A stretch of 31,591 nt of DNA. It comes from a virus. The notes beneath the pieces were generated by a model that was not told the DNA's origin, made no database searches, and saw only the letters and a program-made list of their open reading frames with translations. Of the stretch, positions 1-31,591 are shown piece by piece; the first letter of the stretch is position 1; every line of letters starts with the position of its first letter. The stretch lies in IMG/VR virus record IMGVR_UViG_3300025634_000008, positions 1 through 31,591 of that record; one strand, 5' to 3'. The position numbers and the translations under genes were made by a program.

Positions 1-76
1 CGCGAATTGGCGCCTTCTGGCCGTCAGGCATGAATACCGGGTACGCCTTCTCGGCTCGCTCGCGTGCGTCGCTCAT
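1..76 (-). CDS. Hypothetical protein, 5' end only
   Basis: Only the first 25 codons are in the window; the gene runs off the left edge. The ATG at 74-76 overlaps the TGA of the upstream gene in an ATGA arrangement, which fixes the start and suggests coupled translation. The visible N-terminus (MSDARERAEKAYPVFMPDGQ) is charged with no signal peptide. Function unknown. Confidence 0.55.
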   Translation of the reverse strand, partial: MSDARERAEKAYPVFMPDGQKAPIR

Positions 77-681
77 GGCTGAGACTCCTTGGTGCCGGTG
101 AACAATGGCGGAAGCATTAAGTGGCAAGTTAGGCAGCAGCGTCCATCGCGGCCAAAGTCATAAAACGCGCTGTGCGAGCATACCTTGCGATAGCTCTCCG
201 AGATTGTCTCAAGCTCCTCGACGCGCTTCGATAGGCGCTCAAGGGCCTCGGTAAGTTCGTGGATTATACGGCACTCGTTAGATTGTCCGCTTCCCGGCAT
301 TGGCTTACCGTCGTAAGCGACATACTTGCAGTCGTAACCGCGAGCAACGTGGTCGTAAGTCTTGCCCTCCGCGATTATCTCCGCTACCGGCCTGTCTTGT
401 GGGCTCGAATCGTATGGGTGTTTGCACGGGCCTCCATCGCATACGTCATGGTCATCGCATCCGGTGGGCTGCGCCGTCCTCACGGCTGGTTGTGGGCTCG
501 AATCGCGGGTGGATTGCCGTTCCAGTAAAACCGAGTCTCCTCGCGTCCATCTAGCATCTAGCCAGCCATCTTGATAAATCGCCCTGAACGCCTCACGCCC
601 ACCGAAAGTCAGTTTTTCTAAGTCCAACCGCGCTCCCATGCGGACTTGATATGCCAGCCAGGCAGCATCCTCGTCTTTCAC
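73..681 (-). CDS. Hypothetical protein with C-terminal coiled coil and cysteine/histidine cluster
   Basis: This 202-residue protein starts at a GTG whose bases overlap the TGA of the methyltransferase gene upstream (GTGA). The first 60 residues are an acidic/aromatic segment. The middle carries two related peptides, DSSPQPAVR and DSSPQDRPVAE; the second recurs at the N-terminus of the neighbouring methyltransferase. A helix (roughly residues 140-165, LTEALERLSKRVEELE) looks coiled-coil, and the tail has CSH...CCLTCH, a possible metal site. I do not recognise the family. The stop overlaps the next gene's start. Confidence 0.7.
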   Translation of the reverse strand: MKDEDAAWLAYQVRMGARLDLEKLTFGGREAFRAIYQDGWLDARWTRGDSVLLERQSTRDSSPQPAVRTAQPTGCDDHDVCDGGPCKHPYDSSPQDRPVAEIIAEGKTYDHVARGYDCKYVAYDGKPMPGSGQSNECRIIHELTEALERLSKRVEELETISESYRKVCSHSAFYDFGRDGRCCLTCHLMLPPLFTGTKESQP

Positions 682-1280
682 GCTTCTTCTCCCTTGTCGG
701 GTTCAGCATATCCGGGAGCCTCTAGGCCCCATGCGTTCCAACCAAAACGCTTAGTTCTTGCAAACATTTCAAGATACGGGCCGTCGTAAAGCGCCTCAAT
801 ACGGGACCTAACCTCATCTGGCTTTTCGGAATGTTTGGACACGGGCGAGATAACCACTTGATGCACCCCGGCCGATTTACGCTTTGGCGTACCACGAACT
901 CCTAGCAAGCAAATCTCCACGTTCGCCCGCGTATAAAAACCCATGCCCATAAATAGCCCGATGCCGCTCTTGTTTTGCTTCACCCATGCAAACCCAATGG
1001 TCTTGTAGGCAAACCCCCACGCCTCCATGACGCGCAGGGCTATCGGCAACTTTGGCCCCGTAGCCCATAGAAAAAGTGCAGCGTCATCCGCGCACCATTC
1101 TGCAACCGGCAAAGCGGCGATTGCGTCGGGCTGCATCGTGACGTACTCTTTTTCGACAGTACGCGCCGCACCACGATTCACCAGCGGCTTCTTGCTCCAC
1201 GCCCACGGCGGGTCCGCATAAATGACCGCATACCTGCCTTTGGGGCTCTCCGCCACCGGCCTGTCTTGCGGGTTAGTCAT
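678..1280 (-). CDS. MT-A70 family adenine-specific DNA methyltransferase
   Basis: The catalytic motif DPPW is at residues 23-26 (YADPPWAW), followed by the LFLWATGP and KTIGFAWVKQN strands and HSEKPDEVRSRIEALY, the usual C-terminal signature of phage MT-A70 enzymes that methylate the N6 of adenine. At 200 residues it is a normal length. I chose the internal ATG (MTNPQDRPVAESPKG) over the longer open frame because a small upstream gene ends 8 bases inside it and the extra 46 residues are that gene read in another frame. In phage such enzymes usually protect DNA from host restriction; no partner nuclease is adjacent, so an orphan protective role is inferred. Confidence 0.9.
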   Translation of the reverse strand: MTNPQDRPVAESPKGRYAVIYADPPWAWSKKPLVNRGAARTVEKEYVTMQPDAIAALPVAEWCADDAALFLWATGPKLPIALRVMEAWGFAYKTIGFAWVKQNKSGIGLFMGMGFYTRANVEICLLGVRGTPKRKSAGVHQVVISPVSKHSEKPDEVRSRIEALYDGPYLEMFARTKRFGWNAWGLEAPGYAEPDKGEEA

Positions 1281-1443
1281 GCTTCGCGTTTTCTCGGCCG
1301 CGCAGGTCGTCCTCGACCTCCGCATAAAGTTTTTTCGCGTACCTCCAAACGGTAATAGACCGAGGTATTCCCTCATCCGTTGCGTGAATCGCTCCAGCCG
1401 CCGCGATACAGCCAGCAAGCAAAGTTACTTGTTTATCAGTCAT
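1273..1443 (-). CDS. Small hypothetical protein (56 aa)
   Basis: The ATG at 1441-1443 overlaps the TGA of the upstream gene (ATGA), and the TAA lies 8 bases inside the methyltransferase gene. The protein is MTDKQVTLLAGCIAAAGAIH followed by a charged amphipathic C-terminal half rich in K, R, E and D. A short hydrophobic stretch (about residues 7-20) is too short and small-residue-rich to be a confident membrane helix. Function unknown; the coupling at both ends is the main evidence that it is real. Confidence 0.65.
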   Translation of the reverse strand: MTDKQVTLLAGCIAAAGAIHATDEGIPRSITVWRYAKKLYAEVEDDLRGRENAKHD

Positions 1444-1748
1444 GCTTTCCTTTCCGTGAGGGCGAGCTTAACGAACCGCCTCAGAACGTGAGTATGTCCA
1501 CCGGGGTCGAGTTGGTCGCCAATATCGTACTCGTCGCAAATCTTCTGCGCTTTAGCGATCCTCCCGCGCAGGCGCTCAAGTTCGTTCGCATCGGTTACTT
1601 CCAGCGGCGCGGAGAGGCGTTCGAGGGCGTCAGCGGCACGGCACTCCAACGTCTTTCTGACCAACCTATCGCCGCCAAGGGTGAACGAATACTCCTGATC
1701 GCGGGCACGCAGTTCCGCTACGAGGTCCGCGTCTTGGTTGGTGCTCAT
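1440..1748 (-). CDS. Hypothetical coiled-coil protein (102 aa)
   Basis: A mostly helical, charged protein with ELRARDQEYSF near the N-terminus and a heptad-like central segment (ALERLSAPLEVTDANELERL). It ends in an ATGA overlap with the next small gene. There are no catalytic motifs, cysteine pairs or membrane segments. It sits in the early operon among other small accessory proteins. Family not recognised. Confidence 0.7.
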   Translation of the reverse strand: MSTNQDADLVAELRARDQEYSFTLGGDRLVRKTLECRAADALERLSAPLEVTDANELERLRGRIAKAQKICDEYDIGDQLDPGGHTHVLRRFVKLALTERKA

Positions 1749-1751
1749 CCC

Positions 1752-1943
1752 TCACTCGCCTTCCTGGATTCGCGTGTCGTACCGCCCAGCGAGGATGTTG
1801 TGCTGGGAGGCCAGTTTGTTATAGGCGGTATCGAAAGATGCACCACTCGCCGCGGGGTGCTCGTTGAGCGCGTCGAGAATGGCGAGAACCTCGTCCTCGG
1901 TTAAATCGTACCGTTTGCCTAGAACCACTATGTAGTTTTTCAT
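1752..1943 (-). CDS. Small hypothetical protein (63 aa)
   Basis: The start is the ATG at 1941-1943 (MKNYIVVLGKRYDLTEDEVL), preceded by GAGG at good spacing; the longer open frame reads through the preceding gene's end and is unlikely. The protein looks like a compact alpha/beta fold with a hydrophobic strand followed by TEDEVLAILDALNEH. Function unknown. Confidence 0.65.
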   Translation of the reverse strand: MKNYIVVLGKRYDLTEDEVLAILDALNEHPAASGASFDTAYNKLASQHNILAGRYDTRIQEGE

Positions 1944-1966
1944 TAATCCCTCGTTCGGATAGTCAC

Positions 1967-2125
1967 TCACTTCTCGCCCTCCGTTGGCGGTACATCCTTC
2001 GCCGAACAATCGTCGCAGTAATAGGGCTCAGTAACGCCTGGCTTTATCGCCCACCAATAATATCGCTTGCACGCGGCGCATTTTAGTCGCGTGAGCGCGT
2101 GCTGCTCGCTAGTTTCAAACATCAT
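1967..2125 (-). CDS. Small zinc-ribbon protein (52 aa)
   Basis: Two CxxC pairs (CAACKRYYWW... and YYCDDCSAKD) separated by about 18 residues give a typical one-zinc ribbon. The start codons at 2123-2125 or 2120-2122 sit on the TGA of the upstream gene (ATGATG), which excludes the longer open frame with an arginine-rich N-terminus. Zinc ribbons of this size in phage early operons usually bind nucleic acid or a partner protein; the exact role is unknown. Confidence 0.65.
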   Translation of the reverse strand: MMFETSEQHALTRLKCAACKRYYWWAIKPGVTEPYYCDDCSAKDVPPTEGEK

Positions 2126-2379
2126 CGGCCTTCCGGGGGAGCGGGCGTAGGCGTAGGAGGCGGCGTCGGAACGTACAGATCGCGCGGCTTGCGCGGGCAC
2201 CCGGCGTGGCCTGGAACATGAACACAGTAAGCTGGCCTCAGTCGCCAGCATTGAGCCGCGCCAACGCAATGCTGCGGAGGCAGGACGCACTTCTGATGCA
2301 GTATCAGCGCCCAATCGTCGCAGGGGTAAGGCGTAGGCGTTGCGAGGACTACGGCAAGGAGGATGAGGGGGATCTTCAT
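2122..2379 (-). CDS. Small exported cysteine- and proline-rich protein
   Basis: The N-terminus MKIPLILLAVVLATPTPYPC has a single charge and a hydrophobic core, like a short signal sequence. About six cysteines spread over residues 20-60 could form disulfides outside the cytoplasm, and the tail is a proline/threonine linker (VPTPPPTPTPAPPEGR). No lipobox of the usual LxxC form is evident. The gene overlaps both neighbours by ATGA. A role at the envelope, such as superinfection exclusion or lysis support, is a guess from localisation only. Confidence 0.6.
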   Translation of the reverse strand: MKIPLILLAVVLATPTPYPCDDWALILHQKCVLPPQHCVGAAQCWRLRPAYCVHVPGHAGCPRKPRDLYVPTPPPTPTPAPPEGR

Positions 2380-2624
2380 GCGACAGGCTCCTCGTTAAAA
2401 TATTGGCGATACCAGCGGTGCGCGGCTTCCTTGACGCGGGATAGTCCCTTGGGCCACCGCGCCAAAATAGCTGCGTTCATCCGCTTCCAGTCGACAGACT
2501 CGCCAAGGTTCGCATTCCTCATTGCCCATGCGTACGTCGAAGCCGCTTCCGACTGATTGCAGCCCATCGCAATCTCGCTTTCCATCGAGGACTCAACAAA
2601 GCACATTGTCACTGTCTCTCTCAC
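2376..2624 (-). CDS. Hypothetical protein (82 aa)
   Basis: Starts at GTG 2622-2624, one base after the stop of a 14-codon ORF. An internal Met (MCFVES) is an alternative start. The C-terminal half is basic and aromatic (WKRMNAAILARWPKGLSRVKEAAHRWYRQYF), suggesting a helical nucleic-acid or protein binding surface. No known motif. It ends in an ATGA overlap with the exported protein gene. Confidence 0.6.
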   Translation of the reverse strand: MRETVTMCFVESSMESEIAMGCNQSEAASTYAWAMRNANLGESVDWKRMNAAILARWPKGLSRVKEAAHRWYRQYFNEEPVA

Positions 2625-2625
2625 T

Positions 2626-2670
2626 TCAGTTCTTGCCTTTCATGCGCTTCTCGCGCGGGTGCTTGCTCAT
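2626..2670 (-). CDS. Possible micro-ORF (14 aa, basic)
   Basis: Reads MSKHPREKRMKGKN. Its ATG overlaps the preceding stop (ATGA) and its TGA is one base from the next GTG, so it bridges two genes in the coupling chain. It may be a true basic micropeptide or simply a translational bridge. Confidence 0.3.
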   Translation of the reverse strand: MSKHPREKRMKGKN

Positions 2671-2777
2671 TTTACATACCCCTTACGGCAACGCGCACAG
2701 TGCATGACTTGAGCCGGTCCGTCGTAGTAGTACGTCAGTCCGTGCCAAACGTGTTTGAGCCACCATAAAAAGCTCAT
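2667..2777 (-). CDS. Small tryptophan-rich CxxC protein (36 aa)
   Basis: MSFLWWLKHVWHGLTYYYDG is followed by a CARC pair. The ATG overlaps the stop of the cytosine methyltransferase gene and the TGA overlaps the next micro-ORF, both as ATGA. The aromatic N-terminus may associate with a membrane; one CxxC pair alone could bind metal as a dimer. Function unknown. Confidence 0.5.
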   Translation of the reverse strand: MSFLWWLKHVWHGLTYYYDGPAQVMHCARCRKGYVK

Positions 2778-3859
2778 CCTCGCACCCTCTCCATCGCGTA
2801 TTCAAGCGTCATGGTGGATTCTTTTGTGAGGGCGTCAAGGATTGCGCGGCATACTCCCGTCGCAAGTCCGATCGGAATACTGTTTGCGATCATCTGGCCC
2901 CTCTGCGTTTTTGTCGCTCCGCACCAGTCGAACGTATCCGGGATGCTGTGCGCTCGCGCCATTTCCAGAAGCGACGGGTTGCGGCATACGACAAGTTTGC
3001 TCGCTTCGTTGGCGTGAAAAGAGTTTGACAGCACCGAGCCGAGGATTTCATCATCCTCAAAGGCCGAGGCCGAGGCCGAGGCCGAGTTGCCGCGTAGTCC
3101 GATCTTCAGCGTTGCCGCAGTTTTATTGCCGCGATGATGCGACTCTCCGGTAAACGAACGTAAAAATCCATCATCTGGCGACGGTCTGGCCTCTCCGTGC
3201 GAGTGCTCGACAATTGCAATAAGTTTCCCGCTTCCGCGTATATCGTGGCCGTGCCAGCTATGGGCAGCGAGGGTGTCGAGGGTGTCGAGGGTGTCGTCGA
3301 AGTGTGAATGATTCCCGGCTTTACATCCAGCCCGCTTTGCTAATATCCGCGCATCCTCGGCGTGATCGCGAATGTCGCGTATCCGCCGCGGCCCAGGCGT
3401 AGGGATAACGTGCAACAGATAATTCGAGTAGAACCACCGCTTCCGTTTCGTTACGTCCCCGAAGTCTTTGGCGTTGAGTCGCTCGGACCAAGGCGCGTTA
3501 ATCAACCGAGAAACCACGTTCTCCATGACGTATGGCGCGTCGCCGGCAAGGCGAAGGAAATCAGGCAGGCAGTTGCGCTCGTCGCCGTGCCCCGCGCGCT
3601 TCCCGGCAAGCGAGAACGGCTGACAGGGAGGGCCGCCGATAACCAGGTCATGCGGCGGCAGATCGGCGCGTTCCATCGTTTTCAGATCGCGCACCTCGGC
3701 CACGGGATGCCGCTGGTTGGCGTTGTACGCCTTGACGGCGCACGGCATGGTGTCGTAAGCAGCCACAACCTCGACGGCCAGCCCAAGCGCCTCTGCGGCT
3801 CGGTAAAGGCCCATATCGAAGCCCCCCAGGCCCGCGAATAGGGACACAACGCGAATCAT
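2774..3859 (-). CDS. DNA (cytosine-5-)-methyltransferase
   Basis: Motif I is SLFAGLGGFDMG (residues 6-17, S-adenosylmethionine binding), motif IV is GGPPCQPFS with catalytic Cys79, motif VI is ENV (113-115), a KRKRWF segment takes the place of motif VIII, and QRGQMIANSIPIGLA near the C-terminus matches motifs IX-X. At 361 residues it is a normal length. The target-recognition region between VIII and IX holds two in-frame tandem repeats, (DTL)3 and (SA)4. The enzyme would transfer a methyl group to C5 of cytosine in a specific site; no restriction nuclease gene is adjacent, so it is probably a protective orphan enzyme. Confidence 0.93.
   Translation of the reverse strand: MIRVVSLFAGLGGFDMGLYRAAEALGLAVEVVAAYDTMPCAVKAYNANQRHPVAEVRDLKTMERADLPPHDLVIGGPPCQPFSLAGKRAGHGDERNCLPDFLRLAGDAPYVMENVVSRLINAPWSERLNAKDFGDVTKRKRWFYSNYLLHVIPTPGPRRIRDIRDHAEDARILAKRAGCKAGNHSHFDDTLDTLDTLAAHSWHGHDIRGSGKLIAIVEHSHGEARPSPDDGFLRSFTGESHHRGNKTAATLKIGLRGNSASASASAFEDDEILGSVLSNSFHANEASKLVVCRNPSLLEMARAHSIPDTFDWCGATKTQRGQMIANSIPIGLATGVCRAILDALTKESTMTLEYAMERVRG
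3062..3085. repeat. Six-base tandem repeat (GGCCGA)x4 inside the methyltransferase gene
   Basis: Four uninterrupted copies of GGCCGA encode alternating Ser-Ala in the variable target-recognition region of the C5 methyltransferase. The unit length keeps the frame when copy number changes. Confidence 0.9.
3269..3295. repeat. Nine-base tandem repeat (GAGGGTGTC)x3 inside the methyltransferase gene
   Basis: Three exact copies encode (Asp-Thr-Leu)3. With the six-base repeat it makes this region a candidate for in-frame length variation. Confidence 0.9.
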
Positions 3860-3903
3860 CCTTGCGCCCTCTTCACGGCATCCAGCGCCGATTCGGTGGT
3901 CAT
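3856..3903 (-). CDS. Possible leader micro-ORF (15 aa)
   Basis: Reads MTTESALDAVKRAQG. It has a good ribosome site (GGAGAG just before ATG 3901-3903), overlaps the previous stop, and its TGA overlaps the methyltransferase ATG. It may act only to deliver ribosomes to the methyltransferase start, which has no strong site of its own. Confidence 0.35.
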   Translation of the reverse strand: MTTESALDAVKRAQG

Positions 3904-4154
3904 AACTCTCCGCGCAGTCTCGCGCGTGTGCGATAGTATTGGTCCTGCAGCCACCATTTCAATGTGTTCGGCAGGAGCCTATTCTCGCAACGCTCGCAAT
4001 AATAGTCGTACTCGCCAGAGTATGGGTCTATGCAGCAGTCCATTTTGTGGCCGACGAACCAGCAGGCCACGCACTTGGCAACGAACGACAGGCCAATCAG
4101 AGCGCGCCAAAGCCATTCGTGGCCCTCCATCCAAATCTCGAATCGGAGTTTCAT
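3900..4154 (-). CDS. Small membrane-associated CxxC protein (84 aa)
   Basis: The start is ATG 4152-4154 (MKLRFEIWMEGHEWLW), with GAGGA upstream and an ATGA overlap with the preceding nuclease gene. One hydrophobic segment (about residues 14-36, ALIGLSFVAKCVACWFVG) could be a membrane helix, followed by CC...YYCERCENRLL, a possible metal site on the cytoplasmic side. The C-terminus is basic. Function unknown. Confidence 0.6.
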   Translation of the reverse strand: MKLRFEIWMEGHEWLWRALIGLSFVAKCVACWFVGHKMDCCIDPYSGEYDYYCERCENRLLPNTLKWWLQDQYYRTRARLRGEL

Positions 4155-4696
4155 TTCCTCATCACCTCCAGGGCATATTCGCGCGTCACGAGTTTGCCGC
4201 CAAGGTCGGCGTATCCATCCGGCAGCGGAGAGCCGGGCCTCCACGCTGCGAGGTGCGCCTCGGAGATCGCGGCTTTGCGTTTTAGCTTTAAGGGTGCCGT
4301 GGTTGCACCGACCTCGCCACGGTTCGAGGTGGGCGTCCCGGCCTGCGCCCGCTTCGGTACATCTTTGCCGCCGCCGATGACCTTCGACCCCCAGCCGCGG
4401 TCCTTGTCCCGCGTGACGAGGCGAAAGATGGCCGGGAACATCTCCGCGGCGCATTTGAGCTTCACCAGCGAATCTTCGCGAGCGAACGGGCCTTTGGTTT
4501 CGTGGAACTCCAGCGTTCGATCCGCCAACATCACCGCGAAATCCGGCGTTAGGCGAGTATCGTGAGCCAGCTTTAGCGTGATTGCCTCGTACCTGAACCA
4601 GAGAACCTCGCCACGTCTAAAGCGGTCATCCAGAAGTTCATGGTATGCACTTTCCAGTTTGTTCATTACGCCCGGAGTCTTGCGCTGGCCGATCAT
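4151..4696 (-). CDS. DUF1064-type phage nuclease/resolvase-like protein
   Basis: NKLESAYHELLDDRFRRGEVLWFRYEAI, then TPDFAVMLADRTLEFHETKGP, matches the phage DUF1064 pattern: an N-terminal helix, the TPDF aspartate, then ExK (here EFHETKG), a PD-(D/E)XK-like core. The motif VKLKCAAEMFPAIFRLVTRDKD also fits. Family members are thought to act in DNA recombination or branch cutting. The protein (181 aa) is longer than usual, with a lysine-rich, LxxWRPGSPLPDGY tail of unclear role. The start at 4696 is coupled by ATGA to the HNH gene. Confidence 0.75.
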   Translation of the reverse strand: MIGQRKTPGVMNKLESAYHELLDDRFRRGEVLWFRYEAITLKLAHDTRLTPDFAVMLADRTLEFHETKGPFAREDSLVKLKCAAEMFPAIFRLVTRDKDRGWGSKVIGGGKDVPKRAQAGTPTSNRGEVGATTAPLKLKRKAAISEAHLAAWRPGSPLPDGYADLGGKLVTREYALEVMRK

Positions 4697-5184
4697 AGTG
4701 ATCGCCTAATCTGCCCAACGCGAACGCTGGTGATTCCATATTTCCGAGCCAGAGTCTGGTTCGATGATCCAAGGGCTATTTCAGATTGCAGGGACTGGCG
4801 CTGTTCTTCGCTTAGTTTAGCCTTCGGGTTTTTCATGCCGGACCAATCGTTCACATTCTTGGTGCGTCCTTTTCTCGCCGCGTCACGCATATTATCAAAT
4901 TGCGTTCCGAGAAATAGGTGCTTAGGATTAACGCACGTCGTCACGTCGCAAGAATGGCAAACGTATAAACCCTCTGGTATCTCCCTCTGGTTGTGCAGAA
5001 CCCAGGACGCGCGGTGCGCTGAGGTCTGCCGACCTTTAAGGTAGAAGCACCCGTACCCTTTGCCGGTTTTCCACCCGGGTCCAGCCACTCGGCCTTGCCA
5101 AATCCAGCATCCATTCTCTGACACGGAAATCCTTGCCATCATCCGCTCGAGGTACTCAGAATCAGTCGCTTGTTTTACAGGCAT
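4693..5184 (-). CDS. HNH (His-Me finger) endonuclease with C-terminal helix-turn-helix
   Basis: SAHRASW at about residues 55-61 carries the first catalytic histidine, followed by CHSCD (C76, C79), C84 and NPKHLFLGTQFDN (86-98), the classic phage HNH pattern. The tail (KLSEEQRQSLQSEIALGSSNQTLARKYGIT...) is a small helix-turn-helix of the kind found in free-standing homing endonucleases. Such proteins nick or cut DNA at a target and often behave as selfish elements; a packaging role is less likely, as it lies far from the terminase. RBS GGTGAG. Confidence 0.85.
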   Translation of the reverse strand: MPVKQATDSEYLERMMARISVSENGCWIWQGRVAGPGWKTGKGYGCFYLKGRQTSAHRASWVLHNQREIPEGLYVCHSCDVTTCVNPKHLFLGTQFDNMRDAARKGRTKNVNDWSGMKNPKAKLSEEQRQSLQSEIALGSSNQTLARKYGITSVRVGQIRRSL

Positions 5185-5188
5185 GATC

Positions 5189-5269
5189 TCACCAGCCCCT
5201 CGCCGAGATGATGGTCAGTGCGATAACCGCAACTCCCGCCCAGGCCAAGATGCGGACGATTGCCAGCAT
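5189..5269 (-). CDS. Small single-pass membrane peptide (26 aa)
   Basis: MLAIVRILAWAGVAVIALTI ends in ISARGW: one uninterrupted membrane helix with a basic flank. A longer frame (from GTG 5393-5395, 68 aa) shares this end, but its first part overlaps the zinc-ribbon ORF at 5281-5448 in another frame, and that ORF has better start evidence. The short start is therefore preferred, without certainty. Confidence 0.4.
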   Translation of the reverse strand: MLAIVRILAWAGVAVIALTIISARGW

Positions 5270-5280
5270 GGATGCGGGTA

Positions 5281-5448
5281 TCACGCCACGGCCTTCGAGG
5301 CGCCAAAGCAACTCCGGCACCGATGTTGCATACCAGCCAACGTCCGAACCAAACGCATCGAACTCGGCGACAGCATCGCCTCGCATGAGTCGCACTTCTC
5401 TAGCCGAGGTTCACGCTTCCGAAGCGCGTGCCCGTATCCTCGTAGCAT
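5281..5448 (-). CDS. Small zinc-ribbon protein (55 aa), TAATG-coupled
   Basis: The ATG at 5446-5448 shares its A with the upstream gene's TAA (TAATG). The protein has a basic N-terminus and two pairs, KCDSCEAM and HRCRSCFGA, about 23 residues apart, an arrangement typical of a single-zinc ribbon. It competes with a 68-codon frame on the same strand at 5189-5395; the coupling and the Cys pairs favour this one. Function unknown, probably nucleic-acid or protein binding. Confidence 0.6.
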   Translation of the reverse strand: MLRGYGHALRKREPRLEKCDSCEAMLSPSSMRLVRTLAGMQHRCRSCFGASKAVA

Positions 5449-5849
5449 TAGTATTCAGCCTCCGATCCGCGTTTGCGTCCTTGCGTTTTCTTTGCCTCTT
5501 GCGCTCGTTTCGCCGCAATCTCGTCTTGCGTTCGCTGAAACGCCGCACGCTCTCGGTCGATACGACCGCAAAACTCTCGCTCGGCTTGAACCGGCGTTAG
5601 CCCCCGCGCGCGTGCGTCGCGCAGCCAGCGATAGCGCACCAGCAGCGCGTAGCCAAACTGCCCCGCGAAGTTGCCCCGGTCGTCCGTCGCCGCAACGCTC
5701 TTGAGCCGCGCCACCTCGAGGATGGAGTCCCACGCCTCGAAGTCCCACGACGCCGTGCCCTCCGCCTCGCACAAGCCGCGCAGCGCCTTCCAGAACTCGC
5801 GCTCCTCACCGACGGGGTGAAGCATGGACCCCAGGCGATCGAGGCTCAT
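5448..5849 (-). CDS. Hypothetical protein (133 aa), possible replication accessory protein
   Basis: Starts at ATG 5847-5849, overlapping the TGA of the initiator-like gene. N-terminal MSLDRLGSMLHPVGEEREFWKALRG leads to a conserved-looking core (FEAWDSILEVARLK...FGYALLVRYRWL) and a long charged helix with a basic, lysine-rich tail. The position directly after the replication initiator gene suggests a helper such as a helicase loader, but no ATPase motif is present, so this is inference from context. Confidence 0.6.
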   Translation of the reverse strand: MSLDRLGSMLHPVGEEREFWKALRGLCEAEGTASWDFEAWDSILEVARLKSVAATDDRGNFAGQFGYALLVRYRWLRDARARGLTPVQAEREFCGRIDRERAAFQRTQDEIAAKRAQEAKKTQGRKRGSEAEY

Positions 5850-6664
5850 GCCGCACCATCGAACTCGACTACGCCGCGAATATCCCAAATGTCGAACCAA
5901 GGCTTCTTCTCTCGGTTTTTGTGAACCGTCCGAGCGAACCCGACGTACTCCCCGAAGGTGATGTCGCCGTAGTGTTTGTTCCGCCCCATCGAGGCGAAAG
6001 CGCCGGCCACTCCACTCGCTCGGTCACGGTTCTTGCCTTCGGACTTGGTGCAATTCCCAAACTCGAGGCAATGGTACCGAGCCGCGATGGAACGATCTTC
6101 CGGCCCGAAGCTCGAGATCGTCCGAAGCCGAAGCGGTCGTGCAGCCTCCCTCAAGGCCGTGACCCACTCCGGTTCGGCTTTGCCGTTTTGGTTGGGGGCA
6201 TCCGAACGAAGTGAGGATGAATTATCTACCTCTTCCTCTGCCTCTTTATCCGTTACTATTTCGTTACTAGGTAACGCGTTATTCGTAACTCCGGTAACGC
6301 CGTTACGGCGTGACCTATGGCGGCGCTGCCTTTCAGCGTTAGAGGCTCTCCGGGAGTCGTCTCCGGCCTTTTCTTCAAAGCGAGCGATACGCAGCGTCCC
6401 GGTAAGGTCGCGCTCGAAGAATCCGACCTGAAGAAGCTCGGCGATGGCATCCTCCTGGCACTTAATTCTGAGAGACGTGTAGCCACAGATGGCCGCTGCG
6501 CTCATAGGTCCGACGCGTTCGATCTCTAGCCGTCCTTCGCCGACGTCGAGCTTGCCGGCCAGGATGATTGCCGTCGTGAACGTGTGTTTTGCCGCCGCAC
6601 TGAGCGCGCGGTAGCGGTCGTTGTCGAGTAGCGTCGTGTGAACCTTAACCCAAGGCAGTGACAT
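5846..6664 (-). CDS. Replisome-organiser-like phage replication initiator
   Basis: The N-terminus (MSLPWVKVHTTLLDNDRYRA then a compact winged-helix-like domain ending in GFFERDLTG) resembles the N-terminal domain of phage replisome organisers (DnaD/gp38-like). A basic RRASNAERQRRHRSRR stretch follows, then an acidic, low-complexity linker, and a second domain (residues about 185-272) with aromatic motifs. The start at 6664 is set by a TAATG overlap; the longer frame is unlikely. The linker DNA contains six GTTAC-type repeats, as in lambda O, where the origin lies inside the initiator gene. The protein would bind the origin and recruit host helicase. Confidence 0.65.
   Translation of the reverse strand: MSLPWVKVHTTLLDNDRYRALSAAAKHTFTTAIILAGKLDVGEGRLEIERVGPMSAAAICGYTSLRIKCQEDAIAELLQVGFFERDLTGTLRIARFEEKAGDDSRRASNAERQRRHRSRRNGVTGVTNNALPSNEIVTDKEAEEEVDNSSSLRSDAPNQNGKAEPEWVTALREAARPLRLRTISSFGPEDRSIAARYHCLEFGNCTKSEGKNRDRASGVAGAFASMGRNKHYGDITFGEYVGFARTVHKNREKKPWFDIWDIRGVVEFDGAA
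6251..6310. other. Iteron cluster, candidate replication origin
   Basis: Within 60 bases the pentamer GTTAC occurs six times, three in each orientation (GTTAC at 6252, 6263, 6302; GTAAC at 6271, 6285, 6294), ending in the perfect dyad GCCGTTACGGC. A pyrimidine-rich, AT-richer tract (about 6213-6250) lies beside it. The cluster is in the linker region of the initiator-like gene, the position of the lambda origin. Function is inferred. Confidence 0.5.
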
Positions 6665-6972
6665 TAGTGGTGGAAAAGTCTCCAGACGGCGATGGCGAGG
6701 ACCCAAAGCGTGAAGATGCCGGCGGTCGGGTAGAGCACCCACGGAACGCCGCGCTCGAACAGCCAGATCGACGCGGCCTCGAGCGGTGTTTCCTGGCGTT
6801 CTGAGGCGCGCCAGCCGGGGCGAACGGTGATGACGAAGCGAGAGGTGATTGGCAGGGTAACGCGCGCGTCAGCGGGGCCGCGATAGGCCGCAACGCCTTC
6901 GCGCTGGAACCGTCGGCGGTTGGCGGCAAGCTCGACGCGCGTCACGTCGGCCGGGCTGAGTAGCTGTCTCAT
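6664..6972 (-). CDS. Hypothetical membrane-anchored protein (102 aa)
   Basis: A soluble N-terminal part (MRQLLSPADVTRVELAANRR, then ITSRFVITVRPGWRAS) is followed by a C-terminal hydrophobic helix (VLYPTAGIFTLWVLAIAVW) ending in RLFHH, so it is probably tail-anchored. It overlaps the upstream gene by ATGA and the initiator by TAATG. It may tether replication to the membrane, but nothing in the sequence proves this. Confidence 0.6.
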   Translation of the reverse strand: MRQLLSPADVTRVELAANRRRFQREGVAAYRGPADARVTLPITSRFVITVRPGWRASERQETPLEAASIWLFERGVPWVLYPTAGIFTLWVLAIAVWRLFHH

Positions 6973-7223
6973 GGGCGCGCCGGGATTTCAGCGTCGGGAA
7001 CCCACGTCGCCGATGAGACTTTGATTTTACCGGGCTGGGAAAAGAAGTCTAGGTTCCACGCGTACATCGCGTCGGGAGCGCCGCCCGGTACGAGCAATCC
7101 ATCGGGGTCGTGCATCACGATGAATCGCGAGGGTGAAAAGTCCGCAAGGCATCCATCGTAAGGACCGCCGACGAGGAGCACTTTTTGACCGACTTCGGGG
7201 AGCGCGGTTGAATAAGCTTGCAT
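6969..7223 (-). CDS. Hypothetical protein (84 aa)
   Basis: Starts at ATG 7221-7223 (MQAYSTALPEVGQKVLLVGG), which overlaps the upstream stop as TGATG. The PYDG.....PSRFIVMHD pattern suggests a small beta-barrel-like fold. No catalytic motif is visible. The longer frame extending to 7352 is the upstream gene read out of frame. Confidence 0.6.
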   Translation of the reverse strand: MQAYSTALPEVGQKVLLVGGPYDGCLADFSPSRFIVMHDPDGLLVPGGAPDAMYAWNLDFFSQPGKIKVSSATWVPDAEIPARP

Positions 7224-7414
7224 CACGCTGCTCTCCCGCCGATGAGAATCGTTGCATCGAAGGGGAAGGCCGTCTTGCAGACGCAGCAGGCTTTGCCCCA
7301 CGCATCGAACGGCGTAGCGATGCCCGCGAACCGCTCGACGGCGGCAACGCATCTCGGCTGGCGGCAGACCACTTCGCGGCCTCTAGGCGTGAGTTTGAAT
7401 CCGATGACCGTCAT
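7223..7414 (-). CDS. Small cysteine-containing protein (63 aa)
   Basis: MTVIGFKLTPRGREVVCRQP is followed by a helix and GKACCVCKTAFPFDA, so two cysteine clusters could bind zinc. Its start overlaps the upstream small gene (ATGA) and its stop overlaps the next start (TGATG). Function unknown. Confidence 0.55.
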   Translation of the reverse strand: MTVIGFKLTPRGREVVCRQPRCVAAVERFAGIATPFDAWGKACCVCKTAFPFDATILIGGRAA

Positions 7415-7581
7415 GGGTTGGACTCTCGTTCGCTGCGGATTAGAGACAAAGCAATGTCGGTTCCGACCATGATGGCGCGAAGCCGAACCTCAATCGTCTC
7501 TTTGTCAGAGCCGTCTATGCCGGACAGCGTGTCGATGGAATCGCCCATCTTGAATCGCTTTATGAGTTCGTAGTCGCTCAT
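7411..7581 (-). CDS. Small hypothetical protein (56 aa)
   Basis: An unbroken reading frame from ATG 7579-7581 (MSDYELIKRFKMGDSIDTLS) to TGA 7411, with ATGA overlaps at both ends. It is acidic and helical, ending in IRSERESNP. It fills what would otherwise be a 165-base hole in a fully packed operon. Family unknown. Confidence 0.6.
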   Translation of the reverse strand: MSDYELIKRFKMGDSIDTLSGIDGSDKETIEVRLRAIMVGTDIALSLIRSERESNP

Positions 7582-8333
7582 GCGCTTGCGGTCTCCTTGG
7601 GCTTGGTGCGAGTGTTGATGGCGCCGTAAAGCTCCCGCAACTGCGGGTAGGTAAGCTTGGCCGACGTCGGGTTGGTGCCATCGAGGCAGTCCGCGCCGAA
7701 CAGCTCGTACATCAGCTCGCGGTACAGCGAATCGCTCATGTGCCGCTCGGCCTTCAGGGCGTGGACCGATGCGAGCCCGTTCTTCCGTTTCGCCTCGTCG
7801 TCTTGCGGCGGAGCGGTTTGCTTGGCGCGAGGCTCGTCCTCGGGGATCTCCTCGGCTGGCGTGTCCTTGTAGCCGGCCAAGACGACGATAAAGCCAAGAA
7901 CCGAACGGAGCGCCTTGCTCGTCGCCCTAGTCTGGGCCATCGAGCGCAACGCGTAACCGTCGCGGTTGTTCCATGTCTTTTCGCTGCGCGTGCATTGCGC
8001 CTCGGCGGCACCGATATCCATGCCTTGCGCGTTCCGAATCACGACGCGCGCCTCCCAACCGTCGCTCGTTTCGCGCGTCCATTCGCAGAACGGCGTGACG
8101 CGGGTCATCGCTCCGAGCGTTTGCCATCCGGCGACTTCGATGAACTCGCGGCCTTGAATCTTTTTGACGAGGCCCTTGGATTGCACGACGGCCTTGAGCG
8201 CGTCGGCGACCTTCACGGCTTGCGAGATAACGTCGGCCGGATCGCCGCTGAACAGCGAGACATTCGCTGGCGGTTGTATCTCGTCGCGGACGGCTAATGC
8301 GCGATGGTCGGCGTCGATAATGTCGGTGGTCAT
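7578..8333 (-). CDS. Phage recombination-associated (putative ssDNA-annealing) protein
   Basis: The core (VKVADALKAVVQSKGLVKKI, then IEVAGWQTLGAMTRVTPFCEW, NAQGMDIGAAEAQCTR and GYALRSMAQTRATSKALR) resembles a protein family I know from phages of high-GC bacteria that sits beside RecB-like nucleases. I infer a single-strand annealing or mediator role comparable to RecT/Erf/Rad52 types, without assigning a subfamily. The C-terminal third is a charged linker plus SLYRELMYELFG. The start at ATG 8331-8333 has GGAG upstream and an ATGA overlap. The nuclease gene two positions upstream would supply the single-stranded end. Confidence 0.65.
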   Translation of the reverse strand: MTTDIIDADHRALAVRDEIQPPANVSLFSGDPADVISQAVKVADALKAVVQSKGLVKKIQGREFIEVAGWQTLGAMTRVTPFCEWTRETSDGWEARVVIRNAQGMDIGAAEAQCTRSEKTWNNRDGYALRSMAQTRATSKALRSVLGFIVVLAGYKDTPAEEIPEDEPRAKQTAPPQDDEAKRKNGLASVHALKAERHMSDSLYRELMYELFGADCLDGTNPTSAKLTYPQLRELYGAINTRTKPKETASA

Positions 8334-8560
8334 ATCCACTCTCCATGCGGTCGAATGTGTTTCGAGGGAGTATCGTTCAGCCACGAATCAACGTGCTTGC
8401 CGCACCGAACGCGGCACGGAGCGTAGACGCTGCCCATGCAAACGTAGGCGTCGATGTGCGCGAAGAACGGGTCGCCGCAACGAAGGCAACGGCGGTGCTC
8501 CGGGTGCTCCGCGATCCACGCATCGCGCAGCGGCAGCAGAACGTCGACGGCATCATGCAT
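8330..8560 (-). CDS. Small zinc-binding protein (76 aa)
   Basis: MHDAVDVLLPLRDAWIAEHP leads into HRRCLRCGDPFFAHIDAYVC and CRVRCGKHVD: five cysteines plus histidines that could coordinate one or two zinc ions. It lies between the nuclease and the recombination protein genes and overlaps both (8 and 4 bases), suggesting it belongs to that module. No known family recognised. Confidence 0.6.
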   Translation of the reverse strand: MHDAVDVLLPLRDAWIAEHPEHRRCLRCGDPFFAHIDAYVCMGSVYAPCRVRCGKHVDSWLNDTPSKHIRPHGEWI

Positions 8561-9311
8561 TGACGGCCTCCTGGTAAGCGCCGTTGCGCGGGCATTTAAC
8601 GACTTGGCAACCCCGGCATCTCCAAGATTCGCTCGCTTTCGCGTCACCTTCCGGCTCGACGTCGCCCAACGCGGCGCTCAGGCGAGCCCACTCCTCGGCA
8701 GCATCGAATGCGTAGTCTATGGGGTCGTAAGCGTCTTGGCGCATCTTCTCGTTTTGCTGGCCGCGACGGTTTGCGACGGCAGGGCCGAACGTCACGATCA
8801 ACGCCTCATCGGCGCCGTCGTCGGCTAGCGCATACGTCACGGCTTGAAGCACTTGGTAGAACGCGCGCTCATGCGGCGGGTCGAGAACGCCCGACCAGTA
8901 CGTCGATTTGAACTCCACGACGCCGGTCGTACCTCCCGGGACATTGAAGCGCAGGTCGATATGCCCGCGGATGCCCTTGTACGCCACCTCCTGCTCGCAC
9001 GCCACTTCGTAGCCGTCGCGTTCCAGCGAAGCGGCCAACAGCGCAGCGAGCCAGGCCCCATAGACGGTGCCTATGTCGAACCGCGAAATCTGGGTGTCTG
9101 AGTCGATGACCTCGGGGTTGCCGTGGAGATCGTTCCACAATTTCCTGACGCAAGCGCCGGCATCACTAACGCGAAGACTCACGGCGGGCGTGCGTTCGCC
9201 GTGGGGCGTTAGCAGCGACGGAGCAATGGCGTTCCACTTCGAGATGGCGACGGCGCGAAGGTCGGGATCGAGAGACGCTTCGCGGATGCGCCCAACAGCG
9301 TCGATGCTCAT
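8553..9311 (-). CDS. Cas4/RecB-like PD-(D/E)XK exonuclease with Fe-S cysteines
   Basis: The nuclease core is seen as HIDLRF (D119), VVEFKS (E133, K135) and YQVLQAVTYA (the QxxxY motif). One cysteine before the core (ACVRKLW, C54) and three after it (RCRGCQVVKCP: C232, C235, C240) match the 1+3 cysteine arrangement that holds a 4Fe-4S cluster in Cas4 and AddB-type nucleases. The role would be 5'-end resection of DNA to feed recombination or replication. At 252 residues it is a normal phage length. No CRISPR or cas genes are nearby. The start is ATG 9309-9311 with ATGA coupling. Confidence 0.8.
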   Translation of the reverse strand: MSIDAVGRIREASLDPDLRAVAISKWNAIAPSLLTPHGERTPAVSLRVSDAGACVRKLWNDLHGNPEVIDSDTQISRFDIGTVYGAWLAALLAASLERDGYEVACEQEVAYKGIRGHIDLRFNVPGGTTGVVEFKSTYWSGVLDPPHERAFYQVLQAVTYALADDGADEALIVTFGPAVANRRGQQNEKMRQDAYDPIDYAFDAAEEWARLSAALGDVEPEGDAKASESWRCRGCQVVKCPRNGAYQEAVNA

Positions 9312-9643
9312 GCTGCTGGTGCCCCGTAGCGGAAGGCCGGGGTGCCGTCCGCGTAGAGAGCGCCGCAACCCATGCAGCGACCGCACGGATAGCCCGCGTC
9401 GTCAACAAGCTCGCCGCAGCACTGCGGGCACGGCAGACGCTCGGGCTTGGCGACGACGCGCCGATCGCGCGGCTTGAAGTCGCGAGCCCACTGCCCGATG
9501 AGCGTTTGGACCAAGAACGGTTCGATCTCGAGAATGTTGTGGTAGAACCGCAGGGCCGCTTGATAGCGGTCCAGCGCGTGGTCCGACTCCGACTCGGCAG
9601 CGTAGGCTTGCATCGCGGCCTCTATTTGTGGTACAGGTGTCAT
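9308..9643 (-). CDS. Zinc-ribbon protein (111 aa)
   Basis: The start at ATG 9641-9643 has one of the strongest ribosome sites in the operon (GGAAGGA about 8 bases before). The N-terminal two thirds is helical (YQAALRFYHNILEIEPFLVQ). The C-terminal part has CPQCCGEL and CGRCMGCGA, a clear zinc ribbon. It overlaps the Cas4-like nuclease gene. The fresh ribosome site suggests the nuclease module is translated independently of the genes upstream. Confidence 0.65.
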   Translation of the reverse strand: MTPVPQIEAAMQAYAAESESDHALDRYQAALRFYHNILEIEPFLVQTLIGQWARDFKPRDRRVVAKPERLPCPQCCGELVDDAGYPCGRCMGCGALYADGTPAFRYGAPAA

Positions 9644-9921
9644 TGTTGGTTCCTTCCGTAGTGGGTGGGGACAGCAAAAGGGGGCTGTGCGGAAACGCGC
9701 GGCCCTCTGCCATTTGAGCGCGCACTCGCATCGGCCAAAGGAGAAAGACCGATGCGAGGCGCGCTGATGCCGCGGGGGCTCAATCCGCGGACGAGGTTGC
9801 CGGTCACGGACGGCGGTTGCAACGCAACCTGAAGCCGCGCTACGCCACCATCGCGGTGCCGCTCGTCGAGCTTCCCGGCGCTGGAAGAATCGTAGACCAG
9901 CGCGACCGGAGAGGAAATCAT
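9640..9921 (-). CDS. Doubtful ORF (93 aa) over a hairpin-rich segment
   Basis: The ATG (9919-9921) and TGA (9640-9642) both form ATGA overlaps with real neighbours, which supports translation. The product (MISSPVALVYDSSSAGKLDE..., then Ser/Arg/Pro-rich) has no recognisable domain, and the DNA holds several strong inverted repeats. Either a poorly conserved gene or a structured element that happens to be open. Confidence 0.4.
   Translation of the reverse strand: MISSPVALVYDSSSAGKLDERHRDGGVARLQVALQPPSVTGNLVRGLSPRGISAPRIGLSPLADASARSNGRGPRVSAQPPFAVPTHYGRNQQ
9725..9829. other. Cluster of perfect inverted repeats
   Basis: Three hairpins in 105 bases: a 10-bp stem CTCGCATCGG/CCGATGCGAG (9725-9734 and 9749-9758) with a 14-base loop containing GGAG; CCGCGG repeated at 9770-9775 and 9785-9790 (stem 6, loop 9); and GGTTGC-AAC-GCAACC (9815-9829). 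No T-run follows, so they are not ordinary terminators. Confidence 0.6.
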
Positions 9922-10436
9922 GCTGCCCTCGAAGGGCGCGCCGCGTCTCTATTACGCAGGCACACTCGGCAAGAGCGATATTGATGTCTTGGGCCACGAT
10001 GACCGACGTAAGTATTCTCGGGGGTGAATCCGTGGCCGTATTTGCAATGAGTCTTTAGAACGCGAGTTTTCCCGACTCCAAGCGCGTTCCGGTTTCCGTG
10101 CGGAGCACCAACGCGTTCGGCCGGGTGATCGAGCAGATAATCCATCGCGGCGCGTCGCCGTTGGCTCATGTAAGGGTAAAACCAAAAGACGATATTTCTT
10201 ATTGAGGACCATTTTCCGCAGTGCCATCTATAGCTGGTTTTCCAGTGTTCCTTGCGACGTTTCTGGGTGTAGATTGCCCCGCATCCAACAATCGACTTAA
10301 AGCGATCAATTGTGTCGCGGTCTGTTCCAGTCACCGAAAGCGAGCGTTGCCAGCGACTATCTTTGCCGCCGTTAGTGCACACTGCGGAGCCTTCGCCCTC
10401 AAAGAACCCCGCTGCCCAAGCTATATCTTGGGTCAC
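9918..10436 (-). CDS. LAGLIDADG-type homing endonuclease with C-terminal zinc module
   Basis: AWAAGFFEGEGSA (residues 6-18) is a single LAGLIDADG motif with the catalytic acidic residue, so the enzyme would act as a dimer. The C-terminus has CKYGHGFTPENTYV...CRVC (C131, H135, C156, C159), the metal-binding pattern often seen in HNH proteins of high-GC phages; the two together are an unusual pairing. The GTG start overlaps the upstream stop (GTGA), so this is a free-standing gene, not one inside an intron. A perfect 6-bp hairpin (CCCAAG-CTATAT-CTTGGG, 10415-10432) covers the first codons and could limit translation. Confidence 0.8.
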   Translation of the reverse strand: MTQDIAWAAGFFEGEGSAVCTNGGKDSRWQRSLSVTGTDRDTIDRFKSIVGCGAIYTQKRRKEHWKTSYRWHCGKWSSIRNIVFWFYPYMSQRRRAAMDYLLDHPAERVGAPHGNRNALGVGKTRVLKTHCKYGHGFTPENTYVGHRGPRHQYRSCRVCLRNRDAARPSRAA

Positions 10437-10732
10437 GCTGCGCGCAATCTCCGTGTCTCGAAAATTCGAGCTAGATCGGGCTCGTTGGACATTATCAAGC
10501 GCGCATAATATGACCTAAAGTTATTATTAAGCCGATAGTCGTCGCCGTGAGTTTGAACCCACAGGTCCCACCGAGCGCGTTCGTACAGCATCGCGATACC
10601 AACGCGCTTCTTGCCAGCCTCGCGGGCTTGGCGTGCGAGCGACACCAGCGCGTAGTAGACGGCCGGGTTCGCCTGGTGAAACTCCCAGAACCGTTGCTCT
10701 ATGCTCTTGTCGAAAAGCGTCGGCTCAGTCAC
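10433..10732 (-). CDS. Conserved phage early protein (99 aa)
   Basis: The pattern IEQRFWEFHQANPAVYYALV, RQAREAGKKRVGIAMLYERARWD and YRLNNNFRSYYARLIMSNEPDLARIF is one I recognise as recurring in temperate phage early regions with no assigned function. GTG start with a GTGA overlap to the excisionase-like gene. No catalytic residues or cysteines; mostly helical. Confidence 0.75.
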   Translation of the reverse strand: MTEPTLFDKSIEQRFWEFHQANPAVYYALVSLARQAREAGKKRVGIAMLYERARWDLWVQTHGDDYRLNNNFRSYYARLIMSNEPDLARIFETRRLRAA

Positions 10733-10980
10733 GCGCGTCTCCGCTCTAGCTCGAATACGTTCCGGTTCTTCGGCAACGTCTCGGCCTCGATGAACGCACG
10801 AACGGCGCGGGCTGGAATCCGGTACTGCACCCCGATGCGAAACGCGCCGGGAATCTTTGCCGTCGCGAGCAGTTCGCTGGCCTTGGTGCGCTCGCAGCCG
10901 AGGATTTCCGCAACGTCGCGAGGCGTCAACAGCATTTCGTCCGGCACGTCTGGCGTCAAAGCCGAGATCGGAGCGCGCAT
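10729..10980 (-). CDS. Excisionase-like helix-turn-helix protein
   Basis: MLLTPRDVAEILGCERTKAS followed by AYRI/YRIPARAVRAFIEAE-type residues is the MerR/excisionase family fold (helix-turn-helix 17): TPRDVAEILG recognition helix pair, then the wing with RIGVQYRIP. At 83 residues it is the usual size. It may be the phage Xis, which would bind attP arms and direct excision by the integrase at 12377-13480, or a transcription regulator. The ATG lies directly after the TAA of the upstream small gene. Confidence 0.75.
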   Translation of the reverse strand: MRAPISALTPDVPDEMLLTPRDVAEILGCERTKASELLATAKIPGAFRIGVQYRIPARAVRAFIEAETLPKNRNVFELERRRA

Positions 10981-11139
10981 TTAGTGCTTCTGGCCGGTGA
11001 GAATGTAGCGGGCGACGCCAGCGTTGCGAGCCTGTTGCGGCGTCAGCGAATCATCGTTGCTGGTGCGCGCCATCTCTTGAGCGCGCGCTTTAATCTTGCG
11101 TAGCTCGCCAAGTTCAGCGATTATCTCGGCGTCAGTCAT
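10981..11139 (-). CDS. Small hypothetical protein (52 aa)
   Basis: MTDAEIIAELGELRKIKARA, then AQEMARTSNDDSLTPQQARN and a C-terminal GVARYILTGQKH. It is helical and charged. Its ATG overlaps the upstream stop (ATGA) and its TAA abuts the excisionase-like start. Function unknown. Confidence 0.6.
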   Translation of the reverse strand: MTDAEIIAELGELRKIKARAQEMARTSNDDSLTPQQARNAGVARYILTGQKH

Positions 11140-11390
11140 GCGTGTTTACGCTCCGTGCGGGCGATGGAGTGACACAGCGCGACAAGGCACGCCGTGATAG
11201 CTTGATTAAAGCGTTCACGCTCTGCGGCAAGGGCGCGTTCGTGTTGCGCCTGGCGAGCGTTGAATTTGCGAATGTCGTCGAGGAGTGCTTGCGCGTTCAT
11301 AACGGGCGCAGCGTCGATCGTAAACGGACGCTCCGGCTTTCCCGGCGCTAATGATACAAACGGCTCGGCGTGAGGTACGCTCGAAGGCAT
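11136..11390 (-). CDS. Hypothetical coiled-coil protein (84 aa)
   Basis: After an N-terminal flexible part comes MNAQALLDDIRKFNARQAQH, then ERALAAERERFNQAITACLV: a long amphipathic helix. The internal Met at residue 31 is an alternative start. It is the second gene of the leftward operon after the Cro-like protein. No known motif. Confidence 0.55.
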   Translation of the reverse strand: MPSSVPHAEPFVSLAPGKPERPFTIDAAPVMNAQALLDDIRKFNARQAQHERALAAERERFNQAITACLVALCHSIARTERKHA

Positions 11391-11392
11391 GA

Positions 11393-11590
11393 TTAGGCCG
11401 CGACCTCCACCATGTCATGGAGTTCCTCGAATACGCTCATTAATTTGAGCAGATGAACTCCACCTGGTCGACGTAGCCCACGCCGCCAGCGTCCTACCGT
11501 CGCTTCGGATACGCCGACAGCCGCGGCGATTTGCACATCGCTGAGGCGTCTTTTCTTGGCACATTTCTGAAGGGCGGCTGCAATAGTCAT
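11393..11590 (-). CDS. Cro-like XRE-family HTH regulator
   Basis: LSDVQIAAAVGVSEATVGRW is a textbook helix-turn-helix (residues about 16-35), followed by a basic RRGLRRPGG turn and a helical dimerisation tail. At 65 residues it has the size of Cro proteins. It is the first gene of the leftward early operon and divergent from the CI-like repressor, so it probably shuts off repressor synthesis. Its promoter's -10 ends only about 10 bases from the ATG, so the message would be nearly leaderless. Confidence 0.8.
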   Translation of the reverse strand: MTIAAALQKCAKKRRLSDVQIAAAVGVSEATVGRWRRGLRRPGGVHLLKLMSVFEELHDMVEVAA

Positions 11591-11599
11591 CTCCAGACC

Positions 11600-11628
11600 A
11601 CATTACCAAATGGCGCGCGTTTTGGCAA
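11600..11628 (-). promoter_or_regulatory. Leftward early promoter
   Basis: On the minus strand TTGCCA (11623-11628) and TAATGT (11600-11605) are 17 bases apart, a near-consensus sigma70 promoter for the Cro-like gene and the early operon. Confidence 0.7.
11606..11625. promoter_or_regulatory. Candidate operator dyad in the lysogeny switch
   Basis: CCAAA-tg-GCGCGC-gt-TTTGG is symmetric at 16 of 20 positions and covers the leftward spacer, overlapping the -35 of both promoters. It is a good candidate site for the CI-like and Cro-like proteins. Confidence 0.55.
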
Positions 11629-11650
11629 GCCCTTAGGCACGCCTTTTAAT
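11622..11650 (+). promoter_or_regulatory. Rightward repressor/integrase promoter
   Basis: TTGGCA (11622-11627) and TTTAAT (11645-11650) are 17 bases apart. The -35 overlaps the leftward -35 by five bases, so the two polymerases should exclude each other. The predicted start leaves about 7-8 bases before the repressor ATG. Confidence 0.65.
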
Positions 11651-11664
11651 TTTAGAGTCGAGAG

Positions 11665-12090
11665 ATGGCGCAGAGCGAAGAAAAGAATCCCGCCGACAGC
11701 GGGCAGGAGACGTTTTACCAGCGGTTCTCCCGCATCGTGGAGGGGTCGGGTCTATCGGATACCGATATCGGCTCGATTATGGGCCTGAGCGCCGCGAACG
11801 TCGGGCGCGTTAAGAGCGGACAACGAAAGTCGATTCGGCTCGACGCGGGCTTACGGCTCTGCTCGAAGCTCGATCTGGACCCGTGGGATCTTGCGTTCGG
11901 ACGGCCTAGGCCGAGCGCGTCTTCCGACGTCCAATTGGAATCACATTTGCCGGAAGGCCCGTTTGCTGAAGCGGTGCGGGGACTTCAGTCCGAGATCGAT
12001 TCGGTTCGGGAGATAGCCGAGCAGGCTCAGGCTCTCGCGGAGGAGGCAGCAAAGCCATCACGGCAGCGCGGGCGTGGTAAAAGCGCGTGA
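11665..12090 (+). CDS. CI-like XRE-family repressor
   Basis: The helix-turn-helix region is LSDTDIGSIMGLSAANVGRV (about residues 30-50), followed by KSGQRKSIRLDAGLRLCSKL, typical of the XRE fold. The C-terminal half is an extended coiled coil (EAVRGLQSEIDSVREIAEQA) ending in a basic tail. There is no S24 self-cleaving protease domain, so induction would not follow the RecA cleavage route of lambda CI. At 141 residues it is short for a CI. It is the first gene of the rightward lysogeny operon. Confidence 0.75.
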   Translation: MAQSEEKNPADSGQETFYQRFSRIVEGSGLSDTDIGSIMGLSAANVGRVKSGQRKSIRLDAGLRLCSKLDLDPWDLAFGRPRPSASSDVQLESHLPEGPFAEAVRGLQSEIDSVREIAEQAQALAEEAAKPSRQRGRGKSA

Positions 12091-12157
12091 GCGACCCGTT
12101 AAGGCCATCGTCCAAAGCGAACATAGGTTCGATTATACACCCCGCAACCTTCTAGGT

Positions 12158-12175
12158 CGTAAGGACCATCTTACG
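12158..12175 (+). promoter_or_regulatory. Hairpin before the leader peptide
   Basis: CGTAAG-GACCAT-CTTACG is a perfect 6-bp stem immediately upstream of the GGAG ribosome site for the 10-codon leader, followed by GAGTTTTT. It could be a weak terminator limiting read-through from the repressor into the integrase, or a translational control element. Confidence 0.45.
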
Positions 12176-12186
12176 GAGTTTTTGGC

Positions 12187-12219
12187 ATGAATACAACTAA
12201 GCGTCTGGTTATTTTATGA
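12187..12219 (+). CDS. Possible leader peptide (10 aa)
   Basis: MNTTKRLVIL has a proper GGAG ribosome site at good spacing, and its TGA overlaps the ATG of the next gene (ATGA). The next gene has no site of its own, so this peptide may serve to couple its translation. Confidence 0.4.
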   Translation: MNTTKRLVIL

Positions 12220-12380
12220 CACAACGCGAGAGGAACGTGCTACTCGCCGCCGCGGGGCTCGGGTTTCTCTTTGCCGGACTGTTCGCGGTCGATCGGCTGT
12301 GGGGTGGCGTCATTGCCTTTCTCATCCTGTTGGCGATCGGCGTGTGGTCGCGAGAACAAATCCCTCTGCCGCCTCGGTGA
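12216..12380 (+). CDS. Small two-helix membrane protein (54 aa)
   Basis: MTQRERNVLLAAAGLGFLFA continues into two hydrophobic segments (about residues 8-24 and 28-43) with a short DRLWGG turn and a SREQIPLPPR tail. It is coupled to the leader upstream and to the integrase downstream (GTGA). A small membrane protein between repressor and integrase might act in superinfection exclusion, a common job for prophage-expressed membrane proteins; this is context only. Confidence 0.6.
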   Translation: MTQRERNVLLAAAGLGFLFAGLFAVDRLWGGVIAFLILLAIGVWSREQIPLPPR

Positions 12381-13480
12381 AGCGGCGCGGCCGCGGCGAC
12401 GGTAGCGTCCGCCAGCGCCCCAACGGTCTTTGGGAGGCGTCCTTGCGCTACATCGACCCGCTAACGAGCGTGCGCCGCCGTCTCTCGGTCTACGGCGCGA
12501 CGCGATCGGACGCCGTGGAAAAGCTCGATGCCGCTCGATCGCGCCTGCGTCGCGAACAGCGTCCCGCGGCGTCCCGCGTCACGCTCGGTGCCTACCTCGA
12601 GCATTGGCTCGAGAACGTCGTGCGCCCCACGCGCCGCCCGGCGACGTATCGCTCCTACGCCGCGACCATCCTCCACCTCGAGGCCTCCCCGCTCGCCGCC
12701 CACCCGCTGCGCGACCTCCAGCGCGCGACCTTGCAGCGAACCTTCGCCCGCTGGCCGGCGACTCGCACGACCGAGCTGGCCGTCGTGCTGCTGCGCGCCG
12801 CGCTAACCCAGGCGCTCGACGACGGGCTCCTGCTCGTGAATCCGGCGCTCGGGCTCAAGCCGCCGCGACGTGAGCCAGCCGAGATGCGGGCGCTCTCCCC
12901 GAATGAATGTCGCGCTTTGCTTCGGGCCGCTCGAGGCGACCGGCTGTGCGCGCTCTACGTCGTCGCCATCGCGACGGGGATGCGCCGTGGCGAGTTGTTC
13001 GCGCTTCGCTGGTCCGATGTCGATCTACGCCGCGGCGTGTTGCGCGTGGTGCGATCGTATGACCCGCACACGGCCACGATGGGGCCGGTAAAGACGCGCA
13101 GCGGTCGCCGGCAGATCGCGCTCGCGCCGGATACCGTGGCGGCGTTGCGCGCGCACCGCGACCGGCAGCGCCTCGAGGGATTGCCGGCCGAGCTCGTCTT
13201 TGCTGGCCCCGAAGGCGGCCCGCTCAACCCCGACCGCGTGCGCCGAGGTTCGTTCCTGCCGCTTCAAGCCGCTGCGAAGATTGCGCCGCCGGTGCGTTTC
13301 CACGACCTGCGCCACACCGCGGCGACGTTGATGCTCGGCGCCGGCGTGCATCCGAAGATCGTGAGCGAACGGCTGGGTCATGCGTCGATCGGCATCACGA
13401 TGGACCAGTACCAGCACGTTGCGCCCACGATGCAACGAGAGGCCGCGGCGAAGGTTAGTCGGCTACTGGGGCGAGGATGA
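12377..13480 (+). CDS. int: Tyrosine-family phage integrase
   Basis: The N-terminal arm-binding part contains GDGSVRQRPNGLWEASLRY, followed by a SAM-like core-binding domain (GAYLEHWLENVVRPTRRPAT). The catalytic domain has Arg203 (ATGMRRGELFALRW), H309-D-L-R312-H (HDLRHTAATLML), a LGHAS histidine and nucleophile Tyr345 (MDQYQHV). At 367 residues it is full length. I set the start at GTG 12377 because it overlaps the stop of the membrane protein (GTGA); a frame open from 12299 adds 26 residues read through that gene. It recombines attP at 13773-14005 with a tRNA-Pro gene in the host. Confidence 0.93.
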   Translation: MKRRGRGDGSVRQRPNGLWEASLRYIDPLTSVRRRLSVYGATRSDAVEKLDAARSRLRREQRPAASRVTLGAYLEHWLENVVRPTRRPATYRSYAATILHLEASPLAAHPLRDLQRATLQRTFARWPATRTTELAVVLLRAALTQALDDGLLLVNPALGLKPPRREPAEMRALSPNECRALLRAARGDRLCALYVVAIATGMRRGELFALRWSDVDLRRGVLRVVRSYDPHTATMGPVKTRSGRRQIALAPDTVAALRAHRDRQRLEGLPAELVFAGPEGGPLNPDRVRRGSFLPLQAAAKIAPPVRFHDLRHTAATLMLGAGVHPKIVSERLGHASIGITMDQYQHVAPTMQREAAAKVSRLLGRG

Positions 13481-13711
13481 AATCGGGTCAATCGCCGTTA
13501 GGTGCTGAAATTGCTCCCGGCAATCGTCAATTACGTTATGTAGGGGACACAGCGCCGATTCGGATGGGAGCCTTACAATGGATTCGAATTCGATAAGCAC
13601 CCGAGTTAGGGGCTTACCCTCCCCACCTGGATGCAGGGGCTCGGTTTGGAAAGTTACGAGACGGCCGACAACGCGAACGAAGTCTCCGCAGCCCAACGGT
13701 TTGTAACTCAT
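13463..13711 (-). CDS. Hypothetical protein (82 aa), convergent with integrase
   Basis: Starts at ATG 13709-13711 (MSYKPLGCGDFVRVVGRLVT) and overlaps the 3' end of the integrase gene by 18 bases on the opposite strand. It looks like a small beta-barrel (FVRVVGRLVTFQ...LTRVLIEFESIV). No clear ribosome site is seen. It may be a small regulator; the overlap would make antisense interference with integrase mRNA possible. Confidence 0.5.
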   Translation of the reverse strand: MSYKPLGCGDFVRVVGRLVTFQTEPLHPGGEGKPLTRVLIEFESIVRLPSESALCPLHNVIDDCREQFQHLTAIDPISSSPQ

Positions 13712-13772
13712 GTCGTCATCATAGCACCGGACGCCAAGAGAGTCCGCGGCTCGGGTTTCGCGGATGCTCGTA

Positions 13773-13796
13773 GGCGGTACGAATGGCGGTACGGCG
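13773..13796 (+). repeat. Integrase arm-type repeats, integrase-side arm of attP
   Basis: GGCGGTACG occurs twice, 12 bases apart (13773 and 13785). The same pair recurs on the far side of the core in the same orientation. Confidence 0.6.
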
Positions 13797-13822
13797 CGCA
13801 ACGGCGCCGCGGCCAAGAAACG

Positions 13823-13844
13823 AAAAACCCCTGCGTAGCAAGGG
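13823..13844 (-). terminator. Intrinsic terminator matching a tRNA 3' flank
   Basis: On the minus strand CCCTTGC-TAC-GCAGGGG forms a 7-bp stem (one G-T pair) followed by TTTTTCG. It lies about 10 bases past the tRNA 3' end, so it probably belongs to the host-derived attachment sequence and restores tRNA termination after integration. Confidence 0.65.
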
Positions 13845-13854
13845 CTTTCGGCTC

Positions 13855-13898
13855 TCGGGCTGACAAGATTCGAACTTGCGACCTCTTGACCCCCAGAA
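13855..13898 (-). other. attP: attP core: 3' half of tRNA-Pro(GGG)
   Basis: Read on the minus strand the segment gives the loop CTGGGGG with anticodon GGG, the 3' anticodon strand TCAAG, variable loop AGGTC, a complete T-arm (GCAAG-TTCGAAT-CTTGT) and the 3' acceptor strand CAGCCCG plus A. The bases 5' to the anticodon do not pair, and no D-arm or 5' acceptor exists, so it is not a functional tRNA. Phage integrases commonly carry the 3' part of their target tRNA so that integration rebuilds it. Phage genes on both sides make this attP rather than attL or attR. Confidence 0.75.
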
Positions 13899-13980
13899 AG
13901 GTGCAGCCTTCGGGTGGGGTGTCGATTACGAGAGAATCAGGCTGTTTCGGGCCGTTCCGCAGGCGATTTCTGGGCCGTTA

Positions 13981-14005
13981 GGTGGTACGGTTTGGCGGTA
14001 CGGCG
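13981..14005 (+). repeat. Integrase arm-type repeats, far arm of attP
   Basis: GGTGGTACG (13981) and GGCGGTACG (13994) are 13 bases apart. TGGCGGTACGGCG (13993-14005) is identical to 13784-13796 on the other side of the core. Confidence 0.6.
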
Positions 14006-14006
14006 T

Positions 14007-14105
14007 TCAGCGCGCAAACGGCAAGTGAATCAGAGCGTAGCCTACGAGAAAGAGCACGAGGAGAAAAAGGAAATCGCCGCACTGTTTACGCGACCAGCGG
14101 CTCAC
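14007..14105 (-). CDS. Small membrane protein (32 aa)
   Basis: GTG start at 14103-14105 overlaps the TGA of the upstream gene (GTGA). A basic N-terminus (MSRWSRKQCGD) precedes one strong membrane helix (FLFLLVLFLVGYALIHL). It is the last gene of the 14007-16051 operon, ending at the far attP arm repeat. Lysis or membrane-modulating roles are possible but untested. Confidence 0.55.
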   Translation of the reverse strand: MSRWSRKQCGDFLFLLVLFLVGYALIHLPFAR

Positions 14106-14281
14106 TTATCTCCCTCCGACGAGGCCCAAACCGCTGTAGCCCGGAGTTCCGCGTTTGCGAGCGCCGCTTCGCACGCCAGGGCCTTTGCCTCGTCGGCACC
14201 GCCCGCTTCAACGTGCCAAGTGTCCGAGCGCAGGTTGCCGCCGTTGAGCGACAGTTCGACGTGCACCGCGTACTGGGTCAT
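14102..14281 (-). CDS. Small hypothetical protein (59 aa)
   Basis: The start at ATG 14279-14281 (MTQYAVHVELSLNGGNLRSD) overlaps the upstream stop; the longer frame is rejected. It has a beta strand followed by an alanine-rich helix (ADEAKALACEAALANAELRA), a small alpha/beta fold. Function unknown. Confidence 0.6.
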   Translation of the reverse strand: MTQYAVHVELSLNGGNLRSDTWHVEAGGADEAKALACEAALANAELRATAVWASSEGDK

Positions 14282-14523
14282 CGCGTCTCCTTCGGTACGT
14301 CGCCGGCCGGCTTGGTTAGGTGTTCGGCGTCGTATTGCGCCAAGGCTTGGGTCGTGAGGCTCTCTGCCGCGACGATCGAAGTCTCGAGCGCGCGAGCAGC
14401 TATCGTCGGCTCGATCGCCAGCGCCGCCTCGACCGATGGCGTCCGCACCGCAGCCCGCCACGGCTCGGCGTAGTCATCGCGGCAGAGAACGTAGACGTCG
14501 GTCCGCTTCTCGGGTCGCCTCAT
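14278..14523 (-). CDS. Hypothetical protein (81 aa)
   Basis: MRRPEKRTDVYVLCRDDYAE followed by a helical, alanine-rich C-terminal half. ATGA overlaps on both sides. No motif recognised. Confidence 0.55.
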   Translation of the reverse strand: MRRPEKRTDVYVLCRDDYAEPWRAAVRTPSVEAALAIEPTIAARALETSIVAAESLTTQALAQYDAEHLTKPAGDVPKETR

Positions 14524-14780
14524 TCGCCACCCTCCGTCAGCGCGTCGAGCTCGGCCAGAATGTCCACGACGCCAGGCGCCTCGGCTGGTACCGCCTTCTT
14601 CGCGGCCGCGACCTTAGCCGGCGTCTGGCCGGGTTTGTTGCGGTCGCGGTAGCTCTTGGACCCGGCGGCATAGCGGCAGGGGTCCGAGCAGAACTTCGGC
14701 TCGTGCCCCCGTGACAGCGCGGCGTAGACGCGCGCCTGCGCGATGGGTTTCTTGCAGCGCGTGCATTTGTACGCCTTCAC
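14520..14780 (-). CDS. Zinc-finger protein (86 aa)
   Basis: YKCTRCKKPI followed by EPKFCSDPCRYAAGSKSYRD gives a CxxC...CxxxC zinc site within the first 40 residues; the rest is a basic linker and an acidic helical tail (VVDILAELDALTEGGE). The GTG start overlaps the preceding stop (GTGA), removing 153 residues of spurious N-terminus from the longest frame. Possibly DNA-binding. Confidence 0.65.
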   Translation of the reverse strand: MKAYKCTRCKKPIAQARVYAALSRGHEPKFCSDPCRYAAGSKSYRDRNKPGQTPAKVAAAKKAVPAEAPGVVDILAELDALTEGGE

Positions 14781-15139
14781 GCCGTCGCTGCCTCGCCGAA
14801 CAGCCCGTCTCCCGGCAGGTTGAGATCGGCACGCCCACGCAGGCGCGCAATCTCTTGCGACCGCGGCCGGTCCGACGTCATCGCGGCTCGGTCGGCTCCG
14901 GCATCGAATAGGTCTGCGCTTGCGCTCGCAGCCTTCGCCTCGCCGCGCCAGACCTTCGGCCGCACCACGCGGATGCGCTCGATTGGATAGAGGCGCTCGC
15001 TGCCGCTGTAGTCGTCGCGCACGTAGAGGCTCGTCGCGCCGGGGGTAGGCTCGACCGAGATCGAGCCATGTCCGCGCTTGCCCGCGCCGGTGACCCGCAC
15101 GCGCGCTCCGCGATGCAGGCCGGAGGTTGTGTTTCTCAT
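14777..15139 (-). CDS. Hypothetical protein (120 aa) with SH3-like N-terminal part
   Basis: Starts at ATG 15137-15139 (MRNTTSGLHRGARVRVTGAG). Residues 8-60 (GARVRVTG...HGSISVEP...SLYVRDDY...YPIERIRVV) read like a small SH3 or KOW-type beta barrel. The C-terminal half is charged and alanine-rich. Coupled by ATGA to the gene upstream and GTGA downstream. Confidence 0.55.
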   Translation of the reverse strand: MRNTTSGLHRGARVRVTGAGKRGHGSISVEPTPGATSLYVRDDYSGSERLYPIERIRVVRPKVWRGEAKAASASADLFDAGADRAAMTSDRPRSQEIARLRGRADLNLPGDGLFGEAATA

Positions 15140-15633
15140 AGCGCCACTTCCTCTCCGGTCGTGAGGTCGGCGGTGATGCGCTGCGAAAGCGATTCCATGT
15201 CGCATCGGGTGCACCCCAGACCGGCGTCGAGCGCATCAATCTGTCCGCAAGCGCAACGAAGCGCCTCGCGTTGCTCCGGCGACCACCAGGAGGGCATCAC
15301 GACCGAAGCGTTGCCGCCATCCGGCCATTCGAGCCAACGCTCGCCTTGAGCGAACGCCGGTTGCCGCCAGCAGCAAGTCTTGATCTGCTCCGCCGTGGCC
15401 GTAACCCACGGACCTTGCTGCGAAGCCATCCAGGCGAAATGATCATCAACCGACACCGCTTCGAGATGCTTGAGCATCGCGGGAAGCCCGGCTTCCGCGG
15501 CCGCAGCCACCTCGTCAGCTTCGGACACTGCCTCGGCAACCGATGAAACGAGCGCATTCTGGGCCTTGTGTTCGTCGCAAGCGCCGCGGGTCGGCGAACA
15601 TTCGCAGCGGGCGAGCGAGTCCGTCTGTGTCAT
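15136..15633 (-). CDS. Hypothetical cysteine-containing protein (165 aa)
   Basis: MTQTDSLARCECSPTRGACD at the N-terminus and CACGQIDALDAGLGCTRCD near the C-terminus could together form a zinc site. Between them lies a helical segment and a tryptophan-rich stretch (CCWRQPAFAQGERWLEWPDG, then WWSPEQREAL). Start by ATGA coupling. Family not recognised. Confidence 0.6.
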   Translation of the reverse strand: MTQTDSLARCECSPTRGACDEHKAQNALVSSVAEAVSEADEVAAAAEAGLPAMLKHLEAVSVDDHFAWMASQQGPWVTATAEQIKTCCWRQPAFAQGERWLEWPDGGNASVVMPSWWSPEQREALRCACGQIDALDAGLGCTRCDMESLSQRITADLTTGEEVAL

Positions 15634-15878
15634 GCCGACACCTCTTTCGGCGCGTCGGCCTGTGCCACGCCAACGATCTCCTCGGCGTACCAATACGGCA
15701 CGGGCCAGCCCAAAGAATCTGGCGTCTCACCATCCGGCGGGAAATACCGCATTGAGCGATTTGGCATAAACGCTTGCTCGGCGGTGGTTTCAAGCGTCCC
15801 GACTTGTCCCTTGCCGTTCTTGAACGACAGGCGAACGCGCATTTTGGGGTATTTGCGTGCGGCGGTTTCGAGCGTCAT
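15630..15878 (-). CDS. Hypothetical protein (82 aa)
   Basis: MTLETAARKYPKMRVRLSFK, then a glycine turn and AEQAFMPNRSMRYFPPDGE, with an aromatic GWPVPYWYAEEI segment. Likely a small beta-rich fold. It overlaps both neighbours by ATGA. Confidence 0.6.
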   Translation of the reverse strand: MTLETAARKYPKMRVRLSFKNGKGQVGTLETTAEQAFMPNRSMRYFPPDGETPDSLGWPVPYWYAEEIVGVAQADAPKEVSA

Positions 15879-16051
15879 GCCGACACCGGATATTCAGCCT
15901 TCACGGCGTTGATCTCAGATTGCGGAGCGCCGCATTGGGCTAGGACCGCGAGGCGGTGGGCTAAGGTCGTGTTGTGTTCGAACCGCGAGGCGGTATCGTT
16001 GCCGACTTGAACCGGGGTCCCGGAGCAGTCGCAGGTGTGGGTGTTCTTCAT
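15875..16051 (-). CDS. First gene of the 14007-16051 operon (58 aa)
   Basis: MKNTHTCDCSGTPVQVGNDT carries a CxC pair; the rest is helical with one further cysteine (AHRLAVLAQCGAPQSEINAV). It starts at ATG 16049-16051 with GAAAGG at good spacing, about 35 bases after the predicted promoter start site. Being first behind a strong, apparently repressible promoter, it may be an early regulator, but its function is unknown. Confidence 0.6.
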   Translation of the reverse strand: MKNTHTCDCSGTPVQVGNDTASRFEHNTTLAHRLAVLAQCGAPQSEINAVKAEYPVSA

Positions 16052-16092
16052 GCTAGAACCTTTCGTGGGTGGGTAGTGATTACTGTAACGTC

Positions 16093-16121
16093 ATCGTACC
16101 ACGATAACTCACCACCGTCAA
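16093..16121 (-). promoter_or_regulatory. Strong leftward promoter with overlapping palindrome
   Basis: On the minus strand TTGACG (16116-16121) and TACGAT (16093-16098) are 17 bases apart, with TGG just before the -10 (extended -10). The palindrome ATCGT-ACC-ACGAT (16093-16105) lies exactly over the -10, so a dimeric repressor bound there would block the promoter. It serves the operon 14007-16051. Confidence 0.7.
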
Positions 16122-16864
16122 CACCTCGCGCCAAAATACCCAATCCACGCACGGAACGCCCAAATCAGCGACGGAATAAAGCCCTCCAGCGCGTCTTAGG
16201 CGATCGCGCCCGACCCAGGCTCCACGCCCAAAAGCCAAACCCGCGTCCCAGCCGCAACCATCAGCCAGCGCCACAAACCTTCGCTCCGTTCATGGCCGTA
16301 CCTCACGCACCGCCAGATCGACGTAACCAACGCGCGCGCCTCGCACGCGACGCTCGAGCCGAACGGCCAACGCCAGAAGCGATCTCTCGCAACGCATCCC
16401 ATCGACGCCAGCGAGTCTCTAGCCCGCCTGAACCCGTAGCCCTCGAATCGAGTCTCTCCCACGCCACCCACCTCCCCATCGCGCGGCCTTGCCCCGGGGC
16501 TCTCGTGTTGGGCCTGCGCCTCGGTCTGGGGCGTGTGGGCGGAGCGGTTCCCCCCGGCGGTTGTGTGCCGTTCGCTGAGAGTCGCTACGGCTTCGCCCTC
16601 AAGCTAAAAATTTTGGCTGGCGTTTTTTTTCGAGGCTGGTGTTGGTTTGGTCGGGCGAGTCGCGCTGTTGCGCTCTCGGCTGCGCCTCGTTACCGTTTCG
16701 CCCTGACGGGCTCTCACGGAGCGGAATTTTTAAATGCGCGGGCGCGAGGCCTTTTTGCTGGGATTTGCGGCGGGGTTGCGAACCTCGTCGGGCTGGCAGT
16801 GAGCGCGGGCGGTCGCCGGTGCGCTCCAACAGACCAGCGTCTCTTGACGCGCTGGGGGGCGGCG
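16122..16864. other. Long tract without a convincing gene
   Basis: About 740 bases in a genome otherwise packed with overlapping genes. Open frames exist on both strands but have no coupling, no domain and poor composition; the best minus-strand candidate is 16196-16471 (91 codons, GTG start, tryptophan/arginine-rich). It contains a dyad AGCTAAAAATTTTGGCT (16602-16618), a bulged hairpin CCAGC[GT]CTC... (16834-16855), runs of T (16623-16630), and two related GC-rich blocks with GAGTCGC and TTCGCCCT words (about 16575-16600 and 16660-16712). It may hold a structured RNA, a replication or packaging site, or a decayed gene. Confidence 0.5.
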
Positions 16865-16960
16865 TTAGGCGCGCACCGGGTAGTGCTCTAGCCATGAGGC
16901 CGAGCATCGCTGGCAGATTGAGCCGGCGGCTCCGACGTGGAAGTGGCACGTGCGCTTCAT
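16865..16960 (-). CDS. Small zinc-binding peptide (31 aa)
   Basis: MKRTCHFHVGAAGSICQRCS has C5, H6, H8 and a CxxC pair, enough for one zinc site. AAGAGG lies about 9 bases before the ATG. It follows the larger cysteine-rich gene by 19 bases on the same strand. Function unknown. Confidence 0.5.
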   Translation of the reverse strand: MKRTCHFHVGAAGSICQRCSASWLEHYPVRA

Positions 16961-16979
16961 GGCCGTGACCTCTTGACTA

Positions 16980-17321
16980 TCACGCCGCCTCGGCTTGGCG
17001 CGCTCGCTTGAGCCGCTGTACGTTGCGATAACACTTGCCGCACTTGGAGCACTTGAGCCAGCATGAGCGTCGACGTCCCGTCGACTGCTTGCGGCACAGC
17101 AGTAAGCCTCCGCAAAGGCACGGGTGCTCGAGAAGCGGTTGGTCCCATTTTGGCCTCCCGCCGGACTCGCCACGGTGCTTGAGACACAGTGCCCCAAACG
17201 CATTTTTGGGGAATCCGGGGATTCCGATCGGTGTCGTGCAACCAGGCAGAGAACAGAAAAAAACGCCGTCCCTAAAGGGCGACGGTTGTTTTTCGATCGG
17301 AATCGGGGTAGAATCTGTCAC
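16980..17321 (-). CDS. Cysteine-rich zinc-binding protein (113 aa)
   Basis: Two metal-binding modules are visible: FFCSLPGC...ALCLKH (Cx4C...CxxH, the kind that precedes HNH nucleases but with no HNH motif here) and CLCGGLLLC...CWLKCSKCGKC, with a basic C-terminus. The GTG start (17319-17321) follows an 84-base leader from the leftward promoter. A terminator-shaped hairpin with a run of seven T lies inside codons 10-22, and another stem (CCCCGG/CCGGGG, 17350-17372) is in the leader, so expression may be attenuated. Probably nucleic-acid binding. Confidence 0.6.
   Translation of the reverse strand: MTDSTPIPIEKQPSPFRDGVFFCSLPGCTTPIGIPGFPKNAFGALCLKHRGESGGRPKWDQPLLEHPCLCGGLLLCRKQSTGRRRSCWLKCSKCGKCYRNVQRLKRARQAEAA
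17257..17293. terminator. Bidirectional terminator-like hairpin inside a gene
   Basis: CCGTCCC-TAAA-GGG-cg-ACGG folds with a two-base bulge. It is flanked by A7 (17257-17263, giving T7 on the minus strand) and TTGTTTTT on the plus strand. It would act in either direction. Confidence 0.55.
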
Positions 17322-17411
17322 GGCGAGTTGGTATCGCTTTCAGCCTGAGCCCCGGTTGTTGATTGGCCGGGGTTCGGCAATTCTGAGGCCCGGTCTGTGC
17401 CGGTACCGTCA

Positions 17412-17441
17412 CCTATACCACGCAATGGCGACGCCTCGCAA
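17412..17441 (-). promoter_or_regulatory. Leftward member of a mirror-image promoter pair
   Basis: TTGCGA (17436-17441) and TGG-TATAGG (-10 at 17412-17417) with an 18-base spacer, read on the minus strand toward the cysteine-rich genes. Confidence 0.65.
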
Positions 17442-17479
17442 GCCCGTCGCCTGGCCTCTTGACTTCTGCGGCGGGATAC

Positions 17480-17509
17480 TTGCGAGAGAGCGGCTTGGCG
17501 TGGTATAGG
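17480..17509 (+). promoter_or_regulatory. Rightward member of a mirror-image promoter pair (late promoter)
   Basis: TTGCGA (17480-17485) and TGG-TATAGG (-10 at 17504-17509) with an 18-base spacer. The 12-mer GCGTGGTATAGG is the exact inverted copy of 17412-17423. It precedes the whole rightward late region. Confidence 0.7.
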
Positions 17510-17561
17510 GGTGATGCGCGCTTGGCCTCTTGACCGGCGCTTTGGAGGGACCGACGCCAGA

Positions 17562-17876
17562 ATGTCACGCCCGAAAATCTCTGCCGGTATCGAAGGGGTG
17601 TCTTTCGCCGCGGGCCCACGGCTCGCCGGAGCGAAACTCCTAGGCAGCGTCACTCCGCCCGAGCCGGTGTCCGTCATCGTGGCCGGACCCAACGGCAAGC
17701 AAAACATTTTCCCGGCGACCGTGGTCCATATGTTTTCCGACGCGGCGATCGGTATGCTGGCGAATCTCGTCGGCAACGTGGTCGAGCAGGTGCTTGCGCG
17801 CAACGGACTGATAACGCTTCCCGAGCCTCCCGCCGCCGCGGCCGAAGATGCCGAGCCGAAGCCGGAGGTCGCATGA
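17562..17876 (+). CDS. First gene of the late operon (104 aa)
   Basis: The start is the ATG at 17562-17564 (MSRPKISAGIEGVSFAAGPR); GGAGGG lies upstream at rather long spacing. The middle has beta strands (PVSVIVAGPNGKQNIFPATV) followed by a helical segment and an acidic, alanine/proline-rich tail. No known domain. It overlaps the next gene by ATGA. Confidence 0.6.
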   Translation: MSRPKISAGIEGVSFAAGPRLAGAKLLGSVTPPEPVSVIVAGPNGKQNIFPATVVHMFSDAAIGMLANLVGNVVEQVLARNGLITLPEPPAAAAEDAEPKPEVA

Positions 17877-18103
17877 CCGAAGTCGCGAGACTTTACGAAA
17901 CACACGCTGCGCTTACGAATGCAGTACGGCAATCTATGGCGAGCCTGAAGACCGCAATGAAAGCGGGCGACAGAGGCGAAGCCGAAGTGTGGAGAGATGT
18001 GTTCGAGAAAAACACCTTTGCGCTCCACACCCTGGACGAAATAATTTACGGAAAGCCAAGAAACCTCACTGACGTTCTCGAGCCGGAAGCGAAGTCCGCG
18101 TGA
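17873..18103 (+). CDS. Hypothetical helical protein (76 aa)
   Basis: MTEVARLYETHAALTNAVRQ and the following residues form long amphipathic helices with many charged residues; a coiled coil is plausible. Overlaps both neighbours by 4 bases. No motif recognised. Confidence 0.6.
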   Translation: MTEVARLYETHAALTNAVRQSMASLKTAMKAGDRGEAEVWRDVFEKNTFALHTLDEIIYGKPRNLTDVLEPEAKSA

Positions 18104-18315
18104 CCGATGCGCAAACGTTCGACGCCCTAGTGAAACTCCTACGCGAGTCCGCAAAGTCTCTGCGGGAAATGGAGCGGGCTCATACCGAGGCGGCCAACGC
18201 ACTTCAAGACCAAGCCGATTTGTATTTCCTGTTTCAGTGCGGCGACTGCGGCGCGCAAATCACTCGCTACACCCCGCCACATACCGACTGCCCGAAGGCG
18301 AAGGCCAGCGTATGA
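18100..18315 (+). CDS. Hypothetical protein with coiled coil and C-terminal zinc site (71 aa)
   Basis: The first 45 residues are a helix (LVKLLRESAKSLREMERAHT), followed by FQCGDCGAQITRYTPPHTDC, where three cysteines and a histidine could bind zinc. GTG start by GTGA coupling. Function unknown. Confidence 0.6.
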   Translation: MTDAQTFDALVKLLRESAKSLREMERAHTEAANALQDQADLYFLFQCGDCGAQITRYTPPHTDCPKAKASV

Positions 18316-18410
18316 AGCTCCGCGCCGCGCTGTTCGAGGCGCTGATGATTGCGGGCGTCGCTCTCATGGCGTTCGTTGGCGTCACCCTCATTGCGTGGGC
18401 GAATCCGTGA
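18312..18410 (+). CDS. Small membrane protein (32 aa)
   Basis: MKLRAAL... then a single hydrophobic helix (LMIAGVALMAFVGVTLIAWA) ending NP. ATG overlaps the previous stop, and its stop overlaps the next GTG. Possibly a small holin-like or regulatory membrane peptide, unproven. Confidence 0.55.
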   Translation: MKLRAALFEALMIAGVALMAFVGVTLIAWANP

Positions 18411-18628
18411 GTCAGCAGCAAGATACATGTCCGGCGTATATGCAATTGGTTACAACTAAGGGCGAACGGTTTGCGTCAATCGACAGTGTGGACAACTCAG
18501 GACCTTGCCCTATCTTCAGAGTCGGCAAGCTGATAGACCGAAAAGATTTGCCAGCTAACGCGGCGATATTCAAACTAGACCCTGAGACAAACCTATCGCT
18601 CAACGCGGCAGGGAGAGTGGTGCAATGA
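18407..18628 (+). CDS. Hypothetical protein (73 aa)
   Basis: GTG start by overlap with the previous stop. MSQQQDTCPAYMQLVTTKGE and later FRVGKLIDRKDLPANAAIFK suggest a small beta-rich fold; two Cys-Pro motifs. Not recognised. Confidence 0.55.
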   Translation: MSQQQDTCPAYMQLVTTKGERFASIDSVDNSGPCPIFRVGKLIDRKDLPANAAIFKLDPETNLSLNAAGRVVQ

Positions 18629-18732
18629 CGCTGCCCTGGAAGCTCGCTGTCGTCGGACTCACGGCCTGCATGTTCCTCGCCTTCGCCACCATCTGGCTGC
18701 TCGAATTGCAGATAGGCGGGCTCGCTCGATGA
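18625..18732 (+). CDS. Small membrane protein (35 aa)
   Basis: MTLPWKLAVVGLTACMFLAF continues as one membrane helix, ending in LQIGGLAR. Coupled on both sides by ATGA. With the 32-residue protein at 18312-18410 this gives two single-helix proteins in 400 bases. Confidence 0.55.
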   Translation: MTLPWKLAVVGLTACMFLAFATIWLLELQIGGLAR

Positions 18733-19103
18733 GCATGAATATGCTGGTCCGCAACCCCGGCCGGGGCGACTTGCTGGAGATTCAAAGCAACGGCTGGCAC
18801 CCAGAGCACGGCGAGAACGGACCTCTCGATGCCTTTGAAGCAACGGCGGTTTTCTCATGCGGATGCCGGCGCACGACGCGGCGGGCAATCGAATACAAGA
18901 TTGGCGAACGCGAAGATTTGATGCGCGCGATTCTGGAAAGCCCCGATGGCGAACCAAGCCGCGCCGTCGTCGCGCAGGCCGACGCGCTTCGCCGCCAACG
19001 CTGGTCGCTCCGCGGCGATGCCTACCGCGAGTTGAACCGACTCTACCAGCACGGGCTCGACCCGCACGACATACACGACGCTACGGGGGCCACCCATGCC
19101 TGA
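18729..19103 (+). CDS. Hypothetical protein (124 aa)
   Basis: MSMNMLVRNPGRGDLLEIQS begins a beta-rich N-terminal part with WHPEHGENG and FSCGCRRTTRRAI (a CxC pair). The C-terminal half is helical and charged (ALRRQRWSLRGDAYRELNRL). Start by ATGA. Family unknown. Confidence 0.6.
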   Translation: MSMNMLVRNPGRGDLLEIQSNGWHPEHGENGPLDAFEATAVFSCGCRRTTRRAIEYKIGEREDLMRAILESPDGEPSRAVVAQADALRRQRWSLRGDAYRELNRLYQHGLDPHDIHDATGATHA

Positions 19104-19299
19104 AACCAATAACGTCGAGGTTGCCTGCATCCAGGCAGCTTTAAGTTGCGCGACGTGCGGCGTCGATGACCCGGATAGCCAGAACATCGGCGGCATCGAC
19201 GAGACAACCCGCGACGCGGCTCGTGAGTATCTGCGCCGTCAGTGGCAGTACGACGCGAACGAGGAACAGCCAGGCGACAATCCCGGGGGCAACGATTGA
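19096..19299 (+). CDS. Small acidic protein (67 aa)
   Basis: MPETNNVEVACIQAALSCAT is followed by CGVDD and an acidic, asparagine/glycine-rich tail. It overlaps the previous gene by 8 bases and the next by 4. Confidence 0.5.
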   Translation: MPETNNVEVACIQAALSCATCGVDDPDSQNIGGIDETTRDAAREYLRRQWQYDANEEQPGDNPGGND

Positions 19300-19676
19300 G
19301 CTCCTTCTTCTTTGCCCTCGCCGCTCTCGGTTCGTCGCTGTTGTTTATCGGAGGCGTGCTTTTGCTCGTAGGCGGCGGCTGGCTTTTGGCGCGAGCGTTG
19401 GCTGAAGTCGAGCGTGCGCGCAGTCACCGTATTAGCGCCGACGCGCAGTATGAAACGGTCAGCGCAGCGCGTGAAGCGATCGACGACCTCGAAGAACGCG
19501 GCCTCGGTTCGCGCGAGTTCGTCGCGCCAAACGACGCGGAGTTTGTCGAAAGCCTCCTCGCGCAACGACGTGCTCAAGGCGAGGAGCCAGACATTACCAC
19601 GATGGGCAACGAGCACATCGAGGAAACGTCGCCGATTCCCGCCGACGAAATGTACGTCCCGAGCCGAGGCTTGTGA
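19296..19676 (+). CDS. Membrane protein with cytoplasmic helix (126 aa)
   Basis: TTG start overlapping the previous TGA (TTGA). Hydrophobic residues 3-33 (FFFALAALGSSLLFIGGVLL, then LVGGGWLL) form one or two membrane passes, followed by a charged helix (LAEVERARSHRISADAQYET) and an acidic tail. Function unknown; a spanin or holin role is possible by architecture only. Confidence 0.55.
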   Translation: MSSFFFALAALGSSLLFIGGVLLLVGGGWLLARALAEVERARSHRISADAQYETVSAAREAIDDLEERGLGSREFVAPNDAEFVESLLAQRRAQGEEPDITTMGNEHIEETSPIPADEMYVPSRGL

Positions 19677-19679
19677 GCC

Positions 19680-20309
19680 ATGCCGCGCGGGAAAGTCAAT
19701 GACGCGGTTCGGGCGCTGCAAGAGGAGAACGCCCACCTTCGCGGGCTGCTTGAGATGAAAACGCCAAATACGACGACGTCATGGGCCGAGTTCGCATCGC
19801 AGCCCATGCGCGACCAAATGGCCGCTCAAGCACTCGTCGCCGAAAAGCTCGACACGCTACGCGCGCTCCGCTGGCTTGGATTCCAAGTTGACACGAGCGT
19901 CATGTCTATCCCTCAGCAAACCAAAGACCTTATCCAGGAGATATTCAATACTCCGGGATGCAAAAAGATTCTCGCGGCCGACATGGAAGATGCTAACGCG
20001 AATAAGGCGGCGGTGATTGCGCGGCTGGTAAAGACTTCGAGATACGGCAACGACGGTGATTCGGTTCGAGCGACGCAGCAGTTGGCGAAAATGTGCGACT
20101 GGAACGAAGGCGACAAGAACGTCGCCAAGGCTGGCGCCGCGCAAGTAAACCTTATGCAAATGTTCGCTTCGTCCGATACGCCTAAACGCGTGCAGAGCGA
20201 AGTTCTTGATCCCGACGCCATCATCGACGCGACGGATGTTTTCGTCCACGACATAGGCGAAGCGGCGCTGGTCGTCGATGAAGAACCTGTACGCAAGGCG
20301 CTCGCGTGA
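19680..20309 (+). CDS. Putative terminase small subunit
   Basis: It has an N-terminal coiled coil (VNDAVRALQEENAHLRGLLE) and a central region with helices around NKAAVIARLVKTSRYGND, then SVRATQQLAKMCDWNEGDKN, the sort of sequence seen in phage TerS proteins that bind pac/cos DNA. The C-terminus is acidic. It lies two genes before the large terminase. The call rests on position and general pattern, not a decisive motif. Confidence 0.5.
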   Translation: MPRGKVNDAVRALQEENAHLRGLLEMKTPNTTTSWAEFASQPMRDQMAAQALVAEKLDTLRALRWLGFQVDTSVMSIPQQTKDLIQEIFNTPGCKKILAADMEDANANKAAVIARLVKTSRYGNDGDSVRATQQLAKMCDWNEGDKNVAKAGAAQVNLMQMFASSDTPKRVQSEVLDPDAIIDATDVFVHDIGEAALVVDEEPVRKALA

Positions 20310-20716
20310 ACGAAGCCATGACCTGCACGGTCGTATCGTTCCCGACACGCAAGGAAGCCATCGCCGCCAAGCAGGCGTTTTATCGTGAACGGCGAGTTTC
20401 CGCGTCGTCGTATTATTGCGAGTCGTGCGATTGCTTCCACCTTCGCGCAAACATGAAACGGCTCCATATGTCCGGTCGCGCGTTAGAAGTGCTGCGTCTC
20501 ATCGGCATGGGACACACGTATGCCGAACTAGCAGGCATCATGGGGATTAGCCACGGAACGGTAAAATGGTACGTAGAAGAAATCAACTTCACTTTCGGCG
20601 CGCTCAATACCGCGAACGCCATCTGTATCGCGATCGCGCTCGGCGTCTTGAACCCGCTGACGTTCGTCCCTCCAATCAGAGAAAGATGTGACCATGCCTC
20701 AACCAACCCCGGTTAG
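20306..20716 (+). CDS. LuxR-type helix-turn-helix protein with N-terminal metal motif
   Basis: The C-terminal half (LHMSGRALEVLRLIGMGHTY, then AELAGIMGISHGTVKWYVEE and ALNTANAICIAIALGVLNP) is a full LuxR/GerE-type DNA-binding domain, including the GxxxxEIA-like recognition region and the final A-I-x-x-A-I-ALG helix. The first 50 residues contain YYCESCDCFHL, a probable zinc site. GTG start by GTGA. A regulator between the terminase subunits might control late transcription. Confidence 0.75.
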   Translation: MNEAMTCTVVSFPTRKEAIAAKQAFYRERRVSASSYYCESCDCFHLRANMKRLHMSGRALEVLRLIGMGHTYAELAGIMGISHGTVKWYVEEINFTFGALNTANAICIAIALGVLNPLTFVPPIRERCDHASTNPG

Positions 20717-20885
20717 CGTTACCGGCGAACAATGCAACGAGCGCGCTCGCGTCGTGTTCTACCAGTCCCTCGGATTGGTGGGCAAAGAGTTAGAAAAAGA
20801 GGTCATCAACCTCGAAAAGCTGCACGCGTTGGCGGCGGTATGCGAAGCGTGCGGCAACGACCTCGACGCGGCGTCGCCCGAATAA
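20694..20885 (+). CDS. Small protein with CxxC (63 aa), in frame with terminase
   Basis: MPQPTPVSVTGEQCNERARV leads to a helix (GKELEKEVINLEKLHALAAV) and CEACGNDLDAASPE. The ATG at 20694 has GAGA upstream. The TAA at 20883-20885 is followed, in the same frame, by the uninterrupted terminase frame, so it may be a separate gene or, if the stop is read through or is an error, the N-terminus of the terminase. Confidence 0.55.
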   Translation: MPQPTPVSVTGEQCNERARVVFYQSLGLVGKELEKEVINLEKLHALAAVCEACGNDLDAASPE

Positions 20886-21086
20886 CTTGAACCCAGCACT
20901 CCGAAAGCAGCCGCTTCTGAAGAAGCCCTACGGAAGCGGCTGGAAAGATTTAAGACCGACGCACGCTTCCGAATCGAGACGCTGTATTTTATTCGACTCG
21001 CTCAGACTCGCGAGATCGTCCGACTTCGCTTCAATGAAGCCCAGGTAAAGCTCTCCGAAACGCGCCAGTGGTTCATCGACCACCGG
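20886..21086 (+). other. In-frame upstream extension of TerL without a normal start codon
   Basis: The 67 codons between the TAA and the first ATG read as good terminase sequence: EEALRKRLERFKTDARFRIE, then EIVRLRFNEAQVKLSETRQW, which includes an EAQ motif resembling the TerL adenine-binding region. No ATG, GTG or TTG exists in this frame; CTG 20940 with GGAAG just upstream is the best non-standard candidate. Confidence 0.6.
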
Positions 21087-22898
21087 ATGCCGGTTCGCAT
21101 CATCATCTGCAAGGCGCGCCGAGCTGGGCTGTCAACCGGGGTCGAGGCGTTCATCTTCGATGACATAACGCGTCACGCGGAGTCCGATGCTCTCATTGTC
21201 GGCAATCAAATTAACCCGTCAGAGAACGTCCTTGCAATGTGTACGCGCTTCTGGGAGCACCTTCCAAAGGCGATACGCTTTGAGACGAGCGAAGGTCCGG
21301 TCATCGTTCCCGTTCGCCCCGACTTGCACCCGCGCTACAATAACAACCCGCCTAAAGACCTGCTAGAGTTTGCCGCACCGCTTAAGTCGCGCCTCTTTAC
21401 TGCCTCCGCGAAGTCGATCGACGCCTACTTAGGTTACGGTTTCCAAAACCTGCACGCTACCGAAGCCGCGTACTACGACAATGGGTGGGATTTGTTTCGC
21501 GCGCTTCAGCCGGCCCTTTCAGACGATGTTCACTCCGCGCAGTACATCGAGTCAACGCCGAACGGGCAGACCGGGAAAGGCGCGTGGTTCTACGAGCAGG
21601 TGATCGACGCAAAGCTGCGCGGCAAGACGGAGTTCGGCGAAACGCGTTTGCTGTTCATCCCGTGGCACGAGATGACGCACTCGTTCTCCAAGCCGTTCGA
21701 GGATATGAGCGAGCGCGCGGCGTTCGAGCGAAGCCTCAAGAAAAACGAACGCGACATTATGCTTCAGTTTCCAAACGTAACGCTGGAGCAAATGAAGTGG
21801 CGGCGCGCAAAAATCGCGCAGCCACCGTTCAATAAAGACGAAGATATTTTCGATCAGGAATTTCCTAGTGACATAGCCACGGCCTTTTTGCTCTCGGGGA
21901 CGTCGGTTTTTACTCGCGGTGCAATCAAGAAGTTGATGGCTGGCGTTCGCGAGCCGATTTGGCAGGGCGACATTTATTGGGGCGATAGCGACCGCTCAAA
22001 CGAGCGCGAGCCGATTCACGACCTCGTTCGCCGCCCGCACTTCTACACGCCAGCGCAAGCTCGAGCCGAGAACTTTGCATCGCACGTCACCGAGAAAAGT
22101 TACGACAGCCTGAAAGTCTGGCGCTGGCCGAGTCGCAACGAACGCATCGTCATTGCCGCCGACATTGGCCGCGGCAACCCGCTGACCGACGACGGCGACT
22201 ACTCTACGATTTGCGTTCTGGTTCTCAACGAGCTTGCCAAGGACGAGTTGATAATGACCTGGCGTGGCAAGCTAAACCCGATTCTGTTCGGCGAGGTGTG
22301 CGCGGCGCTGGCATGGGGCGTTCGCTATCGCGTCGGCGACAGCGTGAAGAAACCGTTGCTGGCTCCCGAATGGACCGGCCCCGGTTCGGCGACTTGTACC
22401 TACATCGACGAAAAGCGGCTGTACGAAGTCGACAAGTACCGGATGCCGGGCGTAACCGGGATGCCCAAGACCAAGCATATCGGGTGGGAGAGCAACTCCA
22501 AGACCAAGCCGTACTCCGTCAACTGGATGGTGCGGATGATCGAGAACGGCAGCGTCGAGATTCCCTCCGAGGAGTTGGTTCTGGAGATGAGCAGCTATCG
22601 CCAGAAGGACAACTTCGGCGACGAGGGGAGCTATGGCGGTGCCGGCGGGCACGACGATCTCGTGTCGTCATTCCAAATCGGTTGCGCCATCTTGCGCCTC
22701 GAAACGACGACGGTCCCGGGCGGCGACTCGGTGTCGATGATCGACATGGACTCCCCAATCTTCGGCCACGACAGCACCCTAGAGCCGTTCGACGAGTTGC
22801 TGCCGCAGGAGCCCGCGGAAGAAACCTACGGGCTGGAGATGCAGGACGACGAGTTCGCCCAAGGCGAGAGCGGGCTGTTCTGGGGCGACGGATGGTAG
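21087..22898 (+). CDS. terL: Terminase large subunit
   Basis: Numbered from the first ATG: Walker A-like KARRAGLST (9-17), Walker B region NLHATEAAYYD (121-131), coupling motif ESTPNG (155-160), and nuclease residues in AADIGRGNP (357-365) and GHDDL (521-525). The protein is the ATPase-nuclease that pumps DNA into the prohead through the portal and cuts it. The coordinates use the first conventional start, but homology-like sequence continues about 67 codons upstream, so the true N-terminus is probably earlier. The C-terminal 70 residues are acidic, as in many TerL tails. Confidence 0.92.
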   Translation: MPVRIIICKARRAGLSTGVEAFIFDDITRHAESDALIVGNQINPSENVLAMCTRFWEHLPKAIRFETSEGPVIVPVRPDLHPRYNNNPPKDLLEFAAPLKSRLFTASAKSIDAYLGYGFQNLHATEAAYYDNGWDLFRALQPALSDDVHSAQYIESTPNGQTGKGAWFYEQVIDAKLRGKTEFGETRLLFIPWHEMTHSFSKPFEDMSERAAFERSLKKNERDIMLQFPNVTLEQMKWRRAKIAQPPFNKDEDIFDQEFPSDIATAFLLSGTSVFTRGAIKKLMAGVREPIWQGDIYWGDSDRSNEREPIHDLVRRPHFYTPAQARAENFASHVTEKSYDSLKVWRWPSRNERIVIAADIGRGNPLTDDGDYSTICVLVLNELAKDELIMTWRGKLNPILFGEVCAALAWGVRYRVGDSVKKPLLAPEWTGPGSATCTYIDEKRLYEVDKYRMPGVTGMPKTKHIGWESNSKTKPYSVNWMVRMIENGSVEIPSEELVLEMSSYRQKDNFGDEGSYGGAGGHDDLVSSFQIGCAILRLETTTVPGGDSVSMIDMDSPIFGHDSTLEPFDELLPQEPAEETYGLEMQDDEFAQGESGLFWGDGW

Positions 22899-22903
22899 CC
22901 CGG

Positions 22904-22924
22904 ACCCTGTATATAGTCAGGCAA
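22904..22924 (+). repeat. Conserved late-region motif, copy 1
   Basis: CCCTGTATATAGTCAGGCAA (with a preceding A) starts 6 bases after the TerL stop. It matches the copy at 26445-26465 at 20 of 21 positions. CCTG...CAGG arms enclose an AT-rich centre. Likely a promoter element, operator or RNA processing site. Confidence 0.6.
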
Positions 22925-22959
22925 AACGAGGGCTTGGCGGGCCTAAGTATGGGTGTCGT

Positions 22960-23415
22960 ATGAGCAGCGGACGCCAGAGATTTGAGCATCGGTTTTACCG
23001 TGGGTTTAGTTCGTCGATTGCTTCGGACGGCTTAGATGAGCGATGGGCAATGCGGGTGTGCGACCAGTGCGGAACCGAGCATTTGGGTCCGGTCGCCTCC
23101 GACTACTCGCTCTGTTTTGACTGCGCCAACGAGCGCAACGAATACGCCTCGAAGTCCATCTCGATGAGCGTCGATGCGGCGGGGGACGATTCGACTCACC
23201 CGTCGCGCGTCAAGGATGGAACCAGCGGATTCAACATGGCGCTTCCGCCCGTCGTCACGGTTTTGCCGGAGAAAGACGCCTACGGGCAACACAAAGTTTC
23301 ATCGCGTCCGGTTGCAAACAACGAAGTCGGGTCCGGTCGCAGGCTCAAGGAAATGGCGAAGCGTTCCAACCTCACCGTCATGGAAACACCCAAACGTTCG
23401 GTCGGAGGAAGATAG
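22960..23415 (+). CDS. Zinc-ribbon head-region protein (151 aa)
   Basis: Residues 33-56 hold MRVCDQCGTEHLGP...LCFDCANER, a complete zinc ribbon. The remainder is polar, with a glycine/serine stretch and KEMAKRSNLTVMETPKRS at the C-terminus. It sits between terminase and portal, where minor head or portal-associated proteins are common. The start could be the ATG at 22960 or a later Met; no strong ribosome site precedes 22960. Confidence 0.6.
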   Translation: MSSGRQRFEHRFYRGFSSSIASDGLDERWAMRVCDQCGTEHLGPVASDYSLCFDCANERNEYASKSISMSVDAAGDDSTHPSRVKDGTSGFNMALPPVVTVLPEKDAYGQHKVSSRPVANNEVGSGRRLKEMAKRSNLTVMETPKRSVGGR

Positions 23416-23416
23416 A

Positions 23417-23956
23417 TTGCCTCGCGTAGACCCATTCGACGCAAACGGACAAGGACGCATCGAGTTTCTGCACCCTCACCCGACCTACGGGGACGTTTTC
23501 AATGCGCCTAGGCAAGAAGTTGAAACCCTCGCACATCGGTTAAACGTAGAGGGATATACTCTCGGGAAAACCGCCCCGGGTTCATGGGTTGTAAAATCCA
23601 ACCCACCACCAAGGAGTCACGTAGGCATGAGCTATATCAACGCCCTTTCTTCCCTTTCCAACCCGGTCGGTTCTCCGCCATCCGCAAAGCAACCCGCCAT
23701 CGGTGCCCCGCCTGCCGTTGCATCGCAGCCGCACATCGAGGCCCCGGCTTACGACGCTGGCATGGATCCCGCTTGGCACGGGATTCTCGATCCAAACGAC
23801 CACGCGCTTCGCAACGCGCTCTCGGAGATGAGCCCCGAAGTTCGGCAGTTGCTACTGATGCGTCTCGGAAAAATCCAGGCGCCTTCCGCTGCTCATCCGG
23901 CGATTCCCGTTGGTGCAGCTCCAGCTACGACATCGCAAGCTCCCGGAAACATTTAG
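23417..23956 (+). CDS. Hypothetical head-region protein (179 aa) with internal start
   Basis: TTG start (MPRVDPFDANGQGRIEFLHP) with an excellent GGAGGA site. The first domain has VETLAHRLNVEGYTLGKTAP. At 23627 an in-frame ATG (MSYINALSSLSN) has its own AAGGAG site at ideal spacing, so a 109-residue C-terminal product is also likely. The shared part is Pro/Ala-rich with a helix (LRNALSEMSPEVRQLLLMRL). Nested products of this kind occur in head assembly genes (lambda C/Nu3), but no protease motif is seen here. Confidence 0.6.
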   Translation: MPRVDPFDANGQGRIEFLHPHPTYGDVFNAPRQEVETLAHRLNVEGYTLGKTAPGSWVVKSNPPPRSHVGMSYINALSSLSNPVGSPPSAKQPAIGAPPAVASQPHIEAPAYDAGMDPAWHGILDPNDHALRNALSEMSPEVRQLLLMRLGKIQAPSAAHPAIPVGAAPATTSQAPGNI

Positions 23957-23959
23957 CGC

Positions 23960-26041
23960 GTGAGCGCAACCACGCTTTCGAGCAACGGCTACACGCCGAA
24001 GGCGAAGTTCGATCGCCAGCAGGTCGAACGCCATCGCGCGAGCTTGCGTAAGGACGACGAATTTGTTGTCTTAACCGAGGAAGAAAAAGAGCAGTTCAAA
24101 ATCCTGCGCTACTGCGCCAAGCAGTTCGAGGATGCGTGCAAGGCGCGCAAGCCGTTCGAGACGTTCGATATTTGCTGGGCGCTGTTCAACGGCGATATGT
24201 GGAACGACCGTCGCCCGGTATGGCGCGCGTCCATCACCATCAACAAGATTCGCGCCTTCATCACGTTCATGCAGGCCGTGATGACCGACAACAAACCGCG
24301 CATCTCCGTCGAGCCGCTCGTTCCAGGCTCCGAAGATGCGTCGGACCTTTTGCGGAAACTCGTTGACCGCGACTGGGACGAGAACCAGATGCAACAGGTC
24401 ATCTCGACGTGGGTTCTCTACGGTCTGATTTGGGGATACGCGTTTGTCAAAGTGACCTACGACCCGTATGCCGATGGCGGTCGCGGCAAGCATTGTGCCG
24501 TTCCGATTCCGCCTTACCGCATCTACACGAACCGCACGGCGACCTGCATCGAGGATGCCGAGTTCATCGTTCACGTCGAGGACGTCACGATGGGCTGGAT
24601 TCGCAGAAACTTCCCCGATAAGGCCGAAGCCGCTTCGACGCTGCGCGGCATCCGTCTCAATGACAACTCGGACGCCGACCGGAACAAAGATTACGTCCGC
24701 GAAGGCACGCTGGGCAATACGCGCATCCAGTCGGCGATGGACATAAACGGGAACATCATCATGCCTCAACAGCCGATGAGTTCGCCGCACGCCACCGACG
24801 AGGACCGCGACACGATCGAAGTCGCAGAGCATTGGATGCGTGACGATTCGCTCGAATCGTACGAACGCCAAGTCGTCGAGAACGGCCGAGGGAAGTTCCA
24901 GCCCGTCATCAAGGACGGCTCCTACGTCATGGAAGTCGTCGGCAGCAAAACGATTATCAGTGAGATCGACGGACAGCCAACGGTCGTCCCGGTTCGGCGC
25001 GCCAAGATGGAGCCCGTCACCGAGAAAGCCTGGCGCCTGAAATATCCCAACGGTCGGCTGGTGATTATCGCGGGCGGCAAGATTCTGCTGCGCGACATTC
25101 CCTCACCGTTCCAGATCGACGGCTTCCCGTTTGCGATGTGGAAAGACTACGACGTCGGCGGATTCCACGGCCAGGGCGAGCCGTTGCCGCTTCGTTCGTG
25201 CGCGTTCGCTATCAACAAGATTGCCTCGCAGGTTTTCGAGATTCTCGAAAAGACCGGCAACCCGTCATGGAAAGTCAAGAAAGACGGCGGAGTCAATCTC
25301 ACCGCGGTCAAGAACCGCCCGGGGCTCGTCATCGCGATGGATACCCCCGACGCGTTGACGCCGCTGGAAAAGCCGCCGATACCGCAGGAGTTCTTCTCGC
25401 TCTACAAACTCATTAGCGACGGCATGGGCGAAGTCTCCGGCGTCAACGAGTCGGTCAAGGGCGCGCTCCCCGCGGCGAACACCGCCTTCGCAACGATGGA
25501 CCAACTGCAAGAGTCCGGGTCGGCGCCGTTGCGGCTCAAGGTTCGCAACATGGAAACGGGGATTTCCCGAATCGGAAAGCTCCGCATCCAGTTGATTCAA
25601 CAGTTCGACCAAGGCGCTCGTCCGCTGCGTCTCACGGGTGACGACCTCGCCGCTGGCGTCGTCGAGCCTGCGAGCAACGTATCGGTGCAGTTCCGCAAGT
25701 ATTCCAACGCCGACATTCAAGGCCAGGTCGAGTTCGGCGTCGTTCCGATCTCGTCGCTGTCGACTTCGCCGGCCGGAACGTGGAACAAGTGGATGACCTT
25801 GCTAGACAAAAAGCTGGTCGACCCGGTGTGGTGGCATTCCAAGTTCCGCATCGAGGGATACAAGTCGGAGTTGCCGCGTATGCTCAAGCAGCAGAAGCAA
25901 GATGCCGACGCCGAAGCCGCGCTCAAGAAAGCATCGAAGGTCGGCGGCAACCGAACGAGTCCAGCGAAACAGGCGTCGCGTCGTCGCCTGCCTCCGCCAT
26001 CGCAATCACCGACGCGAGAGGAAAACGCTAGGGTCCGCTGA
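23960..26041 (+). CDS. Portal protein
   Basis: This 693-residue protein follows terminase and precedes scaffold and capsid. It has the pattern of P22-type portals: FDICWALFNGDMWND, ITINKIRAFITFMQAVMTDN, then WVLYGLIWGYAFVKVTYDPY, a stem region with WMRDD and WRLKYPNGRLVIIAGGK, and FPFAMWKDYDVGGFHGQGEP, then a crown-like C-terminus (GVNESVKGALPAANTAFATM, LRIQLIQQF). The tail is basic. The dodecameric ring forms the DNA entry channel at one capsid vertex. GTG start. Confidence 0.85.
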   Translation: MSATTLSSNGYTPKAKFDRQQVERHRASLRKDDEFVVLTEEEKEQFKILRYCAKQFEDACKARKPFETFDICWALFNGDMWNDRRPVWRASITINKIRAFITFMQAVMTDNKPRISVEPLVPGSEDASDLLRKLVDRDWDENQMQQVISTWVLYGLIWGYAFVKVTYDPYADGGRGKHCAVPIPPYRIYTNRTATCIEDAEFIVHVEDVTMGWIRRNFPDKAEAASTLRGIRLNDNSDADRNKDYVREGTLGNTRIQSAMDINGNIIMPQQPMSSPHATDEDRDTIEVAEHWMRDDSLESYERQVVENGRGKFQPVIKDGSYVMEVVGSKTIISEIDGQPTVVPVRRAKMEPVTEKAWRLKYPNGRLVIIAGGKILLRDIPSPFQIDGFPFAMWKDYDVGGFHGQGEPLPLRSCAFAINKIASQVFEILEKTGNPSWKVKKDGGVNLTAVKNRPGLVIAMDTPDALTPLEKPPIPQEFFSLYKLISDGMGEVSGVNESVKGALPAANTAFATMDQLQESGSAPLRLKVRNMETGISRIGKLRIQLIQQFDQGARPLRLTGDDLAAGVVEPASNVSVQFRKYSNADIQGQVEFGVVPISSLSTSPAGTWNKWMTLLDKKLVDPVWWHSKFRIEGYKSELPRMLKQQKQDADAEAALKKASKVGGNRTSPAKQASRRRLPPPSQSPTREENARVR

Positions 26042-26059
26042 CGCTAGATAGGATTTGCC

Positions 26060-26440
26060 ATGTATCTCGATGCCCTAAAAAATGCCGGGTCCCAAGGTGG
26101 CGGTATGCCGCCCAACGCCGCGTCGCCCGGCCTTGGTCCGACCCCCTCATTGCCGGGACTCCCGCCGCCGCCGACCGGAACCGGAGCGATGCCGACGGGT
26201 GCGCCGACCAACACCAAGATGACGGCCGGGTCCGATGCGATCGCGTCGCTGCGAACGCTGCAAGGCTTCGTTCCGGCGCTTTACAACGACATTTCCGAGA
26301 TGATCAGCCGCATCAAAGGCGCGACCAGCGACAAGGCGGGAGACTCGCCGGGTCCGTCGGTTGGCGACCCGGGCATCCCGGGTGCGGCGCAACTCGACGC
26401 GTCGCCGACGATGGATTCGGGCGGTCCCGGCGCTCTGTAG
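26060..26440 (+). CDS. Gly/Pro-rich hypothetical protein (126 aa)
   Basis: MYLDALKNAGSQGGGMPPNA starts a long Pro/Gly/Ala/Thr-rich disordered stretch; the centre (SLRTLQGFVPALYNDISEMI) is one amphipathic helix, followed by another Gly/Pro/Asp/Ser-rich tail. AGGA lies upstream. Such disordered proteins near the portal can be head-completion or minor capsid factors; no direct evidence. Confidence 0.6.
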   Translation: MYLDALKNAGSQGGGMPPNAASPGLGPTPSLPGLPPPPTGTGAMPTGAPTNTKMTAGSDAIASLRTLQGFVPALYNDISEMISRIKGATSDKAGDSPGPSVGDPGIPGAAQLDASPTMDSGGPGAL

Positions 26441-26444
26441 CCTC

Positions 26445-26465
26445 ACCCTGTATATTGTCAGGCAA
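26445..26465 (+). repeat. Conserved late-region motif, copy 2
   Basis: CCCTGTATATTGTCAGGCAA (with a preceding A) starts 5 bases after a TAG, as in copy 1, and lies 63 bases before the basic protein gene. Only one base differs between the copies. Confidence 0.6.
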
Positions 26466-26527
26466 TTACGTTCCGTTCCTACGGATAGGCTTACGCCGTA
26501 ATCCTACCCGGGAAGGAGGAACGAACA

Positions 26528-26686
26528 GTGGCAAAACGCACGCACAAGCGCGGTAGCAAGAAAGCCATCGCGCGCAAGGCGGCCCGAAAGAGCCGGAAGC
26601 ACGAGTCGATGGGAATGCTGAAGGCTATCAAGCGCACTCACAAGCGCAAATCCCATCGCGGCAAAAAGCGCGTCTCGCACCGCTAA
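26528..26686 (+). CDS. Highly basic small protein (52 aa), putative DNA-condensing protein
   Basis: MAKRTHKRGSKKAIARKAAR and the rest of the chain contain no Asp and only one Glu; well over a third of residues are Lys or Arg, with several His. THKR occurs twice (TH-K-R near residue 5 and 37). The GTG start has the strongest ribosome site in the late region (GGAAGGAGGA, 26511-26520), and a terminator follows at once, so the gene seems built for high independent expression. Possible roles are DNA condensation in the capsid or scaffolding, as for histone-like phage core proteins; inference from composition and position. Confidence 0.7.
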   Translation: MAKRTHKRGSKKAIARKAARKSRKHESMGMLKAIKRTHKRKSHRGKKRVSHR

Positions 26687-26702
26687 ACCGCAATAACGGC
26701 GC

Positions 26703-26734
26703 GGGGCTGTTCGTTCAGCCCCCGTCGTCTTTTT
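26703..26734 (+). terminator. Intrinsic terminator after the basic protein gene
   Basis: GGGGCTG-TTCGTT-CAGCCCC is a perfect 7-bp stem followed within seven bases by TTTTT. It stands between the basic protein and the scaffold gene, so some transcription must read through or restart to reach the capsid genes. Confidence 0.65.
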
Positions 26735-26746
26735 CGTGAAGGACAC

Positions 26747-28000
26747 ATGGCGAAAAATAAACTGAGCAAGCCCGCTCCATCCGTGCCCAATGGCTCCGCC
26801 AAGGTTACTGCTCCGCAGTCTCCAAGCGCCGTCGAGCCGTTGACCGACGAGTTGAATCTCGTCCGAAAATTTACGCGTGAGAATCCCAAGGGCAGTCTGG
26901 CGGATACGCCCGAGGAAGTCGCGGCTTCGACGGTCTTAGACCCGTCCGCGCCGATCGAGAATTCCGCCGCCGAGCCAATCTCGGACACGCCGCCTCCGGC
27001 CGAGGAAACTCCGCCGACCGAAACTCCCGCCGAGCCAGCGATTGAAACGCCAGCGCCGACGTCGGAAGCGTCGCCCGCTACGCCTGCGAAGCCTGCGCCA
27101 GCAGCGCCGGCCGCGACAAGCGAAACGCCAGCAGCGCCCGCCGTTGCGACCGAACCGCCCAAGCCGAGCTACGCGCCCGACGAGCAAATCCATCTGCTCG
27201 AAGGCAGCGAACCGTGGACGCGCCAGCAGGTCGTCGCCGGGCTTCAAGACCGCGCAACGCTCCAACCGAAGGCCGCCGAGTCCGAGAGATTCCGCGCCTT
27301 GTTCGGCAACGACTACGAGACGGCTGAGAAGAATTGGAAGCCGATTCTGGACAGCCTTCGCGAGAATCCGGAGCGCGCTCAGGTCGCCAACGAAGTGCTC
27401 GCCGCCGACCCCGGGATGCTCGAATACCTGCGCCAGAGCGCCCAATACTGGAAGTCGCTCACGCCCGAGGAGCGCGGCGTCGCCGGAGGCACCGCAGCCG
27501 CGGCCGCACCGTCGTCCATCCCGCAGAACGACCCGCGCATCGAGAAGTACGAACGCACCTTCGCCACGATGCAGAAGCAGCTCATCGACAATCGCGTGCG
27601 CTCCGAATGGGGGCAGGTTTTCGAAAAGTTCCCCTTCATGCGAACCGACCAAAAGGCTCGTGAAGCACTGACGGCAGCGGCTGGGCTCATGTTCACCGCC
27701 GACGAGAAGGCCGGGAAAGACCCGCTCGAGTGCCGTGGTTTACTCGAGGCCATGAGTCAGAACGCCGTATTCCTCGAGGCGGCAGCTATCGCGTATGACC
27801 AGCGCGCGCAACACGGCGCGCCCGGTTCCGCATTGCCTGCCCCCACGATTGCGGCGCCTCCGTCTCCGGGTGTGGGTCTAGCGTTACTTGGCAGCAGCGG
27901 GCCTGGCCCGTCGGGTCAACCAGCGGCTGCTCCTCCAAAAGTTTACCGAGGCGACCCCGATTCGGCCGTCGCCGCTTTCATCAACGACCATCCAAGATAA
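26747..28000 (+). CDS. Putative capsid scaffolding protein
   Basis: At 417 residues it is directly before the major capsid gene. The first 140 residues are Pro/Ala/Glu/Thr-rich and disordered. The middle (HLLEGSEPWTRQQVVAGLQD, then RFRALFGNDYETAEKNWKPI) and later segments are helical and acidic, and the C-terminus has a further Pro/Gly linker and AFINDHPR. High helical and disordered content plus position are typical of scaffolds, which guide capsid assembly and then leave. No protease motif is seen. Confidence 0.7.
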   Translation: MAKNKLSKPAPSVPNGSAKVTAPQSPSAVEPLTDELNLVRKFTRENPKGSLADTPEEVAASTVLDPSAPIENSAAEPISDTPPPAEETPPTETPAEPAIETPAPTSEASPATPAKPAPAAPAATSETPAAPAVATEPPKPSYAPDEQIHLLEGSEPWTRQQVVAGLQDRATLQPKAAESERFRALFGNDYETAEKNWKPILDSLRENPERAQVANEVLAADPGMLEYLRQSAQYWKSLTPEERGVAGGTAAAAAPSSIPQNDPRIEKYERTFATMQKQLIDNRVRSEWGQVFEKFPFMRTDQKAREALTAAAGLMFTADEKAGKDPLECRGLLEAMSQNAVFLEAAAIAYDQRAQHGAPGSALPAPTIAAPPSPGVGLALLGSSGPGPSGQPAAAPPKVYRGDPDSAVAAFINDHPR

Positions 28001-28012
28001 GGACATAACAGC

Positions 28013-28975
28013 GTGTCAAACGGACTTCCGTACGTCAGCACCAACGAAGTCAATACCTTCGCGAACCGATACGTTCGGAACAACATCGTCGACCAGCGAT
28101 ACAAGTCGCGGGCGTGGTTGGGCATTCTGAATTCGGTCGGACGCATCGTTCGAATCGACGGCGGCTCGATCGTCAGCCAGCCGATTCTTGCCCAGCCGAA
28201 TCAGACGGCGGCTTCGTACTTCGGTGCGGACCTGCTCGATGCCGACGCGCAAGAGGAGTTCACGAACGTCGAAATCCGCTGGTGCGCTGCCTACGCTTCG
28301 GCGACCATCAACGGAACCGACAAGCTCCGCTGCACCGGACGCGAAGCGACCTTGAACATCGTCAAGGCCAAAACCGAGTCGGCCTTCATGGCCTGCTTCG
28401 ATAAGGTCGGTTCGTTCGTCTTCGGCAACGGCAACGGCAACGGCGGCAAGGACTGGGACGGCATGGGCGCCGGCATCAACGACGCAGCCGGCTTTCAAGT
28501 GTATAACGGCATCGACCGCGTTGCGAATCCCTGGTGGCAGTCGCAAGTGTTCGACCCCGGTACGCCGACCGCGCTGTCCAGCGCCTCGATGATGACGCTC
28601 TTTACCGAGTGTCAGACCGACGAGGAGCGCATCCAAGTCATCATCACGACCAAGGCCGGATACACGGCGTACTGGCAACTGCTCACGCCGCAAGAGATTC
28701 TCGCCGACGACAGCATCGGCAACCTCGGTTTCAACAACATCGCCTTCCAGGGTTGCGCGCTCGTCATGGACGCTGGCTGTCCGGCCGGCTACATGTACTT
28801 CGTGAACCTCGACCACGTTCGGCTGTTCCTGCACACGCAGCGGCAGTTCGAGTTCCAAGGCTTCCAGCGTCCGTACAATCAGGACGTCGAAGCCGGTCAG
28901 GTTCTCGCAATGGGGAATTTCGAGAACAGAAAATGCAGCGCCTCCGGTGTGTACCGGAACATCAGCAACGCGTAA
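28013..28975 (+). CDS. Major capsid protein
   Basis: A 320-residue protein with FANRYVRNNIVDQRYKSRAW at the N-terminus, a strong beta/alpha core with GGKDWDGMGAGINDAAGFQV and WWQSQVFDPGT, and YMYFVNLDHVRLFLHTQRQF followed by PYNQDVEAGQVLAMGNFENR near the end; the last segments are typical of HK97-fold capsid proteins found after a scaffold (DNA, NTQ-like substrate loops). GTG start. It would form the icosahedral shell. Confidence 0.85.
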   Translation: MSNGLPYVSTNEVNTFANRYVRNNIVDQRYKSRAWLGILNSVGRIVRIDGGSIVSQPILAQPNQTAASYFGADLLDADAQEEFTNVEIRWCAAYASATINGTDKLRCTGREATLNIVKAKTESAFMACFDKVGSFVFGNGNGNGGKDWDGMGAGINDAAGFQVYNGIDRVANPWWQSQVFDPGTPTALSSASMMTLFTECQTDEERIQVIITTKAGYTAYWQLLTPQEILADDSIGNLGFNNIAFQGCALVMDAGCPAGYMYFVNLDHVRLFLHTQRQFEFQGFQRPYNQDVEAGQVLAMGNFENRKCSASGVYRNISNA

Positions 28976-28989
28976 GGAGCGGCAGAATC

Positions 28990-29184
28990 ATGGCACACAA
29001 GAAATCATCCAAAGGCGCAGCCGGAGACGGTTCCAAGGTTCCCGCGGAAAGCGTCGAGCTCGAAGGCTCAATCATCACGGCCGCTCGTTCGACGATGGTC
29101 GCGCAATCCTACGAAGATGGCTACCCGGAAGTTCCGGGACGCCTGCACATGCGCCAAGCCGCAGTCGGAAAAGTCCACCACTAA
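28990..29184 (+). CDS. Small head-region protein (64 aa)
   Basis: MAHKKSSKGAAGDGSKVPAE, followed by a short strand and a C-terminal GYPEVPGRLHMRQAAVGKVH. The ATG has AGGAG upstream at good spacing. It lies just after the capsid gene, a position often held by head decoration or stabilising proteins. Function not established. Confidence 0.6.
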   Translation: MAHKKSSKGAAGDGSKVPAESVELEGSIITAARSTMVAQSYEDGYPEVPGRLHMRQAAVGKVHH

Positions 29185-29229
29185 CTTTCACCAACGCACT
29201 CGTTGTCCATAGGGGACGGAGAGAACATC

Positions 29230-30234
29230 ATGCCAATTTGGTCAACCACCCTCGACGCAACCACCAACAACCTGCCGAATGACGGCCCGCGTGGGATGCA
29301 GTCCTACCGCCCGTCACCGACGGCGGCAACCTACCTTCCGGGAACGGTTTTGCAACTCGTTCCGATGGACCAGCAACTCTACGCCGACCACGCGACGGTG
29401 CAGCCGCTTCCGGCTGGCACCACGCTGACGAAAATCGCCGGTGTCGTTGCGGGTTCGTGGGGAGGCTTCGACGGATCGCTCGACCAGGCTCCGGCCTACG
29501 TTTCGGTCGCGAACCCGCAAGGGCTCGTGCGCGGAACCACGTACATCGAGTCGATCGTCAAAGGCTTGGGGTACGTCCTCGTTGACCAATCCGGCACCGC
29601 GGCTGTCACCATCGTCGATGGCCTCGAACTGGTTTCCTCGCGCGTTTCGGCTGGCTACGCTCAAGGCGTCGCCGTCTCGACCGCAGTCGGCGCATCCCTC
29701 ATCGCCGTCGCGTCGTTGCCGTCTACCGGCATCGGCTCGTCGCTGACCGCCGCTGCGTTGGCGCAAGCCGCGCAGGTTGCAACGGTTGCAACTCCGGCCG
29801 CGGGCGACATTCTCAACCTGACGATTCAAGCACCGTACTCGCAAGGGTTCCCGAGCGTCGCGCAGACCTACACCTGGTCGCTGATGCTCAACTCGACCAC
29901 GGCCGCTTCGGCGACCACGGCCGCAGCCGCGATGGTCGCGTACCTCAATGCGACGTCGAACTTCAGCAAGTATTTCCTGGCGACCAACACGGCCGGTGCA
30001 ATCACCGTCACGGTCAACGCCAACTCCGCGCCGTTCCAAGTCACCTTCGGTTCGGGAACGAACCTGACCGGCGCATTCTACACCAGCATTTCGGGCATGG
30101 TCGCCAACTCGCTGACCTTCGCCTCGAACGTCACGGGCGCAGGCGGGACCACCTTCGCTGCGACCGGCGCAAACTTCACCGGCGGAACGGGATACAAGGG
30201 CCTCACCCCGGCCTTCATCTACGGAGAATTCTAA
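29230..30234 (+). CDS. Putative capsid decoration or structural protein (334 aa)
   Basis: The start at ATG 29230 (MPIWSTTLDATTNNLPNDGP) is preceded by GGAGAG; a frame open from 29203 is less likely. The N-terminal third (YLPGTVLQLVPMDQQLYADH) resembles decoration-type beta barrels; the C-terminal two thirds is Ala/Thr/Ser/Gly-rich beta sequence (ATTAAAAMVAYLNATSNFSK, TNTAGAITVTVNANSAPFQV) like an exposed Ig-like or fibre-type domain. It follows capsid genes, so surface decoration is the best guess. Confidence 0.65.
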   Translation: MPIWSTTLDATTNNLPNDGPRGMQSYRPSPTAATYLPGTVLQLVPMDQQLYADHATVQPLPAGTTLTKIAGVVAGSWGGFDGSLDQAPAYVSVANPQGLVRGTTYIESIVKGLGYVLVDQSGTAAVTIVDGLELVSSRVSAGYAQGVAVSTAVGASLIAVASLPSTGIGSSLTAAALAQAAQVATVATPAAGDILNLTIQAPYSQGFPSVAQTYTWSLMLNSTTAASATTAAAAMVAYLNATSNFSKYFLATNTAGAITVTVNANSAPFQVTFGSGTNLTGAFYTSISGMVANSLTFASNVTGAGGTTFAATGANFTGGTGYKGLTPAFIYGEF

Positions 30235-30237
30235 TCT

Positions 30238-30960
30238 GTGGCAACGCTTCTAGCGAAGATCGAACGCGACAGCATCCTGGCTCGAGCGGCGGAAAAAGAA
30301 AACACCATCGTCGAAAAGACGTGCCGCATTTCGCTGGCACACGATTGGCCGAACGCGCAGAAACCGCGCGCGATCGAACTACCGTGGTGCAAGGGACTCG
30401 GATCGCCCAAGACGCTGCTCATCCTTCGCCCAGGCGCAACGATCGAACAGCCGCTGGACAAGTGCCACGCGTGGTTCGGTCCGTTCGACCTGTTCAAAGA
30501 ATACGAGGCCGAGCTTCACAAGGTTCCGACGAACGAGAAGCTCATCGCCGCCATGCGCGACCGTATCGCCAGCGAGAGCGCCCGATACCTCACGCGCTAC
30601 GACTACCCGCGCGGCAATGGTCGCGGCAGCCAGCCGGACATGACTCCGGTTGGTCCGCACCGTTCGCCTGACATTACGATTCAGGTCCTCGATGCCGAGG
30701 GAAATCACGACGAGCCGATTCGGCTGTACGAGGTCTATCAAATCGGCGAGTTCGACGAACTGGCCGGCACGTTCCAGCAGCCCGAGTCGCAAGAGCAAAT
30801 CGAGTCGCGCTTCCAGGCGCAGCTGCTCGAGAAGGACCGCGAGGTTGCGGCCATGCGTCGCGAGCTCGCGCAGCTTGCGGGCATGGTCAAGGGCGTCGCG
30901 CTCACCGCGGCGGGCAAAGGCAAAGCAGTCGCCGCTGAACCAGCGGTAGCAGGGGAGTAG
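30238..30960 (+). CDS. Hypothetical structural protein (240 aa)
   Basis: GTG start. N-terminal charged helix (IERDSILARAAEKENTIVEK), a beta-rich centre (KTLLILRPGATIEQPLDKCH), then a coiled coil at about 180-215 (ESRFQAQLLEKDREVAAMRR) and an Ala/Gly/Lys tail. It sits between the capsid cluster and a zinc-ribbon protein, in the head-completion or neck segment. Family not recognised. Confidence 0.6.
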   Translation: MATLLAKIERDSILARAAEKENTIVEKTCRISLAHDWPNAQKPRAIELPWCKGLGSPKTLLILRPGATIEQPLDKCHAWFGPFDLFKEYEAELHKVPTNEKLIAAMRDRIASESARYLTRYDYPRGNGRGSQPDMTPVGPHRSPDITIQVLDAEGNHDEPIRLYEVYQIGEFDELAGTFQQPESQEQIESRFQAQLLEKDREVAAMRRELAQLAGMVKGVALTAAGKGKAVAAEPAVAGE

Positions 30961-30961
30961 T

Positions 30962-31291
30962 ATGGCGCAAGTAGCCGTTCGGGCTCATTGTCCCGCGTGC
31001 GGGCAGCCGGCCACGCTGGCAGGTTCGTATTCCGACGAGACGTTCAATGGACAGTGCGTTGCGTGCAAGGGCGTGATAGCGGCTCCGAATCCGAAGTACG
31101 ACCCGTCCAAGAACGTCCAGGCGTTTTCGTCCGTCGTCATCGGCGACAAAGTTGTTTCGGGCTACAACCTGAAGGTTACGGAAGCGACCAAACCGACGAC
31201 AGAGATGGATCCGGAAGCGACCGTCGTGGACGAACACAAGTTTGCGGGAACCGACCCTTTCCCGAAATCCGACGCTCTGGACAATGCATAG
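30962..31291 (+). CDS. Zinc-ribbon protein (109 aa)
   Basis: HCPACGQPATLAGSYSDETF followed by NGQCVACKG gives two CxxC pairs about 20 residues apart, a one-zinc ribbon. The rest has beta strands (SSVVIGDKVVSGYNLKVTEA) and an acidic tail. ATG begins 1 base after the previous stop. Role in head-tail joining unknown. Confidence 0.65.
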   Translation: MAQVAVRAHCPACGQPATLAGSYSDETFNGQCVACKGVIAAPNPKYDPSKNVQAFSSVVIGDKVVSGYNLKVTEATKPTTEMDPEATVVDEHKFAGTDPFPKSDALDNA

Positions 31292-31469
31292 CTCGTTCAC
31301 CGATGCGCTCGCGCGCGAACTTGGCGCCCCGCGCAAGAAGTCGGGCCTGAAGTTTGCGGTCGTCGAGAAGATGCACACGGGCGAGAAAGTCGTCTATCGC
31401 AGCGACGTTCGCGGAGCGGCCGAGACGGTCGCAGCGCAGCACGCGGCACGCCGCGTCATCGAGGAGTAA
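31284..31469 (+). CDS. Small basic protein (61 aa)
   Basis: Starts at ATG 31284-31286 (MHSSFTDALARELGAPRKKS), overlapping the preceding gene by 8 bases. Basic, with a helical C-terminus (GAAETVAAQHAARRVIEE). No motif. Confidence 0.6.
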   Translation: MHSSFTDALARELGAPRKKSGLKFAVVEKMHTGEKVVYRSDVRGAAETVAAQHAARRVIEE

Positions 31470-31470
31470 C

Positions 31471-31591
31471 ATGGCCGACAGACGTTCATCGCTCGACAAA
31501 GGTTCTTTCCCGGCCGGAGACGGCGGGCGTGTCATCGTTCCGATTCATCACAATCGCGAAGGCGGAGATGCGTCGATCGACCCGGACGAGA
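31471..31591 (+). CDS. Late protein, 5' end only
   Basis: Forty codons (MADRRSSLDKGSFPAGDGGR...) run off the right edge. The ATG follows the previous TAA by one base. N-terminus is polar and charged. Too short to assign. Confidence 0.55.
   Translation, partial: MADRRSSLDKGSFPAGDGGRVIVPIHHNREGGDASIDPDE

Follow-up and report, generated by a model that had tools for sequence, protein, structure and literature searches.

A tRNA-Pro(GGG) 3′ half beside a tyrosine integrase gene as the probable attP of a phage, and its likely host phylum

The DNA analyzed here, termed the window, is a stretch of 31,591 nt that spans positions 1 to 31,591 of IMG/VR record IMGVR_UViG_3300025634_000008, and the site of interest lies between positions 13773 and 14005. 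A 42-nt segment on the minus strand (13896–13855; CTGGGGGTCAAGAGGTCGCAAGTTCGAATCTTGTCAGCCCGA) corresponds to the 3′ half of a tRNA-Pro(GGG). It runs from the anticodon loop (position 32) to the discriminator base A73 and comprises, in order, the loop CTGGGGG, the stem segment TCAAG, the variable loop, the T arm, the 3′ strand of the acceptor stem, and A73. Farther along the same strand (13849–13823), a hairpin of 12 pairs followed by a T run forms a predicted intrinsic terminator. The segment is flanked by four copies of the sequence GGYGGTACG, all on the plus strand. Three are GGCGGTACG (13773–13781, 13785–13793, and 13994–14002) and one is GGTGGTACG (13981–13989). The left and right pairs have start-to-start spacings of 12 and 13 nt, and they are located 62 and 85 nt away from the tRNA half.

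The adjoining gene (12299–13480, plus strand) encodes a 393-aa tyrosine integrase, as judged by matches to phrog_1 (E = 1.2e-74) and PF00589 (E = 2.1e-25) and by the catalytic motifs in its translation (TGMRRGEL, HDLRH, LGHASI, and DQYQH, containing the R, HxxR, H, and Y signatures). The gene ends about 375 bp from the tRNA half. A weak SAM-like match (residues 95–124) begins after ∼90 N-terminal residues, and a Pfam search of the protein returned no match to an arm-binding domain. The initial annotation had described this locus as an attP built on a tRNA-Pro(GGG) 3′ half, with four repeats of one orientation spaced by 12 to 13 bases and an integrase gene next to it. Each of these elements is recovered in our analysis, and the span given there for the tRNA half plus terminator (13823–13898) is correct to within 2 bases.

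The half is also found in bacteria as part of a full tRNA-Pro, as the initial annotation had anticipated. All 42 nt are identical to the corresponding portion of complete tRNA-Pro(GGG) genes in three metagenome-assembled genomes (MAGs) carrying loci L021, L022, and L023, with a per-genome E value of ∼1e-15. The match is bounded by the same two bases in all three cases, with no identity beyond either edge. We refer to this shared segment as the core. The 5′ limit of identity at CTGGGGG recurs in the two copies present within another bacterial locus (L115), as well as in several unrelated attP-like halves from viruses. From this limit, strand exchange is likely to occur within the seven nucleotides of the anticodon loop (13890–13896, minus strand).

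Upstream of the core, the window departs from the tRNA sequence (CCTTT where the tRNA has CTTGA), so no tRNA is encoded at the site. In agreement with the earlier claim that the tRNA is incomplete at this locus, ARAGORN identifies no complete tRNA anywhere in the window, and an Rfam search with the half tRNA gave no match. The exact 42-nt core was not found in other IMG/VR contigs. Similar tRNA-Pro(GGG) 3′ halves are present in 17 other IMG/VR contigs, just one of them within a complete tRNA. One IMG/VR contig, IMGVR_UViG_3300026522_000015 (L004 and L016), carries a tRNA-Pro(GGG) half plus trailer at each of its ends, the same both times; i.e., it was either opened at its own attP or represents an exact attL/attR pair.

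The predicted terminator was previously counted as part of the core along with the tRNA half. Only the tRNA half retains this status. The phage trailer differs from that of each host tRNA identified, and core alignments to genomes of the phylum that includes L022 mostly end at A73 or a few bases from it. Likewise, the core extended by 13 nt into the trailer was not found in GTDB contigs because the trailer is phage-specific. Since the host alignments stop at or near A73 and the trailers differ, the terminator is phage cargo that would be re-supplied to the tRNA, and it lies outside the shared core.

To model attL in silico, the 5′ half of each host tRNA was joined to the window from CTGGGGG onward and scored by ARAGORN. 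The joined sequences yield tRNA-Pro(GGG) with each of the three hosts (L021, L022, and L023), and ARAGORN finds no tRNA in attP or in the predicted attR. The phage core carries no encoded CCA, and CCA is encoded in all three of the exactly matching host genes. Integration at this attP would therefore be expected to swap a CCA-encoding tRNA 3′ end for one without CCA, and the rebuilt tRNA would then need the CCA-adding enzyme.

These characteristics make it very likely that the site is an attP on which a lambda-type (arm-binding) tyrosine integrase acts, and that this enzyme would insert the phage into a bacterial tRNA-Pro(GGG) gene at the anticodon loop. In the mechanism that we propose, the integrase would link the core to the arm-repeat pairs on each side of it, and strands would be exchanged within CTGGGGG. 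The phage 3′ half and its own terminator would complete the host's 5′ half, and the host's original 3′ half would end up at the opposite end of the prophage. The tRNA is predicted to stay functional because the phage supplies both the 3′ half and the terminator that complete the host 5′ half.

Within this proposal, the four GGYGGTACG repeats would serve as arm sites for the integrase. A comparable repeat set arose by chance in 12 of 20,000 simulated 360-bp stretches, and outside the site the 31.6 kb hold one more exact copy (minus strand, position 1778). Short repeats of this type are not rare on the scale of the whole window: some 9-mer was present three times within 235 bp in 23 of 200 simulated windows (∼1 in 9). 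For this reason, the weight of the arm evidence rests on the position of the repeats beside the core, and the assignment as arm sites remains putative.

Integrated elements provide a comparison for the window. In seven of them (L113, L114, L115, L116, L063, L069, and L077), all from the Eremiobacterota phylum, an integrase gene adjoins a complete tRNA-Pro(GGG) and is oriented as in the window, such that the integrase 3′ end faces the tRNA 3′ end. The clearest case, the L116 element (genome G110), has a complete CCA-less tRNA-Pro next to its integrase and a displaced tRNA 3′ half with CCA located 16.5 kb from it; 46 nt up to A73 are common to both tRNA copies. A pair of repeats occurs at each end of this element, both pairs on the same strand: TAGGTTGTA at 17560 and 17572 (spacing 12 nt), and TAGGTTGTA with TAGGCTGTA at 1279 and 1290 (spacing 11 nt). 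The distances between these pairs and the core are 63 and ∼95 nt, similar to those in the window. By sequence comparison, L116 is the window's layout as it would look after integration, split between attL and attR.

Several of these loci have additional features. In L116 (17643–17719 and 1182), a CCA-encoding tRNA 3′ end was swapped for a CCA-less one upon integration. L115 (genome G090) has a complete tRNA-Pro(GGG) at 3568–3642 and an integrase, followed by a second 3′ half at 16008 that adjoins a further integrase remnant (63% over 67 aa), an organization that resembles a tandem array. In L117 (3165–3409, genome G058), a second T-arm/3′-end fragment with CCA comes after a tRNA-Pro(GGG), within ∼170 nt of it, and an integrase remnant is adjacent.

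Could the tRNA half instead have nothing to do with integration, as a relic left by chance or as the gene for a tRNA fragment? We consider this explanation extremely improbable. It would account for the fact that no lysogen of the phage was seen, but it leaves unexplained the exact limits at the anticodon loop and A73, the adjoining integrase gene, the arm repeats, and the many integrated elements from the likely host phylum that are arranged alike.

If the site is an attP, it could be free or occupied, and the gene content around it bears on this point. The left side encodes DNA methyltransferases, a Cas4-type exonuclease, an HNH protein, and a replication-initiation protein assigned from a weak match; the right side encodes terminase, portal, and major capsid proteins. 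Genes from both flanks have homologs together in single viral genomes of ∼50 kb (G155 and G157), and this co-occurrence indicates that both flanks belong to one phage. Because phage genes are present on each side, the gene order is that of an unoccupied attP and not of a prophage end. The alternative is that the site represents the attR end of a prophage, with a displaced tRNA half beside host DNA, or a junction of tandem elements at one tRNA gene. The displaced 3′ halves in L116 and L115 do resemble the half in the window, and the L115 array is tandem-like. However, this alternative is very improbable given the phage genes on each flank, the joint homologs in G155 and G157, and the presence of one arm repeat type on both sides of the core. 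The earlier suggestion of a free or circularly permuted genome thus holds in part. The phage is unintegrated at this site, as phage genes flank it left and right. The record is a linear fragment that lacks an end repeat, and circular permutation is not evident from it.

Two of the genes on the left encode DNA methyltransferases (678–1418 and 2774–3859), and the second of these has up to 81% DNA identity to a stretch of genome G112 from the likely host phylum. The structural module (19242–30960) includes small genes bearing a LuxR-type HTH, followed by terminase, portal, capsid, and downstream genes, and its gene order is kept in ∼50 kb viral genomes (G151, G154, G155, and G157).

Attachment sites of this type are well known. 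In the Islander collection, 3760 of 3919 islands carry a tRNA 3′ fragment and 2083 use site A, where crossover is in the anticodon loop (PMC4383910); a 3′-fragment tRNA attP with an anticodon-loop crossover is among the commonest kinds. As with site A, the attP described here has a tRNA 3′ fragment that begins at the anticodon loop and includes the 3′ end, an adjoining tyrosine integrase gene, and predicted regeneration of the tRNA. It differs only in the phage, the host phylum, and the arm sequence. The attP of Boilgate-type mycobacteriophages at tRNA-Lys(TTT) is similar in its tRNA 3′ half, functional tRNA at attL, and flanking arm-type sites (PMC10865867). In addition to the different tRNA and host, Boilgate shows five differences, whereas there are zero mismatches between core and host tRNA here.

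Fionnbharth, which exhibits tRNA-dependent lysogeny, also has a tyrosine integrase acting at a tRNA site and arm-type sites around its core (PMC10865867). In phages of that type the core is short (10 or 17 bp), and a tRNA encoded by the phage is required (PMC10865867). In contrast, the half is predicted to be restored in full here, and the window has no tRNA gene. Dependence on a phage-encoded tRNA was rejected for this phage because no tRNA gene occurs in the 31.6 kb of its genome that the window covers and the modeled attL rebuilds the tRNA. The mechanism is standard and already known, and the new elements are the phage and its host link only.

The host probably belongs to the phylum Candidatus Eremiobacterota. 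Of the three exact tRNA matches, two (L022 and L023) are in this phylum, and both of these tRNA genes are downstream of HU and aroQ-like genes. The close relatives of the portal (66% aa identity) and capsid (65%) proteins are confined to this phylum, where both occur in genome G083. The third match, L021, comes from a MAG labelled Bacillota and is a complete tRNA-Pro in which all 42 nt are identical, and so a host in that Bacillota lineage or in some other phylum would also be compatible with the attP assignment. We regard such a host as unlikely. Among 299 genomes of L021's phylum, only L021's own genome (G001) has the half within 2 mismatches, and portal matches there reach just 24–35% over parts of the protein, vs. 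the relatives in G083 at 66% for the portal and 65% for the capsid. All of this host evidence comes from MAGs, in which binning errors are possible.

When 149 genomes from the Eremiobacterota phylum were searched at the DNA level with both halves of the window, no lysogen of the phage was detected, and short matches of at least 90% identity were observed; because no lysogen was found, attL and attR of this phage itself have not been seen. Tetranucleotide usage does not discriminate between the candidate hosts (correlation 0.34–0.52). In a text search of open papers, no title joined Eremiobacterota and phage.

A related integrase is encoded in 126 of the 149 genomes of L022's phylum (titled Candidatus Eremiobacterota). 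In L170 (genome G085), a remnant of an integrase C terminus that is 76% identical over the last 50 aa adjoins a tRNA-Pro(GGG). The closest full-length integrases, at 49–50% identity, are encoded next to tRNA-Asn(GTT) in L118 and L119. Since these nearest relatives adjoin tRNA-Asn, members of this integrase family differ in their target, a pattern suggestive of target switching.

Among the viral genomes that share the structural module, none of the four (G151, G154, G155, and G157) has a PF00589 integrase. The viral contigs related by capsid or portal were found to have neither the integrase nor the core, and for that reason they do not help to map attP. The integrase–attP cassette appears to be present in the window but missing from those four genomes. 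One tentative scenario is that this is a temperate phage within a group of ∼50 kb phages that infect Eremiobacterota and otherwise have no tyrosine integrase, and that it gained the cassette from integrative elements in the phylum whose targets are tRNA-Pro(GGG) and tRNA-Asn.

The integrase and attP together form a compact unit (12.3–14.0 kb in the window) whose predicted target is open to plasmid testing. More broadly, the tRNA half offers a sequence-based host link for a phage that probably infects a member of an uncultured phylum.
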